This document shows positions 1 to 64,000 of a stretch of DNA of 64,000 nucleotides, in pieces. Below the pieces are notes generated by a model that saw only the letters and a list, made by a program, of their open reading frames with translations, was not told the origin of the DNA and searched no databases. How positions within the stretch are numbered: position 1 is the first letter of the stretch; every line of letters begins with the position of its first letter. The position numbers were made by a program, and so were the translations under genes. Origin of the DNA: Bacteroidota bacterium (GTDB lineage Bacteria; Bacteroidota; Bacteroidia; Chitinophagales; Chitinophagaceae); NCBI GenBank assembly GCA_013285595.1, contig JABDHF010000006.1, forward strand, positions 1 to 64,000, written 5' to 3'.

Positions 1-12
1 CACAACCATATA

Positions 13-35
13 GTTCGGAATTGCAAATTCCGAAC
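13..35. repeat. Perfect 10-bp inverted repeat (REP-like hairpin)
   Basis: GTTCGGAATT and AATTCCGAAC are perfect complements around a GCA loop. The hairpin sits immediately before the first unit of the 130 bp tandem array, so it may be its boundary element. There is no U tract after it on either strand, so a terminator role is not indicated. Confidence 0.75.
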
Positions 36-40
36 AGCGG

Positions 41-1109
41 GCGATGACAGCCTTGACAGGGCTTGTGTTGCGATGTTTGCTGCCGCAATATTGGAGGCCG
101 TTCCTTGATGTGGCTGATTGCTATTTCTGGGGAGATCTCTTCACTTCGTTTGCTGCGCTGCACTTCGCTGCGAGATGACGGCCCTTGATAGGCTTGTGTT
201 GCGATATTTGCTGCCGCAATAAGGGAGGCAGTTCCTTGATGAGACTGATTGCTATTTCTGGGGGGATCTCTTCACTTCGTTTGCTGCGCTGCACTTCGTT
301 GCGAGATGACGGCTTTGAAAGGGCTCGTGTTGCGATGTTTGCTGCCGCAATATTGGCGGCCGTTCCTTGATGAGGCTGATTGCTATTTCTCGGGAGATCT
401 CTTCACTTCGTTTGCTGCGCTGCACTTCGTTGCGAGATGACGGCCCTTGATAGGGCTTGTGTTGCGATATTTGCTGCCGCAATATGGGAGGCAGTTGCTT
501 GATGGTGCTGATTACTAATTCTCGGGAGATCTCTTCACTTCGTTTGCTGCGCTGCACTTCGCTGCGAGATGACGGCCCTTGATAGGCTTGTGTTGCGATG
601 TTTGCTGCCGCAATATGGGAGGCAGTTCCTTGATGTGGCTGATTGCTAATTCTGGGGAGATCTCTTCACTTCGTTTGCTGCGCTGCACTTCGTTGCGAGA
701 TGACGGCTTTGATAGGCTTGTGTTGCGATATTTGCTGCCGCAATATTGGAGGCCGTTCCTTGATGTGGCTGATTGCTAATTCTCGGGGGATCTCTCCACT
801 TCGTTTGCTGCGCTGCACTTCGTTGCGAGATGACGGCTTTGATAGGCTTGTGTTGCGATATTTGCTGCCGCAATATTGGAGGGCGTTCCTTGATGTGGCT
901 GATTGCTAATTCTCGGGGGATCTCTCCACTTCGTTTGCTGCGCTGCACTTCGTTGCGAGATGACGGCCTTGACAGGGCTTGTGTTGCGATATTTGCTGCC
1001 GCAATATGGGAGGCCGTTCCTTGATGAGGCTGATTGCTATTTCTGGGGAGATCTCTCCGCTTCGTTTGCTGCGCTGCACTTCGTTGCGAGATGACGGCCT
1101 TGATAGGGC
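41..1109. repeat. Tandem array of about eight 130-131 bp units
   Basis: The landmark GAGATGACGG recurs at 172, 303, 434, 566, 697, 827, 957 and 1088, giving steps of 130-132 bp, and a degenerate form stands at 41. Each unit carries TTTGCTGCCGCAATAT, then CTTGATGTGGCTGATTGC, then a G-run and GATCTCTTCACTTCG. Copies differ at scattered positions (GAT/GAG, TCTGGGG/TCTCGGGG), so the array is not a recent perfect expansion. Reading frames within it are fragments shared between copies and on both strands, without ribosome binding sites, so I read it as non-coding. A degenerate ninth piece is recognisable near 1249-1310. There are no unique spacers, so it is not a CRISPR array. Confidence 0.9.
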
Positions 1110-1121
1110 TTTGGCGGTGAC

Positions 1122-1163
1122 GAAACTCGTCTGACACCTGAAAAAGGTGTACTGACGAGTTTC
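1122..1163. repeat. Two-tier hairpin downstream of the tandem array
   Basis: An outer stem GAAACTCGTC (1122-1131) pairs with GACGAGTTTC (1154-1163). An inner stem ACACCT (1134-1139) pairs with AGGTGT (1145-1150) around GAAAA. The two stems stack with a small bulge. No poly-U follows. It resembles dispersed REP-type hairpins of Bacteroidota genomes, which is an inference from form only. Confidence 0.75.
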
Positions 1164-1248
1164 TACGGGGTCAATATCAATCCGGAGATGAATGGTGCCA
1201 ACGCCACTGAAGCGTAATAGCAGCTTTGGCGCTGGGACAAACATTGTA

Positions 1249-1320
1249 ACATTTGCTGCCGCAATTATGGGGCAGTTTCCTGACGCGGCTGAGTGCCGAT
1301 GCTCAGGGGCCTTCGACGTG
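1249..1320. repeat. Degenerate copy of the 130 bp unit
   Basis: The string ATTTGCTGCCGCAATTATG and the following GGCAGTTTCCTGACGCGGCTGAG align with the array unit, with several substitutions. It lies 140 bp past the last regular unit, so it looks like a decayed outlying copy. Confidence 0.55.
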
Positions 1321-1418
1321 GCTTGGGCTGACAAGCTGATGAGGCTTTGCTTGTGTTGTTTGTTGGCGCGAGTGGGAGGCTTTATGCTTCAGGATGACGA
1401 GCGAGAGATGTTTTGTTT

Positions 1419-1453
1419 AGGTGTGGCACACCGGAAGAGGGTGTGCCACACCT
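1419..1453 (-). terminator. Perfect 14-bp hairpin before the MBL gene end
   Basis: AGGTGTGGCACACC pairs perfectly with GGTGTGCCACACCT around a 7-nt loop. Upstream on the plus strand is TTTTGTTT, so the minus strand shows the stem followed by an A-rich rather than a clean U tract; termination of the minus-strand MBL gene (ending at 1506) is possible but unproven. A 12-bp direct repeat (CACCTGTGTTG) follows at about 1450-1473. It could equally be another REP-like element. Confidence 0.4.
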
Positions 1454-1505
1454 GTGTTGCCACCTGTGTTGTACCTGGGTTGCGTATGGGTTGTCTGCTT
1501 ATCTT

Positions 1506-2144
1506 TTATTTTAGAAACGGATTGTGGACTTTTTCCTGGGCGATGCGGGTGGCGGGGCCATGGCCGGGGAGCACGGTGGTGTCGCCGGGGAGGGTGAAGA
1601 GCTGGGTGCGGATGCTGTTGGCGAGGACTTCGAAGCTGCCGCCGGGGAGGTCTGTGCGGCCGACGCTGCCGGAGAAGAGGACGTCGCCGGAGATGACCCA
1701 GTTGCCTTTGGGGTAGTAAAATGATATGCTGCCGGGTGAGTGGCCGGGGGTGAGGAAGACTTGCAGGGTATCGTCGCCGAGCTGCAGGGGCTGGCCTTCC
1801 TGGATGTAGCTGGTGGGTGTGGGGGCTTTGCGGAGCTCAAAGCCGAAGATGGTGGCTGAGCCTGCGGCCATATTGAGCACGGGTGTCTCTTGCTGGTGGA
1901 GGCTGAAGGGGATGTTGTATTTGTCCATAAGGGCCTGGACGCCGAAAATATGGTCGATATGGGCGTGGGTGTTGATGATGCCCTGGGGCTGCAATTGCTT
2001 GTCGGTAATATAGGTGATGAGTTGGGCTACTTCGTCGGGGCCGTACATGCCGGGGTCTACGATCCAGCATTGTTTTTGGTCGTTTATGATGATGTAGGTG
2101 TTCTCTTCGAAGGCGTTGAAGGTAAAAAAGACGATATTTAACAT
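1506..2144 (-). CDS. MBL-fold metallo-hydrolase (glyoxalase II-like)
   Basis: Cytoplasmic metallo-beta-lactamase-fold hydrolase of the glyoxalase II/YcbL type; substrate unknown. From the chosen start (212 residues) the zinc motif HAHIDH is at 60-65, the family VDPG strand at 29-32, a GHSPGS motif carries the next metal histidine, a GDVLF motif carries the bridging aspartate, and PGHGPAT lies near the C terminus. Length is usual for the small single-domain family. A longer frame begins at 2219, but its extra 25 residues are not family-like, so the ATG at 2144 is preferred. It is transcribed away from the divergent outer-membrane protein gene. Family assignment is firm; thioesterase versus persulfide dioxygenase activity cannot be told. 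Confidence 0.85.
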   Translation of the reverse strand: MLNIVFFTFNAFEENTYIIINDQKQCWIVDPGMYGPDEVAQLITYITDKQLQPQGIINTHAHIDHIFGVQALMDKYNIPFSLHQQETPVLNMAAGSATIFGFELRKAPTPTSYIQEGQPLQLGDDTLQVFLTPGHSPGSISFYYPKGNWVISGDVLFSGSVGRTDLPGGSFEVLANSIRTQLFTLPGDTTVLPGHGPATRIAQEKVHNPFLK

Positions 2145-2305
2145 ATCTAAATGGTATATCTTTAGTAAATTGTAGTGCAAAAATAGTGTAATGGCGCTTG
2201 TGGTGTGAAAAAGTTTCACGCAAAGGCGCAGAGTCGCAAAGCTTGTGTGGTGGTATTGTTTTTAAGGGCGCTAAAGTGTTACAGTACGGCATAAAATAGC
2301 AGTTA

Positions 2306-5300
2306 ATGGTTCATGAGGTTTCATTGAGTAGGCTGAGGGTGGCGTTTACACTGTGTGTAGCGATAGCTGTGTTTGCGGCTATGGCTATGCCAATGGAGGC
2401 TTTTGGGCAGGCTAATGCGGAGTCGTTTGGGCAGAACAGGTTGCAATACCGGAAGTTTAAGTGGATGTATTTTGATACGAAGCATTACCGGGTGTATCAC
2501 TACGACAAGGCGGGGCCGGCGCTGGGGAGGTATGTGGCCGAGGAGGCGGAGAATGATATTGCGGTGGTGGAGAAAAAACTGGGCGGGCAGTTCCCGAAGC
2601 GTTTCGATATTATCCTTTATAATTCTTATGATGAGTACCGGCAGTCGAACGTGGGGTTGAAGGATGAATCGTCGGTAACCGGGAATACGCGTGCGGGCAC
2701 GCTGAACCTGGTGGGCGATAAGCTGGTGGTGTACTTTACGGGCAACCACGAAGACCTGCGCCACCAGATACGTGCGGGTATGGCACGGGTGGTGATGGAG
2801 CGGATGATATTTGGCGAGAGCTTTAAGAAAATGGTAAAGAATGCGCTGCTGCTAAACCTGCCTGAATGGGTGACTGACGGCTATATAGCCTACCTGGTGG
2901 ACGGATGGGATGCCAAAGCGAACAGCGAATGGAAGGGCCTGCTGGAAGCAAGGCCGAAGGATGGGTTTTATGAACTGGCAGACGTGAACCCGGAACTGGC
3001 GGGGAAAGCGTTTTGGAAATTTGTATCGAGCCAATATGGGAATAATACGGTAAAGAGCCTGCTAAATGGCATGCAGCAAAAGACGAGCCTGAATAAGGGC
3101 ATGAAGGATAAGAGCAACCTGGGCCTGAGCGTGAAGAAGGCATACGACTCGTGTATGCACTTTTATAAAATTGTGTATGCGCAGGATGCTAAAAACCAGG
3201 AAAAGCCCGATAGCACCAAGGGGCTGATAGCGCTGAAGGTGCCGAAGGATAATACGGTAATAAAAGATATTAAAGTATCGCCGAGGGGTAGTGATGTATC
3301 GTATGTGGCGTGGAAGGACGGAAAGTTTACGGTGTATACTCAAAAGACATCGCACGAGCAGGAAGTATCTACGCTGCTGGAAGGGGGGATGAAAGACCTG
3401 AGCGAAGAGACCGACCCGAACTACCCAATGCTGGCGTGGTCGAACACGGGCTATAAGATGGCTATAGTGTATCGTAAGGGGTTCCAGACCTACCTGCGGG
3501 TGTATAACAGCATTAAAGGCAGGGTGAATGATTTTGAGATACCAAAGAACCGGTTTGACAGGGTGCTGGGAATGACCTTTACCGACGATGATGACCGGGT
3601 GATCTTCTCGGCAATAAAGAAGAGCCAGACGGACCTGTACATGTTTACATTCAAGGGGTCGAAGATGACGAACATCACTGATGACGCATGGGATGATGTG
3701 TCGCCGGAATTTATAAATGGAGGATCGAGGACGGGGATATTGTTCCTGTCGAACAGGCCAAAGGCAAATATGGATGTGCCGCTGGGTGTGAATGAATTGC
3801 CGAACGGGCCGATGAACGTATTTTTCTACAACACCAAAACAATGCGCAGGGAACTGCTGCAATGCACGGATGTGAAGAAAGGGCACATCAGCCAGCCTAT
3901 ACAATATGGGCTGGACAATTTTGCGTACCTGTATGACGGTAATGGTATCAACAATAAGTACGTGGTGATGTTTGCCCGTAATAAGCACAATGTGGACTCT
4001 GCGTATTCTGTGCCGATAACCAACTATACTACCAGCATACTGGCCCACCAATATAGCCTGGCGAGTGGTGATGTAGCCGACGTGGTGCAGAACAAGGATA
4101 AATACATGGTGTACTTTCATGAGCTGCAAATGCCGGGCGTAAATGCTGCGGTGAAACAATTGTCACCTACTGTATTGTCAGTGGAAAAGCAAGATGCCAG
4201 CAGCAAACCGGTGCCAGCGGTAAGTGCGGCGGGGCTGCCTGCCGCGGCGCCGCTAAAAGACAATACCCAGGAAGATGAACCCGCCGGGCCAGAACTTAAA
4301 GGAGGCAACGCGTTCCAGACGGAGTTTTCTGATAATGACCAACCGGCGCGAAAGCCTAAGCGAAAAGCCAACAATATATATAATGCCAATGCTGCAAATG
4401 CAGCCACAGATAGCTCTATGCTTGCTGAAGTAAACGACAGCGCTTACCTGAAAATGAAGCCGAGCAAGTATAGAGCCAGCTTTAAGCCAGACCTGTTTTC
4501 GCTGAGCCTGGATAACAGTGTTTTGTTCAATCAATACCAGTCGATAGCGGCAAATGGCGGGCAATATCAAAACCCTGACCTTAGCGGGTTGCTTACTTTG
4601 AGCCTCAATGAGCTACTGGAAAACCAGCGGATAATTGCAGGGTTTCAACAGCCAGTTTTCAGCACCGAATCAAATAGTATCAGTACTCATGGCGCTACCT
4701 ATTTTTTGCAGTATAAGAACTTTACGAAACGCCTTGACTGGGGACTATTGTTCCTGCGGAGCACAGATAAAAAAACCTTTGACGTTATTTATCAAGATCC
4801 AAGCGGGCAACCTATAGCGGAAGAGACCCAACTGTTCAAATCGGTGACTAATATGCTGCAGGCTGATTTCAGCTATCCGCTGGACAGGGTGCGGAGCATA
4901 CGCTTTCATACTGCACTACGGCAAGATAAGCTTGTAGGGAAGGCTACCGATACGCTGAGCCTTACGTATGAGGTGCCGAACACGGAAGCCTACACATCGT
5001 TCAGCAGGCTGGAGTATGTGTTTGACAATACGATAACCCCTGTGTGGAACATACTTAATGGCTCGAGGTTCAAAGTATATGGCGAATACATGTATGGACT
5101 GAATAACGGCAATAAAAACTGTTATAACCTGGGGTTTGACATCCGTAATTACCAGAAAATATATAAGAACGTGATACTGGCCAACAGGCTGGCGTATGCG
5201 CACTCTGACGGCACAGGAGAAGTAGAATACCTTGTAGGCGGGGTGGATAACTGGATGTGGGCCAAGCAGGCAGCGGCTGCTAACCAGGCGCCGGCAGGGA

Positions 5301-5740
5301 ATTATGAATTCCAGGCCATGACCACACCGCTACGTGGGTACGACCAGTATGCACGTACCGGCAACAATTTCCTGGTATTCAATACAGAGCTTCGTATACC
5401 TGTGCTTACCACTTTTATGAAAAAGCCAATACAGTCGCCTATACTGAAGAACCTGCAGGTAGTGCCATTTGTGGATATGGGCAGCGCCTGGAATGGTTTC
5501 CTGCCGGATGCAAACAGCATGGGTGCAAATTATAACTTCCCCGCCTATGGTAGCCAACTATCGGGACTCAACAATGTGTATCTTAACCTGACCGTACCTA
5601 ACAGCGGAGGGCTTGCATTAGGTTATGGTGTCGGCCTGCGAACTTCATTATTTGGCTATTTTGTTCGTTGCGACGCTGCCTGGAATATAGAGGGAATAAA
5701 AAAACCTATAATATATATAGCCCTGGGCACAGATTTCTAA
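2306..5740 (+). CDS. Large outer-membrane protein: peptidase-like head, propeller, Omp85-like barrel
   Basis: A 1144-residue exported protein with an N-terminal signal peptide (hydrophobic stretch about 10-30, ending AFGQ). Residues about 45-200 resemble the peptidase-MA type fold: a HEDLRHQIRAG segment stands near 148 where a HExxH zinc motif is expected, followed by LPEWVTDGYIAYL, like the family LPxWFxEGxAEY motif. The zinc site thus looks degenerate. About 230-630 carries PD40/TolB-like propeller repeats. A low-complexity linker (about 640-720) leads to a C-terminal beta-barrel (about 730-1144) ending in GYGVGLRTSLFGYF and a terminal phenylalanine, as in Omp85/BamA-type surface antigens. 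The mix suggests an outer-membrane assembly or surface-exposed protein; the exact role is unknown. A possible weak hairpin (5741-5782) follows. Confidence 0.7.
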   Translation: MVHEVSLSRLRVAFTLCVAIAVFAAMAMPMEAFGQANAESFGQNRLQYRKFKWMYFDTKHYRVYHYDKAGPALGRYVAEEAENDIAVVEKKLGGQFPKRFDIILYNSYDEYRQSNVGLKDESSVTGNTRAGTLNLVGDKLVVYFTGNHEDLRHQIRAGMARVVMERMIFGESFKKMVKNALLLNLPEWVTDGYIAYLVDGWDAKANSEWKGLLEARPKDGFYELADVNPELAGKAFWKFVSSQYGNNTVKSLLNGMQQKTSLNKGMKDKSNLGLSVKKAYDSCMHFYKIVYAQDAKNQEKPDSTKGLIALKVPKDNTVIKDIKVSPRGSDVSYVAWKDGKFTVYTQKTSHEQEVSTLLEGGMKDLSEETDPNYPMLAWSNTGYKMAIVYRKGFQTYLRVYNSIKGRVNDFEIPKNRFDRVLGMTFTDDDDRVIFSAIKKSQTDLYMFTFKGSKMTNITDDAWDDVSPEFINGGSRTGILFLSNRPKANMDVPLGVNELPNGPMNVFFYNTKTMRRELLQCTDVKKGHISQPIQYGLDNFAYLYDGNGINNKYVVMFARNKHNVDSAYSVPITNYTTSILAHQYSLASGDVADVVQNKDKYMVYFHELQMPGVNAAVKQLSPTVLSVEKQDASSKPVPAVSAAGLPAAAPLKDNTQEDEPAGPELKGGNAFQTEFSDNDQPARKPKRKANNIYNANAANAATDSSMLAEVNDSAYLKMKPSKYRASFKPDLFSLSLDNSVLFNQYQSIAANGGQYQNPDLSGLLTLSLNELLENQRIIAGFQQPVFSTESNSISTHGATYFLQYKNFTKRLDWGLLFLRSTDKKTFDVIYQDPSGQPIAEETQLFKSVTNMLQADFSYPLDRVRSIRFHTALRQDKLVGKATDTLSLTYEVPNTEAYTSFSRLEYVFDNTITPVWNILNGSRFKVYGEYMYGLNNGNKNCYNLGFDIRNYQKIYKNVILANRLAYAHSDGTGEVEYLVGGVDNWMWAKQAAAANQAPAGNYEFQAMTTPLRGYDQYARTGNNFLVFNTELRIPVLTTFMKKPIQSPILKNLQVVPFVDMGSAWNGFLPDANSMGANYNFPAYGSQLSGLNNVYLNLTVPNSGGLALGYGVGLRTSLFGYFVRCDAAWNIEGIKKPIIYIALGTDF

Positions 5741-5815
5741 TTTTCAAATGGTGAACTATGTACCGCTTTACCACCTTGAAAAAAGAAAAATAGCTGTGTT
5801 AAATAGTTGAATTTA

Positions 5816-5845
5816 TTTGGGTAACCTTCCTTTTCGTTACCTTTG
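5816..5845 (+). promoter_or_regulatory. Bacteroidota-type promoter of the mce gene
   Basis: TTTG at 5816-5819 is followed after 18 bp by TACCTTTG at 5838-5845, matching the Bacteroidota minus-33 TTTG / minus-7 TAnnTTTG pattern. The start codon is at 5864, so the leader would be about 12 nt. The preceding stretch CTTGAAAAAAGAAAAATA is shared with the rsmE promoter region. Confidence 0.7.
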
Positions 5846-5863
5846 CAACCACTTATACTATCT

Positions 5864-6808
5864 ATGAAAATATCTAAAGAAGTAAGGATTGGGTTGTTGG
5901 TAACGATTTCATTAACAATTTTTTTCGTCGGGTTTTACTTCTTAAAGGGCGCCAGCCTGTTTTCGAACGATAAGACCTATTACTGTATCTATACCAATGT
6001 AGAGGGCCTGCAGCTTTCGGCAAATGTGCAGGTGCGGGGCCTTAATGTAGGCCGTGTGTCTCACATGCAGCTGCTGGATAATAAGGGCGTAAAGGTGACT
6101 CTTACCGTATATAAAAGTGTGGAGGTACCTGAAGGTACTATTGCAGCACTGGCGTCGCCCGATCTGCTGGGGTCAAAAGTTATCTCGCTGACTTTGGGTG
6201 CAGGCCCTGGCCAGATCCCAGATGGCGCTACACTGACAGGATCGAGCGAAGGTGGTGTAGTGGAAAGTGTATCGGGAGAGCTGACACCGAGGCTGCGTGA
6301 GCTGAAAGCAACGATCGTGGGCCTGGACTCAGCGCTTGCGGGTATTAATGCGATAGTAGGGCCACGTAACCAGGAAGCTATTGCCGGGGCTATAAAATCT
6401 ATACAGACCACGGCCGATAACCTGGCGCAGGTATCGGGCGCGCTAGGTAAGGAAGGCGGAGAGATCACCAGCATTATACATAATGCAAATAGCATTACCG
6501 GCAACCTGGCTAAGAACAATGATACTATACAGCATATACTCACGAATGTGAACCAACTGTCGCGGCAACTGGCTAATGCACCGATACAGAAATCTGTGGC
6601 GGAACTACAGGAGACCATTACAGAGTTTAAAGGTATAGCCGACAACATCAACAATAACAAGGGCTCACTGGGCTTGCTTATTAATAATAAGGACCTGTAT
6701 AACAACCTTAATGGCTCACTACAATCGCTCAACAGCCTGATGACAGACATAAAAGCGCATCCTACCCGTTATATAAACGTTACTATCTTTGGTAAGAAGA
6801 AAAGTTAA
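5864..6808 (+). CDS. MCE-family (MlaD-like) lipid transport protein
   Basis: A 314-residue protein with one N-terminal membrane anchor (about 8-28, GLLVTISLTIFFVGFYFL) and one MCE domain (about 35-115) containing the VQVRGLNVGRV and PDLLGSKVISL signatures. It is followed by a long helical region (about 150-300) rich in heptad-like repeats. Known MCE proteins form hexameric rings that carry phospholipids across the periplasm with an ABC importer; no MlaE/MlaF genes lie in the window. The ATG at 5864 is preferred over 5843 because MKISKEVRIGLL is the usual family start and the promoter ends at 5845. The OstA-like gene follows after 25 bp and is probably co-transcribed. Confidence 0.88.
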   Translation: MKISKEVRIGLLVTISLTIFFVGFYFLKGASLFSNDKTYYCIYTNVEGLQLSANVQVRGLNVGRVSHMQLLDNKGVKVTLTVYKSVEVPEGTIAALASPDLLGSKVISLTLGAGPGQIPDGATLTGSSEGGVVESVSGELTPRLRELKATIVGLDSALAGINAIVGPRNQEAIAGAIKSIQTTADNLAQVSGALGKEGGEITSIIHNANSITGNLAKNNDTIQHILTNVNQLSRQLANAPIQKSVAELQETITEFKGIADNINNNKGSLGLLINNKDLYNNLNGSLQSLNSLMTDIKAHPTRYINVTIFGKKKS

Positions 6809-6833
6809 TACCCCAGCCATAAAGGGAGCTATT

Positions 6834-8618
6834 ATGATAAACAACCAGGGCGATGCTGTGAAGGAACTGCTGAAAGCGTTACTCTCACTATGCCTGGCGC
6901 TAATATCCCTTAATGCGAATGCACAACAGACTGACACCGCGAATAAAGTAAAGATCACGATCCTTAATTCGAAGTTTGGTTCTTACACTAAAACAGATTC
7001 GGGTGAGTATAATAAATTTACGGGCGATGTGATATTGCAGCAAGGCACAGATACCTTGTACTGCGATAGCGCTTACCAAAACAGCACTACCAAAAACTTT
7101 GAGGCGTTCAGCAATGTAAAGATCGCGCAGAAAGACGGCACGCAGGGCACCAGCGACTACCTGAAATATACCGCCGATAAGAAGCTTGCCTACATGCGCG
7201 GCAATGTACACCTGACAGATGGCAAAAACCGGCTGCATACAGAAGACCTGACCTACGACCTGGGTACAAAAACCGGCGTATATAACAAAGGCGGCGTGCT
7301 GGAAAACGATAGTACCAAAGTGACCAGCAATGCGGGCGTGTATAATGTAAACAATAAAGATGCAAGGTTTACAGGGCATGTGGTAATACTGGACCCCCAG
7401 TACAAAATAGTATCGGAAGACGTGGTGTACAATACAGGGTCTAAGCTGACCACATTTTATGCACCTTCTACAGTAACGCGGGATAGCGGGAAGTCTATAC
7501 TGCAAACGAGCAATGGCACTTATGATGGCATTAATGGTGTGGCGCACTTTGTGGGCCACTCAACCATATGGAATGATGGCCAGTATATAGAGGGGGATAC
7601 CCTGAGCTATAATAAACTAACGGGTTACGGGCTTGCCAACGGGCATGTGATATCTATAGATACCAATCACCATTCTACCATGTACTGCGGCCACGCGGAG
7701 TACTTCCAGAAGCAACGGATATTGTGGGCCACCATAAAGCCGGTGCTGGTGCAGGTGAATGGGAAAGATACTTTGTATATGCGGGCTGATACTTTTTATT
7801 CGGCGCCGATGACAAAGGTTAAAGTTGTAAGTCGTAAGTCGAAAGTCGTAAGTGCGGGTGATTCTGTTACTCAAAAAAACATGTCAAACGCTTTTGTTGA
7901 CACATCTGCAGCATTTGTGCCGGCGGGTTTGCGAAAAGATACTACGTGGGCCATTCCTAAGGCTGCGGTTAAAAAGAAAAAAGGTAAGAAGAATGAGCGG
8001 GTAAATACTATTCATGTAGTAGATACTGCTGCTGCTGATACTACTGCTCCCTTGTACTTTATAGGCTATCATCATGTGCGTATCTTCTCTGACTCGCTGC
8101 AGGGCAAGTGCGACAGTGTATCTTATACCCGCTCTGACTCTACGATACGGATGATCTATGCGCCAATAGCATGGGCACATAATAGCCAGATAACGGGTGA
8201 TACCATACTGATGCAGCTGGACAGCAACCACATTAAAAGCTTGTATGTGCCTAATAATGCGTTTGTGGTATCTCAGTCGGGGCCAACGAAAGCAAAACTA
8301 TTCGACCAGGTACAGGGGAAGACACTGACCGCTTACTTTGCTAATAACGAAATAGACCACATGGTAGTAATGCCGGATGCAGAATCTATATACTACACAA
8401 AGGATGAAAAGAACGCCTACGTGGGCACCGACCAGGCCACCAGCCGCAGAATGCGCATCTTTTTTAAAGACCAGCAAATAAGGCGCATCAAGTTTGAAGA
8501 CGATGTACACCACACAGCTACCCCAATGATGATGGTGGACATACCAAATTCGCACCTGGGACGTTTTAAGTGGCTGATAGACCAGCGGCCTAAAACTAAG
8601 GAAGAGCTATTTGAGTAA
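6834..8618 (+). CDS. OstA-like protein (LptA/LptD N-domain family)
   Basis: A 594-residue exported protein with a signal peptide (about 12-31, ending NANAQ) and repeated beta-strand units of the OstA/LptA fold from about 40 to 330 (GDVILQQGTDTLYCDSA, GNVHLTDGKNRLHTEDL and similar). The family binds lipopolysaccharide in the periplasm; no barrel is evident here, so it is probably an accessory LptA/LptC-like component. A poorly conserved, lysine- and alanine-rich stretch at about 325-410 contains a 7-bp-period DNA repeat (7815-7856). The ATG at 6834 follows AGGGAG-like bases; the longer frame would begin with TTG at 6789 inside the upstream gene. Its position behind mce fits an envelope lipid transport operon. 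Confidence 0.8.
   Translation: MINNQGDAVKELLKALLSLCLALISLNANAQQTDTANKVKITILNSKFGSYTKTDSGEYNKFTGDVILQQGTDTLYCDSAYQNSTTKNFEAFSNVKIAQKDGTQGTSDYLKYTADKKLAYMRGNVHLTDGKNRLHTEDLTYDLGTKTGVYNKGGVLENDSTKVTSNAGVYNVNNKDARFTGHVVILDPQYKIVSEDVVYNTGSKLTTFYAPSTVTRDSGKSILQTSNGTYDGINGVAHFVGHSTIWNDGQYIEGDTLSYNKLTGYGLANGHVISIDTNHHSTMYCGHAEYFQKQRILWATIKPVLVQVNGKDTLYMRADTFYSAPMTKVKVVSRKSKVVSAGDSVTQKNMSNAFVDTSAAFVPAGLRKDTTWAIPKAAVKKKKGKKNERVNTIHVVDTAAADTTAPLYFIGYHHVRIFSDSLQGKCDSVSYTRSDSTIRMIYAPIAWAHNSQITGDTILMQLDSNHIKSLYVPNNAFVVSQSGPTKAKLFDQVQGKTLTAYFANNEIDHMVVMPDAESIYYTKDEKNAYVGTDQATSRRMRIFFKDQQIRRIKFEDDVHHTATPMMMVDIPNSHLGRFKWLIDQRPKTKEELFE
7815..7856 (+). repeat. Six degenerate 7-bp repeats inside the OstA-like gene
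   Basis: Consecutive heptads AAGGTTA, AAGTTGT, AAGTCGT, AAGTCGA, AAGTCGT and AAGTGCG stand in register for 42 bp. The total is divisible by three, so the frame stays open and encodes a KVVSRKSKVVS-like segment. Similar heptads occur between genes at 8619, 19799 and 48494. Confidence 0.8.
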
Positions 8619-8650
8619 TGGTTAATTGTTAATGATCAATGGTTAATTGT
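8619..8650 (+). repeat. Four to five degenerate 7-bp repeats at a gene start
   Basis: TGGTTAA, TTGTTAA, TGATCAA, TGGTTAA and a partial TTGTC run directly after the OstA-like stop codon. The ATG of the next gene (8639) lies inside the third/fourth heptad. Confidence 0.75.
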
Positions 8651-9211
8651 CCCGGTAAGTACATCCTGATACTTCTTTTCTTTTTTCAGGCAAACGCATC
8701 GAATGCACAGGTGCAAAAGGTACAGGACACAAAGTATGTGCTCATTAGACTTGTCGAAAAATTTGATGGAAATAAAGAGCCTTATGAGACTGGCGAACCC
8801 AACAAGGATGACATAAACAAATTAAGTGAGCCGCTCAGAGGCCTTGCAGCATACTACACGTTCAACATACAATGCGATTGTGACTATTATGATACCACAG
8901 GTAATGTAACTTGTGGCCTGACTATAGCCCTGGGGCTGGGCAGGCAAGGCTCAGACAAACAAGTTGCGATGCTTAAAAAATGGTTCCCGAATGATGATGA
9001 TGCGAAATGGGCGATCGATAATAATTGTTCTGTAGGCGTACCTGGAAGCTCTGATTTTCTTGAATACCAGTCATTGATCTTTACTGTAAGGCATGACACG
9101 GTAACTGTTACGGAAGATTATATTCACTATAGCCACGGAGATATTGATACGCTTACCCAAACGAATAAAGCCGTGATAAAAGATGACAAGATCACATTTA
9201 TCAAGAAGTAA
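8639..9211 (+). CDS. Hypothetical secreted protein, 190 residues
   Basis: I do not recognise a family. The N terminus has a short hydrophobic core (ILILLFFF, about 9-16) followed by ANASNAQ, consistent with a signal peptide and periplasmic or surface location. A CDCDYYDTTGNVTC stretch near residue 80 and a further cysteine near 125 (NNCSVG) could form disulfides. The C-terminal third is rich in T, D and V with beta-strand character. The start codon lies within a 7-bp-period repeat, so the first five residues (MVNCP) are encoded by repeat DNA; no better start was seen downstream. It lies 20 bp after the OstA-like gene on the same strand and may belong to that transcript. Confidence 0.6.
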   Translation: MVNCPGKYILILLFFFQANASNAQVQKVQDTKYVLIRLVEKFDGNKEPYETGEPNKDDINKLSEPLRGLAAYYTFNIQCDCDYYDTTGNVTCGLTIALGLGRQGSDKQVAMLKKWFPNDDDAKWAIDNNCSVGVPGSSDFLEYQSLIFTVRHDTVTVTEDYIHYSHGDIDTLTQTNKAVIKDDKITFIKK

Positions 9212-9231
9212 AAAGCTAAAGGCTTATTTGC

Positions 9232-11025
9232 TTACGCCATAGCTGACCGCATAGATGGTTCTTTCCTTTCGCCTATCTGCTGGCGCCACATGGCGTAGTA
9301 GAGGCCCTTCTCTTCTATAAGCGTGCTGTGGGTGCCGGTTTCTATTACATTGCCTTTTTCCAGTACGTAAATACGGTCGGCATGCATGATGGTAGAGAGG
9401 CGGTGCGCGATCATTATAGTAATGTGCTGGCGTAATGATGTGATGCTACGGATGGTGGTAGATATTTCCTCTTCAGTAAGCGAGTCGAGCGCGGAAGTGG
9501 CCTCATCAAATATCATGAGGCGTGGCTGACGCAGCAATGCGCGGGCTATAGAAATACGCTGGCGCTCGCCACCGGAGAGCTTTAGGCCACCCTCGCCAAT
9601 TACGGTATCCAGGCCTTTTTCGGCGCGTGAAAGCAGGGTTTGGCACGAGGCTTTGCGCAGCGCCTCACTTATATCTTCGTCGGTAGCAGCAGGGTTTACA
9701 AACAGCAGATTTTCCTTTATAGTGCCGGAGAACAGTTGCGGGTCTTGCGTTACCAGGCCCATCTGGTGGCGGAGCTCTTCGTAGTCAATAGTTGCCTCGT
9801 CGATGCCATTGTAATAAATGTGCCCTTTATTAGGATGGTAGAGGCCTACCAATAGCTTTACTAATGTAGTCTTGCCGCTACCTGATGGGCCTACAAATGC
9901 AATGGTCTCACCAAGCTTCACGTCGAATGAAATACCATCGAGTGCCGGGCGTGTGGCGCTGTTGTGTTTAAAGGTTACGTCATCGAATTTTACATTCTCG
10001 ATGCTATTAATAGCTTCGGGGCGCTCTGGTGTGTACTCTACGGGTTTCTTAAATAGCTCCTGCATATTGTGCAGCGATGCTTCTGCTTCGCGGTAAGAGA
10101 GGATAACGTTGCCGATTTCCTGCATAGGTGCAAAAATGAAGAAGGAGAAGAAGGTAAGGGTAAGATATTGCCCCGGGCTTATGGTGCTACGGAAAACAAA
10201 GTACAACAGGCTCATAACGATTATCTGCTGCAGAAAATTTACGAAAGTGCCCTGTATGAAAGATATGGTGCGGATGCTGCGCACTTTTTTAAGCTCCAGC
10301 TTCAGGATCTTTATAGTTGTAGCATTGAGGCGGCGTATCTCCTGCTGGGTAAGGCCAAGGCTTTTTACCAGCTCTATATTACGAAGTGACTCTGTAGTAG
10401 AACCCGCCAGGGCGTTTGTTTCCTTTACGATGTTTTTCTGAACAGTCTTTATTTTTTTGCTCAGCATGCTGGTAAGAAAGCCAAGTATGGCAGCACCACC
10501 CAGGTATACCAGCGGCAGGAACGGATTTAGCTGCACGGAGAAAATGATCACGAACACGATACCTACAAATGTTGGCAGGAGTATGTTGAAGAACGACATG
10601 ATGAACTTTTCACAGTCAGCACGTACTTTTTGCAATACAGAGAGGGTTTGCCCGCTGCTCTGATCTTCAAAATCCTGGTAGGGGAGCCTTAGGGCATGGC
10701 GAAGGCCATCGGTATACAGGCGGGCGCCATATTTCTGGATCACTACATTTACCACATAGTCCTGGAAATTCTTGGCAATCCTCGATACCATTGCGAAGCC
10801 CATAATAGCACCGATAAGGTATAACGATTGGGAAAGATAGGCCGACAGATCGCGGGGAACAAGGCCTGCCTTGTCTACGGTATGGGGGTGGTTAACAAAG
10901 CGATCGAGCAGCTTACCGGAAACAATAGGGTTAAGTAAAGAAAAGGTTTGGTTTATGGCAGCAAGAATAATGGCTAAAAAGATCATCAGCTTATAACGGC
11001 TGAGATATTGCATTAATAGTTTCAT
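9232..11025 (-). CDS. ABC transporter, fused permease and ATPase (exporter type)
   Basis: A 597-residue half-transporter that would work as a homodimer in the inner membrane. An N-terminal six-helix exporter domain (about 1-310) precedes the ATPase: Walker A GPSGSGKTT near 380, Q-loop TQDPQLFSG near 430, signature LSGGERQRIS near 485, Walker B LMIFDEATSALD, and the H-loop AHRLST near 540. This is the MsbA/lipid-and-drug exporter group; substrate unknown. The ATG at 11025 (MKLLMQYLSRYK) is preferred over a frame opening at 11064, because a TATCTTTG box ends six bases upstream of it. A minus-strand NUDIX gene lies 53 bp upstream. The two genes are probably separately promoted. Confidence 0.9.
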   Translation of the reverse strand: MKLLMQYLSRYKLMIFLAIILAAINQTFSLLNPIVSGKLLDRFVNHPHTVDKAGLVPRDLSAYLSQSLYLIGAIMGFAMVSRIAKNFQDYVVNVVIQKYGARLYTDGLRHALRLPYQDFEDQSSGQTLSVLQKVRADCEKFIMSFFNILLPTFVGIVFVIIFSVQLNPFLPLVYLGGAAILGFLTSMLSKKIKTVQKNIVKETNALAGSTTESLRNIELVKSLGLTQQEIRRLNATTIKILKLELKKVRSIRTISFIQGTFVNFLQQIIVMSLLYFVFRSTISPGQYLTLTFFSFFIFAPMQEIGNVILSYREAEASLHNMQELFKKPVEYTPERPEAINSIENVKFDDVTFKHNSATRPALDGISFDVKLGETIAFVGPSGSGKTTLVKLLVGLYHPNKGHIYYNGIDEATIDYEELRHQMGLVTQDPQLFSGTIKENLLFVNPAATDEDISEALRKASCQTLLSRAEKGLDTVIGEGGLKLSGGERQRISIARALLRQPRLMIFDEATSALDSLTEEEISTTIRSITSLRQHITIMIAHRLSTIMHADRIYVLEKGNVIETGTHSTLIEEKGLYYAMWRQQIGERKEPSMRSAMA

Positions 11026-11031
11026 ATAAAC

Positions 11032-11039
11032 CAAAGATA
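11032..11039 (-). promoter_or_regulatory. Minus-7 box of the ABC transporter gene
   Basis: TATCTTTG on the minus strand matches TAnnTTTG. No clear minus-33 TTTG stands at the expected distance. The start codon follows after six bases, so the transcript would be nearly leaderless. Confidence 0.5.
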
Positions 11040-11078
11040 AGGGCAATAGCGCCTTATGTGGCAATAGCTATATTATTA

Positions 11079-11510
11079 TTAATTATAGCCGCTCTTTTGG
11101 GAATATAGCTGCTGTAGCATGCCGCCTACCGCCTTATCTATTGCCAGTGTAAAGGTGTCGGCGGAAACATCTTCCATATTCATCCAGTAGGTACGTTCAT
11201 TAGACTCGCTATTGATAATTACCGCGGGTATTGCTGCGGCAATGAGGTAGTAAATGCTAATAACCTGCGAATTATCAAATGCCGAAGGCTGAAAGAAATC
11301 GGTAGTGTAGAAGTGCCCCACTACTTCTATATCTATATTCAGCTCTTCTTTCCATTCGCGCTTCAGGCAATCTATGGCGCCTTCTCCCCAGTTCAGTCCG
11401 CCGCCGGGTAGTTTAATGATCTTATTGCCTCGTATTATTTCTTCATTTACCAATAGTTTACCATCAGCTATACAAATGCCGTATACGCGAATATTGAAGC
11501 GGTTCTCCAT
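11079..11510 (-). CDS. NUDIX hydrolase
   Basis: A 143-residue single-domain NUDIX protein that would cleave nucleoside-diphosphate-linked substrates in the cytoplasm. The NUDIX box (about 34-57) reads GGLNWGE, then REWKEELNI, keeping the metal-binding glutamates but with asparagine in place of the usual late glycine. The rest has the expected alpha/beta pattern (YGICIADGKLLVNEE at the N terminus, SIYYLIAA in the middle). The ATG at 11510 (MENRFNIRV) is preferred; the 20 residues added by an earlier start look like translated leader. It sits between an ABC transporter and a His-rich peptide on the same strand, with a hairpin separating it from the latter. Confidence 0.85.
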   Translation of the reverse strand: MENRFNIRVYGICIADGKLLVNEEIIRGNKIIKLPGGGLNWGEGAIDCLKREWKEELNIDIEVVGHFYTTDFFQPSAFDNSQVISIYYLIAAAIPAVIINSESNERTYWMNMEDVSADTFTLAIDKAVGGMLQQLYSQKSGYN

Positions 11511-11550
11511 GATATAAAGATAGCTATTACGAAAAGCAACTAACAGGTAC

Positions 11551-11593
11551 AATAAAGCCGGGACCAGCATTTATTAAAATGTTTATCCCGGCT
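11551..11593 (-). terminator. Terminator of the His-rich peptide gene
   Basis: AGCCGGGA (11556-11563) pairs with TCCCGGCT (11586-11593). Read on the minus strand the stem is followed by TTTATT. It lies 24 bp beyond the stop codon of the His-rich gene and before the NUDIX start. The 22-nt loop is long, so confidence is moderate. Confidence 0.5.
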
Positions 11594-11616
11594 ATTACTA
11601 TTATACACTTTACTAA

Positions 11617-11754
11617 TTACATACGGTGGTGGCCATGATGATGGTGCATACGTTCGTGGTGATGACGATGATGCCATGTGGCTGCACTGGCGCTTTCGAT
11701 TGTTCCGAAGCTAATGAAGGCTAAAAGAACTGCTGCTATTAATTTCCGTTTCAT
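11617..11754 (-). CDS. Small secreted histidine-rich peptide, 45 residues
   Basis: The frame reads ATG AAA CGG AAA to TAA without interruption. Residues 1-25 form a textbook signal peptide: basic MKRK, hydrophobic LIAAVLLAFISFG, and ASA-A cleavage. The mature part is about 20 residues, 11 of them histidine (HHRHHH and HHHHGHH blocks), with W, R, E and M. Such a peptide could bind Ni, Zn, Cu or Co in the periplasm or outside; that is inference from composition. A terminator-like inverted repeat follows the stop codon, which supports it being a real transcription unit. No metal transporter lies beside it. I do not recognise a named family. Confidence 0.7.
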   Translation of the reverse strand: MKRKLIAAVLLAFISFGTIESASAATWHHRHHHERMHHHHGHHRM

Positions 11755-12213
11755 TTTTTTTAGGTTTTAGTTTACTGATGAGATAATAGAAAAAAGCGAG
11801 CCGGGATATGTTAAGAAGCCCACAAATTGATGAATGTAGCATGTAATTGCTTACTTGTCACGCCCATTGTGTATTTGGGCGTTTTGCATGGGTTCAAATA
11901 TATCTTACTCTAAGTCGTTTTTGTGGATGAGAATGGGGAATATAAACCGGAAAATTTGGATGAAATCAATAGGTGAATAAAAATATTTATAATTAAACCT
12001 AACCTATTATTGTCATTTTACGTCTTATTATTAACATGAGGTTAAAGATTTCTTAAATAAATCATAGAAAAATTTGGAGAAGTCGTAATTTTTAACTTTT
12101 TTGCAGTCAAATAATCTCTTAAAACTTCGTCTATAGCAAAAACTTCTACTTAAAACCAACAGAATAAACGAATGGCGTGAACCTTTACGTTACGTTTAAA
12201 CCAGGTAGAAGCT
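11755..12213. other. AT-rich intergenic region between divergent genes
   Basis: It holds the upstream regions of the minus-strand His-rich gene and the plus-strand sigma factor gene. A 6-bp inverted repeat, CGCCCA (11861-11866) with TGGGCG (11876-11881), is followed by TTTT on the plus strand. A TTTG near 12075 and a TAACTTTTTTG run near 12097 could be a degenerate promoter for the sigma gene. No coding frame is convincing. Confidence 0.5.
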
Positions 12214-12792
12214 ATGCAAATACTCCATTATTCAGATGCAGAACTGATCCATGCCTATATCCATGGACAAGAGCAAGCCCTTGAAGTACTGATCAACCGG
12301 TACAAAGACAAGGTATATACGTCGATATATATGCTTGTAAAAGACAAGTATCTTGCGGAAGACATTTTTCAGGATGCCTTCCTGAAAATGATAAAAACTA
12401 TAAAAGACGGTCGGTATGCGGAACAAGGTAAGTTTCTGCCATGGGCAATACGGGTGGCGCATAACCTGTGCATGGACCACTTCCGCCGCTCGCGCCAGCA
12501 AATACCTGTAACGCTACCTGACGGACAGGACATATCCATCTTTTTTGGCGCCAGCGACCTAGTAGCTGATGGCATAGAAAAGCGCGAGGTACACCAAAGT
12601 GTGCGCAAACTGGTGGAAGACCTGCCTGAAGAGCAGAGAGAAGTGGTAGTGCTACGCATATACGCCGACCTGAGCTTTAAAGAAATATCTGATCTTACGG
12701 GTGTAAGCATTAATACGGCACTGGGCAGAATGCGGTATGCGCTCATTAACCTGAGAAAGCTGATCGCGGACAAAGAAATGGTCTTGCGTTAA
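12214..12792 (+). CDS. ECF-type RNA polymerase sigma factor
   Basis: A 192-residue sigma-70 family protein. Region 2 (about 20-95) includes NRYKDKVYTSIYMLV and the core-binding DIFQDAFLKM motif, then the promoter-melting segment IRVAHNLCMDHFRR. Region 4 (about 130-185) has LPEEQREVVVLRIYADLSFKEISDLTG followed by a recognition helix INTALGRMRYAL. The roughly 35-residue linker between regions is of usual length. No anti-sigma gene is adjacent, unlike many ECF factors of Bacteroidota that pair with FecR-like proteins; the gene stands alone, so the signal it responds to cannot be inferred. The 157 bp inverted-repeat element begins 16 bp after the stop codon. Confidence 0.92.
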   Translation: MQILHYSDAELIHAYIHGQEQALEVLINRYKDKVYTSIYMLVKDKYLAEDIFQDAFLKMIKTIKDGRYAEQGKFLPWAIRVAHNLCMDHFRRSRQQIPVTLPDGQDISIFFGASDLVADGIEKREVHQSVRKLVEDLPEEQREVVVLRIYADLSFKEISDLTGVSINTALGRMRYALINLRKLIADKEMVLR

Positions 12793-12807
12793 GAATCTCT
12801 TTTCAAG

Positions 12808-12964
12808 GCAAGGATAACAAAATAATTTCCACCACCTGACTTGTTCTTTTCCATTTTTTCTGCGTTGAAAAATCTTTAAATAGCACTCTATTCGCAGATA
12901 TTTTCGCCTTGAAAAAAAGAAAAATAACTGCGCCATATAGTGGAAATTATTTTGTTAACCTTGC
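12808..12964. repeat. 157 bp inverted-repeat element between sigma factor and rsmE
   Basis: The 25-bp ends (12808-12832 and 12940-12964) are inverted complements with a single mismatch. The interior is also weakly self-complementary (for example GCGTTGAAAAATC against the complement of GATATTTTCGC), so the whole element could fold as one long imperfect hairpin. The right arm runs into the rsmE minus-7 box. The right half aligns with bases about 5774-5825 upstream of mce (shared CTTGAAAAAA(A)GAAAAATA, then AGTTGAATTTATTT / AGTGGAAATTATTT and TAACC). No target-site duplication was evident. Confidence 0.75.
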
Positions 12965-12965
12965 T

Positions 12966-12973
12966 TATATTTG
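12966..12973 (+). promoter_or_regulatory. Minus-7 box of rsmE
   Basis: TATATTTG matches TAnnTTTG and ends four bases before the ATG at 12978, implying a leaderless or almost leaderless transcript. A well-spaced minus-33 is not clear. Confidence 0.55.
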
Positions 12974-12977
12974 CGTT

Positions 12978-13706
12978 ATGCCCCAACCTCCACGTTTTTT
13001 TTATAACGGCCCAATGTCTGCAAATAGCACGGTATCGCTTGATGCAGATACCGCAAAACATATATGGCAAGTGCTACGTATGGAAGCAGATGACAAAGTG
13101 ATACTCACTGATGGTAATGGAGTGGCAGCGCAGGGGAGAATACATACGGCAGAGCGCCATAAATGCAGCGTAACCATAGAAAGTGTAGAGACGCACCCCC
13201 GGAAAGGCAAAGTATTGCACCTGGCGGTAGGCTTTACGAAGAACAACAGCCGAAACGAATGGCTGCTGGAAAAAGCAACGGAACTAGGCGTAGGGTCTAT
13301 TATACCGGTGTCTGTGGCCCATTCGGAAAAAACATATGTTCGTAATGAGCGGTGGCAGAAAATACTGCAATCGGCGATACTGCAATCGAAGCAATACTAC
13401 TTACCTCACTTATCTGAAATAACGCCCCTGGAGCAGGTATTGAAGCAACATGAGGAGATAGGGCAAAAGCTGGTGGCGCATTGTATAGATGAGATACCTA
13501 AGCGGCCATTGTCTGAAATGTTAAAACCTGCAAATGATACCATAATACTCATAGGGCCTGAAGGAGATTTTACCCAGGAAGAAGTAAATTTGTGCCTGGC
13601 GCACGGGTTTACATCTGTATCGCTTGGTGTGCAAAGATTGCGCACGGAAACCGCTGCAATAACAGTGGCAGCTTATTTTAACGTGATGTATAATGGGGAA
13701 GTTTAG
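12978..13706 (+). CDS. rsmE: 16S rRNA m3U1498 methyltransferase RsmE
   Basis: SPOUT-fold methyltransferase of 242 residues that methylates N3 of U1498 of 16S rRNA using S-adenosylmethionine. The N-terminal PUA-like part has HIWQVLRM and DGNG. The family motif GFTKNNSRNEWLLEKATELGV leads the catalytic domain. The C-terminal trefoil-knot signature is intact: IGPEGDFTQEE, then SLGVQRLRTETAA. The start at 12978 (MPQPPRFFY) fits the family; an earlier in-frame start at 12909 would read through the promoter. It overlaps the next gene by 14 bp, indicating co-transcription. Confidence 0.95.
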   Translation: MPQPPRFFYNGPMSANSTVSLDADTAKHIWQVLRMEADDKVILTDGNGVAAQGRIHTAERHKCSVTIESVETHPRKGKVLHLAVGFTKNNSRNEWLLEKATELGVGSIIPVSVAHSEKTYVRNERWQKILQSAILQSKQYYLPHLSEITPLEQVLKQHEEIGQKLVAHCIDEIPKRPLSEMLKPANDTIILIGPEGDFTQEEVNLCLAHGFTSVSLGVQRLRTETAAITVAAYFNVMYNGEV

Positions 13707-14364
13707 GAAATTTTTACTGCCGGTTATTTTTCTTTTTGTGAGTGCTGTGGCAGGTGCGCAAAATATGAAGCTGGGGCTGCTGGTGTATAACGGAGGTGGT
13801 GACTGGTATGCTAACCCGACATCGCTTAAGAACCTTGCAGCGTTCTGTAATGAGCAGCTCCATACCAACTTTGACCTTACTGAAGCTCATGTAGAAGTGG
13901 GTAGCCCCGATATTTTTAATTATCCGTTTATTCACATGACCGGGCACGGGCGCTGGGCGCTGAGCGATGCTGAAGCGCAGAACCTGCGTAAGTACCTGGA
14001 AGGTGGTGGCTTTTTGCATATAGACGATAACTATGGGCTGGACCCCTATGTGCGGCCATCGTTAAAGAAAGTATTTCCTGAGCTGGAGCTGGTAGAGTTG
14101 CCGTTCTCGTATCCTATTTATCATCAGAAATATAATTTTTCAAACGGGCTGCCAAAGGTGCATGAGCACGATGGCAAGCCACCTAAGGGCTATGGGCTGA
14201 TCTACAAAGGCAGGTTGGTATGCTTCTACAGCTACGAGACCGACCTGGGCGATGGCTGGGAAGACTTTGATGTGCACCGTGACCCACCCGAGAAACACCA
14301 GGCTGCACTGCAGATGGGTGCGAACTTAGTGCAGTATGTGTTTATGAACACGGATAACCCGTAA
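13693..14364 (+). CDS. DUF4159 domain protein, exported
   Basis: A 223-residue protein with a signal peptide (about 1-22, ending VAGAQ) and a DUF4159 domain over most of its length. Visible family hallmarks are YNGGGDWYANP near the mature N terminus, FIHMTGHGRWALSDAEAQNLRKYL in the middle, and GGFLHIDDNYG. Members are frequent in Bacteroidota and occur near rsmE; the biochemical role is not established. The fold resembles glutamine amidotransferase-like domains, which is known of the family and not seen directly. The start overlaps the end of rsmE. A short ACCGGAT/ATCCGGT palindrome follows the stop codon, without a U tract. Confidence 0.88.
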   Translation: MGKFRKFLLPVIFLFVSAVAGAQNMKLGLLVYNGGGDWYANPTSLKNLAAFCNEQLHTNFDLTEAHVEVGSPDIFNYPFIHMTGHGRWALSDAEAQNLRKYLEGGGFLHIDDNYGLDPYVRPSLKKVFPELELVELPFSYPIYHQKYNFSNGLPKVHEHDGKPPKGYGLIYKGRLVCFYSYETDLGDGWEDFDVHRDPPEKHQAALQMGANLVQYVFMNTDNP

Positions 14365-14421
14365 CCGGATAGATCCGGTAAAGCCAAACGTAAATAAGGC
14401 GTATATTTCCGGAAGTGATCT

Positions 14422-15501
14422 ATGGCTAATGTCCTGAAAGCTTTTAAGGAAAATCTTTTTTCGGAAATAACGGAAATACCGCCGCTATTTCAGCCGCATC
14501 ATTTGCCGTCGTTAGACGGGCTTCGTGGTATATCTATCATTTTAGTGATTCTTTACCATACACTGATCATGGGCCAATACACCGGCTTTAATGGTATGTT
14601 TGGTGTCAATGTTTTTTTTGTCATCAGCGGTTTTATCATTACTACGCTGCTGCTGAAAGAAAAGGTAAATAAAGGGAAAATATCACTTGCCAAATTCTAT
14701 ACCCGCCGTTTCCTGAAAATTATACCGGTCGCTTATTTTTATCTATTGGTAATAACCATCCTTAATAGTTATTATAAATTGCTGACGATATCGGATATAT
14801 TATCGGCAGTGTTTTTTATAAAGAACACAGATATAATACCCACTACCTGGGATGTAGCAACGGGACACTTCTGGTCGTTATCTGTAGAGGAGCAATTTTA
14901 TATCGTCTTTCCGTTTATCCTGAAGAAGAGTACTAACAGTTACTGGATAATTGCAGTGATCCTTATCATTGCCATTCCCATCTTATTAAATGTGGATAGC
15001 AAAGCGAATGACAGTAAAGGGCTGCATTTCATTTCTGATCTGTTGAGGTATATTACGCCTATACTTACCGGGGCTTTGTGCTCGGTGCTTGTGTTTAAAA
15101 AGATAATAACAGGGAGGATATATCCTAACGGGTTAATTGTAAACCTGATGCTGCTGTTTCTTGCATACGAGGTGTATTGCGGAGCTGGTTTTATGCACGG
15201 GCTTTACTACAAAAACCTCATCAGTTCTGCGCTGGTAGCTTTGCTGATCGTAAATAACATCGGCTATTCTAAGGACCTTTTTTTCAGAATGCTTAACTCG
15301 AAAGTGCTTGCAGGTATTGGGATGGCATCTTATTCTATTTATGTATGGCAACAACTGTTCCTGATGTGGCATCCGTGGCAGGGCGCGTTTGCTTATGCTA
15401 GTTCTGCGTGGTTCAATTTGTTGTTGCTGTGCCTGGTTTCTTTCTGTTCTTATTATTTTATTGAGCGAAAACTGCTTGTACTAAAAAGCAGGTTTAGGTA
15501 G
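14422..15501 (+). CDS. Acyltransferase family 3 membrane protein
   Basis: A 359-residue integral membrane O-acyltransferase of the OafA/NodX group, which transfers acyl groups to sugars of surface glycans or LPS. The family start LDGLRGISIILVILYHTL (about 32-49) carries the R-G pair and the catalytic-type histidine. FGVNVFFVISGFI follows, then TRRFLKIIPVAYF, then about eight further hydrophobic helices. No C-terminal SGNH extension is present. A TATATTTC box lies 13 bp upstream of the ATG. It ends directly against the converging GT2 gene, and both may act on surface polysaccharide. Confidence 0.88.
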   Translation: MANVLKAFKENLFSEITEIPPLFQPHHLPSLDGLRGISIILVILYHTLIMGQYTGFNGMFGVNVFFVISGFIITTLLLKEKVNKGKISLAKFYTRRFLKIIPVAYFYLLVITILNSYYKLLTISDILSAVFFIKNTDIIPTTWDVATGHFWSLSVEEQFYIVFPFILKKSTNSYWIIAVILIIAIPILLNVDSKANDSKGLHFISDLLRYITPILTGALCSVLVFKKIITGRIYPNGLIVNLMLLFLAYEVYCGAGFMHGLYYKNLISSALVALLIVNNIGYSKDLFFRMLNSKVLAGIGMASYSIYVWQQLFLMWHPWQGAFAYASSAWFNLLLLCLVSFCSYYFIERKLLVLKSRFR

Positions 15502-16422
15502 TTAGTACTTTAGGCGGGCTTCTACTTTACGCAGGTATTCCAGTGTGCTTTTACTTACTGTATTTCGTTTTTCGGTAAAGGGTATTTTTAATACCTGCAG
15601 CAGGGCTGTGAAGAAAGCACCTATATGCCCCTTAGCCATGCGCAGGTATTGAATGGCCCAGCTTAGGGCCGTAGTTACAAAGTATTGGAAAGGCAGATAA
15701 CGCCATGCTACTTTGCTTTTATTTACCCACTGCATTTGCAGTTTCTTATAGTTTGCCTGCCTGCCTAGTGGCGACTCTTTGTGGGCGATGGTAATGCCAT
15801 TATCATAACCAATGGTATAGCCTGCATTGAGTATACGGTAGCCCAGATCATACTCTTCCATACCATAATGAAAATCGCTGGGGTAGAGGCCCGTTTTAGC
15901 CAGCATCTCGCGCTTCATAAGATGTGCGCAGCCTATGAAGTAGGAGGTTAAGAAACGAGGGTTGTCCTTATATTGGTCGTATTTTTTGTGCGGGAAAGCG
16001 GTTACCTGCACTTCGTTGTTGTCGTAGTATATTACTCTCGTGGTAATTACCCCCGTGTTCGCTTCTTTGAAAAATGGCTCATCAAAAATGCCTGATAGTT
16101 TTTGTAGATCGGTGGGTTTTGTAAAAACGGTATCATCGTCAAGCACTAGCATCAGCGGGGCTTTGGCTATGCCCATTAACGTATTTCGCCCACCTGCTAC
16201 GCCGGAATTGGTGTCGGATAAAATAAGTTTTGCCTTTAGTTCAGGATGTGTATCAATATACGTGGTTACCTCCCCATAAGAAACAGTAGATGCATTATCG
16301 AGGATCAGCACTTCCTCTAATATGCTCTCTTTGTTAGTTTGTGTGTCGATGCTTTTTAGCAGGTCGAGCAGGTCGGCAGGGCGATTGTAGGTGATAATGA
16401 GTATAGAGATCTTGTCGGCCAT
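15502..16422 (-). CDS. Glycosyltransferase family 2
   Basis: A 306-residue GT-A-fold glycosyltransferase. The N-terminal sugar-nucleotide motif is ISILIITYNRP (about 5-15), followed by VLILDNAST and the metal-binding LVLDDDTVF (about 93-100), with GGRNTLMG between. The acceptor side includes HYGMEEYDLGYR with an ED-type pair. It has no obvious membrane helices apart from a hydrophobic stretch near the C terminus (FFTALLQVLKI), so it is probably cytoplasmic or peripheral. I chose the ATG at 16422; a longer start at 16485 adds 21 residues that overlap the upstream region of the divergent oxidoreductase. Substrate unknown; rhamnosyltransferase-like enzymes are in this group. Confidence 0.87.
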   Translation of the reverse strand: MADKISILIITYNRPADLLDLLKSIDTQTNKESILEEVLILDNASTVSYGEVTTYIDTHPELKAKLILSDTNSGVAGGRNTLMGIAKAPLMLVLDDDTVFTKPTDLQKLSGIFDEPFFKEANTGVITTRVIYYDNNEVQVTAFPHKKYDQYKDNPRFLTSYFIGCAHLMKREMLAKTGLYPSDFHYGMEEYDLGYRILNAGYTIGYDNGITIAHKESPLGRQANYKKLQMQWVNKSKVAWRYLPFQYFVTTALSWAIQYLRMAKGHIGAFFTALLQVLKIPFTEKRNTVSKSTLEYLRKVEARLKY

Positions 16423-16516
16423 TGCAGGAGGTAAATTTACGCGAAAAGGCCAAACCCCTAAATGTGCTTCTCTTATATTTTTCATAAATGGCTATATTTA
16501 TGGCTTATCGTGGTTT

Positions 16517-17653
16517 ATGTTTAGTTATTGGGAGCAGCAGAGTTTTTCGCATTACGATCATATTGTAATTGGCGCAGGTATAGTGGGCCTTAGTACGGCT
16601 ATTGAGTTGACGGAACTCTATCCACAATCCAGGGTGCTAGTGCTGGAGCGGGGATTACTGCCGACGGGGGCAAGTACACGGAATGCGGGGTTTGCCTGCA
16701 TGGGCAGTGCTACGGAGTTATTGGACGATCTGCAAAATACTCCTGAACATGAGGTGCTGTCGTTGTTCGAAAGGCGGAAGAAGGGGCTTGAACAATTGAG
16801 AAAAAGGTTAGGGGATGATAAAATAGGGTATCGAGAAAATGGCGGCTATGAATTGCTTGGAGAGAATGAACTGTTTGCGCTGGATAAGCTGGATTTTCTT
16901 AATGAACTATTATTACCGATAACCGGGAAGAAGGCTTTTAAGCCGGCAAGCGAAAAGATAAAAGCGTTTGGTTTTGCCGGAGCGTATTCAAAGGCGCTTA
17001 TTGAAAATACTTGTGAGGGCGAACTGAACAGCGGCATGATGCTAAGGGCATTGATGGATATGGCTTTGCAGCATGGGGTAGAAGTGAAAACAGGTGCAGA
17101 GGTAGTACGGTTTACCGAGAACGACAAGGATGTAACGATAGAGGTTAAAGACCCGTTCAGGGACGAGGTGTGGCTGCTTAGCTGCGATACAATGAGTATT
17201 TGCACTAATGCTTTTACAAAGCAGTTACTGCCGGAGGTTGATGTGGCACCTGGGCGGGGACAAGTGCTCATTACGCAGCCAATAGCAGGCCTGAAATTTA
17301 AGGGCATTTATCATTTTGATAGAGGGTATTATTATTTCAGGGAGATAGATGGTCGCGTATTGTTTGGTGGTGGAAGGAACCTTGATTTTGACGCGGAGAC
17401 CACAACTGATTTTTCACTGAATAAACTGATACAAATAGACCTGGAGCAAAAGCTCGCAGATATCATCTTGCCCTGTACCCACTTCCAGGTAGCGCAGCGG
17501 TGGGCGGGTATCATGGCATTCGGCGCTACCAAGCAGCCGATTGTGAAGGCCTTTTCGGGCCGCGTATTTGGCGCATTCCGGATGGGCGGCATGGGTGTGG
17601 CGCTTGGCAGCGAGGTGGCGAGGGAATTGGCAACGCTTATTGCGGAGCGCTGA
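16517..17653 (+). CDS. FAD-dependent oxidoreductase (DAO family)
   Basis: A 378-residue protein with the dinucleotide-binding motif VIGAGIVGLSTA near residue 20, then VLVLERG, and a CMGSATELL segment. A second FAD-contacting block is near 300 (VLFGGGRN), and the C-terminal GAFRMGGMGVALGSEVA closes the fold. This is the D-amino-acid/glycine oxidase-like superfamily; the substrate is unknown. The ATG at 16517 (MFSYWEQQ) suits homologues, and TATATTTA lies 17 bp upstream. Earlier in-frame starts lie inside the divergent GT2 gene. The end overlaps the converging maf gene by 17 bp. Confidence 0.88.
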   Translation: MFSYWEQQSFSHYDHIVIGAGIVGLSTAIELTELYPQSRVLVLERGLLPTGASTRNAGFACMGSATELLDDLQNTPEHEVLSLFERRKKGLEQLRKRLGDDKIGYRENGGYELLGENELFALDKLDFLNELLLPITGKKAFKPASEKIKAFGFAGAYSKALIENTCEGELNSGMMLRALMDMALQHGVEVKTGAEVVRFTENDKDVTIEVKDPFRDEVWLLSCDTMSICTNAFTKQLLPEVDVAPGRGQVLITQPIAGLKFKGIYHFDRGYYYFREIDGRVLFGGGRNLDFDAETTTDFSLNKLIQIDLEQKLADIILPCTHFQVAQRWAGIMAFGATKQPIVKAFSGRVFGAFRMGGMGVALGSEVARELATLIAER

Positions 17654-18212
17654 ATTCCTTATCCAGTACTTTTACTACATCACCTATAGGCAGGCCCATA
17701 ACGTTGTAATAATCGCCGTTAATTTTCTCAATACCGGTAACACCTATCCACTCCTGTATAGCATATGCTCCTGCTTTATCGAATGGCTTGTAGTGGGTTA
17801 CGTAGTGCTCTATCTGCGCATTGGTCAATGATCTGAAATATACTTCCGTAGTCACCGAAAAGCTAACCTCTTTACCGGCTCTGCGGATGCAAACACCGGT
17901 AACTACTTTGTGCATTCTGCCTGATAGTTGGCTGAGTATCTCTATTGCATGTTGAGCATCTTTGGGCTTGCCAAGAATGTGGTGATCGAGTAGCACTATA
18001 GTATCTGCGGCTATCACCGTAGCATCCTGTACTAAGTGTGATACCGCATCGGCTTTTTTCTTTGCGAGGAACTCTGGTACCAATTCTCCTGCCATACCGG
18101 GTGGGTTGGTCTCGTCTACATCGGCAATGAGTATTTCAAATGCTATCTCGGCCATTTCCAGCAGTTGTTTACGGCGGGGAGATTGCGATGCGAGGATGAT
18201 CTTACCGGGCAT
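17637..18212 (-). CDS. maf: Maf-like nucleoside triphosphate pyrophosphatase
   Basis: A 191-residue Maf/YhdE-type enzyme that hydrolyses dTTP, UTP or modified pyrimidine nucleotides to monophosphates. The N-terminal signature ILASQSPRRKQLL (6-18), the VDETNPP segment, and AADTIVLLD with the metal-binding aspartate near 68 are all intact; a YVTHYKPFDKAGAYAIQ block follows. Length is normal. It overlaps the upstream UbiA-like gene by 11 bp and the converging oxidoreductase by 17 bp, so it is the distal gene of a compact two-gene operon. Confidence 0.93.
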   Translation of the reverse strand: MPGKIILASQSPRRKQLLEMAEIAFEILIADVDETNPPGMAGELVPEFLAKKKADAVSHLVQDATVIAADTIVLLDHHILGKPKDAQHAIEILSQLSGRMHKVVTGVCIRRAGKEVSFSVTTEVYFRSLTNAQIEHYVTHYKPFDKAGAYAIQEWIGVTGIEKINGDYYNVMGLPIGDVVKVLDKEFSAPQ

Positions 18213-19101
18213 AATCAGTATGTAATTGAAAGTGATAAATAAGTAGTGAGCAGATACCCAGCAGCATAATGGCCTTCACGCCGCTGCTGGCTTTATGATA
18301 ATGCTGTGTGGTGGTTTTCCAGGGAAGGAACAAACACCAGGTGATAATTGGTATGATCAGGACAGCGGTTATGTATAGAGATAATAATGTATAGTTGCGC
18401 TGAAACAAAGTAATTGAAGCATACCCCAACGGTAACATAACCAGTACAGACAACACGATACAAAACCGTGTGGAATAGTCCAATCCTTTTTTTATGGGCA
18501 TGGTAACACAGCCTTCGGTTTGGTCGCCAATGTGGTCTTCCATATCCTTTACTATTTCCCGGATCCAGGTAAGCATGAATGCGAAATAAGCATAGACCAG
18601 TAATACCATCTTTGGGAAGTAGTGCATTGACGGCTCGTAAATGACCAGCGAAACAATAGTGAGCGCAGTAAGGATGGCAACAACCACATTGCCGGTAACA
18701 TATTGCCGCTTAAAATGAGTGGAGTAAAACCAAAGCAGTAAAGAGCAACAACCCTGCAATAGCAACCATTCAAAATGATGGGCCTGTGCGGCAACATAAG
18801 CTGCCAATAGAATTGCTATTACATTGAGTATGGTATGAGCAATAATGGCCTGTTTGCGAGGTATAGATACTTCAAGCACCATTTTTTGGGGCTTGTTTAT
18901 GGAGTCGATTTTAATGTCGAAGTAGTCGTTGATAATATAACCTGCAGCAGCTATAAGCATGGTAGACAGTGCAAGGCATAAAAAATTAGTGCAGGTAAGC
19001 ACCTGCGGCGCACCTGGTAAAATAACACACCACCACGCAAGAAACTGCGTAAGGAATATGATCAGCAAATTTTTCCACCGTATGAGTTGCAGCCAGGGCA
19101 T
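18202..19101 (-). CDS. UbiA-family prenyltransferase
   Basis: A 299-residue integral membrane protein with nine or so hydrophobic helices. The first aspartate-rich motif NDYFDIKIDSIN (near 65-76) and the second, KDMEDHIGDQTEG (near 190), identify the UbiA superfamily, which attaches polyprenyl groups to acceptors in the membrane. Relatives in Bacteroidota are annotated as geranylgeranylglycerol-phosphate geranylgeranyltransferase-like or menaquinone-related; the acceptor cannot be determined here. An alternative TTG start exists at 19116, but the ATG at 19101 gives the better N terminus (MPWLQLIRWKN). It heads an operon with maf. Confidence 0.88.
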   Translation of the reverse strand: MPWLQLIRWKNLLIIFLTQFLAWWCVILPGAPQVLTCTNFLCLALSTMLIAAAGYIINDYFDIKIDSINKPQKMVLEVSIPRKQAIIAHTILNVIAILLAAYVAAQAHHFEWLLLQGCCSLLLWFYSTHFKRQYVTGNVVVAILTALTIVSLVIYEPSMHYFPKMVLLVYAYFAFMLTWIREIVKDMEDHIGDQTEGCVTMPIKKGLDYSTRFCIVLSVLVMLPLGYASITLFQRNYTLLSLYITAVLIIPIITWCLFLPWKTTTQHYHKASSGVKAIMLLGICSLLIYHFQLHTDYAR

Positions 19102-19162
19102 GTTTCGGGAGCTCAATTTGTGATCTTAGAAATAATATTAAGGAACAACAATCGCAATTTCC

Positions 19163-19792
19163 TTATCCCTTCCAGTTTGCTGGATCAATGCGCCACTGTT
19201 CAAGTGTCTCTTTTTGTTCGGGCGCTATCAGCTTTTGCGCTTCGCACACTTCCATAAGTGCCTGGTAATTGCTAATAGAATAAAGCGGCATGCCTGCTTT
19301 TTCGAATGCCTCATCTGCTACAGGGAATCCGTAGGTAAATAGGGAGCACATGCCCAGCACTTCAGCTCCCTGCTCGCGCAATACATCTACCACCTGCAGG
19401 CTGCTTTTGCCAGTTGATACCAGGTCTTCCACCACTACTACTTTCTGGCCTTTTTCCAGCACCCCTTCTATTTGATTGCCCATGCCATGCTCTTTAGGTT
19501 TGGAGCGCACATAGATGAATGGCAGCTTTAGTAAGTCTGCCGCCATAACGCCATGGGCTATACCTGCAGTTGCTACGCCGGCAATTACTTCTGTATCCGG
19601 AAATTTATCCAGGATCATATTGGCGAGTTCGCTTTTTACAAAGTCGCGGATATATGGGAACGACAACACCTTGCGGTTGTCGCAGTATACGGGAGATTGC
19701 CAGCCCGATGCCCAGGTATATGGTTTTTGAGGGTTGATCTGCAATGCTTTAATTTGCAATAGTTTCTCGGCAAAATGTTTTGGAGTGCTCAT
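19163..19792 (-). CDS. pyrE: Orotate phosphoribosyltransferase
   Basis: A 209-residue type I phosphoribosyltransferase that converts orotate and PRPP to orotidine 5-phosphate in pyrimidine synthesis. The PRPP-binding signature VVVVEDLVSTGKSS is near 118-131. YTWASGWQSPVYCDNRKVLSF is the usual N-terminal orotate-binding region, and AGVATAGIAHGVMAAD supports the assignment. Length fits. A TACTTTTG minus-7 box lies eight bases upstream of the ATG. It is divergent from a NUDIX gene. Confidence 0.96.
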   Translation of the reverse strand: MSTPKHFAEKLLQIKALQINPQKPYTWASGWQSPVYCDNRKVLSFPYIRDFVKSELANMILDKFPDTEVIAGVATAGIAHGVMAADLLKLPFIYVRSKPKEHGMGNQIEGVLEKGQKVVVVEDLVSTGKSSLQVVDVLREQGAEVLGMCSLFTYGFPVADEAFEKAGMPLYSISNYQALMEVCEAQKLIAPEQKETLEQWRIDPANWKG

Positions 19793-19798
19793 AATTAC

Positions 19799-19826
19799 GC
19801 CAAAAGTAAAAAGTAAAAGGCAAAAA
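19799..19826. repeat. Four 7-bp repeats covering the pyrE promoter box
   Basis: GCCAAAA, GTAAAAA, GTAAAAG and GCAAAAA run in register. The pyrE minus-7 box (19801-19808, minus strand) lies inside the first two heptads. Confidence 0.65.
19801..19808 (-). promoter_or_regulatory. Minus-7 box of pyrE
   Basis: TACTTTTG on the minus strand matches TAnnTTTG and ends eight bases before the pyrE start. It is formed by the 7-bp repeat sequence. A clear minus-33 is not seen. Confidence 0.5.
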
Positions 19827-19840
19827 GCGTTGAATCGTAC

Positions 19841-19848
19841 TATATTTG
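19841..19848 (+). promoter_or_regulatory. Minus-7 box of the NUDIX gene
   Basis: TATATTTG matches TAnnTTTG; the ATG follows 31 bp later at 19880, with an A-rich leader. It shares the 87 bp divergent intergenic region with the pyrE promoter. Confidence 0.5.
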
Positions 19849-19879
19849 AACGTTAAGCAAAAAAGAAAATAACCGCACT

Positions 19880-20515
19880 ATGAATTTTTCGCAAAAGATA
19901 TTTTTGAATGACACGCCGCTTATCCTGACCACAAATGCCGAGGCCTATATTAATGAACACCAGGTAGCAGAGCGTTATAAGATATTCACAGGGGCTACTT
20001 TACGGAGCTTTACACAGGCTTTGCAAACAGTGGAGCGGCCGGGAGCAGTAGGCGCTATAATAGAAGACGTTTCGGGGGATGCTTTGCTGGGGCAGCTGGA
20101 GGCAATGTTCCAGCCAATAGATGCAGGTGGTGGGGTGGCCTATAATGAAGATGACGCCATACTTATGATATTCAGGAAAGGTAAGTGGGACCTGCCTAAA
20201 GGCAAGCTGGATAAAGGAGAGACGATAGAGGATTGCTCACTGCGGGAGGTGAAAGAGGAAACAGGCATTACCAATCTTACCCTGGGCGATAAGATCTGCG
20301 ACACCTACCATATTTACACCCAAAAAAATGACGAGATACTAAAGCGTACTGCATGGTATAAAATGAAAGGCACATTAACCGATAAACTGAAGCCACAGAA
20401 GGAAGAAAATATAATGGAAGCAAGGTGGGTACATGAAAAAGATATTGCCCCGCTTGTAAAACAATCGTACGAAGCCGTACGGGAAGTTTTGAAAACCGCG
20501 GGGGTAAAATGGTGA
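19880..20515 (+). CDS. NUDIX hydrolase with N-terminal extension
   Basis: A 211-residue cytoplasmic protein. The NUDIX box (near 114-136) is complete: GKLDKGE followed by TIEDCSL and REVKEETGI. It is preceded by KWDLPKGKLDKG, typical of ADP-ribose or diadenosine polyphosphate-type hydrolases. The first about 85 residues are not part of the NUDIX core; they may be a dimerisation or regulatory domain (LQTVERPGAVGAIIEDV). The pairing with pyrE in divergent orientation is seen in other Bacteroidota; whether it is linked to nucleotide metabolism is inference. A weak hairpin (20564-20584) follows. Confidence 0.88.
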   Translation: MNFSQKIFLNDTPLILTTNAEAYINEHQVAERYKIFTGATLRSFTQALQTVERPGAVGAIIEDVSGDALLGQLEAMFQPIDAGGGVAYNEDDAILMIFRKGKWDLPKGKLDKGETIEDCSLREVKEETGITNLTLGDKICDTYHIYTQKNDEILKRTAWYKMKGTLTDKLKPQKEENIMEARWVHEKDIAPLVKQSYEAVREVLKTAGVKW

Positions 20516-20563
20516 GCAAACAGATGATAAAAAGTTAACTTTTCTCCTTCATTCCATTAACAG

Positions 20564-20584
20564 ACCTGCAACATAATAGCAGGT
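20564..20584 (+). terminator. Weak hairpin after the NUDIX gene
   Basis: ACCTGC (20564-20569) pairs with GCAGGT (20579-20584) around a 9-nt loop and is followed by AATTTT. The same TAATTTTA could be a poor minus-7 box for the DUF1232 gene, so the function is uncertain. Confidence 0.3.
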
Positions 20585-20606
20585 AATTTTACAGAAAATT
20601 GCTGCT

Positions 20607-20915
20607 ATGTCCAGATATACGCAAGTGCGCCCGGTTCATAATGTTCGTAACGGTTTACATTTATTCAGGAACCGCAAAACCCTGTGGCAAATGCTGCGAG
20701 AGGTGCTGCACGGAAGTTACAGAATGTCGGTGCTTACTATGATCGTAGCTATAGTGTCCATAGCCTATATCATTTGGCCATTCGATCTTATTCCGGATTT
20801 TATTCCTGTATTGGGATGGGTGGATGATGGGTTGGTACTCTACTTATTACTAAGCAGGCTGGTAAAGGAAACACAACGGTATACCCGTTTCAAAGCGATG
20901 GAGCGAAGGAGTTAG
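20607..20915 (+). CDS. DUF1232 (YkvA-like) small membrane protein
   Basis: A 102-residue protein with two hydrophobic segments: about 48-62 (MIVAIVSIAYIIWPF) and about 70-90. The DUF1232 hallmark IIWPFDLIPDFIPVLGWVDD is intact. The family is a widespread inner-membrane protein without an agreed function. N-terminal basic residues (RNRKTLW, RYTQVR) suggest cytoplasmic N terminus. It stands between a NUDIX and a START-domain gene on the same strand, with gaps of 91 and 102 bp. Confidence 0.88.
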   Translation: MSRYTQVRPVHNVRNGLHLFRNRKTLWQMLREVLHGSYRMSVLTMIVAIVSIAYIIWPFDLIPDFIPVLGWVDDGLVLYLLLSRLVKETQRYTRFKAMERRS

Positions 20916-21017
20916 CTAAGGGTTATTTATTTACCTGGATATAATAATATGAATTGCTATAGTTACATTTATTGAAATTTATATTGCAGCACTTACCGGT
21001 GAAAACAAACTAATCAG

Positions 21018-21656
21018 ATGCTTATGCGCCAAACGATATTGATCCTGTTTTTATCTTTGATCAGTAGAGAGGTGAATGCGCAAGTGAACTGGCAGCTGAA
21101 AAAAGATGAGGATGGGGTAAAAGTCTACACCTCAAGTACCGAAAACTCTAATTTTAAGTCGATAAAAGTAGAGTGTACCGTTAGAGCCACACAAGCCCAG
21201 TTAGTGGCCTTCCTGCTGGATATTCCAAAACAGCATGAGTGGGTATATGGCACCAAATCTTCGCAGGTGATAAAAACAATAAAGCCCAGTGAATTAATAT
21301 TTTATTCTGAGGTTAGTGTGCCATGGCCTGGTACAAACCGAGATTACGTGGCTCACTTTACCATCAACCAGGTATCCCCGCAATTATTAACAATTGATTC
21401 CCATGCCGAACCGGATATGATACCGGTAAAAGAAGGTTTAGTAAGAGTGCAAAAGTCTATTGCGCACTGGGAGGCGACACCGGTGCCTGGCGGGCAACAC
21501 CTGGTATATACACTTCAGTTTGACCCCGGAGGCTCAGTGCCGGCCTGGCTCATCAATATGTTTATAACAAAAGGTCCGCTGCAAACCTTCCAGGCTTTAA
21601 AAGAAAAAGTTATGCTGCCCGAATACCAGAATGCACATTTCGATTTTATTAAATAA
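21018..21656 (+). CDS. START domain lipid-binding-like protein, exported
   Basis: A 212-residue protein with a signal peptide (about 3-21, ending VNAQ) and a START-type fold over residues about 25-205. Family marks include WQLKKDEDGVKVYTS, FLLDIPKQHEWV, VPWPGTNRDYV and the long C-terminal helix beginning FQALKEKV. START domains bind hydrophobic ligands; a periplasmic ligand is likely but unidentified. Two ATGs, 21018 and 21024, are possible; both give a good signal peptide. It faces coaD across 10 bp. Confidence 0.85.
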   Translation: MLMRQTILILFLSLISREVNAQVNWQLKKDEDGVKVYTSSTENSNFKSIKVECTVRATQAQLVAFLLDIPKQHEWVYGTKSSQVIKTIKPSELIFYSEVSVPWPGTNRDYVAHFTINQVSPQLLTIDSHAEPDMIPVKEGLVRVQKSIAHWEATPVPGGQHLVYTLQFDPGGSVPAWLINMFITKGPLQTFQALKEKVMLPEYQNAHFDFIK

Positions 21657-21666
21657 ACAGCGCGCG

Positions 21667-22125
21667 CTAAAACTTTACCTCTTTAGGCATGAACATGGCC
21701 GCATTCCCGCCATTTCTTATCACATCGCGGACGAGGGTAGATGAAATGGTAGAATATAATGGGGAGCAGGTAAGGAAGATCGTTTCTATATCAGGCATCA
21801 GCATCCGGTTCATATCTGCAATGGCCTTTTCATATTCAAAATCGCTGACATAGCGGATGCCACGAAGAATAAAGCTGGCGTCTATCTCCCGGCAATAATC
21901 TACAGTAAGGCCTTCGTATCCGGTAACTACAATACGGGAATCGTTTTTAAATACCTGCTCTATCCAGGTGGTCCGTTGTTCCAGGGAAAACATAGGCTGC
22001 TTTGAAGAATTGATACCTACACCGATCACCAGTTTGTCGAATAGTTTTACCGCACGCTCTATAACATCTACATGGCCAAGGGTAATGGGGTCGAAAGTAC
22101 CGGGAAATAAGCAGATGCGTTGCAT
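21667..22125 (-). CDS. coaD: Phosphopantetheine adenylyltransferase
   Basis: A 152-residue nucleotidyltransferase-superfamily enzyme that adenylates 4-phosphopantetheine to dephospho-CoA. The N-terminal PGTFDPITLGH motif (8-18) carries the nucleotide-binding histidines. RGIRYVSDFEYE is the substrate-binding segment, and the STISSTLVRD motif is close to the C terminus. Length is exactly that of the family. It follows rsmD at 2 bp, which in turn overlaps the DUF3822 gene, so the three form one operon; rsmD-coaD linkage is common in bacteria. Confidence 0.96.
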   Translation of the reverse strand: MQRICLFPGTFDPITLGHVDVIERAVKLFDKLVIGVGINSSKQPMFSLEQRTTWIEQVFKNDSRIVVTGYEGLTVDYCREIDASFILRGIRYVSDFEYEKAIADMNRMLMPDIETIFLTCSPLYSTISSTLVRDVIRNGGNAAMFMPKEVKF

Positions 22126-22127
22126 TA

Positions 22128-22673
22128 TTATTCGTTTGGTTGGGTGAAAAAAGTAAAGACTAAGGTACCGTAATTCTTCATGCGCTGAAAGCGCGGATGT
22201 TGTTGATAGTCGTGTTGGGTAGTATGTTCCAGTACGAATATGCCGCCGGGCAACAGCATGTTCTTCTCAAAGATCAGTATAGGCAACTCATCAATATTTT
22301 GCAGGGCATAGGGTGGGTCGGCAAAAATAAAGTTGTACTGTTCTGTACTTTGTTTCAGGAATTTAAACACATCGCTGCGCACAATGTTCATTTTATCGTC
22401 TATACCTAATTCTTTGGCGGTTTTTTTTATAAAGTCGATTGTAAGGGGATCCCGCTCAATGATGGTCAGGTCTTCAGCGCCGCGTGAGGCCAGCTCATAG
22501 CTTATGCTGCCTGTACCAGCAAAGATGTCCAGCGTTTTTATACCTTCTATGTCCATTGCATTATCGAGTATGTTAAACAGGCCTTCTTTCGCTACTTCGG
22601 TAGTAGGCCGCGCAGGTATGCGGGCCGGGGGGCTAAACCTTCTGCCACCGAATGTGCCGCCTACTATACGCAT
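22128..22673 (-). CDS. rsmD: 16S rRNA m2G966 methyltransferase RsmD
   Basis: A 181-residue S-adenosylmethionine-dependent methyltransferase for G966 of 16S rRNA. MRIVGGTFGGRR opens the protein. RPTTEVAKEGLFNIL, the AdoMet-binding LDIFAGTGSISYELASRG, and the catalytic FADPPYAL (DPPY) motif are all present. The start at 22673 is preferred; 13 further residues upstream are inside the DUF3822 gene and not family-like. It overlaps DUF3822 by 10 bp and leads straight into coaD. Confidence 0.95.
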   Translation of the reverse strand: MRIVGGTFGGRRFSPPARIPARPTTEVAKEGLFNILDNAMDIEGIKTLDIFAGTGSISYELASRGAEDLTIIERDPLTIDFIKKTAKELGIDDKMNIVRSDVFKFLKQSTEQYNFIFADPPYALQNIDELPILIFEKNMLLPGGIFVLEHTTQHDYQQHPRFQRMKNYGTLVFTFFTQPNE

Positions 22674-23494
22674 GCAAAAAGTTGTTGGGCCAGGCATATT
22701 GCACCATCCCACCGGGTGTTTATGGCGGCTCCGCTGCCGTTTTTTATAGTGGGGAAGTACTGTGATAACTCGTTCAGCCTGTCATATTCAGCCGCACTGG
22801 CGGTATTGCAATTAAGCGATACATCGGCGGTTGATATGTGATTTTCTATGCATAGCTGGTTTATAGCAAAGGCTATGTCTTCAGCAGATGTGTAGTCAAA
22901 TATTCTGTGCCACAGCAGCTGGCTATAATTATGTAGTGTAGCGCATACCTGCTCTGCGGTAATACAGCACTGTAGCAAAAGCCCCTGCCTGCTGGTATTT
23001 TTGAAGTAATATACCGGAACAGGAAGTAATGCTGCCTTTTTGAAGTTTATTTTAACCAACTCAGTAACGCTAAGCGGCACTGCAAACAGGTATTGCGCTT
23101 TGTCTTCATCCAGCGAATAAGACAGTATCACATCAGTAGGCTCTATGAAATGTATTTTGCCCAGCCAGTTGCCAGCTTCATTCTCATCATAAAGGTCGTC
23201 TGGTATTACCAGGTTTTTATCGCTGAGCACGAATACGCCTTTCACCTTTTCTTTTGCGGCCAGCAGCGGATCCTGCAGAAAAAGGTGCTCAAAAAAGTCT
23301 ATTTCCCATACAGGCTTATTGTCGTTGTAGCCCGAATAGTGCAACATCAGCAATTCTTTCTCCGCGCTAAAGCCCGCAGTCAGCAGGCCACGTTGTAACA
23401 ATATACAGATGACACTGGCAACCTGCGATGATATAGACTCATCTTCATGGGCATTATATACCTGTTCGTTAGTATTGACATTATTAGCTACCAT
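22664..23494 (-). CDS. DUF3822 family protein
   Basis: A 276-residue protein of the DUF3822 type found in Bacteroidota next to rsmD and coaD. It has the actin-like (ASKHA) beta-strand pattern reported for such proteins, for example FSAEKELLMLHYSG and LLQCCITAEQVCATLHNYSQL, but no phosphate-binding loop I can pick out. It is cytoplasmic with no signal peptide. Its function is unknown. It heads the operon DUF3822-rsmD-coaD. A TTTG-N21-TACATTTG promoter lies about 57 bp upstream. Confidence 0.82.
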   Translation of the reverse strand: MVANNVNTNEQVYNAHEDESISSQVASVICILLQRGLLTAGFSAEKELLMLHYSGYNDNKPVWEIDFFEHLFLQDPLLAAKEKVKGVFVLSDKNLVIPDDLYDENEAGNWLGKIHFIEPTDVILSYSLDEDKAQYLFAVPLSVTELVKINFKKAALLPVPVYYFKNTSRQGLLLQCCITAEQVCATLHNYSQLLWHRIFDYTSAEDIAFAINQLCIENHISTADVSLNCNTASAAEYDRLNELSQYFPTIKNGSGAAINTRWDGAICLAQQLFACV

Positions 23495-23550
23495 ATAGTA
23501 TGAGATGCTGGCTGGCCAGTTATTTATTGAGATTTTGGCACAATAAGTGG

Positions 23551-23583
23551 CAAATGTAATAAATGATTTACAGCCCCACCAAA
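23551..23583 (-). promoter_or_regulatory. Promoter of the DUF3822-rsmD-coaD operon
   Basis: On the minus strand TTTG (23580-23583) is followed after 21 bp by TACATTTG (23551-23558), matching minus-33/minus-7 elements of Bacteroidota. The leader would be about 50 nt. Confidence 0.5.
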
Positions 23584-24526
23584 TAATGCTTATTTATGAT
23601 TTTTGATATGTCGAAGATGTCGGTTTTGCGTATTAAACCGATAATTACCCGGTTCTATTATCTGGAAAAAATGACCCAAAAATGGAATTGACGTTCAACT
23701 CTCAGCAGCGCAAACTGTTGATTGTCAAGTGATTATTTTTTTGGCATGACATTGGATAAATACAAATAAATGGTTTTAAAAACGCGTTGCAAATTTGATA
23801 GATCATGTGATAAAGCTGCACATTCCTATCTCTTTTATGTGTTTATAAGTATATCATTAACATTATAAAATTAATAATAATATTATAATATAATTTATTT
23901 GTCGATGAATTATTTAAACAAGGCATTTATTAACATCTAAAGAACGAGCTATTTATTTAATAACATATCAATAGTTGTTTTTTATTGAGGATATAAATTA
24001 AATAATTATCATGCGCGTTCTGCATGTATATGGTTAGGTCGGAAAATAATTATTTATTTGTTAATGGAATAATAAAATAAGATAAATTTTGTGCATTTTT
24101 TAGGGTATTATCATTTAAATGAATGATATTTTTTTTATTTATTATTGGTATTCATTGATTTAATCTAAAGTTAATAGTGAAAATTTTATACGAAAAAATG
24201 ATTGGGGCGAAAAAGATTTTTTAAGTTGGATAACAAGCATTTTACATTTTTTTTTTGTTTTGTTGAATCTATTATACTTTCTTTGCAAATATTTTTAAAA
24301 ACAGATAATATAAAACCAGTAGATATACCCGGTTAATGGGAATACTTACCGGGTTAATTTTTTGTTCTCAAGTTGATATACGTGCGTATTAATATTTTAG
24401 AGTTTAATTTGTAAAAATCTATATAAAAATAAGTCGTTTACATTTACGCAGATTCGAAAAAATAATTACAATTCAGAGATAGAATATTTTAATAAACAGG
24501 CCAATTCAAAAATTCAATCAATAACT
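23584..24526. other. AT-rich 0.9 kb region upstream of the giant gene
   Basis: No coding frame on either strand. It is dominated by A/T runs, more so than other gaps here. A degenerate promoter may lie at 24254-24285: TTTG, 17 bp, then TATACTTTCTTTG. That would give a leader of over 200 nt for the giant gene. A second near-match, TACATTTA, is at 24439-24446. The length suggests room for regulator binding or leader control, but no clear operator symmetry was seen. Confidence 0.45.
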
Positions 24527-27500
24527 ATGAAGTACGCTACACACATTCAACCACCTGCTACCGGATTAACGGGTAAACAGACGCAGGCCCAAACAGGCTT
24601 GAGATCTTTGCACGTATACATGAAAGCTGCATGCCTGTTCGTGGTACTGGGCGCTATGTCGCTTACAAAGAGCTACGCGGCGTTTGTAGGTGTAATTTCT
24701 ACACCTACTACGGTAGCTCCGGCGAATGCTTGCCAGGGTAATACCAATATTCTTATTTACCAGTTTTCGGTAAATAACAGTGGTAGCTCACTTGGTGCAC
24801 TTTCCGGGTTTTCATTTACACAAGGTGGAAGCGCAGGGTCTAGCGACATTATAACGTATAAGCTATGGTCCGGATCCGTGGGCGGCACGCTAGTAGCAAC
24901 AGTAACTGCTACGTCAACTACACTGACTGGCACCAGCGCTATAGCTTCAGGTGCGACGGTTAATTATTTTGTTACAGCTGACATTGCAACTGGCGCAACG
25001 CCGGGACACACGATCACAGTAAGCCCGATCGCAGCAACGAATGTCATATTCCTCTCCGGTACTAAATCCCTAAGTGGCACAGCGGCCACTGGTGGGCTGC
25101 AGACAATAATAGCCGGTGCGACCTTTACAGGCGTGTCTTCGTTATGTGCAGGATCAACTATTACATTAACTCCGTCAGCAACAGGTGGGGTTTGGGCAAC
25201 CGGTACAACCTCTGTAGCAACAGTAGCTGGCGGTATAGTAGGTGGTGTTGTGGCTGGTACTTCTTCAATAAGCTATACGTTAAGCGGTTGTACCTATACA
25301 CAGGTAGAGACCGTAAGTAATGTTACAACGCCATCAGTTACCATGGTACAGTCTCCTGCAGGCGCCGTATGCGCAGGCACAAATACTCGCTTTACGCCTA
25401 ATGTTACAAATGGTGGCGCGCCTTCTTACCAGTGGTATGTGAATAGTGCTTTGGTAAGTACAGTAACCAACTACCAAACCAATACATATAACAATGGCGA
25501 CCTGGTTTATGTCGTTGTGACTTCCAGCCTTCCCTGCTCATCTCCAACAACAGCTACCTCTGCCACAGCAACAGTTACCGTAAACCCAACGCCTGCTATC
25601 ACAGCAGGCCCTACTACAGTATGTGTGGGTGGAACGATAACTTTGAATGCTACTCCTAGCGGTGGTACGTGGTCGAGCAGCAACACAAGGGCCACTGTGG
25701 GATTGTCATCTGGTATTGTAACCGGCGTATCATCTACAGGCACATCCCCAAACATAACTTATACATTAGCTGGCTGTACAGATAACCAAACTATTACAGT
25801 AAGCAATTCCTCTACTCCACATGCTAATATTAATGCGATCAGTGGTACAACAGTTTGTTCAGGGGCTACTGCAAATTTTTCTGCAAGCTCTACGGGTACT
25901 ACCGGCGCTACTTACCGGTGGATAGTAAACTCAACGCTTGCTAATACAGGAACAACCTTTTCAAGCAGTACCCTGGCAAACGGGGATGTGGTAAAGGTAG
26001 TGGTAACAACGACCGCTGCATGCGCAACAACGCCAACAGATACCGCAACGGTAACCATGATAGTAAATCCGTCACCGTCTTTAACTACCTCGTTTACTAC
26101 AGGCTGTACTGGCTTACCGGATACATTCATTGCCGCCCCAACTGGCGGCGTATGGGCTTCGGGTAATACCACCGTGGCTACTATAGGCACAACTGGCATT
26201 ATGCTGGGGATCGCCGCAGGCACATCAACCATAAGCTATACAGTTGCCGGTTGCTCTGCTACATCTAATATTACTGTAGGCCTTACACCTCCTGCGTTTA
26301 CTATCACCCCTTCGTCTGCTGCTGTTTGTGCAGGAAGTGTGTTATCTGTTAGCGCCCCGGCAATAACTGCAACAAATGTTACTCCACCTGCTTTTCCTTC
26401 TACCGGGGCATTTACGGTACCAGATAATATACCCGCAGGTATTACCAATGCCATTGCGGTAAGCGGTATACCTGGCGATGCCACTATAGCGGATGTGTCT
26501 GTGGTCCTGAACAGCATTACCATGCCATTTGACCGCGATCTGGAAATCAATATAGGAGCGCCAAATGGTGTTATCTTAAACTTAGTGAACAGAAGAGGGG
26601 CCAACTTCGGCGCAGTGGCTGACTTCACAAACACAGTTATCAGCTCATTAGGAGGTTCTGCTTTCTCAGGTGGCACAGCGCCGTTTACCGGTACTTTTGC
26701 TGCAGATGTTGCAAGCGGCAGGGGACCATCGGGCTTCCAGCCTACTGCAAACACATGGCCTCCTTTGTTTACCATACCAAATGGTAACTGGACATTAGGG
26801 ATCCATGATAATGGGTCGGGTGACGTAGCAACCGTGAATAACTGGTCTGTCATCATACATTACACCACGCCGGCAGGCTCTTACACATGGTCGTCTACAA
26901 CGGCTCTGTATACCACCAGCGGCTTATCTACATTATATACAGGTGGCCCGGCCAATGCCGTATATGCAAGCCCGGCAACTGCCGCAACTTATACTGCTAT
27001 AAAAACAGAAACAGGATCAGCCTGCTCATCTACGAGCAATGTAACCGTATCTGTAAACGCAGCTCCATCAATAGTTGCAACAGCAACTCCAAACCCTGTA
27101 TGCGTTGGCACTACAGTTACTTTAAATGCTACTGCATCAGGCGGCGGCGGCACCTTCCCTACCTACTCATGGGCTGGCCCGGGTACATTTACAGCAACAA
27201 CAGCAAGCACTACCGATGCAGGCATAACTGCGGCTGGTACAAATGTGTATAGCGTTTCCGTAACAGATAATAACGGATGTACAGGGTCTACTTCTGTATC
27301 AGTGACTGTGGGCGCGGCGCCATCAATAACCGCAACGCTTACCCCAACACCAATATGCGCAGGACGTACCCTGACTTTAAATGCTACACCAGCAGGTGGC
27401 AGCGGCACTTATCCTGTTTATTCATGGTCTGGCCCTAACGGTTTTACAGCGACTACAAAAATTGCAACTAACCCGGCAATGACCTTGCTTGGAGCTGGTG

Positions 27501-30500
27501 TATACAGTGTTACCGTAACAGATGGTAACGGATGTACTTCACCGATAGCGGTGACAACTGCAGTTTCGGTAAACCCAATGCCAACAATTACAGCAACCGT
27601 GACACCAACTGTATTATGTGCAGGCGGTACTTTAAATCTTAGTGCGACACCAGCAGGTGGCAGTGGTACTTATACATTATATTCATGGACCGGCCCTTCC
27701 GGCTTTACCTCGTCTATCCGAAATACATCTGCTGCCAGCGTTACAGCGAGCGGCGTATATAGTGTAAGTGTGACTGATGATAACGGTTGCCGGTCTTTAA
27801 GAGCAACAACGGCATTTGTAACCGTTAATCCTTTACCAGTAATAACAGCAACAGCAACACCAACTGCTGTATGCGCCGGCAGCACACTATCGCTGAGCGC
27901 AACAGCTACCGGTGGCAGCACAGTTTATAATACATTTACATGGAGTGGCCCTGTGAGCGTTACCTCTACCAGCCAGAATGCAAGCGTTACGGGCATTACA
28001 AGCGCAGGTGCGGGCACATATAGTGTTACAGTTACAGATAACAATGGCTGTACCTCTGCAACAGGAACGACGGCAGCAGTAAGTGTAAACGCTCTGCCAG
28101 TAGTAACAGCATCAGTAACTCCAAACCCATTGTGTGCGGGCGCTACACTTTCATTAAATGCATCGGCGACTGGCGGTAGCGGCAGCTATCCTACCTTTAA
28201 CTGGAGCGGGCCGGGAAGTTTCTCTACCACCGGACAAAGTGCAACCCGCCCAGGTGTTACTGTGGGTGGTATATATAGCGTAACGGTAACGGACAATAAT
28301 GGTTGTACGTCTCCTGTAGTCAGTTCTGCAACTGTTACAGTAAATCCATTGCCTGTAATAACTGCAACTGCTACGCCTACCGCTATCTGTGCAGGCAGCA
28401 CGCTTTCGCTTAATGCAACTCCATCGGGTGGCAGCACAGTTTATTCATCTTATTCATGGTCTGGCCCTAACCTTTTCACAGCCACTACACAAAATGCTAC
28501 TAATGCAGGTATCACTAGCGCAGGCGCAGGAACATACAGCGTAACGGTTACCGACAATAATGGTTGTACGTCAGCGATCGGCAGCACATTGCCTGTTACG
28601 GTAAGCCCGTTGCCAAACGTTACCGATTTTAGCATGCCATCGGCAACTTCAGGTTGTATCGGGGTGTCGTCAACGGTAACGGTTAACTCATCAAGCCTTG
28701 GCGCAGGAACTTTCAATGTTATTTATGACCTTACGGGTGCAAACACAGTAACGGCTCATACCGCATCACTTGTTATAGCGTCAGGTACAGGTTCATTTAC
28801 TATACCTTCAACAGACCTTACCGGTTCTGGTGCTACAACAGTAACTGTTACGGCCGTTGCCGGTGGCGGAGGTTGCAACAGCACATTGTCTGCAGGTAAT
28901 ACAGCAAACTTTGCTATTAACCCTATGCCGGCATCTATTACTGGTGTATCCAGCGTTTGCCTTTTGGGTACTACTACTTTAAATGACGCCAGCACAGGCG
29001 GTAACTGGACAAGCGCTAACACGGCTCTGGCAAGTGTTGGCCTTACAAGTGGTATCGTTACTGGCGCCGCAGTAGGTTCTACTACTGTCACCTATACGCT
29101 CCCTACGGGATGTGCTACTGCAATTCCTGTTCTTGTTAATCCAATTCCCAATATCTACACCGTAACCGGTGGTGGCAACTATTGTTCTAACAATCCTAAC
29201 GCGCATGTTGGCTTATCTGGATCAGATCTGGGTGCTAGCTATCAGTTGTACTTAAACGTTTCTGCGGGCCCTGCCCCTATAGGAGGCCTGGTAACAGGAA
29301 CTGGAGGCTTACTCGACTTTGGCGTTGAACTGTCAAATGGCGTCTATTCAGTAATTGCTAACCCAAGCGCAACATGTGCTGTAGGAATGACAGGTACGGT
29401 GGAGATTACGGAATTTGTATCTCCAGTTGCATTTGCGGTAATAGGCGGCGGCGCATATTGTAATGGCGGTACCGGCGTAACAATTGGCCTTGCCAACTCA
29501 CAAAGCGGGGTTTCTTACCAGTTATTTAATGGCGGCGCAAGTGGCTCACCTATAACAGGCTCAGGCCCGGCAATATCATTTGGCCTCAGAACAGCTGCGG
29601 GTACTTACACTGTAGTTGCTACAAATACTATCAGCTCTTGTACCAGCAGTATGACCGGCAGCGCTACTGTAACTATCAATCCGGTGCCACCTTCAATAAC
29701 AGGTAACCCACAGGTTTGTACAGGCCTTACTACAACACTGAGCGACGCACTGACAGGCGGTACCTGGAGCAGCAGCTCATTATTAGCTACTGTAGACCCA
29801 TCGACCGGTGTTGTTACAGGTTTTCTTGCCAGCACACCTACTATTACTTATACAGTAGCCAACTGTACCGCTATAAAGCAGATAACGGTTAATACTTCTC
29901 CTGCATCTATCACCGGTAGCCTGGTTGGTTGCGCAGGTTCAACACTTTCTTTAAACGACGCCACAACAGGCGGCGCATGGAGCAGCAGCAGCACAGGTGT
30001 TGCTACTGTTAACGGTGGCTCTGTTACCGCAGTTACTGCTGGTAATACAAATATCTCTTATTCCCTGCCTACCGGTTGTTCGTCAACAGTGACGGTAACA
30101 ATAAATTCACAGCCATCTCCTATCGGCGGTGCAACAATACTTTGTGCTGGCCTGCCTTCTTCTTTAACCAATGTTATTACCGGCGGTACATGGAGCAGCA
30201 GCAATACCTTTATTGCTTCGGTTAATCCATCAACCGGCAGCGTTTTAGGATCAGGTTTAGGCACAGCTAACATTACATACACGCTTCCCGGCGGATGCTC
30301 ATCTAACACTCCGGTACTGGTTAATCCATCAGGATTGATCAGTGGCCCAGGCGCAGTTTGCCCGGGTTCGACGATCACTTTAACTAACACCACTACAGGT
30401 GGTGCATGGACAAGCGGTTCTACCGCTACTGCTACAGTAGGTGGCAGCTCTGGTATAGTATCTGGTGTAGCCGCAGGTGTAGTTACGATCACTTATACCA

Positions 30501-33500
30501 CGCTTACAGGTTGTACATCTCCGGTCTTCACGGTAACAGTTAATTCACTCCCTGCTCTTAAAACAGTAACAGGCGGTGGTAGCTATTGCCTGGGCGGCGC
30601 AGGCACGCATATCGGGCTTGGCAGTTCAGATGCCGGAGTTACTTACCAATTATTTAACGGCGCAACTGCAGTAAGCGCAGCCCTGGCCGGCACAGGGTCG
30701 GGTCTCGACTTTGGCCTGGTAACGGCTGCAGGTACTTTTACTGTGGTGGCTACTAATACCACTACTGGCTGCACAAGAACAATGACCGGCAGCGCTGCTA
30801 TAAGCATAAATCCATTACCATCTGCATTTATTGTAAGTGGCGGTGGCAGCTATTGCTCGGGCACTACGGGCGTACACGTTATGCTTAGCAGCTCAACTGC
30901 AGGCGTTGGCTACCAGTTATACGACGGATCCGTTCCAATGGGTATCTCTGTAATTGGCACAGGGTTGTCAATTGATTTCGGTACACAAACTGCCGGCGGC
31001 AGTTACGGAGTAGTCGCTACTAACCCAGTTACAAGCTGTTTCAGCGTTATGTCTGGCAGTGCATTTGTCAACGTACTTCCTTTACCTGCTGCTTATGCAG
31101 TAACAGGTGGTGGCAGCTATTGCGCAGGCGACGCGGGCGTACACGTATTCCTTACCTCGTCTGCAATAGGGACTGATTACCAGTTGTTTAATGGTGTTGT
31201 GCCTGTTGGCGCTCCTGTTCACGGCACAAGTGCAGCCATCGACTTCGGTTCACTTACAGCTGCAGGCACTTATACCGTATCTGGTACTAACCTGGCTAGT
31301 GGCTGCACTGGCCCTATGTCTGGCAGCGCTTTAATCACAATTAATCCATTACCTACTGCTAATACCGTAACTGGTGGCGGCGGATATTGCTTCGGCACAG
31401 CGTCAACTCTTCCGGTTGGCCTGAACGGTTCTATCGTAGGTAATTCTTACCAGTTATTATTTACAGGTGCTCCGCTCGGTTCTCCGCAGCTGGGTACAGG
31501 TACTTCACTTAATTTCGGTGTGCAGTCAAATGCTGGCACTTACACAGTTCGCGCTACTACTATAGCCACTGGTTGTAACGCCATCATGGGTGGAAATGCT
31601 GTAATAGCGATCAATTCATTACCTGCAGTCTTTGCAGTAACGGGTGGCGGCAATTATTGCCCTGGTACTTCCAGCGTTCACGTTGGCCTGGCAGGTTCTG
31701 CTATCGGTGTAAATTACCAGTTGTATAGTGCTAGCTCACCAACAGGTTCAGCAGTTCCTGGCACGGGCGTTGCACTTGACTTCGGTGCATTTGCAGCGGG
31801 TTCATACAATGTTGTCGCTACAAGCGGCGTAGGTTGTACCAATAGCATGAGCGGCAGTGCATCTATTATACTTAATGCTGTACCTGCATCATTTACGGTT
31901 AGCGGTGGCGGTTCTTATTGCTCAGGCAGCACAGCGCCTCACGTTTTACTGGGTGGTTCAGTATTTGGTACTACTTACCAACTGCTCAACGGAGCTACAA
32001 TAGCAAGTTCACTGGCAGGTACTGGCGCTTCTCTCGATTTCGGAGCCCAGACTATTGCAGGTACCTATACTGTTAAGGCCACCAACGCTACTACAGGCTG
32101 TACTGCTACTATGACCAGCAGCGCTACAATAACTATTAATTCCCTGCCTACAGCTACATTTACTGTAACAGGCGGTGGCAGCTATTGTGCAGGTGGTACA
32201 GGTAAAATAGTAGGCCTGAGTGGCTCTCAGTCAGGTATCAGCTACCAGTTATTTGCTAACGGTATAGCTTCCGGATCTCCAATTACAGGTTCCGGCCCGG
32301 CGGTTAACTTCCCATTGCAAACTACTGTTGGTTCTTACACCGTTGTAGGTACCAGCGGCTCATCATGCAGCAGCAATATGACTGGTAGTGTTTCTATAAC
32401 AACCACTCCGGTACCTGTTGTTTATAATGTAACTGGTGGCGGCGGTTATTGCTCAGGCACTACTACAGGTGTTCACATAGGCCTTGCGTCTTCTAACTCC
32501 GGCATCAACTACCAGCTGTTCTTAGGCACTACCGCTGCGGTAGGTGCACCTGTTGCAGGTGTTGGCGCTGCTCTTGATTTTGGCGCGCAAACGGCAGTAG
32601 GCACATACACTATTATAGCTACAAATACAACCACATCATGCACAAACAGCATGTTTGGCAATGCGGTTGTATCTACCAGCTTACCACCTGCAGTTTATAC
32701 ATTATCGGGTGGTGGCAGCTATTGCGCAGGTGGCGCAGGCCTTCCATTGTCTATCAACAATTCAGATGCAGGCGTGAGCTACCAGTTGTTACGTGGTGGT
32801 GTTCCGGCAGGCAGCCCGTTGGGTGGTACCGGCACTACGCTTAGCTTTGGCAACCAGGCAATAGCAGGCAGCTACGCAGTAGTGGCAACAAATGTTACTA
32901 CTACATGTACCAGCAATATGGCCGGTGTAGCCACTATCGCCACAACGCCATTACCTGCAGTATTTGCAGTTAGCAGCGATGCAGCTACTTATTGCGCTGG
33001 CGGTGCTGGTGTACATGTAAGGCTTGGCGGTTCTGCTACAGGCTTCTCTTATCAATTATATAATGCAGCAGCTACTGTAGGCAGTCCTGTTGCGGGTACT
33101 GGCGCAGCGCTTGATTTCGGTGCACAGACCACAGGTGTTTATACAATTGTTGCTACAAATAATACTACGTCTTGTACTAACCAGATGGCGGGTACAATAG
33201 TAATAACTACAACTCCATTGCCAGCTGCGTTCAACATAACAGGCAGTGGCAATTATTGCGCAGGTGGCGCAGGGTTAAATATTGGCCTTAGCGGTTCAGC
33301 TACAGGCATCAGCTACCAGCTGTCAAATGGATCATCTGTTGGTACACCAATTACAGGTACTGGTGCAGCTATTAACTTTGGCATGCAGACAGCAGGTACT
33401 TATACAGTGATCGCATCAAATATTACAACTGGCTGCACCCAAACAATGACTGGTGCTGCAACAATTGGTATCAATGCACTGCCGGTTGCACAAACACTTA

Positions 33501-36500
33501 ATGGTGGCGGCAACTATTGTGCGGGTGGTACTGGTGTCGATGTTTCATTAGCAGCTTCTAATACAGGTATTACTTACCAGTTGTATAACGGCACTGCTCC
33601 GGTAGGCGCTTTGATGCCAGGCACTGGGGCTGCTATCGACTTTGGTTTGGAAACAATAGCTGGCCACTATGCAGTGGTAGCAACAACTACAGCAACAGGC
33701 TGTACCAACCGGATGGCAGATACAGTAACAGTAGGCATCTCTCCACTGCCAAATGTATATAGCGTAACTGGTGGTGGTAACTACTGCCCTTCAGGTACAG
33801 GTGTGGTTACTGGCTTAAGTGGCTCTGACATGGGTGTTAACTACCAGTTGTACAACGGTGTTGTTGCAACAGGTACACCGGTTGCAGGTACTGGCTCCGC
33901 AATTACTTTCGGATCACAGGTGGGTGTAGGTAATTATACAGTAATAGCTGTTAGTGCTACTACGCCATGCACAAGCAATATGTCTGGCAGCGCTACAGTA
34001 GGGCTTAACACTCTGCCAATAGCGTACAACGTAACAGGTGGTGGCGATTATTGTGCTGGTGGTACAGGCCTTCACATTGGCCTCGACCAAACCGATGCTG
34101 GTACTGCTTACCAGTTATACAATGGTATTACCCCGGTAGGCGCAGCGTTTGCAGGTACAGGTTTTGCAATAGACTTTGGTCTGCAAACAGCTTTAGGTAC
34201 GTATACCGTAATGGCTGCAAATACAGCTACAACATGTACGAGCGTTATGGCCGGAAGCACTCCAATAGCAATTGACGCACTGCCAGCCGTTCACCCGATC
34301 ACTGGTGGTGGTAACTACTGCGTAGGCACAGGCGGCATGCATATCAGCTTGTTAGCTTCCGATGGTGGCATCAGCTACCAGTTATACAATGGTACGCTTG
34401 CGGTAGGTTCGCCTATTATGGGTACTGGCTCTTCTATTGACTTCGGTGCACAAACAACTCCGGGTACATATACAATTGCAGGTACAAACACAACTACTAC
34501 ATGTAGCAGCAATATGTCTGGCAGCACTACTATCAGCATCAATACTCCACCAACTGCTTTCTCAGTAACTGGTGGTGGTAACTATTGCGCTGGCAGCGTT
34601 CCAGCAGTGCATGTTGGCTTAAATGGGTCTACTGCTGGTATCTCTTACCAGTTATACAATGGCGCTCCGGTAGGTACGGCATTCGCCGGTACTGGTTCTT
34701 CAATAGACTTCGGTGTGCAATCTGCAACGGGTACTTATACTATTATAGCTACTAATACTACTACATCATGCACTACCGCAATGTCTGGTAGCGCTAACGT
34801 GGGTGTCAATGTAGTGCCTGCTGCGTTTACAGTTGGCAGCAGCGCAAGCCAGTATTGCGCAGGTGGTACAGGTGTTAGCTTGTCCCTTAGCAATTCCCAG
34901 GCTGGTGTTAATTACCAGTTATATGCCAATACTGTTCCATCTGGTATTGCAGTTGCAGGTACGGGCCTCGGCCTTAGCTTCGGCTTGCAGACATCAAGCG
35001 GCACTTATGCCGTTATAGCTACAAACGCAACAACAGGTTGTGTAAGTAATATGGCTGGCAGCGCAGTAATTACTATAAGCGCTCTGCCTACTGTGTATGC
35101 AGTAGTGGGCGGTGGTAACTATTGCTCAGGCGCTGATGGTGTACATGTTGGCTTATCAAGCTCTCATGTGGGTACGCTTTATCAGCTGTACAACGGTGTA
35201 ACACCTGTAGGCAGTGTATCTGCAGGTACAGGTTTCGCGCTCGATTTCGGTGCCCAAACAATTGCAGGCACTTATAGTATAGTAGCTAACAATCCGGCTA
35301 CAAGCTGCGTAAGCACAATGGGCGGTGTTGCTACGGTGGGTGTTAATTCTCTTCCTGTTCCGTTTACAGTTACAGGTGGTGGCAACTATTGCGCTGCTGG
35401 CACAGGTGTAAATGTAGGCTTGTCTGGTTCTACTGCAGGTGTTTCTTACCAGTTGAGCAATGGTACAACAGGCATAGGTGCGCCGGTAGCCGGTACGGGA
35501 TCATCGATCGGTTTCGGTACGCAAACAGGTGCTGGTTCGTATACAGTTGTGGCTACAAATACAGCAACGGGTTGTGTTAATAACATGACGGGCTCTGCTC
35601 CGGTTGCTACTATCGCATTACCTTCTGCTTATAGCCTCACGGGCGGTGGCAATTACTGCTTAGGTGGCACAGGCCTTCACGTAGGTATGCTTAATTCAGA
35701 TGCAGGTACCAGCTACCAGTTATTTAATGGTACAGGTGCAGCAAGCGCTGCGATACCAGGTACAGGCGTTGCAGTTGATTTCGGAACATACACAACAGCA
35801 GGCAGCTACACCGTAGTAGCTACTAATACAACCACCGGTTGTACTGCTGCAATGCCTGGCGCTGCTGTAATAGTGATAAACACCCCTCCTGCTGCTTATA
35901 CAGTAACTGGTGGCGGCAACTATTGTGCAGGTGGCTTAGGTGTTCACGTAAGCCTCAGCAACTCAACTGCTGGTACCACATATCAGTTGCTCAACGGTAC
36001 CCTTGCTGCCGGCGCTCCGGCTCCAGGCACTGGTATCACTGTCGACTTCGGTTTGCAGTCAGCGCCAGGTACTTACTCAGTTGTAGCTGTAAATCCTGTT
36101 ACAGGCTGTACCGCTACTATGGCGGGTAGTGCATCGGTAACGGTTAGCCCTGTTGTTGCCCCTGCGGTCTCTATTTCAACAGGCGACGATACGGTATGCG
36201 CCGGCACAACAATTACTATTAATTCAGTTACATCAAATGCAGGTACAACTCCTGCTTATACATGGACAGTGAATGGTCTACCACTTGCTGAAACTTCAGG
36301 CGCTCTTACTTACGCACCTGCAGTAGGTGACGTGGTTGGCCTTACAGTGATGAGCAGCGCTGCATGTGCTACGCCATCATCTGCAAGCGCTATGATACCT
36401 GTAAATGTATTGTCACACGGTATGCCGGCAATGACTATTACTTCAAGCCTCGGAGATGTGGTATGCCAGGGTGCTGCGGTTACCTTCACAGCTGTAACCA

Positions 36501-37240
36501 GCTATGGTGGCTCTGCTCCTTCTTATACATGGTTGGTGAACGGTGCTAGTCACGGTACAGGTACTACTTTAACCTACACTCCTGCAAATGGTGATGTGGT
36601 TTACGGCATCCTCAACAGTAACTACCAGTGCCGCCTCGCAACATCTGTAACCAGCAACCATGCTAATATGGAAGTTGATGTTCCGGCTACTCCAGTGGTT
36701 TCTATTGCTGCAAATCCAGGCACAAGCGTTAAGCCGGGCCAGGTTGTATTGTTAACTTCATTTATTGCCAATACAATTAATACACCTACTTACCAGTGGT
36801 TGTTGAATGGCCAGCCTATCGCAGGCGCTACCAGCTCATCTTACGTAGTTACTGTATTCTCTGATGCCGACTCTTTCACCTGCGTGGTGACTAGCGGCGG
36901 CGGATGCGGTGGCTTGCAAGGAGCTAAGTCTGTAGTAATGCACACAAGCGAAGGTGTACAGCAGGTAGCTACAACAGGCAGCGACGTGAAGCTTGTTCCT
37001 AACCCGAACAAGGGCATCTTTACAGTGAAAGGCTCGCTTGGTACTACTAGCGACGAACAAGTAACTGTAGAAGTTACAGACATGCTTGGCCAGGTTATCT
37101 ACAAAGAAAATGTTATGGCTCATGGCGGAATGATAGATCAGAAGGTGCAGCTTAGCAACACACTTGCTAACGGTATGTACATACTGAATCTGCGTTCTTC
37201 AAGCGCTAACGACGTATTCCACGTAGTGATCGAACAATAA
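24527..37240 (+). CDS. Giant modular T9SS-exported surface protein, 4237 residues
   Basis: An exported protein with an extended signal peptide (hydrophobic LFVVLGAMSL at about 36-46, cleavage near SYA-A at 51). Residues about 52-195 form a beta domain like those in other Bacteroidota adhesins. Ig/PKD-like units of the CAGxTLTL...GGTWSSS type follow. About 620-780 is a proprotein-convertase P-like domain (PFDRDLEINIGAPNG, NWTLGIHDN). About 840-1360 holds Ig-like units with YSWSGPxGFTATTQ and VTVTDNNGCTS. Two copies of an about 89-residue module (VTGGGNYC...YQLYNG...GTYTVVATN...GC) precede four more Ig-like units, then 21 uninterrupted module copies occupy about 2009-3868. Three Ig-like units end in a T9SS type A C-terminal signal (LVPNPNKGIFTVKG, about 4150-4237). 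It should be cell-surface or secreted. No catalytic site is evident. The ATG at 24527 is the first; 24620 is a possible alternative. Confidence 0.9.
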   Translation: MKYATHIQPPATGLTGKQTQAQTGLRSLHVYMKAACLFVVLGAMSLTKSYAAFVGVISTPTTVAPANACQGNTNILIYQFSVNNSGSSLGALSGFSFTQGGSAGSSDIITYKLWSGSVGGTLVATVTATSTTLTGTSAIASGATVNYFVTADIATGATPGHTITVSPIAATNVIFLSGTKSLSGTAATGGLQTIIAGATFTGVSSLCAGSTITLTPSATGGVWATGTTSVATVAGGIVGGVVAGTSSISYTLSGCTYTQVETVSNVTTPSVTMVQSPAGAVCAGTNTRFTPNVTNGGAPSYQWYVNSALVSTVTNYQTNTYNNGDLVYVVVTSSLPCSSPTTATSATATVTVNPTPAITAGPTTVCVGGTITLNATPSGGTWSSSNTRATVGLSSGIVTGVSSTGTSPNITYTLAGCTDNQTITVSNSSTPHANINAISGTTVCSGATANFSASSTGTTGATYRWIVNSTLANTGTTFSSSTLANGDVVKVVVTTTAACATTPTDTATVTMIVNPSPSLTTSFTTGCTGLPDTFIAAPTGGVWASGNTTVATIGTTGIMLGIAAGTSTISYTVAGCSATSNITVGLTPPAFTITPSSAAVCAGSVLSVSAPAITATNVTPPAFPSTGAFTVPDNIPAGITNAIAVSGIPGDATIADVSVVLNSITMPFDRDLEINIGAPNGVILNLVNRRGANFGAVADFTNTVISSLGGSAFSGGTAPFTGTFAADVASGRGPSGFQPTANTWPPLFTIPNGNWTLGIHDNGSGDVATVNNWSVIIHYTTPAGSYTWSSTTALYTTSGLSTLYTGGPANAVYASPATAATYTAIKTETGSACSSTSNVTVSVNAAPSIVATATPNPVCVGTTVTLNATASGGGGTFPTYSWAGPGTFTATTASTTDAGITAAGTNVYSVSVTDNNGCTGSTSVSVTVGAAPSITATLTPTPICAGRTLTLNATPAGGSGTYPVYSWSGPNGFTATTKIATNPAMTLLGAGVYSVTVTDGNGCTSPIAVTTAVSVNPMPTITATVTPTVLCAGGTLNLSATPAGGSGTYTLYSWTGPSGFTSSIRNTSAASVTASGVYSVSVTDDNGCRSLRATTAFVTVNPLPVITATATPTAVCAGSTLSLSATATGGSTVYNTFTWSGPVSVTSTSQNASVTGITSAGAGTYSVTVTDNNGCTSATGTTAAVSVNALPVVTASVTPNPLCAGATLSLNASATGGSGSYPTFNWSGPGSFSTTGQSATRPGVTVGGIYSVTVTDNNGCTSPVVSSATVTVNPLPVITATATPTAICAGSTLSLNATPSGGSTVYSSYSWSGPNLFTATTQNATNAGITSAGAGTYSVTVTDNNGCTSAIGSTLPVTVSPLPNVTDFSMPSATSGCIGVSSTVTVNSSSLGAGTFNVIYDLTGANTVTAHTASLVIASGTGSFTIPSTDLTGSGATTVTVTAVAGGGGCNSTLSAGNTANFAINPMPASITGVSSVCLLGTTTLNDASTGGNWTSANTALASVGLTSGIVTGAAVGSTTVTYTLPTGCATAIPVLVNPIPNIYTVTGGGNYCSNNPNAHVGLSGSDLGASYQLYLNVSAGPAPIGGLVTGTGGLLDFGVELSNGVYSVIANPSATCAVGMTGTVEITEFVSPVAFAVIGGGAYCNGGTGVTIGLANSQSGVSYQLFNGGASGSPITGSGPAISFGLRTAAGTYTVVATNTISSCTSSMTGSATVTINPVPPSITGNPQVCTGLTTTLSDALTGGTWSSSSLLATVDPSTGVVTGFLASTPTITYTVANCTAIKQITVNTSPASITGSLVGCAGSTLSLNDATTGGAWSSSSTGVATVNGGSVTAVTAGNTNISYSLPTGCSSTVTVTINSQPSPIGGATILCAGLPSSLTNVITGGTWSSSNTFIASVNPSTGSVLGSGLGTANITYTLPGGCSSNTPVLVNPSGLISGPGAVCPGSTITLTNTTTGGAWTSGSTATATVGGSSGIVSGVAAGVVTITYTTLTGCTSPVFTVTVNSLPALKTVTGGGSYCLGGAGTHIGLGSSDAGVTYQLFNGATAVSAALAGTGSGLDFGLVTAAGTFTVVATNTTTGCTRTMTGSAAISINPLPSAFIVSGGGSYCSGTTGVHVMLSSSTAGVGYQLYDGSVPMGISVIGTGLSIDFGTQTAGGSYGVVATNPVTSCFSVMSGSAFVNVLPLPAAYAVTGGGSYCAGDAGVHVFLTSSAIGTDYQLFNGVVPVGAPVHGTSAAIDFGSLTAAGTYTVSGTNLASGCTGPMSGSALITINPLPTANTVTGGGGYCFGTASTLPVGLNGSIVGNSYQLLFTGAPLGSPQLGTGTSLNFGVQSNAGTYTVRATTIATGCNAIMGGNAVIAINSLPAVFAVTGGGNYCPGTSSVHVGLAGSAIGVNYQLYSASSPTGSAVPGTGVALDFGAFAAGSYNVVATSGVGCTNSMSGSASIILNAVPASFTVSGGGSYCSGSTAPHVLLGGSVFGTTYQLLNGATIASSLAGTGASLDFGAQTIAGTYTVKATNATTGCTATMTSSATITINSLPTATFTVTGGGSYCAGGTGKIVGLSGSQSGISYQLFANGIASGSPITGSGPAVNFPLQTTVGSYTVVGTSGSSCSSNMTGSVSITTTPVPVVYNVTGGGGYCSGTTTGVHIGLASSNSGINYQLFLGTTAAVGAPVAGVGAALDFGAQTAVGTYTIIATNTTTSCTNSMFGNAVVSTSLPPAVYTLSGGGSYCAGGAGLPLSINNSDAGVSYQLLRGGVPAGSPLGGTGTTLSFGNQAIAGSYAVVATNVTTTCTSNMAGVATIATTPLPAVFAVSSDAATYCAGGAGVHVRLGGSATGFSYQLYNAAATVGSPVAGTGAALDFGAQTTGVYTIVATNNTTSCTNQMAGTIVITTTPLPAAFNITGSGNYCAGGAGLNIGLSGSATGISYQLSNGSSVGTPITGTGAAINFGMQTAGTYTVIASNITTGCTQTMTGAATIGINALPVAQTLNGGGNYCAGGTGVDVSLAASNTGITYQLYNGTAPVGALMPGTGAAIDFGLETIAGHYAVVATTTATGCTNRMADTVTVGISPLPNVYSVTGGGNYCPSGTGVVTGLSGSDMGVNYQLYNGVVATGTPVAGTGSAITFGSQVGVGNYTVIAVSATTPCTSNMSGSATVGLNTLPIAYNVTGGGDYCAGGTGLHIGLDQTDAGTAYQLYNGITPVGAAFAGTGFAIDFGLQTALGTYTVMAANTATTCTSVMAGSTPIAIDALPAVHPITGGGNYCVGTGGMHISLLASDGGISYQLYNGTLAVGSPIMGTGSSIDFGAQTTPGTYTIAGTNTTTTCSSNMSGSTTISINTPPTAFSVTGGGNYCAGSVPAVHVGLNGSTAGISYQLYNGAPVGTAFAGTGSSIDFGVQSATGTYTIIATNTTTSCTTAMSGSANVGVNVVPAAFTVGSSASQYCAGGTGVSLSLSNSQAGVNYQLYANTVPSGIAVAGTGLGLSFGLQTSSGTYAVIATNATTGCVSNMAGSAVITISALPTVYAVVGGGNYCSGADGVHVGLSSSHVGTLYQLYNGVTPVGSVSAGTGFALDFGAQTIAGTYSIVANNPATSCVSTMGGVATVGVNSLPVPFTVTGGGNYCAAGTGVNVGLSGSTAGVSYQLSNGTTGIGAPVAGTGSSIGFGTQTGAGSYTVVATNTATGCVNNMTGSAPVATIALPSAYSLTGGGNYCLGGTGLHVGMLNSDAGTSYQLFNGTGAASAAIPGTGVAVDFGTYTTAGSYTVVATNTTTGCTAAMPGAAVIVINTPPAAYTVTGGGNYCAGGLGVHVSLSNSTAGTTYQLLNGTLAAGAPAPGTGITVDFGLQSAPGTYSVVAVNPVTGCTATMAGSASVTVSPVVAPAVSISTGDDTVCAGTTITINSVTSNAGTTPAYTWTVNGLPLAETSGALTYAPAVGDVVGLTVMSSAACATPSSASAMIPVNVLSHGMPAMTITSSLGDVVCQGAAVTFTAVTSYGGSAPSYTWLVNGASHGTGTTLTYTPANGDVVYGILNSNYQCRLATSVTSNHANMEVDVPATPVVSIAANPGTSVKPGQVVLLTSFIANTINTPTYQWLLNGQPIAGATSSSYVVTVFSDADSFTCVVTSGGGCGGLQGAKSVVMHTSEGVQQVATTGSDVKLVPNPNKGIFTVKGSLGTTSDEQVTVEVTDMLGQVIYKENVMAHGGMIDQKVQLSNTLANGMYILNLRSSSANDVFHVVIEQ
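29157..36140 (+). repeat. 23 copies of an about 267 bp protein module
   Basis: Each module spells a GGGNYC-type start, YQL, a G-T-G turn, DFG, a TYTV strand and a GC near the end; two cysteines per copy suggest one disulfide each. The run of 21 copies begins near 30553 with a step of about 267 bp (89 residues). Two further copies start near 29157 and 29440. DNA identity between copies is visibly lower than protein identity, since synonymous codons vary (GGCGGTGGC, GGTGGTGGT, GGTGGCGGC). Confidence 0.85.
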
Positions 37241-37260
37241 TTAATTGGTTTGATGACATA

Positions 37261-37306
37261 AAGCAAAAGAGCGGCCCCGTAAAGGAGTCGCTCTTTTGCT
37301 TTATTA
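37261..37306 (+). terminator. Strong terminator after the giant gene
   Basis: AAGCAAAAGAGCG (37261-37273) pairs with CGCTCTTTTGCTT (37289-37301), a 13-bp stem with a 15-nt loop, followed by TATTAT. The A-rich upstream arm lets it also serve the converging acyltransferase gene. Confidence 0.88.
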
Positions 37307-37320
37307 TAATGGAGCGTGTT

Positions 37321-38358
37321 TTACCCCGCTATATATTTGCCATACGGCAATTTACTGATCACCCACACGATCAATAAAGAAATAGCTAAACAAATAATAC
37401 TCGTTAGCGGTACTCCGATTATCGGGTTAAAAAGAAATCCGTTGATCTTAAAATAATCCAGGCTACCCAATACCAGGATATGGATCAAATAAATACCATA
37501 GCTGTATTGAGAAACTATCCTCGTGATTTTCGAAAATAAGCCTCCGGTACCCATCTTCATATTTTTAAAGAGCAAAAACATCCCAATACCAGCCACCACA
37601 ATATTTGGCGATAAGAGGTTGTAATAAAAGCTATCCGAATCGCCGGCCTGTAAGCTTACATAGTAAGTGCCCACTATAGTGGTCAATGTTCCGCCGGCAA
37701 GCAGGCAGAGCCCAATTTTTACAGCCTGGCTTTCCTTTATTTGTATTCCCGATAAATAATAGCCAAGTATTACATAACCTAGATACCCGGAAAAATAAGA
37801 AAGGTCAATTTTAGTACTGAGGCCCGATAACGGCTTTATGTTCTTAATTATAGTAAGAGCCCATATAGCCAGAAAGAACATGATCTCTTGTTTTGTACTG
37901 TTTAGTATCCATTTATTGATTATGGGGATGACCAGGTAAATGCCGATGAGCATATACATATACCATAAATGTGGAGATACGCCATTAACCAGTCTATCAA
38001 ATATCCAATGCACTGTTTCGCCAAATGTTTGAGACGAGCTATAGTTATTGGTATATAACAGGTAAATAATGCTCCAGAACAAAAATGGAGATAGCAGCCT
38101 TACAAACCTTTTTTTGATAAAAACCCCTAACGGAATATTTTTTCCCAGTAACAACGTACCTGTTATCATCAGGAAAACAGGCACGGCAAAACGAGCCGAT
38201 GAGTCGTAAATATTGCCGATCCACCAGGTTTTGAGTGTTCCTGGCGATTTATCAAATTTTCCCAAAAGGTGATATGCAACATGTGCAACAATTACCGCCA
38301 GGGTTGCTAATGCCCGGAGGTTATCCATCCAGGTTATTCTCTCATTATTATTTTGCAT
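37321..38358 (-). CDS. Acyltransferase family 3 membrane protein
   Basis: A 345-residue integral membrane protein of the acyltransferase 3 (OafA/WecH-like) group. The start MDNLRALATLAVIVAHVAYHL carries the family arginine and histidine, then RFAVPVFLMITGTLLLG, FIKKRFVRLLSPFLFWS, and about seven more helices. Such enzymes O-acylate sugars at the cell surface. It has no soluble extension. It is divergent from the MATE gene, sharing about 150 bp in which GCCCTAAAAGGGC forms a short palindrome near 38370. It is not close to the other acyltransferase in sequence. The giant-gene terminator lies beyond its 3-prime end. Confidence 0.85.
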   Translation of the reverse strand: MQNNNERITWMDNLRALATLAVIVAHVAYHLLGKFDKSPGTLKTWWIGNIYDSSARFAVPVFLMITGTLLLGKNIPLGVFIKKRFVRLLSPFLFWSIIYLLYTNNYSSSQTFGETVHWIFDRLVNGVSPHLWYMYMLIGIYLVIPIINKWILNSTKQEIMFFLAIWALTIIKNIKPLSGLSTKIDLSYFSGYLGYVILGYYLSGIQIKESQAVKIGLCLLAGGTLTTIVGTYYVSLQAGDSDSFYYNLLSPNIVVAGIGMFLLFKNMKMGTGGLFSKITRIVSQYSYGIYLIHILVLGSLDYFKINGFLFNPIIGVPLTSIICLAISLLIVWVISKLPYGKYIAG

Positions 38359-38474
38359 TTATCTGTAAATGCCCTAAAAGGGCAAATAAATGTAGCCTAT
38401 ATTTTTAGATTATGAAAAGAAGTACACATTCCCCCGCAGCCAGTTTTTTATCCGTTCGGTAAGATTATTAAGAA

Positions 38475-38482
38475 TAAATTTG
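38475..38482 (+). promoter_or_regulatory. Minus-7 box of the MATE gene
   Basis: TAAATTTG matches TAnnTTTG; the TTG start codon follows 26 bp later. A degenerate TTCG stands about 19 bp upstream where the minus-33 is expected. Confidence 0.5.
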
Positions 38483-38508
38483 CTCTAGGGCAAAAACGAA
38501 AAAGATAA

Positions 38509-39864
38509 TTGGAGCAGGAAGATATAAATAAACTTAGTGTTACGCCTACAAATGCGCACATTATCAGGTTGGCAGCGCCTATATCGCTGGCGCTGCTTAT
38601 ACCGCAGATCAGTTTCTTTACCAATACAGTGTTTCTCGGCAGGCTGGGGATGCGTGAGCTCGGGGTGAACGGGATAACCGGCGTGTTCTACCTTATCCTC
38701 TCTATGATAGGATATGGGTTGAGCAGTGGCATGCAGATACAAATGGCGCGGCGCGCAGGTGAAGAAGATAAGAAAGGCCTGGCCCAGATACTTACCAATG
38801 GCGCCATGCTTTCCGTTCTGTTCTCTCTCGGCTTAATGATGGTAACACTGTGGGTGGTACCCCTCTTATTTGGATACAGCCTGCACGATAATAACGACCT
38901 GTCGTTAAGCGTTAACTACATTTACATAAGGGTATGGGGATTGCCATTTCTGATGCTTACACAGTTGCTTAGTTCTTTCTTTATTTCTATAGGTAGGTCA
39001 AGGGTACTTATATACGGCTCGCTGGTGGTCACCTTCGTTAATGTCATTTTCGATTACCTGCTTATATTCGGCAAACTGGGGTTGCCCGCTATGGGTTTCA
39101 ATGGCGCAGCCCTCGCGTCGGTTATTGCCGAGGTCTTTTATTGCATCACTATGGTAGGCCTGTTTTTCTATCACAGGCTGCATCATACCTACCATGTCTT
39201 CAACTTCAGGAACTTCGATTTTGAATTGTCGCAGCGCACACTTAAAGTAGCCTCCCCGCTTATCGTACAGTTCATGTTCAGCATAGGCGGCTGGCTCATA
39301 TTCTTCATTTTTATAGAACACCTGGGTGGCCAGTCGCTGGCAGCCTCGCAGGTGCTGCGCAACATATTCGGGATAGTAGGCGTGGGTACGTGGGCGCTTG
39401 CCACCACCTGCAATACCATGGTCAGTAATATAATAGGGCAGGGGAAGCAGAGGGAGGTAATGGGCATAATATGGAAGATATGCAAGCTCAGCCTGCTCTA
39501 TGCTGTATGTGTATGTGCACTGCTGCTGGTATTTTCGCGCGAGTTCCTCTCTATCTATTCAAACGACCTTTCGCTCATTTTGTTTGCTATTCCCAGCCTT
39601 CGGGTAATTGTGGTGGCAACACTTATCATGTCGCTGTCTACAGTTGTTTTTAACGGGGTTGTAGGTACCGGGAACACGCTGGTGAACCTCACTATGGAAG
39701 TAACTTGTGTGGGGTCATACCTCCTGTATTGCTATTTCGTTATCAGCCAATGGCATAGCCCATTATATATCTGCTGGGGTTCTGAATTCATTTACTGGAC
39801 CACATTGTTAACAGGCTCGGTAATATACCTGAAAAGCGGTCGCTGGAAAGGCAAGAGGATATAA
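38509..39864 (+). CDS. MATE-family multidrug/toxin efflux protein, TTG start
   Basis: A 451-residue inner-membrane antiporter with about twelve hydrophobic helices. The family start segment is IIRLAAPISLALLIPQISFFTNTVFLGRLG, and the second half repeats it (FELSQRTLKVASPLIVQFMF). MATE proteins export cationic drugs or toxins using Na+ or H+ gradients. The frame is closed by TAA immediately before the TTG at 38509 and contains no suitable ATG until about residue 48, inside the first helix, so TTG must be the start. The first residues (EQEDINKLSVTP) match the usual short cytoplasmic tail. Confidence 0.87.
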   Translation: MEQEDINKLSVTPTNAHIIRLAAPISLALLIPQISFFTNTVFLGRLGMRELGVNGITGVFYLILSMIGYGLSSGMQIQMARRAGEEDKKGLAQILTNGAMLSVLFSLGLMMVTLWVVPLLFGYSLHDNNDLSLSVNYIYIRVWGLPFLMLTQLLSSFFISIGRSRVLIYGSLVVTFVNVIFDYLLIFGKLGLPAMGFNGAALASVIAEVFYCITMVGLFFYHRLHHTYHVFNFRNFDFELSQRTLKVASPLIVQFMFSIGGWLIFFIFIEHLGGQSLAASQVLRNIFGIVGVGTWALATTCNTMVSNIIGQGKQREVMGIIWKICKLSLLYAVCVCALLLVFSREFLSIYSNDLSLILFAIPSLRVIVVATLIMSLSTVVFNGVVGTGNTLVNLTMEVTCVGSYLLYCYFVISQWHSPLYICWGSEFIYWTTLLTGSVIYLKSGRWKGKRI

Positions 39865-39872
39865 CTTCAGTA

Positions 39873-40208
39873 TTAGGCGGCATTTACCTGCTCCATTATA
39901 TCCTGCATGCTTATACCGTTGTGGCTTTCTTCATAGGTGCATTCACCATTTTTTATCAGCAATATCTGCGGAGATTCGTGCGGAACAGAAAAGTCCATAG
40001 CTACTTTGTTCGATATAGCACGGTACCGTATCAGGTCTAAGTAATAAAACAGCACATTATCTGCTTGCTTTTCGCGTTCCAGCCGCCCTTTCGCCATGCT
40101 GCTGATGGAGCATCGGGTACTATGCTTAAAGATCACTACAGGCTGCTGCCTGCTTTTTTCTTTTATGTCTTCTAACTGCTGTTCTTCCGTAAGCACTATC
40201 CAATTCAT
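39873..40208 (-). CDS. ytxJ: Bacillithiol system redox-active protein YtxJ
   Basis: A 111-residue thioredoxin-fold protein of the YtxJ type. VVIFKHSTRCSISSMAKGRLE (about 24-44) carries the single active-site cysteine and the conserved serine context; the second half has PHESPQILLIKNG with the cis-proline. It is expected to de-bacillithiolate proteins in the cytoplasm and implies that this organism makes bacillithiol. The ATG at 40208 (MNWIVLTEEQQ) fits the family; an upstream ATG at 40226 adds six residues. It is separated from the MATE gene by 8 bp, convergent. Confidence 0.88.
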   Translation of the reverse strand: MNWIVLTEEQQLEDIKEKSRQQPVVIFKHSTRCSISSMAKGRLEREKQADNVLFYYLDLIRYRAISNKVAMDFSVPHESPQILLIKNGECTYEESHNGISMQDIMEQVNAA

Positions 40209-40300
40209 CTTGCGAAAATACGGCATAATCTTATGTTACAGCCGTAGCGGCTATTGTTCATTTTTATGGTGCAATAAGCTTTGGTTTTGTCATCTTTTTG

Positions 40301-40340
40301 TAAAGCAAAAGGGTGAAGCTACCAACCGGCAGCTTCACCC
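40301..40340 (-). terminator. Strong terminator of the 553-residue secreted protein gene
   Basis: GGGTGAAGCT (40311-40320) pairs perfectly with AGCTTCACCC (40331-40340) around a 10-nt loop. On the minus strand it is followed by TTTTGCTTT. It starts 20 bp past the stop codon of the minus-strand gene. Confidence 0.85.
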
Positions 40341-40360
40341 TAAAATGTATATCTTGTTGC

Positions 40361-42022
40361 TTAATTCATTTGATAACGCCCCAGCCATATAGTAGAGCGG
40401 CCATCGCTGCCCACATAGATCATCGCTTTTTCCTTATCCAGCCATAAGTAAGGTGCTATGCTCCTTAGTGTATAGTTGTGATCTCCTATTTCCGAATACT
40501 CTGTGATCTTACTATTGGCAATGTCAAATTTCAATACTGCCGGATAGTACTCTGCATTATAATAAACACTGCCGCCCGATTTATATTCATTGCTTTCGTT
40601 TTCCAGTAGTTGCAGGTAAGCAGTGGTGCCGTCGTCGCTTATAATAAGCTTTTGCTTGATAGGGAACACCGTATTCTTATCAGATTTTAGTGATGCAGGC
40701 ACTATGCTGTATTGGGTTTTTATAACACCTTGCTTATTCACCTGGAAGCACATCATATCTTCATAAGCTTTCCATTCAGTGCCACTCAGCTTTGTCCTTG
40801 AATTGATCTGTCCTGTTATCAGGAAATCCCCGTTTGGCAACTGCTCAAAGATCTCTATGTTAAGGAAACGGCCATCATAAGCATATCCTTTTTTCTGCCC
40901 TGGAGGCACCTGCAGTTTATTTTCCAGTTCACTGATCTCATTTTTGCTTATCCATTCTACTTTGCCATTATTTATTTTTATGATAGAAAATACATCCACT
41001 TTTTTCCTTTCCAGGTCTTTATGATAGGCTTCCATGCGCTTATTGGGTTCTCCTGATGATGCGGAGTACGAAGGGTTCACCAGGTAGATCACCTCTCCAT
41101 AAAGCTTTTCAAAGCTCTCATCGGCATCGCTGTTATATGCCGCAGTAAAGTACACTGCCCCGTCTTTCGTTTTCATGTGGCTCGATATCGTCATGTTAGC
41201 AGATGGCGCATCTATCTCAAAACGCTCCTTCACCTTGCCATTATTATCAAAACGGATATAGGTATACTTCTTTTGGTCAGGCATCGGGTCTGCTTTCTTC
41301 GGCGCAAATATGAATATCATGTCTGAGTTCTCCAGGTTGTCATCGCCATCGCTTATACCATTATTCACAAGCCCGGAATAAACAAGCCCTTGAGCAGATT
41401 TGAATTCAATTGGTGTTTCTTCCATCGACATGTCAGACCGTTTAATGTGCAGCAGCGATACTTTGCGGCGCTCATGGTCTTTTTCAGACATCCCCAGCAT
41501 GTAAAGGTCGCCCGTGTTATTATTGGTATAAGCCGCGTACCCTGTATAGTACTTTTCATCTTCATTTTTCAGGTTCACCTCATCTCCTTCTTCATAGTGA
41601 TACCGGTATATACCTTTATCCGCGTCCCACTTGTAGATAAGCTTGCCCGACGACAGGTGCAGCTTCAGGCTTTCTACAGAAAGCCGCTTACCGTTTCCCA
41701 GTTGTGCCATCACAATATCATGCACTTTATCAGGCCTCACTTCATCTTTTGATTCCAGTATGCTCTCGTCTTTCAAAAAAGCTATGTCCCTGTCAAACAC
41801 GTACTTTTTATACTCACGTACATCATCATTTTTATCTCCTTTCAGATGATACATGACTTCTATATTGCCAGTCTCTATATTTAGCTCCGCACCATGAAAC
41901 GTGCCCTTGGCGGCCTCTTTGGGCAGGTCTTGCTTTGTTTCTTTTATCTGTGCGGATATTGGCGCTCCCGATGCCAGGAGCAATATTGAGCACAAAACCG
42001 AAAGTGTAGTTGTCTTTTTCAT
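40361..42022 (-). CDS. Hypothetical secreted protein, 553 residues
   Basis: I do not recognise a family. The N terminus is a signal peptide (about 1-24, MKKTTTLSVL...ISAQ). The body is rich in beta-strand character with recurring motifs such as YKWDADKGIYRYHY, AVYFTAAYNSDADE and TAYLQLLENESNE, consistent with a beta-propeller. No catalytic motif or membrane segment is evident, and no T9SS signal was found at its end (WLGRYQMN). The ATG at 42022 is preferred over a TTG six bases upstream. It follows the LuxR-type regulator on the same strand by 103 bp and may be in its operon or under its control. A strong terminator follows. Confidence 0.6.
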   Translation of the reverse strand: MKKTTTLSVLCSILLLASGAPISAQIKETKQDLPKEAAKGTFHGAELNIETGNIEVMYHLKGDKNDDVREYKKYVFDRDIAFLKDESILESKDEVRPDKVHDIVMAQLGNGKRLSVESLKLHLSSGKLIYKWDADKGIYRYHYEEGDEVNLKNEDEKYYTGYAAYTNNNTGDLYMLGMSEKDHERRKVSLLHIKRSDMSMEETPIEFKSAQGLVYSGLVNNGISDGDDNLENSDMIFIFAPKKADPMPDQKKYTYIRFDNNGKVKERFEIDAPSANMTISSHMKTKDGAVYFTAAYNSDADESFEKLYGEVIYLVNPSYSASSGEPNKRMEAYHKDLERKKVDVFSIIKINNGKVEWISKNEISELENKLQVPPGQKKGYAYDGRFLNIEIFEQLPNGDFLITGQINSRTKLSGTEWKAYEDMMCFQVNKQGVIKTQYSIVPASLKSDKNTVFPIKQKLIISDDGTTAYLQLLENESNEYKSGGSVYYNAEYYPAVLKFDIANSKITEYSEIGDHNYTLRSIAPYLWLDKEKAMIYVGSDGRSTIWLGRYQMN

Positions 42023-42125
42023 AAACAAGTTTTTTTGTGAGGGAAATTCCTGTCACAATACTACTTGCAAATGAATGGGCGTTAATTACACTTTAGTGTT
42101 GTTTTCGGCGCGGGCGAAAGTGCGG

Positions 42126-42761
42126 CTAGTTCTTCGGATATGCTTTGTTTAAAGCATCTGTGCGGGAATTCACCTGTAGCTTTTCATAAATGTTGTGAAT
42201 GTGTTTACGCACGGTTTCTATATTGATAAATAGCAGCGATGCTATTTCTTTATAACGGTAACCCTTGGATAGGTAATCGAGTATTTCCTGTTCCCTGGCG
42301 GATAGTTTGTCTAGCTCCTTATTCTGCTTTTCAGGCTTTTGCTGAAAAAACGTGATTACTTTCCGTGCTATCTGGCTGCTCATAGGTGCACCGCCATTAT
42401 GTGCGTCGGCTATCGATTCCAGTATTTTTGCAGGCGGCGTCGATTTGGTAAGATACCCTGTAGCGCCTGCTTGCAGCGCCTTAAATATATTGTCGGTATC
42501 TTCAAGCGAGGTACACATAATAAAATGCGTATCAGGGCAAAGTGGCTTTAATTTACCCACACATTCTGTGCCCGTTAATGCTGGCAAGTGTATATCTACC
42601 ATAGCCACATCGGGGCACAGGCCCGGTATCTGCGAAATAGCGTCCTCTGCATTTTCGAATGAGGCAATGCACTCATAGCCTTCCGTACCATTTATAAGAA
42701 TAGCCAGCATTTTGCGTGTCTTTTCTTCATCTTCTATAACTGCAACCCTGATGTTTCTCAT
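42126..42761 (-). CDS. Response regulator, NarL/FixJ (LuxR) type
   Basis: A 211-residue two-component regulator. The receiver domain (about 4-120) has acidic pair ED at 10-11, the phospho-acceptor Asp56 in MVDIHLP, a threonine/serine switch residue in MCTSLED, and KSTPP with the conserved lysine. The C-terminal LuxR helix-turn-helix (about 145-205) shows LSAREQEILDYLSKGYRYKEIA and NIETVRKHIHNIYEKL. It acts on DNA as a dimer after phosphorylation by the adjoining kinase, whose gene ends 48 bp upstream. The pair is probably co-transcribed. Confidence 0.93.
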   Translation of the reverse strand: MRNIRVAVIEDEEKTRKMLAILINGTEGYECIASFENAEDAISQIPGLCPDVAMVDIHLPALTGTECVGKLKPLCPDTHFIMCTSLEDTDNIFKALQAGATGYLTKSTPPAKILESIADAHNGGAPMSSQIARKVITFFQQKPEKQNKELDKLSAREQEILDYLSKGYRYKEIASLLFINIETVRKHIHNIYEKLQVNSRTDALNKAYPKN

Positions 42762-42809
42762 AGAGTAAGGTATTGGCCATAAATGTAACCACGGTAATTC
42801 AAGTGCCTG

Positions 42810-44567
42810 TTACACGATAGTAGTATTTTTTACCAGCAGGCTCAGTTGCTCAAACGGCACCATAATGATTATTGTAGTGCCAGCAGCGGGTTGAGGATCT
42901 ATAGAGAAAGAGCCACCTACAGCCTGTATACGCTGCTTCATATTGCGCAGCCCATTACCACTTCCTTTTAGGTTATTCCTGTCAAACCCTTTACCATTGT
43001 CGCTCACAGATATGCTTAATTTATTATTCGTTGTAGAAACCATTATATTTATCTCAGATGCCGCCGCATGTTTCACGCAATTGTTTATAGCTTCTTTTAC
43101 CGTAGAAAATATATTGCGCTGCAATTCGCGGGATATACGCATTTCCGGCACCTTGTTCGGAAAGTCAAGCACAACTTCTATATTCATACCTTCCAGGTAA
43201 TCTGCGCTATACTCACGCAGCCGCGCAAGCAGGTTGTCAAGCGTAGTATGCTCCGGGTTTAGTACCCATATCAGGTCGCGCATATTATCTATCAGGTCTT
43301 TCGATGTAGACACTATATGGCGTATATCAGGTGAGGGATTTCCATTGTTAAGTATCTTTTGCTCCGCAACATTTGCAGTAAGCGATATTTTAGAAAGCCC
43401 AGCGCCCAGGTCGTCATGCACATCTTTTGCTATGCGCATGCGCTCATTAAACTCAGCAGCCTGCACGGCCTTTTCCCGTGCCTGCTTTTGTTTTATCTGT
43501 TGCCTGTTATAAAGCAGGAATACAACTATGGAAAGTAAGATCATTCCACCCACAATGCTAAATAGCTGGTAATTCCTCTTTTGTATCATCAGTTCTTTCT
43601 TCGACAGCTCTTTTTCTTTTTTAACCGTTTCATATTTTGTTTGCATTTCAGCCATCTGGCGCGATCGCTCAATACTTACAAAACTATCGTTAGTTGCAGT
43701 ATAGGCCTTGTAAAATTCAGTGCTCGTTTTATAGTCCCCGCTTTTTGCATAGTCTGCGGCCAGGTTTCCTAATGCTTCAATAATAAGTTCCTTCGAATTG
43801 ATCTTACGGCCTGTTGCTAATCCTTGTTCGTTTAATTCTATTGCTTTTTTGTAATCACCCTTCATCTCATACACATTCCCCATATTCACAAAGTTTGCAG
43901 CCACAAGAAATTGATCTTTGAGGGTATCACTTATTGCAAGCGATTTTTGATAATAGAAAATGGATTGGTCGTAATTTTTAAGGTATTTATATACAATGCC
44001 CAGGTTGTTATACAGAATAGCTATCCTGTCATTCATTTTCAGCTCCTGGTACAAAGTCAAAGCTGTTGTATAGCTTTTCAGCGCTTCGTCATATTTTTTT
44101 TGCTGCTCAAAAACTACGCCCTCGTTATTCGCACAATCGGCCAGCGTAAAAGTATCATTGATAGAGCGTGCAATTTTTTCAGCCTCTTTATATTTGACAA
44201 GCGCCTTTTCAAAATCCTTTGTATCGGCATACAGTGCGCCAATGTTCTTGATACACTTGGCAATACTTTTCTTGTCATTCAATTCTTCAGCGAGAGAAAT
44301 TGCCGTTTGAAAAGATTGTAACGCCTCCACGGTCTTTCCTATATTACCATAGTTGTTTCCAAGGCTGTTATAAATAACACGTTGAACATTCTTATCATTT
44401 TGCTCAAGAGCGGTTGCTAATCTTGCCTCAAGTACCGCAATCGATTTTTTGTATTCGCCCTCGTTGTATAAGTCTATCCCTTTTTGCAGTAGCGAGTCTT
44501 TTCCTATTGAGTAGCCATAGGTATGTGCAGCGGTTATTAGCAATATAAATAGAAATATAGTTTTCAT
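42810..44567 (-). CDS. TPR-containing sensor histidine kinase (HisKA_3 type)
   Basis: A 585-residue protein with a signal peptide (1-20) and about seven tetratricopeptide repeats (about 25-310; ALKSYTTALTLYQEL is one), so the sensing part is probably periplasmic. One membrane helix lies at about 331-350. The dimerisation/phospho-acceptor domain has MRIAKDVHDDLGAGLSKI with the histidine near 380. The ATPase carries DNGKGFD and GSGNGLRNMKQRI near 530-555. This is the NarX/DegS-like kinase group that partners NarL-type regulators, here the next gene. The ATG at 44567 is preferred over a GTG at 44585. The signal sensed is unknown. Confidence 0.9.
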   Translation of the reverse strand: MKTIFLFILLITAAHTYGYSIGKDSLLQKGIDLYNEGEYKKSIAVLEARLATALEQNDKNVQRVIYNSLGNNYGNIGKTVEALQSFQTAISLAEELNDKKSIAKCIKNIGALYADTKDFEKALVKYKEAEKIARSINDTFTLADCANNEGVVFEQQKKYDEALKSYTTALTLYQELKMNDRIAILYNNLGIVYKYLKNYDQSIFYYQKSLAISDTLKDQFLVAANFVNMGNVYEMKGDYKKAIELNEQGLATGRKINSKELIIEALGNLAADYAKSGDYKTSTEFYKAYTATNDSFVSIERSRQMAEMQTKYETVKKEKELSKKELMIQKRNYQLFSIVGGMILLSIVVFLLYNRQQIKQKQAREKAVQAAEFNERMRIAKDVHDDLGAGLSKISLTANVAEQKILNNGNPSPDIRHIVSTSKDLIDNMRDLIWVLNPEHTTLDNLLARLREYSADYLEGMNIEVVLDFPNKVPEMRISRELQRNIFSTVKEAINNCVKHAAASEINIMVSTTNNKLSISVSDNGKGFDRNNLKGSGNGLRNMKQRIQAVGGSFSIDPQPAAGTTIIIMVPFEQLSLLVKNTTIV

Positions 44568-44678
44568 ATTACAATGCCCATACACTTTTATCCTATAAAA
44601 ATATTCAATTTAATTTAAAAATCAACATGTTATATCATAGAGTACAATTAAATATATCGTTTAATCTGGTAGCGGCAT

Positions 44679-44706
44679 AAAAAAAGCTACCAGTTGGTAG
44701 CTTTTT
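44679..44706 (-). terminator. Terminator of asnS
   Basis: AAAAAGCTACC (44681-44691) pairs with GGTAGCTTTTT (44696-44706) around AGTT; on the minus strand a U-run follows. The stem begins 10 bp past the asnS stop codon. Confidence 0.85.
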
Positions 44707-44715
44707 AAACAAATA

Positions 44716-46149
44716 TTAGAATTCCGCGTTCTTCGGCGTCCGCGGGAACGGTATCACATCTCGTATATTCGTCATCCCGGTCACAAACTGCACAATACGC
44801 TCAAACCCCAGCCCAAAACCAGCATGCGGCACACCACCAAACCTGCGTGTATCCAGGTACCAGTACATTTCCTCCGCCGGTATGTGCATTTCGCTCATGC
44901 GCTGGGTAAGCTTATCCAGCCTTTCTTCCCTTTGTGAGCCACCTACTATTTCGCCAATGCCCGGCGCCAGTATATCCATAGCCGCTACGGTCTTGCCGTC
45001 ATCGTTCTGCCGCATGTAGAAAGCCTTTATCTCCTTAGGATAGCCCGTTACTATTACAGGCTTTTTAAAGTGTTTTTCCACCAGGTAGCGCTCATGCTCA
45101 CTTTGCAGGTCTATGCCCCATTTTATTTCGTACTGGAATTTCTTTTTCTTATTAGCAGGTGAGTCAATAAGTATGTTCACCGCATCGGTATAAGTAATAC
45201 GCTCAAACTTATTATTAAGCACAAACTCCAGCTTCTCTATAAGCCCCAGCTCACTGCGCTCAGCCTGTGGCTTTTGTTTTTCCTCCTCAGCAAGGCGGTT
45301 GGCCAGGAAATCCAGGTCCTCGCGGTTATGCTCCATAGCATAGGCTATGATATACCTGATAAAATCTTCTGCAAGGTCCATGTTATCATAGATATCATTG
45401 AAAGCTACCTCAGGCTCTATCATCCAGAACTCCGCCAGGTGCCGTGCAGTATTAGAATTCTCCGCCCTGAACGTAGGCCCGAAAGTGTATACCTCGCTAA
45501 ACGCCATGGCGCCCAGCTCAGCTTCCAGCTGCCCACTCACCGTAAGGTTAGTAGCGCGGCCAAAAAAGTCTTCTTTATAATTTATGCTCCCATCTTCATT
45601 TCGTGGCGGATTATCAAACGGCAGTGTAGACACACGGAACAGCTCACCCGCACCTTCAGCATCAGATGCACTGATGATAGGCGTATGCAGGTACACAAAT
45701 CCCCTGTCGTTAAAGAACTTATGCACCGCATAAGACAGCGTATGCCTTACACGGAATATAGCCCCAAACGTATTCGTCCGGAAACGCAGGTGTGCTATCT
45801 CGCGCAGGTATTCCAGGCTCGGCCGATTCTTCAGTTGCAGCGGGAATTGCTCCGGATCACAATCTCCAAGTATAGTAATGCTATCAGCCTTTATCTCTAC
45901 TTTTTGTCCCTTACCCAGCGATGGTATTACCATGCCATCCACACTTATCGATGCGCCATTGGTTATTCTCTTTATCAGGGTTTCATCAGTGTCCAGCCCT
46001 ATCACCACCTGTAGGTTGCCTATGCCAGAGCCATCATTCAGCGCTATGAACTGGTTATTACGAAATGAGCGCACCCATCCTTTTACATTTACGGCATAGT
46101 CTGTTTGCTCGCTTAGTAAAATGTCTTTGATCTTTGTTCGTTTCATCAT
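44716..46149 (-). CDS. asnS: Asparaginyl-tRNA synthetase
   Basis: A 477-residue class IIb aminoacyl-tRNA synthetase that charges tRNA-Asn. The N-terminal anticodon-binding OB domain (about 15-105) has [23 protein letters not shown]. Motif 2 is [21 protein letters not shown] near 225-245, and motif 3 is [15 protein letters not shown] near 450. The active-site loop is complete, with [12 protein letters not shown] between. Two consecutive ATGs exist at 46149 and 46146. It is monocistronic, with its own terminator. Confidence 0.95.
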
Positions 46150-46196
46150 TTGTTTAGTTAACCCGGAAGGCGCAAAAATATATTAAGGGCATTAAT

Positions 46197-46574
46197 TTAT
46201 TTATCAAAAAAAAGATATTTTACAGCAATGAGCATCAAAAAGATACCAAAGATCTTTTTAATAGCATGTTCAGGCAGGCTCAGCGCGAACTTACTGCCAA
46301 AATAACTGCCAACAATAAAGGCGATGCACATAATGCCTGCCATCTTATAATCCACATAGCCCGCTTTATGATAATTGATCACGGCCAGCAAACCTATGGG
46401 TGGCAGCAGCATGGCCAGCGATGTGCCCTGCGCCATTTTCTGGCTCATAGCAAACAGGAAAACCAGCGATGGCACTATAATGATTCCCCCGCCTATACCT
46501 ATAAGGCTGCTCAGCGTGCCCGCCACCAGGCCAAAGACCAATAACCCTAATATCGTTGAAGTACTCATATTCAT
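46197..46574 (-). CDS. Half-size TauE/SafE-like permease
   Basis: A 125-residue membrane protein with about four helices that corresponds to half of a standard TauE/SafE (DUF81) permease. The family motif GLVAGTLSSLIGIGGGIIIVPSLVFL is at about 12-37, followed by KMAQGTSLAMLLPP. Half-size members are common in Bacteroidota and probably form dimers. Transport of sulfite, sulfoacetate or another organic anion is known for full-length relatives; the substrate here is unknown. ATGs at 46574 and 46568 are both possible. It stands between ppa and asnS on the same strand. Confidence 0.82.
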   Translation of the reverse strand: MNMSTSTILGLLVFGLVAGTLSSLIGIGGGIIIVPSLVFLFAMSQKMAQGTSLAMLLPPIGLLAVINYHKAGYVDYKMAGIMCIAFIVGSYFGSKFALSLPEHAIKKIFGIFLMLIAVKYLFFDK

Positions 46575-46606
46575 ATTATTAGCCGTAGTAAGTCTGATGG
46601 AAGAGT

Positions 46607-47155
46607 TTACTTCACGTGCAGATGCCCAAACTTAGCTTTATAATCGTTAATGCTATGTTGCAATATCTTTTTGGCCAGGCGGGCATTTTCAAAGTCCTCC
46701 ACCTTCACCTTTTTGTTTTCCAGCCTTTTGTACTCTTCGAAAAAATGCCGCAGCTCATCTATAAAATGTGGAGACAGTTCACTGATGTCATTATAGTGGG
46801 CCACACTCATGTCATTGGCGCATACGGCTATTAGTTTATCGTCGGCCTCATCCTGGTCCAGCATGCGCATTACACCTATTATTTTTGCCTCTACCAGGCA
46901 TAGCGGTTGCATATCTATTTGCGAAAGTACCAATATGTCCAGCGGATCATTGTCGTCGCAGTAGGTCTGCGGCACAAAACCATAGTTGGCAGGGTAGTAT
47001 ACCGAAGAATACAAAACCCTGTCCAGCCGCAGCATTCCTGTCTCTTTATCCAGCTCGTATTTTGCCCGGGAGTTGCGCGGTATCTCTATTACTGCGTTTA
47101 CGGTATGTGGTACATTTTCGCCATAGCTTATTGAGTGCCAGGGATTAAAGTTCAT
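46607..47155 (-). CDS. ppa: Inorganic pyrophosphatase
   Basis: A 182-residue soluble family I pyrophosphatase. The metal-binding signature [12 protein letters not shown] is near 68-79. [21 protein letters not shown] is the conserved N-terminal strand pair with the catalytic lysine, and [12 protein letters not shown] follows. It removes pyrophosphate from biosynthetic reactions in the cytoplasm. Length is typical. It is upstream of the TauE-like gene on the same strand with a 32 bp gap. Confidence 0.95.
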
Positions 47156-47509
47156 GGTTGATCTTTTGGGTGAAAAATATTTTTCAAAATTACAAAGGAA
47201 ATAGCGTAGAAATACGTCTTTGTAATTAAATGCTCTTTAAACCTCAGCACCTGTTTTCCTATCAAAGCCCCGCGAAAAATGCGCAATATGCTTTGCCGCA
47301 TTTTCGTTTATGAAAAGTTAATTAGTAAAACCTAACCCTTCTTTTGGAAAACGGTACGGATTAAAAACTATATTTGAAAAGAATTTTCACCACGTGAAAT
47401 AATATTTTTACCACGCAAAATTGTTTTTTTGGGTCGTACTTATATCTTTGCAAACTCGAAATAATTTTCTTTAATTAATATTCAGAACACAAAAACTAAA
47501 ATCGCAATT
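47156..47509. other. Divergent promoter region of ppa and the exb operon
   Basis: No coding frame. A TTTCAC-CAC-GTGAAA symmetry lies at about 47384-47400, 20-35 bp upstream of the exb minus-33 box, so it is an operator candidate. Two A/T-rich stretches surround it. Confidence 0.45.
47421..47450 (+). promoter_or_regulatory. Promoter of the exbB-exbD-exbD-tonB operon
   Basis: TTG (47421-47423), 19 bp, then TATCTTTG (47443-47450) is the textbook Bacteroidota minus-33/minus-7 arrangement. The leader to the exbB ATG is about 55 nt. Confidence 0.7.
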
Positions 47510-48355
47510 ATGGCAGAAGTAAAAACGGCCGCAGCAAAACCATCAGGCGCCCAGGGAAACGCTGGCAAGCCAAAAAATTCAAGCAACTTCATGACCAACC
47601 TTTTGGTGGTCATAGCTTGTGTAGTAGCAGGATTTCTTATCTGGAAATTTGTTTTAGGAAATCCTACTAATTTTCATGATGGCGAAACAAGGGAAAAAGC
47701 ATCTAATGGTCTTGGAACCATGTACCAGGGCGGCTTCGTGGTACCTATACTTATGGCCACATTGCTTACACTGGTATGCTTTATAGTAGAGCGCGCGTTA
47801 ACTATCTTCAAAGCAAAGGGCAAAATGGACGGCGGCGAATTTGTACGTAAAGTACAATATCACCTCGCTAACAAAAACGTAGATGCAGCTATCGCTGAGT
47901 GCGACAAGCAAAGCGGTTCTGTAGGCAACGTAATGCGTGCCGGCCTCGTTAAATATCGCGACATGACCCAGAACAACGAGCTGGACACAGAACAAAAAGT
48001 ATTAAGCATACAAACTGAAATTGAAGAAGCTACTGCGCTTGAGCTGCCTATGCTGGAAAAGAACCTGGTGTTCCTTTCTACCATCGCTTCGTGCGCTACA
48101 CTTCTTGGCCTTTTCGGTACGGTAATGGGTATGATCCGCTCTTTCTCTGCGATGGCGCAGGCAGGCGCTCCGGATGCTACAGCGCTGGCAAGCGGTATCT
48201 CTGAGGCCTTGATCAACACGGCCTTAGGTATCAGCACATCGTTCTTCGCTATCGTGTTCTACAACTTCTTTACCACCATTATCGATGGTATTACTTACGG
48301 TATCGATGAAAGCGGCTTTACGCTTACACAGAGCTTCGCGGCAAACTATAAATAA
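47510..48355 (+). CDS. exbB: ExbB/TolQ-type proton channel subunit
   Basis: A 281-residue inner-membrane protein of the MotA/TolQ/ExbB family, energising TonB with the proton gradient. The N terminus has one helix (about 28-46). The core has further helices near 80-100, 195-215 and 240-260, with FLSTIASCATLLGLFGTVMGMIRSF and the GISEALINTALGISTSFFAIVFYNFF stretch typical of the channel. It heads the operon ahead of two exbD genes and tonB. A hairpin follows the stop codon. Confidence 0.92.
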   Translation: MAEVKTAAAKPSGAQGNAGKPKNSSNFMTNLLVVIACVVAGFLIWKFVLGNPTNFHDGETREKASNGLGTMYQGGFVVPILMATLLTLVCFIVERALTIFKAKGKMDGGEFVRKVQYHLANKNVDAAIAECDKQSGSVGNVMRAGLVKYRDMTQNNELDTEQKVLSIQTEIEEATALELPMLEKNLVFLSTIASCATLLGLFGTVMGMIRSFSAMAQAGAPDATALASGISEALINTALGISTSFFAIVFYNFFTTIIDGITYGIDESGFTLTQSFAANYK

Positions 48356-48370
48356 TTGAATATAAAGCGA

Positions 48371-48405
48371 AATTGACGGTCTCTTGCGATTAGGGATCGT
48401 CAATT
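48371..48405 (+). promoter_or_regulatory. Hairpin between exbB and exbD
   Basis: AATTGACGGTC (48371-48381) pairs with GATCGTCAATT (48395-48405) with one G-T wobble around a 13-nt loop. No U-run follows, so partial attenuation or mRNA 3-prime stabilisation of exbB is more likely than strong termination; this is inference. Confidence 0.55.
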
Positions 48406-48493
48406 CTCAAAACTTTATAAAAATATACGAAAACGATCTGTGGAATTTGAACGGAAATGTATCTATAAAAGAAGGTATTAGTTAATACACCAC

Positions 48494-48570
48494 TTTTAGG
48501 TGCTAACTTTTAACCTTTAACTCAATAATAGATGCTTTTAGGTTTTCACTTTTAACTTTTGACTTAATAA
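48494..48570. repeat. Eleven degenerate 7-bp repeats upstream of exbD
   Basis: Heptads such as TTTTAGG, TGCTAAC, TTTTAAC, CTTTAAC, TTTTCAC, TTTTAAC and TTTTGAC run in one register for 77 bp, ending one base before the exbD ATG. They occupy the place of the ribosome binding site. Confidence 0.8.
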
Positions 48571-48571
48571 A

Positions 48572-49231
48572 ATGCCTCACGCCAAACTACCGCGGAAAAG
48601 TACCAATATCGACATGACAGCCATGTGCGATGTGGCTTTTCTGTTGCTGACCTTCTTCATGTTGGCCACAAAGTTTAAACCAGATGAGCCTGTGGTGGTA
48701 AAAACACCATCGTCTATATCAGATATTCCGTTGCCCGATGTGGATATTATGCTCCTTACAGTAGACCCGAAAGGCCGCATATTCTTTGCTATCGACAATA
48801 AAGGAATGCGCCAGAACCTGATAGAAAGCATTAATTCTGACAAAGGCCTTAACCTCACTAAGGAAGAAATGGTTTCGTTCGACATCGATGCGTCAATCGG
48901 CATACCGTTTAACCAGCTAAAGTCTTACCTGGCGGCCCCGCCCGACCAGAAAAAGACCCTGCAGACCAATGCCCCCGGCATACCTGCCGATACTGCGGTT
49001 TTAGCGCCTAATAATGAACTGGCAAAATGGATATACTACGCAAGAACCTCTAACCCTAAATTGCGTATTTGTATCAAGGCCGATGGCGATGCATCTTACC
49101 CAAGCGTGCAAAAGATCATTAAAACATTGGAAGGCTATAAAATATTTAAGTTTAACCTGATCACTAACCTGAAAGGCATACCGGCCGGTACCGCCGCATA
49201 TGATGATCAGCAGAAGGCTAAGAAAGGATAA
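48572..49231 (+). CDS. exbD: ExbD/TolR-type subunit (first copy)
   Basis: A 219-residue protein with one N-terminal membrane helix (about 14-36). MTAMCDVAFLLLTFFML carries the essential membrane aspartate. The periplasmic part includes LRICIKADGDASYPSVQKIIKTLE, the TolR-like domain. It forms the ExbB-ExbD motor with the neighbouring ExbB. Two ExbD paralogues in tandem are usual in Bacteroidota. Its ATG is preceded by a 7-bp-period repeat in place of a clear ribosome binding site. The next gene begins 59 bp on. Confidence 0.92.
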   Translation: MPHAKLPRKSTNIDMTAMCDVAFLLLTFFMLATKFKPDEPVVVKTPSSISDIPLPDVDIMLLTVDPKGRIFFAIDNKGMRQNLIESINSDKGLNLTKEEMVSFDIDASIGIPFNQLKSYLAAPPDQKKTLQTNAPGIPADTAVLAPNNELAKWIYYARTSNPKLRICIKADGDASYPSVQKIIKTLEGYKIFKFNLITNLKGIPAGTAAYDDQQKAKKG

Positions 49232-49290
49232 GTAGGTTGATGGTGTCGATATAGTGAAATTGAATTGTAAACAGTAAAATACTTTGTGTT

Positions 49291-49884
49291 ATGGCAGAAA
49301 TGGATACCTCGAGTGGCGGGGGGCATAAAAAAGGTCCCGGCGTCAAAAAAGGTAAAAAATTAAGTACACGTATTGATCTTACACCTATGGTGGATCTTGG
49401 GTTCCTGTTGATCACATTCTTTATGTATACAACAACCCTGGCTAAGCCTAAGACCATGGAGATCAATATGCCCTATAAAGATCCTAATCTGAAGGAAGAA
49501 GAAAAAAACAAGATCAAGGAGAGTGTGGCGCTTACTATATTGCTCAGCAAGAACCATAAGATCTATTACTACGAGGGTATGGCAACAGACCCTACCAAGC
49601 CACCAGATCTGAAAGCTACCACCTTCGCTCAGAAAAATGGTATCAGGGATGAGATCATAGCTAAGAAGAAAATGGTGGACGGTATGAAAGCATCTGGCGC
49701 CCTGGGCCCAAAAGATGAGACCACCGTATTGATAAAACCAGATACTACCAGCACTTACAGTGACCTTGTGAACATACTGGACGAGATGAATATCAATGAC
49801 GTCAGGGTATATGCCATCATCGATATATCAGATGTAGATCAGAATTTCATAAAGGAGACCGAGTTGGCCAACGGCATTAAGTAG
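49291..49884 (+). CDS. exbD: ExbD/TolR-type subunit (second copy)
   Basis: A 197-residue paralogue of the preceding ExbD. After a glycine- and lysine-rich N-terminal tail (about 5-28, GGGHKKGPGVKKGKK) the membrane helix TPMVDLGFLLITFFMYTTTL (about 31-50) carries the critical aspartate. The periplasmic domain ends with a TolR-like segment (TSTYSDLVNILDEMNINDVRVYAIID). It is about 22 residues shorter than the first copy and has a distinct N-terminal tail, so the two are probably heterologous partners. Confidence 0.9.
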   Translation: MAEMDTSSGGGHKKGPGVKKGKKLSTRIDLTPMVDLGFLLITFFMYTTTLAKPKTMEINMPYKDPNLKEEEKNKIKESVALTILLSKNHKIYYYEGMATDPTKPPDLKATTFAQKNGIRDEIIAKKKMVDGMKASGALGPKDETTVLIKPDTTSTYSDLVNILDEMNINDVRVYAIIDISDVDQNFIKETELANGIK

Positions 49885-49964
49885 TTTGGAAATTGGGAAT
49901 ACGAGATGAGAATGGTGATTGAAAGATGAGTTTTTAATTTCCGTTACGGGTAAAAAGAAATAAA

Positions 49965-50753
49965 ATGGATATTAATAAGATATTAAATACTGACTACCTC
50001 GACATTCTTTTTGAAGGTCGTAATAAAAAATATGGTGGTTATGAGTTGCGCAAAAATTATCCTAAGCGTGTAGCTAAGTCATTATTGGTGTTAGTGGGTG
50101 TTGCCGTGTTTACTGCAGGATATGCTTTTTTGAACAATTCTACTAAGAAAATTATGACTGCGCCGCCGCCTAAGCAGGTAACGCTGGCAGAGCCACCACC
50201 TATCGACCCTAGGAAGCCACCACCGCCGCCGCCGCCGCCGCCACCGCCACCGGTGAAGCCAACGGTGAAGTTTACCCCTCCGGTCATTAAAAAAGATGAA
50301 GAAGTAAAAGAGGAGGAAGTACCACCACCACAGAAAGAAATTACCGCTTCAGGCCCTAAAGACGAAAAAGGCGATCCGAATGGTATAGATCCGGGTATAG
50401 TGGCTCCTAGCACAGGTACAGGTGTAGTTGCAGCGCCACCACCACCCGCTGTATTCAACTATGTGGAACAAATGCCGGTGTCTGGTTACGATATGAATGC
50501 CTACCTGACAAAAAACCTGAACTATCCCGCAGCAGCGAAAGAAAGTAATATCGAGGGTCGTGTAATAGTAAAATTTGTGGTGAATGAAGATGGCGGCGTA
50601 AGCGATGTGCAGATAGTCCGCGGCATAGGTGGCGGGTGCGACGAAGAAGCAAAACGTGTAGTTGCAGCCATGCCTAAGTGGAAGCCAGGTAAGCAAAACG
50701 GCAAGGCCGTTAAAGTTTACTTTACATTGCCAATACAATTCAAATTAGAGTAA
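49965..50753 (+). CDS. tonB: TonB energy transducer
   Basis: A 262-residue protein that spans the periplasm and drives TonB-dependent outer-membrane transporters. The cytoplasmic start DYLDILFEGRNKKYGGYELR (about 9-28) is the Bacteroidota hallmark. One membrane helix follows (about 38-58). A run of twelve prolines near 85-96 and a proline/lysine/glutamate-rich region extend to about 170. The C-terminal TonB domain has YPAAAKESNIEGRVIVKFVVNEDGGV and a closing beta strand (AVKVYFTLPIQFKLE). It is the last gene of the operon, followed by a strong terminator. Confidence 0.93.
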   Translation: MDINKILNTDYLDILFEGRNKKYGGYELRKNYPKRVAKSLLVLVGVAVFTAGYAFLNNSTKKIMTAPPPKQVTLAEPPPIDPRKPPPPPPPPPPPPVKPTVKFTPPVIKKDEEVKEEEVPPPQKEITASGPKDEKGDPNGIDPGIVAPSTGTGVVAAPPPPAVFNYVEQMPVSGYDMNAYLTKNLNYPAAAKESNIEGRVIVKFVVNEDGGVSDVQIVRGIGGGCDEEAKRVVAAMPKWKPGKQNGKAVKVYFTLPIQFKLE

Positions 50754-50774
50754 TAGTGAATACCCGATTTTTTG

Positions 50775-50810
50775 AAAAAGGCTACCTTTACAGAGTAGCC
50801 TTTTTTATTT
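50775..50810 (+). terminator. Terminator of the exb-tonB operon
   Basis: AAAAAGGCTAC (50775-50785) pairs with GTAGCCTTTTT (50795-50805) around a 9-nt loop and is followed by TATTT. It lies 22 bp past the tonB stop codon. Confidence 0.9.
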
Positions 50811-50890
50811 TATAATACACAGCTACTACTTTTGTTAAAGTAACGCTGCTTGTATATTATATCACTTATACATTGAGACCACACTATTTT

Positions 50891-51198
50891 AGTAGCCCTG
50901 GCCTTCAGGCCGGGGTTACAAATGACACAACAATTGGCTTTAGCCAAAACTGCATGATTAGAGTAATTTTAAAGTCCGGTTGGTATTAAAACGCGCCAAT
51001 TAAATTAATAGCCCCAGCCTTCAGGCTGGGGGAGAATGAATGATAATACAGGCTTTAGCCAAAATTTTAAAATATTGTGATTTAAATAATCGAATGATAT
51101 GATTTTTAGTTTGATTATGGCTTAAGAAAATCCCGAAGGGATGACATGATTATAGAAGTAAATTATTGATATTGCATGCAACCCTGAAAGGGTGACAT
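50891..51198. repeat. Cluster of REP-like hairpins
   Basis: Two related units (about 50891-50948 and 51009-51065) each show a GC hairpin (CTGGCCTTCAGGCCGG and CCAGCCTTCAGGCTGG), then a GGCTTTAGCC hairpin. Two further units carry TCCCGAAGGGATGACAT (51131-51147) and ACCCTGAAAGGGTGACAT (51181-51198). The shared GATGACAT/GTGACAT tail and symmetry indicate dispersed repetitive elements. There is no coding frame. The region separates the exb operon from the glycan cluster. Confidence 0.8.
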
Positions 51199-51216
51199 AA
51201 TTTATTGTAGCATTTT

Positions 51217-51251
51217 TTTGATAGCCTTTTTATTTTTACTCAATATTTTTG
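51217..51251 (+). promoter_or_regulatory. Promoter of the first GT4 gene
   Basis: TTTG (51217-51220), 23 bp, then TATTTTTG (51244-51251). It ends three bases before the ATG at 51255, so the transcript would be leaderless. Confidence 0.45.
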
Positions 51252-51254
51252 CGC

Positions 51255-52493
51255 ATGAGAGTTTGGGCGTTCCCATCTATTTATCCTATTGACAGGCCCG
51301 GAATGAAATGGAGCGGCATATTTGCCCACCGGCAATACAAAGGGCTGATAGAGAATGGGGCAGAGCTTACCGCCATACTGCCCATGCCCTGGCATCCACC
51401 CTTTCCATTGTCTGAGCTGCACCCGGAGTGGAAAGCATACCGCAAACTAGGCTACCCATATAAGCGGGAATACGATGGCATTACAGTATACCATCCCCGC
51501 ATATCAAACATCCGCCCAAACCGCTTTGTAAAGAAGTCTTATACCGAAAGGTATGTAGATGCAATAATCAATTTCTTCAAAGACAACAATATAATGCTTC
51601 ACCCTGCTAAAGACATCTTCTTTTCACAGTGGCTGCCCGTCTCTTACTATGTACAGCTGGCTGCCCACAAGCTGGGTATAAAGTCGGCAATACTATCTAT
51701 AGGTGACGACGTAGTCGTCTATCCCCACGAAAAAAAGGAGACCTTCGACATCTTTAAGCAAGTAGTGGAAGAGGCGGATATCAGGTTGGCCTGTGCAGAC
51801 TATTTAGGTAAAGAGACCAATAAGATACTAGGTCAAAACCTCCCTTACGAAGTCATCTACTGGGGTGTCGATTACAATTTCTTCAAGCCGGCATCACCCG
51901 CAGATATTGCTGCAACAAAGAGAGAATACAATATCCCAAACGACAAGTTAGTCATACTCACCGTAGCAGCCCCCATCATAAGAAAAGGCTGGCTCGATCT
52001 GTTTGACGCATTGAAAGAGGTTAAGAAAGTCAGCCCCAATTTCCTGCAGATAGCCATCGGCGGTGGCTGGAAAGAAATAGATCTCGATGCAGAAGCAAAA
52101 AAGCGTGAACTATCCGAAAACTTTCTAAATCTTAACGAAATAGACCCACACCTGCTCAACAGGCTCTTTAATATTGCCGACATATTTTGCCTTCCCTCGC
52201 ACTGGGAGGGTCTTGCCAATGTAGTTATAGAAGCCATGTCATCCGGCCTGCCCGTTATCACCACAAACGTATGCGGCCACCCCGAGATCATCAACAGCGG
52301 AAACAATGGCATACTCATCCCGCCGCATCATCCCGCCATCCTGGCCAAAGAGCTCCTCCTCCTCCTCCAAAGCAAGGATACGCGCCTCAAACTAGGCGAG
52401 AGCGCCCGCCATTTCATCGTAAACAATTGGGGCAATTTTTCTGATAATGCCGCGAAGCTGTATAAGATATTAGAGGGAGCTTTGAACAAATAA
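51255..52493 (+). CDS. Glycosyltransferase family 4
   Basis: A 412-residue GT-B-fold glycosyltransferase. The N-terminal half lacks a strict motif, but FAHRQYKGLIENGAELTAILP is typical of the acceptor-side helix. The C-terminal half has LVILTVAAPIIRKGWLDL, then the nucleotide-sugar binding PSHWEGLANVVIEAMSSGLPVITT (about 310-333) with the EX7E-type glutamates. It is cytoplasmic or peripheral to the inner membrane. The ATG at 51255 is preferred over the TTG two codons upstream, which lies inside the promoter box. It is first in the cluster; the following genes on the opposite strand belong to related glycan chemistry. Confidence 0.88.
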   Translation: MRVWAFPSIYPIDRPGMKWSGIFAHRQYKGLIENGAELTAILPMPWHPPFPLSELHPEWKAYRKLGYPYKREYDGITVYHPRISNIRPNRFVKKSYTERYVDAIINFFKDNNIMLHPAKDIFFSQWLPVSYYVQLAAHKLGIKSAILSIGDDVVVYPHEKKETFDIFKQVVEEADIRLACADYLGKETNKILGQNLPYEVIYWGVDYNFFKPASPADIAATKREYNIPNDKLVILTVAAPIIRKGWLDLFDALKEVKKVSPNFLQIAIGGGWKEIDLDAEAKKRELSENFLNLNEIDPHLLNRLFNIADIFCLPSHWEGLANVVIEAMSSGLPVITTNVCGHPEIINSGNNGILIPPHHPAILAKELLLLLQSKDTRLKLGESARHFIVNNWGNFSDNAAKLYKILEGALNK

Positions 52494-52850
52494 TGTAGTC
52501 TCATAATAGCCGGTTATCAAAAAGATGAATTTAAGTTCTTAAGCTAAACGATTTTGATGGTGTATTCCCCCTTGTGGCATGGGTTATGTGCATGAGCGAA
52601 GGGGCAAGGGGATGTCTTTTTTGGTATTATTGATGGCGTTTCATTATCAGAGTTGGAAATTGAGTTACGCAATAGGTCATTACCCCGTAAGGGGTAAACG
52701 CTTTGTAGAAATATTGGCGCTAAAAAATCATACGCACCCGTAGCGAGTGCGCCCTATTCCCGTTAGGCATTGCTGACCCACATTTTCCTTCCGTAATTTT
52801 AATATCTGAATGTCTATTACTATGAGCAATACGCTTACAATACTATCACT
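52494..52850. other. Intergenic region with small palindromes
   Basis: No coding frame is supported. TACCCCGTAAGGGGTA (near 52681-52696) is a near-perfect palindrome, and CGCACCCGTAGCGAGTGCG (near 52734) forms another small hairpin. Both look like dispersed repetitive elements. The 159 bp tandem array follows. Confidence 0.5.
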
Positions 52851-53374
52851 ACATAACATCTCCCTCTCCTTCGGAGAGGATCGGGGAGAGGTCTTCATAG
52901 CACGAGAAAAAACACCCATCCGCTCCCCCAAAATGACCCTAAAACCCTTGCCAGGCAATGCTTTCATTTTTCAGCCCAACTGCAGATTTCCATTTACAAC
53001 AATCCCGCTACGCCACATCTCCCTTCCCTTCGGGGAAGGCCGGGGAGAGGTCTTCATAGCACGAGAAAAAACACCCATCCGCTCCCCCAAAATGACCCTA
53101 AAACCCTTGCCAGGCAATGCTTTCATTTTTCAGCCCAACTGCAGATTTCCATTTACAACAATCCCGCTACGCCACATCTCCCTTCCCTTCGGGGAAGGCC
53201 GGGGAGAGGTCTTCATAGCACGAGAAAAAACACCCATCCGCTCCCCCAAAATGACCCTAAAACCCTTGCCAGGCAATACTTTCATTTTTTAGCCCAACTG
53301 CAGATTTCCATTTACAACAATCCCGCTACGCTACATCTCCCTCCCCTTTGGGGAAGGTCGGGGAGAGGCTTTTA
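52851..53374. repeat. Tandem array of three and a partial 159 bp unit
   Basis: The landmark GTCTTCATAGCACGAG recurs at 52891, 53050 and 53209, exactly 159 bp apart. A fourth incomplete unit (CATCTCCCTCCCCTTTGGGG) ends at about 53374 with a different 3-prime part. Each unit contains a CTTCCCTTCGGGGAAGG hairpin. Because 159 is divisible by three, an open frame of 160 codons (52810-53292) runs through it, but it encodes only three copies of one 53-residue segment with no start context or family match. The last unit forms the 3-prime end of the neighbouring formyltransferase gene. Confidence 0.9.
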
Positions 53375-54045
53375 ACCATTAATAGCTTGTACTCCTCAAA
53401 CCTACCGATCATTACAGCCTCAGTAGCCGCGTCCATGCGTCTATGTGGTTCGCCCTGGGCTATGCCTTCAAAAATATTGGTGGGATGCTCTAAGTAGTAC
53501 TCAAAGTTGCTCATGATGCTTATCTCATTCTCATAATGGCGGCGGCTCAGCGTTTCTATAGTATCTGTTAAATAAATGTTGGTAGGCAGTATGGAGATGA
53601 TATCGCCAGCATCCACCTTTTCGTCAATAAAATGCAGGGTCACGCCCAGCGGCTTCATCTCCAGTATCGACCATTTAAAAGCATCAAGCCCGCGCACCGC
53701 AGGTATAACACCGGGATGGCAGTTAAAGGTCTTTTTGTTCTTCACAAAAGCCTCCGACAAGATGCCGGCGCCAAGTATCAGGTAGTAATCGAGCCCATCA
53801 GGTATCTCATAGTCGTGCGCCACAGTGGTATAAGGTATACCATGAGCTGCGGCCATCACTTCCGGAAGTATGCTTACCGACTGGTCCGGCCGGTGGTTGA
53901 TCTGTATATTTCGCTCCTTTCGCGGCACAAATGGCAGTGCATACATCTTCAACTGTGCGGGCGAATATTTCTTCAGCAGGTTCAGCAGCACCTGTTCTGT
54001 TTTCAGGTGCGGGTAGTGGTAGGTGATAATGCCTATTGTTTTCAA
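53326..54045 (-). CDS. Sugar N-formyltransferase-like protein, TTG start
   Basis: A 239-residue protein with the formyltransferase fold. The catalytic triad of the N10-formyltetrahydrofolate-dependent family is visible as Asn108 and His110 in FNCHPGVIPAVRG and Asp145 in EKVDAGDII; GVTLHFIDEK precedes it. It lacks the C-terminal domain of methionyl-tRNA formyltransferase. Position beside a UDP-sugar dehydrogenase and glycosyltransferases points to N-formylation of an amino sugar. The start is TTG: no ATG stands between the wlbA-like stop codon TAA, in frame 9 bases upstream, and Met34. The last about 15 residues (LSPTFPKGEGDVA) are encoded by the repeat unit ending the 159 bp array. Assignment of substrate is inference. 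Confidence 0.75.
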   Translation of the reverse strand: MKTIGIITYHYPHLKTEQVLLNLLKKYSPAQLKMYALPFVPRKERNIQINHRPDQSVSILPEVMAAAHGIPYTTVAHDYEIPDGLDYYLILGAGILSEAFVKNKKTFNCHPGVIPAVRGLDAFKWSILEMKPLGVTLHFIDEKVDAGDIISILPTNIYLTDTIETLSRRHYENEISIMSNFEYYLEHPTNIFEGIAQGEPHRRMDAATEAVMIGRFEEYKLLMVKSLSPTFPKGEGDVA

Positions 54046-54054
54046 AGCCGGTGT

Positions 54055-54999
54055 TTAAGATATCAATTTAACAAAGGGGTGATACTCACCCTTAGCGCCT
54101 ATGGGTGCAGCCACGCGTATGTCATGCACCGCCTGTATGCTTGTCGAAGCCTCATCCAGCCCAAAGCCGTTACCACTCAGTATCTCCTCGTAGCTGCGGG
54201 TGTGCAGGTTGCCAAACCCTTCGCTAAACTCTATTTCCTTACCATCCACGGTTATCGCCCTGAAGGTCCTTTTGTTCTGCTTCTTCACCTTATCGGGTAT
54301 ATGGTCATAGTTAATGCTCAGGAACCAGCGTACCGTTGCCTTCTCCAGGTGCAGTATACCAGCCGCAGTATCGTCCGTGCGCACGTTCACAATGTTCTCT
54401 TTCACAGCGCCAAATATCCACGTGAGCATATCAAAGAAATGCACCCCGATATTAGTAGCAATCCCCCCCGACTTACCCAACTCACCCTTCCAGCTATTAA
54501 AATACCAGTTGCCGCGCGATGTCAGGTAAGTCAGGTCAACATCATATAGCTTATCCTTATCACCGGCTGCTATTTTCTCTTTAAGCGCTATTATGCTTGG
54601 GTGCAACCTCAGCTGCAGTATGTTATACACATTCTTGCCCGTTTCTTTCTGTATTTCCCTGAGCGCCTCAACATTCCAGGGGTTAAGCACCAACGGCTTT
54701 TCGCAAATAGCATCGGCCTGGTTGCGCAGTGCAAAACGGATATGGGAGTCATGCAGGTAGTTGGGCGTGCATATGCTCACATAATCTATCTTGGTACCCT
54801 TTCTTTTCAGCTTATCTATATGCCTGTCAAACCGCTCAAACTCCGTGAAAAAGTGTGTCTGCGGAAAATAGCTATCCAGTATGCCCACACTGTCGAATCT
54901 GTCAAGCGCGGCAAGCAGGTCGTTATTGGTGTCCTTTATGGCCATCAAATGCCGTGGCGCTATATAGCCAGCTACACCTATTACTGCAAAGTTTTTCAT
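54055..54999 (-). CDS. WlbA/WbpB-like UDP-sugar 3-dehydrogenase
   Basis: A 314-residue Gfo/Idh/MocA-family NAD-dependent oxidoreductase. The start MKNFAVIGVAGYIAPRHLMAIKDT (dinucleotide motif GVAGYIA), then DSVGILDSYFP, ICTPNYLHDSH, and the catalytic CEKPLVLNP (lysine of the EKP motif near 95) closely match the WlbA/WbpB group, which oxidises UDP-N-acetylglucosaminuronic acid at C3 toward 2,3-diamino sugars of LPS. Length is that of the family. The formyltransferase gene follows after 9 bases in the same reading frame. The aminotransferase normally following the dehydrogenase is not in the window. Confidence 0.85.
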   Translation of the reverse strand: MKNFAVIGVAGYIAPRHLMAIKDTNNDLLAALDRFDSVGILDSYFPQTHFFTEFERFDRHIDKLKRKGTKIDYVSICTPNYLHDSHIRFALRNQADAICEKPLVLNPWNVEALREIQKETGKNVYNILQLRLHPSIIALKEKIAAGDKDKLYDVDLTYLTSRGNWYFNSWKGELGKSGGIATNIGVHFFDMLTWIFGAVKENIVNVRTDDTAAGILHLEKATVRWFLSINYDHIPDKVKKQNKRTFRAITVDGKEIEFSEGFGNLHTRSYEEILSGNGFGLDEASTSIQAVHDIRVAAPIGAKGEYHPFVKLIS

Positions 55000-55057
55000 G
55001 GGCCTGCGTGTTTTACTCTATAAATACCCCGGCAAGATAAATTAACTATCAGAAACA

Positions 55058-56368
55058 TTATCTATGCGCCAGCAGTTTTTCGATCTCTTTACCATATTCT
55101 ACGGCTACATCGCTGCGCATCGCCACATTTCTCAATGGCGGCATCACCTCATACTGGCTTTTCTCAAACGACAATGCGGTGATCCATTTTACCGCATTAT
55201 CTACAGTATTGCATAGCTTCCCGGCATTCCAATGGCCCAAAAACTCATCCATCTCCGCATTCTTATGCGGAGACAGGCTTAGTACCTGCCGCCCCGTATG
55301 GGCATACTGGAAAGTCTTTGTCGGCAGCAGCGGGAAGTCAGCAGCCACACCGGCATCAGGTATTACCAGTAAGTGTGCGCTGCGCATATTGCCCCATAAT
55401 TCAGAAGGCGATACCCAGCCATTAATTGATATGTTGTCTTCAATACCGTAACGGACTGCCAGTCGTTGCAATGTCTCGGTATCATCAACGAAAAAGCGGC
55501 ATTTGACCGGTTTAAACAGCTGTGCCTGTGATAGCTTTTTGATCAACTCCAAAAGCATTTCCAATCCAGGCCCATCAGCATACAGCTTGCCGGCATACAG
55601 CAGGGTAAACTCATTGCTGATCACATGCCCATCTTTCCAGTGCTCATCTACATAAGCGCTATGCGTAAGCTGGTAAACCGGTGCCGGTGCCCATTCCTTC
55701 AATAGCGTCGCCATATGTTGTTGAGGTACGCTGATGAGCACGGTATTTACAAGCAGCTTCTTCTCTATCCGGTGTATCTGCTGCCGTTGCCTGGCAGTGA
55801 ATCTGCCGGGTACATGGTGTTCACTCCAAAGATCGCGGAAGTCTGCGATCATAGGTATGTGCAATTTCTGCGAAAGTATTAAGGCAGTCTGCAGCAGGTA
55901 CTCATCACCGTGCCCTACGCAAACAAAAATAAAGTCATGTTGTTTATTACGGATAGCCTGGGATTGCGATAGGTAAATGCCCCACTTCTTTGCCAGCAAT
56001 ATATCATGCGGTAGTGCAAAGCCTTTTTTAGCAAGTGAGCTCCCTATGCGTTTCCCTATACGGTTTTTGACTAATGACGCGGCTTTAGTAAAATGCTTCG
56101 TGGTGATCAGGCTTTGCAAGGTCTTTGAAAAGAGCTGCTTTGTCCCTATCCGCAAGCTGTCGGGAGCATCTTCCCGGAGAATGTTGATCTTCAGTCCATT
56201 TCCCTCAGGCCATATACCCCGCCACTTTGTTTCTGTAGTATATACTACATCAATATCCCAGTTGAGCTTTTCTCCCCACGCGCCAACAATAGAGTCAGCC
56301 CGCTCACAGGAAACAGGCGACAGGCCTTCCGGGTTTAAATGAGCATGTGTGAGCGCTAAGACCTTCAT
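55058..56368 (-). CDS. Glycosyltransferase (GT4-like)
   Basis: A 436-residue GT-B-fold protein. The N terminus (MKVLALTHAHLNPEGLSP) and IADFRDLWSEHHVPGRF near 190 match glycosyltransferases of glycan clusters. FTLLYAGKLYADGPGLEMLLELI (near 255) and the following SPSELWGNMRSAHLLVIPDAG line up with the nucleotide-sugar-binding half, although the EX7E motif is weak. Closer family cannot be fixed. It lies upstream of the wlbA-like gene on the same strand with a 58 bp gap, likely one operon. It is divergent from asnB. Confidence 0.78.
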   Translation of the reverse strand: MKVLALTHAHLNPEGLSPVSCERADSIVGAWGEKLNWDIDVVYTTETKWRGIWPEGNGLKINILREDAPDSLRIGTKQLFSKTLQSLITTKHFTKAASLVKNRIGKRIGSSLAKKGFALPHDILLAKKWGIYLSQSQAIRNKQHDFIFVCVGHGDEYLLQTALILSQKLHIPMIADFRDLWSEHHVPGRFTARQRQQIHRIEKKLLVNTVLISVPQQHMATLLKEWAPAPVYQLTHSAYVDEHWKDGHVISNEFTLLYAGKLYADGPGLEMLLELIKKLSQAQLFKPVKCRFFVDDTETLQRLAVRYGIEDNISINGWVSPSELWGNMRSAHLLVIPDAGVAADFPLLPTKTFQYAHTGRQVLSLSPHKNAEMDEFLGHWNAGKLCNTVDNAVKWITALSFEKSQYEVMPPLRNVAMRSDVAVEYGKEIEKLLAHR

Positions 56369-56520
56369 GGATAGCTTACGGCAAATGGTTTTGGTTAATG
56401 AGAATGCGGAATATGCTAAATAACGAAGGTGTAAAAATAAGGCTTTTTAAAATTGCTATAAATTGTAAGCCTGTAGCCAAAATCCGGAGATAATGGGAGT
56501 ATGGCTATTTGTTTTACTTT

Positions 56521-56528
56521 TACCTTTG
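56521..56528 (+). promoter_or_regulatory. Minus-7 box of asnB
   Basis: TACCTTTG matches TAnnTTTG; the leader to the ATG at 56566 is about 37 nt. The upstream ATTTG at 56507-56511 is only 9 bp away, so no proper minus-33 is recognised. Confidence 0.5.
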
Positions 56529-56565
56529 TAAATCATTAACAATCGGCTTATTCCATTAAATTACC

Positions 56566-58515
56566 ATGTGCGGCATACTTTCTGTAGTTAATTTAAGTGG
56601 TAAAAGCAAGGGCGCACATCTAATGGACGCCACGCACATCATTAAACACCGCGGGCCTGACGACGAAGGCTTTCTTACATGGACGCCGGGCAAAACGCCT
56701 GAAATATGGGCTGGAGATGATACCGCTGCCAGCACAAAAGATCATTGGAAATATAAGCAACTGGCGGCAGATGCCGGATTTAAAGTCGGTTTTGGGCATA
56801 GAAGATTGTCGATATTAGACCTGTCACCTGCGGGCCATCAGCCAACGCTGTATCAGAAAGCGGGATTGGCGATTACCTATAACGGAGAAATTTACAACTA
56901 CCTGGAAATTAAGGTAGAACTGGAAAGGCTCGGCCATTGGTTTTTATCCACCTGTGATACAGAGGTTATATTGCATGCCTGGGCTGAGTGGGGCGCGAAG
57001 TGCCTCGATAAGTTCAATGGCATGTTTGCCTTTGTGATGCTCGACTATAATAAAAATGAACTGTATGCGGTAAGGGACCGATTCGGGGTGAAGCCGCTGT
57101 ACTATTATAAAAGTGACGACGCTATATATTTTGCCTCCGAAATTAAGCAGATCAGAACGGCTCCCGGATATAAGCTAAGTATGAGCGAGGTGGTTGCTCG
57201 CCAATTTCTTGCTACAGGTGCGGTCGACCATACCGAAGCGACTTTTGATACGCAGATAAAGCATGTGCCATGCGGACACTACATATATATAGACTTATCG
57301 AAAGATGCGGGCACATTTCAAAAGAAGAAGTGGTACACACTGAAGCCCGCAAAATGGAGTGGCAGCTATGATGAAGCTGTGGTGCAATTCAGGAACCTGC
57401 TTACTGATGCTATAAGCTTACGGTTACGGTCTGATGTTAAGGTCGGATCGTGCCTTTCGGGTGGACTTGACTCATCGAGCATAGTATGTATAGCGGCTGA
57501 TCTGCTGAAGAAAAAGGGCGAGTATGCCGGGCAGGAAACCGTGACGGCATGCTATGATAATGCAAAATATGATGAGTGGAATTTTGCACAGGAGGTTATA
57601 AAGAAAACCAATGCTCATGCCCATAGAGTATTTCCTGGTTTTAAACAACTCCAACAGGAAATAGATGCCTTCTTATGGCACCAGGACGAGCCTGTGGGCA
57701 GTACTTCGGCATTTAGCCAATGGTCGGTGTTTAAGGCTACCAACGAGGCAGGCCTTAAAGTGATGATAGACGGGCAGGGAGCCGATGAACAACTTGCAGG
57801 ATATGGCGGGAATACTTTGCCGCTATATGCAGGTTTGCTAGGTAAGGCACGGCTGGTATCGTTATATGATGAGGCGCGGGATTTTAAAAAGAACAATGGC
57901 GCCTGGCCATACGGTTTTTTGCTGGGCGCTATGCAGCTAACTTTTGGGAAAGGTTTTACAAGTGTATTGCCTCAAAAACTAAAGTTGAAGCAACAGACCA
58001 TCGACTGGCTAAGTACACCGGCGTCGGCAACTATATATCATACCCCTGCACGTACACTACAGGAAAACCTGTTCAGGCAATTGTATGAAGAACCATTGCC
58101 TGCACTGCTGCGCTACGAAGATCACAACTCTATGGCATGGAGCGTGGAGTCGAGAACGCCGTTTCTTGATTACAGGCTGTTGGAGTTTACGATGGGCTTA
58201 CCAGAGTACTATATTTATAAACGTGGGGTAAGAAAGGTGTTGCTGAGAGATGCCATGCGTGGCATACTACCACCAGCAATTGAGAACAGAAAAGATAAGA
58301 TGGGGTTTGTGACACCGGAAGAAGTATGGTTGAAAGGCGAGGGGAAAGACTGGTTTGTGGAAGGTGTGGAACAAGCCCTAAAGCTCCTTCCTGCAATGTT
58401 TGATACTGTGAAAGTAAGAGCCTTTTGTGCCGACATGATAGAGAGCAAAATACCTTTTGACTTTACCATCTGGCGCATACTTTCTTTTGGGAAATGGTAC
58501 GCATCTATGATCTAA
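56566..58515 (+). CDS. asnB: Asparagine synthase (glutamine-hydrolysing)
   Basis: A 649-residue AsnB-type enzyme. Cys2 after the initiator methionine (MCGI) is the glutaminase nucleophile; HRGPDDEGF and TYNGEIYNYLE complete the N-terminal domain. The synthetase domain has the PP-loop SGGLDSSSI near 300 and IDGQGADEQLAGYGG near 400. The family includes amidotransferases that modify glycans in surface-polysaccharide clusters, so a role in amidating a uronic acid rather than free asparagine synthesis is possible from context, not shown. The next GT4 gene starts 14 bp on, a likely operon. Confidence 0.9.
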   Translation: MCGILSVVNLSGKSKGAHLMDATHIIKHRGPDDEGFLTWTPGKTPEIWAGDDTAASTKDHWKYKQLAADAGFKVGFGHRRLSILDLSPAGHQPTLYQKAGLAITYNGEIYNYLEIKVELERLGHWFLSTCDTEVILHAWAEWGAKCLDKFNGMFAFVMLDYNKNELYAVRDRFGVKPLYYYKSDDAIYFASEIKQIRTAPGYKLSMSEVVARQFLATGAVDHTEATFDTQIKHVPCGHYIYIDLSKDAGTFQKKKWYTLKPAKWSGSYDEAVVQFRNLLTDAISLRLRSDVKVGSCLSGGLDSSSIVCIAADLLKKKGEYAGQETVTACYDNAKYDEWNFAQEVIKKTNAHAHRVFPGFKQLQQEIDAFLWHQDEPVGSTSAFSQWSVFKATNEAGLKVMIDGQGADEQLAGYGGNTLPLYAGLLGKARLVSLYDEARDFKKNNGAWPYGFLLGAMQLTFGKGFTSVLPQKLKLKQQTIDWLSTPASATIYHTPARTLQENLFRQLYEEPLPALLRYEDHNSMAWSVESRTPFLDYRLLEFTMGLPEYYIYKRGVRKVLLRDAMRGILPPAIENRKDKMGFVTPEEVWLKGEGKDWFVEGVEQALKLLPAMFDTVKVRAFCADMIESKIPFDFTIWRILSFGKWYASMI

Positions 58516-58529
58516 CGCCAACCTTATAA

Positions 58530-59762
58530 ATGAGCAATAAACAGCGCATAGCATTTTTATGTCATCCTTATCACAGGGGTGGTGTCACGCGTTGGATGGC
58601 TGATGCTGCTATTGCTTTTGCTAAAAGTGGTTTTGAGGTTTATTTTATTACGGTTGAACCCACTAAAGAATTTTACTCTGCAAAAGGACGGGAAACGTTA
58701 CTGCAATTGCTTGCCAAAGAAAGCAGTACTATAAATATCCTGAAAGCAAACGCTGGGAGCGAGTTTGAATTTGGCACAAACGAATACCGTGCTTATGTAT
58801 ATAGTAAGCAATTGAGCCAGTTGCCTGTGGGTACGCCGGTTGTATTATCTGATGATTCAGCAGTATGGGAAGCAGCGGTTTCGCTATACAGATCTTACCC
58901 AATAATTGGGGTGCTCCATGCTGATGAAGAGCAATATTATTTGCTGGCTGAAAAATACTGCAGGCAGGTAGCGGCTTTGGTATGTGTTTCCTATCGCGTG
59001 AATAAGAATACGCAAAAGCGAGTACCTGAATTTGACAAGGCGCATCTAGCTACAATACCTTGTGGTATTAACCTACCTGATGTAACCAATGGTGTTTCGG
59101 GGAATAGTGTATTGCAACTGGTGTATGTAGGCAGGGTGAGTGATTACCAGAAGAGAACGGGAGACCTTGTGCATATATGTAGGCTGCTCACTAGCAAAAA
59201 TGTAAGCTATCATCTAACCGTAATTGGAGACGGGGAAGCAAGACCTTCACTGGAAAGCAGCTTTAAAGAAAACGGACTTACACGAAATGTTACCTTTTCA
59301 GGATGGTTGTCGCAACAAGAGGTGAGCGCTTGTTTGTCGAGATCAGATATACTGTTGCTGACATCAGATTTCGAGGGTATGCCGATAGCTATGATGGAGG
59401 CGCTTGCCGCCGGCTGTGCGGTCGTAGGTACACGTGTGAGCGGTATTGAGGATTACGAGTATCATCCGCTAGCTGCTGATTGTTTGTCTGCATTCACAGT
59501 AGGCGACATAGAAGATGCTGTGAGTAAAATAAATGAATTGGCTAACAGGCCTTCAGGAATAAGGCAGCAAACAGCGAGAAAACTGGCAGAGGCTGAGTTC
59601 AGTATACAGGTATGCCTTGAAAAATATCAGAAGGTTATGGCCGCTATAAAAACGACGTCCGAAGCTGCAACTGTAGATAATCTGCCATTACATAAACGCC
59701 TTTATTCTAACCTGCTCTCTATAGCCCGCAATATAAAAGTAAGCCTGAGTAAACAGGCATAA
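58530..59762 (+). CDS. Glycosyltransferase family 4
   Basis: A 410-residue GT-B-fold glycosyltransferase. The N-terminal half has PYHRGGVTRWMADAAIAFAKSGFEVYFI. The C-terminal half has LQLVYVGRVSDYQKR and VTFSGWLSQQEVSACLSRSDIL, then the donor-binding SDFEGMPIAMMEALAAGCAVVGT (about 285-307), with the two glutamates of the EX7E motif. It is in the asnB transcript. Its stop codon overlaps the terminator of the convergent PUR-domain gene. Confidence 0.9.
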   Translation: MSNKQRIAFLCHPYHRGGVTRWMADAAIAFAKSGFEVYFITVEPTKEFYSAKGRETLLQLLAKESSTINILKANAGSEFEFGTNEYRAYVYSKQLSQLPVGTPVVLSDDSAVWEAAVSLYRSYPIIGVLHADEEQYYLLAEKYCRQVAALVCVSYRVNKNTQKRVPEFDKAHLATIPCGINLPDVTNGVSGNSVLQLVYVGRVSDYQKRTGDLVHICRLLTSKNVSYHLTVIGDGEARPSLESSFKENGLTRNVTFSGWLSQQEVSACLSRSDILLLTSDFEGMPIAMMEALAAGCAVVGTRVSGIEDYEYHPLAADCLSAFTVGDIEDAVSKINELANRPSGIRQQTARKLAEAEFSIQVCLEKYQKVMAAIKTTSEAATVDNLPLHKRLYSNLLSIARNIKVSLSKQA

Positions 59763-59795
59763 AAAAAGCCTTTGCAACAGTACATTGCAAAGGCT
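59761..59795 (-). terminator. Terminator of the PUR-domain gene, overlapping the GT4 stop codon
   Basis: AGCCTTTGCAA (59767-59777) pairs with TTGCAAAGGCT (59785-59795) around a 7-nt loop, and on the minus strand a run of seven U follows. The run of A on the plus strand also contains the stop codon (TAA 59760-59762) of the converging glycosyltransferase. Confidence 0.85.
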
Positions 59796-59814
59796 ATATA
59801 TGAAATGAGTAGTG

Positions 59815-60249
59815 TTATATTTTCCAGTCGTCTACATTGTCACCTTCGTTCAGCGCTGTTACCGCCGACACTTCAGGCACTTCAACTGCCTCGGTAATTT
59901 CAGATGATGCCAGCACTGCACCTTCTTCATTTTCCTGGTCGTGGTTAAACGCATCGAAATCGAAATCGGGCATAAGGTCGGTCTTTACATAGTTGATCGT
60001 TTCTGTAAGGCCAGCGAGGAACTTATTGAAGTCTTCTTTGTAAAGGAACATCTTATGGCGATCGTAGCCATTGTCGTCAAATCTTTTTTTGCTCTCTGTA
60101 ATAGTTATAAAATAATCGTTGCCACGGGTAGCCCTTACATCAAAAAAATAAGTTCTTCTTTTACCTGCTTTTATACGTTTGCTATACAAGCTTTCATTAC
60201 GACTATCGCCACCACGGTTTTCTGCAAAATTTTTGTTTTCGTACGCCAC
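59815..60249 (-). CDS. PUR-domain (DUF3276) nucleic-acid-binding protein, GTG start
   Basis: A 144-residue protein of the DUF3276/PUR family. The PUR-alpha-like unit (about 17-90) reads ESLYSKRIKAGKRRTYFFDVRATRGNDYFITITESKKRF, typical of single-stranded nucleic acid binding. The acidic C-terminal tail (about 95-144) is low complexity. The frame opens with GTG at 60249; there is no ATG before an in-frame TAA about 18 bases upstream, and MAYENKN fits the family. A TAAATTTG promoter box lies about 30 bases upstream. It is monocistronic. Confidence 0.9.
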   Translation of the reverse strand: MAYENKNFAENRGGDSRNESLYSKRIKAGKRRTYFFDVRATRGNDYFITITESKKRFDDNGYDRHKMFLYKEDFNKFLAGLTETINYVKTDLMPDFDFDAFNHDQENEEGAVLASSEITEAVEVPEVSAVTALNEGDNVDDWKI

Positions 60250-60279
60250 AATTCTGTTTTTAGTGAATTAAATATGTCA

Positions 60280-60287
60280 CAAATTTA
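60280..60287 (-). promoter_or_regulatory. Minus-7 box of the PUR-domain gene
   Basis: TAAATTTG on the minus strand matches TAnnTTTG; the GTG start follows after 30 bp. Confidence 0.5.
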
Positions 60288-60483
60288 ATTAAAGAAGCGA
60301 AGTATCCAAATTAAATTCAATCAATTATAAAGCGGTTACTGGCTTTTATTTCCGCGTAATTTGAGCTTCGTGTTTATGAGTTGTTAAGCAGTTGCTTAGC
60401 ATCATAAAGATTGATCGTATTTAATTAATTATATAATTAATGATTTAATGGAAGTATGTATGGAGTATCAAAAGCTTTATCAG

Positions 60484-61176
60484 CTACGACACTACAAAAT
60501 GATAGCCCTTGCCTTTAAGTGTTACGATCTCTATACCATCGGCTCCGGAGAAATAGCCTCTTAATTTCCGCACATATACATCGAGATTGCGGGAGTTGAA
60601 GAATGAATCATCTCCCCATACTGTCTGTAATAACTCCCTGCGATCAATGGCGCTATTCATATTGGCACATAAAACGGAGAGTATCTGCGACTCCCGATTA
60701 GAGAGTTTAATGACAGTTGTGGGAGTATGCAATTCAAATTTGCCGGGGTAAAACTTAAACTGTTTCAGGCTCACTTCATCGGGTAACGATTGCAGCGCCG
60801 ATGTATCGCGGCTCATTATTTTCAGCTGGTTCTCCATGCGCACTATCAATTCTTCCATGCTGAATGGCTTTCTAAGGTAGTCTGTACCGCCTGATGAAAA
60901 TCCTTTTACCAGGTCATCGGTCTGCGTTTTTGCGGTAAGAAAAATGACGGGTATGTTTGGGTTTATATTCCGGATGTGGTTGGCAAGCGCAAAGCCGTCT
61001 ATATTGGGCAGCATCACATCGAGCAGGCATATATCGGGTGAGAAACTGTTTACCAGTTCCATTATTTTAGTGCCTTCTTTTTTATGCATTACTTCATAGC
61101 CTCTTAATTCCAGGGTATCTTTTACTATACGGGCCAGGTATGGTTCGTCTTCAATATACAGTACTTTCTTTTTCAT
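60484..61176 (-). CDS. Response regulator, OmpR/PhoB type
   Basis: A 230-residue two-component regulator. The receiver (about 3-118) has the acidic pocket ED at 9-10, phospho-acceptor Asp53 in LLDVMLPNIDG, the FLTAKT switch threonine and the KPFS lysine. The C-terminal winged helix (about 135-230) has LSNRESQILSVLCANMNSAIDRRELLQTVWGDDSFF and NLDVYVRKLRGYF, then GKGYHF. It lies 58 bp downstream of its kinase gene on the same strand. The regulated genes are not identifiable. Confidence 0.93.
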   Translation of the reverse strand: MKKKVLYIEDEPYLARIVKDTLELRGYEVMHKKEGTKIMELVNSFSPDICLLDVMLPNIDGFALANHIRNINPNIPVIFLTAKTQTDDLVKGFSSGGTDYLRKPFSMEELIVRMENQLKIMSRDTSALQSLPDEVSLKQFKFYPGKFELHTPTTVIKLSNRESQILSVLCANMNSAIDRRELLQTVWGDDSFFNSRNLDVYVRKLRGYFSGADGIEIVTLKGKGYHFVVS

Positions 61177-61234
61177 TTACCGGTAGGTGCTTTATGCGGA
61201 AGATATAAGGCTTCTCCAGCCAGGATAACAATTA

Positions 61235-62569
61235 CTAAAAAGTAAGGGTAAACATGCAGCCACCTGTGGCTATATTATTTACGTTTATACTGCCATTGTG
61301 CTGGCGCATTACCTGGGCAGCATAGCTTAAGCCGAGTCCATGGCCCTTTATATTGTGCCTGTTTCCGGTTGGTACCCTGAAAAACTTCTCAAATATCTTT
61401 TCACGATATTCCTCCGGTATGCCAGGCCCATTGTCTTTTAATGAAAGCTGCACAATACCATTATTTTCTGCCAGGCTAATATGCACATTTATAGTGGCTT
61501 CTCCGTATTTAAGGCTATTATCCAGCAGGTTTACCAGTACACCCTGCATGTGCAGTTTATCCATAGGGATAAGGAAACTGCTGCCCGTAGCTTCAAAAGA
61601 AACTTTCGCAGCCAGTTTCTGGAAGCGCAGCTGCATGATCTGTAGCACTTCTTCCACCAGTTTTTTCAGGTCGTAGCTTTCCTGCTGCAGGTATATTTTT
61701 CCTGACTCAAGTAGAGATGTATTAAGCACCCGTGTAGCCAGCAGTTCCAGCCTGTCCATTTCTGACGTGGCCATGCCTAGGTACTCCCTGCTCAACTTTG
61801 GGTCATCGATAATATTAAAATTGTTAAGCGCTTCGAGGGCAACCTTCACGGTAGCAATGGGGGTCTTTAGCTCGTGAGACATGTTGCTGATAAAGTCATC
61901 CTTCATGTGGCTCAGCTTTATTTGCGCCTTGAGGCTTCTATACATTACCCAAAATGCCGTGGCAGTGAGCGTTAGCAGGATAGCCACAAAGAAAAACTGT
62001 GGCACTAATTTCCAAAAGAGATACCAGGTGTAGTTATTAATGATTACGCCATTGGCATTAGTAAAGAAATTGCTTTGTATAAATATTGCCCTGCTGCCTT
62101 TTGACCCGCTATCATTGCTGTTGATCCACTGTGCATTAAAGTCGAGGCCATTCTGGTGCATTACGCTTGTGAACATTTCGTTGAATACGATAGTATCCAT
62201 GCGAAACAGCCTTTTTTCTTCACTGCCGGTTATGGTGCTTACACCGCTTAAAATGCGGTGAAGGCCCTGAGGAGATAGCTTTATTGGTTTACTCTCTTCT
62301 TTGCAAGGTTCGTCTAGTGGTATGGTACGCCAGTCAGGGGTAGCGTTTGCATTGATGAGTGCCGGGTCAATAACATGTGTGATCAGCAAAGAGTCGGTGA
62401 TCTTCTGCTGCACATCGGTAAATATTTTGGTAAGATTCTTTTTTAACTGTTCCTGCTGGTCGTTATATTGGCTGTAAAGCCACTGTGCGGTAAATAAGAG
62501 CAATAGTACCTGGCTGAAGAGCATAAGGCCCTTTATCCATTTCAAATTGATCTTCTTTGTTCCCTGCAT
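61235..62569 (-). CDS. Sensor histidine kinase (HisKA/HATPase)
   Basis: A 444-residue membrane kinase with two helices (about 11-29 and 190-212) bracketing a periplasmic sensor of about 160 residues. The dimerisation domain has FISNMSHELKTPIATVKVALE with the phospho-histidine near 230. The ATPase has LLDNSLKYG (N box), LKDNGPGIPEEYREKIFEKFFR (G1) and GHGLGLSYAAQVM (G2). The partner is the OmpR-type regulator in the next gene. It is probably a classical orthodox two-component pair; the signal is unknown. Confidence 0.93.
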   Translation of the reverse strand: MQGTKKINLKWIKGLMLFSQVLLLLFTAQWLYSQYNDQQEQLKKNLTKIFTDVQQKITDSLLITHVIDPALINANATPDWRTIPLDEPCKEESKPIKLSPQGLHRILSGVSTITGSEEKRLFRMDTIVFNEMFTSVMHQNGLDFNAQWINSNDSGSKGSRAIFIQSNFFTNANGVIINNYTWYLFWKLVPQFFFVAILLTLTATAFWVMYRSLKAQIKLSHMKDDFISNMSHELKTPIATVKVALEALNNFNIIDDPKLSREYLGMATSEMDRLELLATRVLNTSLLESGKIYLQQESYDLKKLVEEVLQIMQLRFQKLAAKVSFEATGSSFLIPMDKLHMQGVLVNLLDNSLKYGEATINVHISLAENNGIVQLSLKDNGPGIPEEYREKIFEKFFRVPTGNRHNIKGHGLGLSYAAQVMRQHNGSINVNNIATGGCMFTLTF

Positions 62570-62743
62570 GTTATAAAAGTAATAAGGAAACTATTACACA
62601 TTACTCCTTTTAACCTTATTTAACATTACTTATGGTATTGCATTATAAATATCCTCAGTTAAGATTGCCGGTGGGCCATTCAAATTATCTTTTTCTTATT
62701 TTTTGTATAATCTTTCAGCTCATCAATCTATCAACTAATCAAC

Positions 62744-62751
62744 TAACTTTG
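62744..62751 (+). promoter_or_regulatory. Minus-7 box of panD
   Basis: TAACTTTG matches TAnnTTTG and ends seven bases before the ATG at 62759. The preceding TCAATCTATCAACTAATCAACT run is a loosely 7-bp-periodic repeat, like others in the window. Confidence 0.5.
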
Positions 62752-62758
62752 CGCCGCT

Positions 62759-63103
62759 ATGCAGATAGAAATATTAAAGTCTAAAATCCATAGGGTAAAA
62801 ATTACTGAGGCAAACCTGCACTATATAGGCAGCATTACCATAGACGAGGACCTGATGGAGGCAGCCAACATAATAGAAAATGAAAAGGTGCAGGTGCTGG
62901 ACATAGATAATGGCGAACGCCTGGAAACCTATGTAATAAAAGGCACCAGGGGCTCTGGTATGATATGCATGAATGGCCCGGCAGCCCGGAGAATATCTGT
63001 GGGCGATACGGTTATCGTGATATCGTATGCATTGGTAGACTTTGAAGAAGCTAAAAAATTCAAGCCATCTATTATATTCCCCAAGGAAGATAACAGCCTG
63101 TAA
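62759..63103 (+). CDS. panD: Aspartate 1-decarboxylase
   Basis: A 114-residue pyruvoyl-dependent enzyme that makes beta-alanine for pantothenate and CoA. The precursor self-cleaves between Gly24 and Ser25 in YIGSITID, converting the serine to the pyruvoyl group. Catalytic-site residues of the family are in [12 protein letters not shown]. Length is usual. A near-leaderless promoter precedes it. The next gene lies 88 bp downstream on the same strand. Confidence 0.95.
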
Positions 63104-63191
63104 ATAAACCAGATCTGCATAAACCGGCGGATATGTCAGTTAGATTTATTGGATTTATTTTATGATGTTCCGGTAGTATCTTTATAAGATC

Positions 63192-64000
63192 ATGAAAAAA
63201 GCCCTGCTGACCATATTACAATACGGTATTTTCCTGGGGCTGGGTATCTACCTTGTTTACCACATGCTGCACGAGCTCTCACCCGCGCAGACTTCAGAAA
63301 TGGTAACTGCTATCAAAAGCATTCATGGGTTATACCTCATTCCTATTTTTATTGTAGGGTTCTTGTCGCATTTTTTCCGTGGCCTGCGCTGGCGCTACCT
63401 GCTGGAAACAGCCGGCATGAAGCCAGGAGTGGCTAATACCACCTTTGCCGTGCTCATAGGCTATATTGCCAACCTGGCGCTGCCGCGCGCCGGTGAAGTA
63501 GCCAAGTGCACGGTACTTGCTAAGTACGAAAAGATGCCCGCCCATAAAATGATAGGCACTATTGTGGCCGAGCGCGCTTTTGATATCCTGTGCCTTATAA
63601 TTATTGCTATAGGCACCTTTTTGCTCCAGTTTCAGTGGATCAATGACTATGTAGGCACAAAAATGCACGACCTCGGCAATAAGATACATCGCCACGAAGG
63701 AGTGGTGCTCAGCGTTATTCTTGCACTTATCCTGTTCATTGTTGCCAGTATCATCATTTACAGGAAGAACCGGGACACGAAGTTTGGCCGCTTCATGAAA
63801 GAAATGAACCATGGCATATTGTCCATCCTGCACATGAAAAAAAGGTGGCAGTTCATGGGTTACACAGTCCTCATTTGGCTCATGTACACACTACAGGTGT
63901 ATATAGGGTTGAAGAGCCTGCCCGATACGCATCATTTATCCATTCTTGCAGCGCTTGTAGTATTGGTTTACGGTAGCGTGGGTATGATCATTACGCCCGG
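63192..64000 (+). CDS. LPG-synthase/flippase-like membrane protein, truncated by the window end
   Basis: The frame starts ATG AAA AAA GCC and is open to the last base (about 269 codons shown), so the C terminus is missing. It has a hydrophobic start (LLTILQYGIFLGLGIYLVYHML) and at least six helices. The family motif FLSHFFRGLRWRYLLE, then YIANLALPRAGEVAKCTVLAKYE and IVAERAFDILCLIII, match the lysylphosphatidylglycerol synthase transmembrane region (UPF0104-like, glycan flippase-like). This may move lipids or glycan intermediates across the inner membrane. A TATCTTTA box lies a few bases upstream. It is next to panD, an arrangement seen in relatives. Confidence 0.85.
   Translation, partial: MKKALLTILQYGIFLGLGIYLVYHMLHELSPAQTSEMVTAIKSIHGLYLIPIFIVGFLSHFFRGLRWRYLLETAGMKPGVANTTFAVLIGYIANLALPRAGEVAKCTVLAKYEKMPAHKMIGTIVAERAFDILCLIIIAIGTFLLQFQWINDYVGTKMHDLGNKIHRHEGVVLSVILALILFIVASIIIYRKNRDTKFGRFMKEMNHGILSILHMKKRWQFMGYTVLIWLMYTLQVYIGLKSLPDTHHLSILAALVVLVYGSVGMIITP

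Follow-up and report, generated by a model that had tools for sequence, protein, structure and literature searches.

The gene analysed here probably encodes a T9SS-secreted, surface-anchored stalk or fibre of fixed length with an N-terminal binding head; the probability of this reading, which is drawn from sequence, is put at about 0.7. The gene lies in a stretch of 64,000 nucleotides of DNA from a freshwater bacterium of the Bacteroidota, hereafter the window. The kind of module that makes up its largest array is already known (Ig_7 or Ig-like), and the novelty is a pattern at the level of the family: the arrays are diverged, ordered and mostly keep their number of modules, unlike the variable arrays of the Periscope type. 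A second new point is that the usual disulfide-generating oxidases went unmatched in most genomes of the genus. With 1,399 modules in 67 natural arrays whose order and number can be compared, selection on stalk length becomes testable.

Architecture of the gene product

The coding frame is open from an ATG. Frame and module alignment agree with the initial annotation on a product of 4237 residues with two plus 21 modules, the larger array being unbroken (Table 1); each module has approximately 89 aa. Modules m01 and m02 occupy aa 1539-1630 and 1631-1719, respectively, and m03-m23 occupy aa 2007-3874. The true start may be Met32, the first residue of a signal-like hydrophobic stretch that was read by eye. 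In the five N-terminal domains the cysteines are located at 207/255, 282/337, 366/417, 444/499, and 527/576. Outside this gene, the best four paralogues of the short domains that link module pair and array were 47-63% identical to them.

Table 1. Features of the giant gene and of the adjoining gene (window coordinates)
Feature	Position	Strand	Basis
Giant gene, predicted T9SS surface protein, 4237 aa	24527..37240	+	Open coding frame; purifying selection on the module family
Signal-like hydrophobic stretch (aa 32-50)	24620..24676	+	By-eye reading of translation
Five N-terminal Ig/PKD-like two-Cys domains	25124..26254	+	Cysteine positions; Pfam PKD_3 at 280-324
Ig-like domain Cys601/Cys833 with putative inserted furin-type P-domain	26312..27043	+	Pfam P_proprotein; model
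Eight more two-Cys Ig-like domains (Cys 859 to 1529)	27089..29140	+	Cysteines; phmmer
Upstream module pair m01 and m02	29141..29683	+	Module alignment
Four short two-Cys Ig-like domains, linker from pair to array (Cys 1731 to 1996)	29684..30544	+	Cysteines
Uninterrupted 21-module array m03-m23	30545..36148	+	Module alignment; register common to other arrays
C-terminal base: Ig-like domains between array and sorting domain	36149..36997	+	Tail matches in other ORFs
T9SS type A C-terminal sorting domain (aa 4158-4237)	36998..37237	+	Por_Secre_tail, TIGR04183
Acyltransferase gene adjoining the giant gene	37321..38358	-	Pfam Acyl_transf_3

The T9SS tail proposed by the initial annotation was recovered in both profile collections, with Por_Secre_tail of Pfam at 30.7 bits (cut-off 27) and TIGR04183 of NCBIfam at 26.9 bits (cut-off 23). 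The genome also has sprA (SprA_N, E 2.6e-152), and SprA_N was found in 34 of 35 genus genomes. CHU_C / TIGR04131, the type B C-terminal domain, was not among the Pfam and NCBIfam matches at E up to 10. The SprB-type gliding adhesin carries the type B sorting domain, whereas the domain here is of type A. At E 1e-8 or better, the 363-aa tail, sorting domain included, had matches in 94 ORFs from the loci fetched, some of which overlap; the best six of these ORFs were 50-51% identical to it. The array end lay 361-370 aa from the C-terminus in 43 of the 53 arrays with both ends visible.

A P-domain-like part had also been proposed, and here Pfam P_proprotein (E 2.5e-6) and the fold match agree. The head was modelled over aa 586-930 from 14 sequences, and the model was of moderate quality (pLDDT 70.9). 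Kex2/furin P-domains were matched by model residues 33-198 (Z 12.4, rmsd 2.5, 128 aligned). Across the entire head model, Ig domains of the giant filament protein GhpA gave a match (Z 9.2, rmsd 3.5, 153 aligned). A P-domain that splits an Ig-like domain would produce just such a local P-domain match within a model-wide Ig match. On this model, the Ig domain with its inserted P-domain is a candidate binding head. Of the 35 genus genomes, 22 had the P-domain cassette, the present genome being one of them. It was dropped as an orthologue marker, because its best match elsewhere was just 52% identical.

The module looks like a divergent Ig_7 subgroup

The protein matched Pfam Ig_7 (PF19081, Ig-like domain CHU_C associated) over 25 stretches at 133.5 bits (cut-off 27.3; E 3.4e-39). 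When taken singly, 10 of the 23 modules were matched at E up to 0.01, and the other 13 were not reached. The module, of the YQL/GTG/DFG type, thus looks by sequence like a divergent subgroup of Ig_7. Against the module profile, the modules of this protein scored E values down to 7.5e-38, the profile having been built from those same modules. A three-module model, computed with 71 sequences in the alignment, was all beta and Ig-like with a mean pLDDT of 97.3 and a pTM of 0.82. The structure prediction called for by the initial annotation therefore gives an Ig-like fold, which solved Ig proteins match, and the module falls within an existing domain family, an outcome that the initial annotation had named as speaking against its reading. 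A new domain fold is ruled out by the Ig_7 matches and the Ig-like model. No description of an Ig_7 function was found among the publications listed. No publication on this module family was among the matches listed for Ig-like T9SS adhesins and giant Bacteroidetes Ig proteins. Searched against solved structures, the module alignment profile gave a single match at chance level (E 1.2).

Cysteine pairs

Both cysteines of each copy are invariant columns in the 23-row alignment, as had been noted. The cysteine pairs, which the initial annotation had presented as a mark of the modules, are indeed present in all 23; they are not confined to them, since 43 pairs span almost the entire chain. The 90 cysteines of the protein are accounted for by these 43 domain-internal pairs, paired from spacing, plus Cys36, Cys69, Cys4119, and Cys4127. 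The module is therefore just one among several types of two-cysteine domain.

In the catalogue of arrays described below, both cysteines were kept in 1387 of 1399 modules (67 arrays). Inspection by eye indicated that ten of the 12 exceptions are truncated where a contig, locus, or frame stops. The first unit of L076 is a different Ig type, and in the first unit of L172 the second cysteine appears to be truly lost. We infer from the conserved pairs that the modules contain disulfides. The earlier proposal of an extended stalk made of chained two-cysteine domains gains support from this conservation and from the confident Ig-like model.

DsbB had no match in 35 genomes and VKOR was matched in only one of the 35, while the controls were matched in both searches. 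Ten of the 35 genus genomes fall outside the set that is >=90% complete and <=5% contaminated. MauE-family membrane proteins were found in 35/35 genomes; MauE may serve disulfide formation. A puzzle thus arises from a genome with at least 140 conserved cysteine-pair modules in a genus where DsbB and VKOR are unmatched in most genomes.

The copies are old and constrained

Across the 253 pairs of the 23 modules, the mean identity was 0.497 for amino acids and 0.567 for nucleotides, and the highest nucleotide identity between two modules of this protein was 0.67. The mean pS was 0.672, close to the 0.711 expected for random synonymous codons, and the mean pN was 0.342. Synonymous sites near saturation, combined with a pN half of pS, indicate that the copies are old and constrained. 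Adjacent copies had a pS of 0.637 compared to 0.670 for copies more than seven apart, so that neighbours resemble each other scarcely more than distant copies do. The statement of the initial annotation that DNA copies differ much more than protein copies fails if taken literally, as the identities above show, and holds in the sense intended, pS exceeding pN. Old repeats under protein-level selection are well supported: pN was below pS in 253/253 pairs, and dN/dS at matching positions of nine array pairs was 0.05-0.17, values of dS above approximately 1 being rough.

The same annotation had suggested that the divergence might serve to avoid recombination. At identical residues, codon identity was 0.452 compared to 0.397 expected for random draws, so that the codons are slightly more alike than random and age alone accounts for the divergence. 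Active codon divergence against recombination, as a selected trait, is thus not supported. The longest exact repeat within the gene was 23 bp. None of the 67 arrays had two modules above 85% nucleotide identity (best 0.83, median of the maxima 0.66), a count in which recent expansions are under-seen because short-read assemblies break at near-identical repeats; arrays were cut at contig starts even in a genome of about ten contigs. Given the divergence of the copies and the lack of such pairs, a recent tandem expansion of this array was rejected.

Catalogue of arrays

The catalogue comprises 67 arrays of >=10 modules with 1,399 modules in total, taken from loci L041-L112, loci L167-L186, and this protein. 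It omits loci L001-L040 and L113-L166, arrays of <10 modules, all but the longest run per ORF, and the second ORF of L085, a duplicate. The count of 36 for L076 should read 35 owing to its first unit of another Ig type. The frame of L045 ends inside the array without a tail, and this locus is absent from the 52 tails compared. The loci searched were the best 80 of 225 in order of resemblance to four of this protein's modules, and among these best 80, 72 loci were in Bacteroidota records, including Flavipsychrobacter and Taibaiella.

Both ends were visible in 53 arrays, of which 23 had 20 modules, six had 21 (this one included), and six had 12. The 23 arrays of 20 modules came from 8 genomes (counted from records), and since the loci were chosen by likeness to this protein, the peak at 20 partly reflects sampling and shared descent. 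Two near-complete genomes that were searched whole contained arrays of about 37 and 33 modules in one case and of 35 and 24 in the other, indicating that 20 is not universal. Short or cut arrays and many single modules were also seen in these two genomes.

Module order is shared between arrays

Of the 253 pairs of 20-module arrays, 117 fitted better at offset 0 than at any of the 19 circular shifts, where 1 in 20 would be expected. When this protein was aligned with other arrays at their C-terminal ends, that register was the best one in 16 of the 28 arrays of 20 or 21 modules (500 order shuffles: mean 1.16, maximum 6). It was still the best in 15 of 28 after the outer two modules at each end were removed (shuffles: mean 1.55, maximum 9). 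Among the complete arrays of >=12 modules, 50 in all, it was the best in 17 (shuffles: mean 2.0, maximum 8). The five other 21-module arrays, pooled, fitted this protein best at offset 0, and the 23 arrays of 20 modules, pooled, fitted it best at offset +1; in each case 0/1000 shuffles reached the observed value. Offset +1 was also obtained for the thirteen 20-module arrays that cluster together (0/1000 shuffles). Two small groups gave p 0.024 (offset 10, a different register) and p 0.083 (offset +1), and pooling of the six '2+20' arrays revealed no register in common with this protein (p 0.25). Taken singly at offset 0, the 21-module arrays of L097, L099, and L104 fitted this protein (reached by 0, 5, and 13 of 1000 shuffles). 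L102 also had offset 0 but lacked significance (307/1000 shuffles), and L078 had no register with this protein (758/1000). A register common to arrays across genes and species indicates that these derive from a single ancestral array, of about 20-21 modules, and have retained its order.

Module number is mostly kept in relatives

The relatives compared are genomes of different species rather than strains. When relatives were defined by the tail, 10 of 14 reciprocal best pairs had equal counts and two differed by one, and the remaining two differed widely (26 vs 15, and 37 vs 35). When they were defined by the 400 aa upstream of the array, 11 of 13 pairs were equal, one was off by one, and one had 34 vs 10. 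Many of the pairs in these comparisons have members in common and are thus non-independent. By chance, equal counts were found in 0.21 of random pairs among the 53 arrays. The 23 pairs chosen by register gave 17 equal counts, three that differ by one, and three that differ by more, although the choice by ungapped register biases this set towards equal counts. At an estimated dS of 0.73 to approximately 2, the exact number still agreed in 35/35, 25/25, and several 20/20 pairs.

Comparison with known filaments and adhesins

Background on GhpA of Aureispira sp. CCB-QB1 was drawn from extracts of PMC11205867, PMC13319060, and PMC12421860 and from PDB entry titles. As described there, GhpA is, like the protein studied here, a giant of tandem Ig-like modules secreted by the T9SS (PMC11205867), with a length of 5,898 residues (PMC13319060). 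Among solved proteins, GhpA was the best match in both structure and sequence. A Foldseek search with the module chain placed a GhpA fragment at rank 1 (E 1.6e-8, TM 0.66 by query length). With VIA-align, six GhpA entries were the top six (Z 10.5-11.5, rmsd 3.2-4.6, 232-236 of 268 residues aligned), the best having Z 11.5, rmsd 3.4, and 234 aligned. Titin I67-I69 followed with Z 10.1 and rmsd 6.2; rows within Z 1 count as tied, and the lead of GhpA over titin is small. The lower rmsd of GhpA over three domains suggests an alike domain-to-domain arrangement. In sequence, phmmer matched the whole protein to GhpA in 11 stretches with an E value of 7e-241, which repeats and biased composition inflate. 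The best stretch (aa 827-1424, 127 bits) belongs to the other Ig-like type and not to the module. The N-terminal part had a weak match to GhpA (E 0.0011), and the 363-aa tail had none at E up to 1 in a sequence search, so that the two proteins differ at the C-terminal end. GhpA forms a heptameric filament with a hook. The matches to GhpA tie Ig_7, a Pfam domain with little description so far, to a giant surface filament of the T9SS whose structure is solved.

Fibrillar adhesin-like proteins of Bacteroidetes have, according to extracts of PMC8286594, a stalk of repeated domains and a Por_Secre_tail anchor, as here. They carry adhesive domains, of which the same extracts list 27; none of these was identified among the Pfam matches of this protein, which include a P-domain that may have a binding role. 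Periscope Proteins, in extracts of PMC8201768, likewise project a terminal head on tandem folded domains. Their repeats are of high DNA identity and variable number in that source, whereas the modules here are diverged and mostly constant in number. Periscope-type stalks alter their length quickly (same extracts), and the present family appears to be their opposite.

Another filament described in extracts of PMC13319060 has 49 DUF11 domains in about 180 nm, i.e. about 3.7 nm per domain. On this scale, the 21-module array would be about 77 nm long and the chain of 43 domains would reach about 158 nm, estimates that are rough since DUF11 is another domain.

Proposed function and alternative explanations

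In the reading that we favour, the protein would enter the periplasm by Sec and fold there, cross the outer membrane by the T9SS with subsequent loss of the sorting domain, and become attached to the surface through its C-terminus. A stalk of roughly 80 nm, in a protein of about 160 nm overall, would be formed by the 363-aa tail together with the array of 21 modules. It would hold the P-domain cassette and the N-terminal Ig domains at a distance from the cell, where the head would bind a surface, a polymer, or another cell. Module order would be kept as the DNA copies are too unlike to recombine readily, and each module position, together with the length of the stalk, would be under selection. 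Kept order is also predicted if an old duplication simply stopped recombining and left an array that has no length function, with domains kept for folding. The divergence of the copies, too great for ready recombination, and the lack of a codon signal of active avoidance agree with this. However, losses of single modules would still be possible, and yet the number is exact in the 35/35, 25/25, and several 20/20 pairs; in addition, the '2+20' arrays, which have 20 modules but no detectable register, would require coincidence or signal decay. We consider an array without a length function somewhat unlikely. An adhesin of the Periscope type, in which the repeat number varies to alter the reach of the head, would share the tandem folded modules, the N-terminal head, and the C-terminal anchor. 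It is highly improbable in view of the equal counts in 10/14 tail-defined pairs, the longest exact repeat of 23 bp, and the 67 arrays without any within-array module pair above 85% nucleotide identity.

By analogy with GhpA, the protein might instead be a protomer of the grappling-hook type, which would span an entire oligomeric filament and serve to capture prey or other cells. Identical protomers that pack side by side would have to be equally long, with modules specific to their positions, and the frozen register of the arrays fits this. The GhpA fragments that are the best solved matches of the module chain, and the 11 stretches matched by phmmer, also speak for such a protomer. According to extracts of PMC11205867, a T6SS is active in Aureispira predation after attachment by the hook, and this genome has both the T9SS gene sprA and the T6SS gene TssC. 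However, TssC was found in 5 of 35 genus genomes overall compared to modules in 18/18 genus mates searched, so the T6SS does not track the modules and the parts do not travel together. Moreover, the likeness lies in a common Ig module with about 20% identity in structure alignments, titin is within Z 1.5, and the C-terminal tail is unmatched in GhpA. A hook protomer is thus improbable. It is a bolder and quite improbable speculation that the giant proteins are full-length protomers of fixed-length oligomeric fibres, with a count of about 20 reached repeatedly and an oxidase other than DsbB and VKOR, for example a MauE-like one. The '2+20' arrays, having the same number without a detectable register, would on that speculation mean that about 20 was reached more than once. 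If true, a grappling-hook-like class would be spread through a freshwater genus.

Genomic context and distribution

When 20 ORFs of the window were compared with Pfam, nothing evidently linked to the function of the giant gene was found. The tRNA scan was empty, and the promoter scan was uninformative (14 promoter-like sites vs 8.9 expected, sd 3.0). In 34 relatives, no ORF of the stretches beside DUF3822 carried a module, several of these stretches being only 3-8 kb. A MatE gene adjoins DUF3822 directly in 16/34 relatives, and the absence of the giant gene is firm there only. A true orthologue at the same site was thus discarded, as the 34 fetched stretches had no module-bearing ORF. The acyltransferase next to the giant gene was matched at E 1e-20 in 1/35 genomes, its own. 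With no copy seen at this site in relatives and the acyltransferase unmatched, the two genes look like a lineage-specific insertion or relocation.

Of the 34 genus mates in the set, 18 were searched with the module profile, and each had matches (5 to at least 150). Among 11 genomes from other genera of the order, two had matches, numbering 2 and 7. The genome studied has 140 module matches at 59.6% completeness. Its contig 15 carries a paralogue that the contig end cuts ahead of the expected array start; this paralogue runs collinear with aa 855-1953, and the two parts that were compared are 56-63% identical.

Scarcity of lysine and arginine in the stalk

The giant protein is a predicted T9SS surface protein carrying an array of 21 Ig-like modules. 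Over 973 consecutive residues (aa 3063-4035, window 33713-36631), both Lys and Arg were absent; over aa 51-4150, K and R accounted for only 0.3% and 0.5% of the residues, respectively. In the Lys/Arg-free segment, cleavage sites for trypsin-like proteases are expected to be almost nil, and the stalk is expected to be invisible to tryptic proteomics. Among the 1,399 catalogued modules, 45% were free of Lys and Arg.

Related arrays and repeats

The array of locus L064, which is cut at both ends, comprised at least 58 modules. An upstream module pair followed by a 20-module array was found in six proteins (L063, L077, L084, L101, L109, and L112), and no clear common register was observed between these six arrays and the other 20-module arrays (p 0.039 against the group of thirteen clustering among themselves). 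Within the PDB, the other Ig-like repeat type of the giant protein (aa 1018-1361) also showed similarity to 9ncf, an Ig-like domain protein (E 9.8e-22), and to 9c2d, a tail protein (E 3e-14).

L176, a paralogue in the source genome, shared 56-63% identity with the giant protein in the two parts compared, and it runs off the contig end just short of the expected array start.

Genomic surroundings and genus distribution

Features of the window and of the source genome (G000)
Feature	Location	Strand	Remark
Acyltransferase (Acyl_transf_3) gene	window 37321-38358		adjoins giant gene directly
555-aa ORF	window 40361-42028	-	no Pfam match
L176, paralogue of giant protein	G000 contig 15, 3-5534	-	collinear with aa 855-1953
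T6SS TssC (PF17541) gene	G000:C57:4055-5341		source genome

Immediately before the start of the giant gene lies a strongly A+T-rich stretch of 1 kb (window 23495-24526), with a G+C of 0.256 compared to 0.444 for the window outside the gene; this stretch may be a long leader or an insertion scar. The acyltransferase gene had a G+C of 0.388, compared to 0.491 for the giant gene, and no counterpart at E 1e-20 among the 34 other genus genomes. The Pfam search for the 555-aa ORF was done at E 0.001. Outside the source genome, TssC was present in 4 of the 34 genus mates.

Regarding disulfide formation, none of the 35 genus genomes had a DsbB match, one had a VKOR match, and the MauE family was present in all 35.
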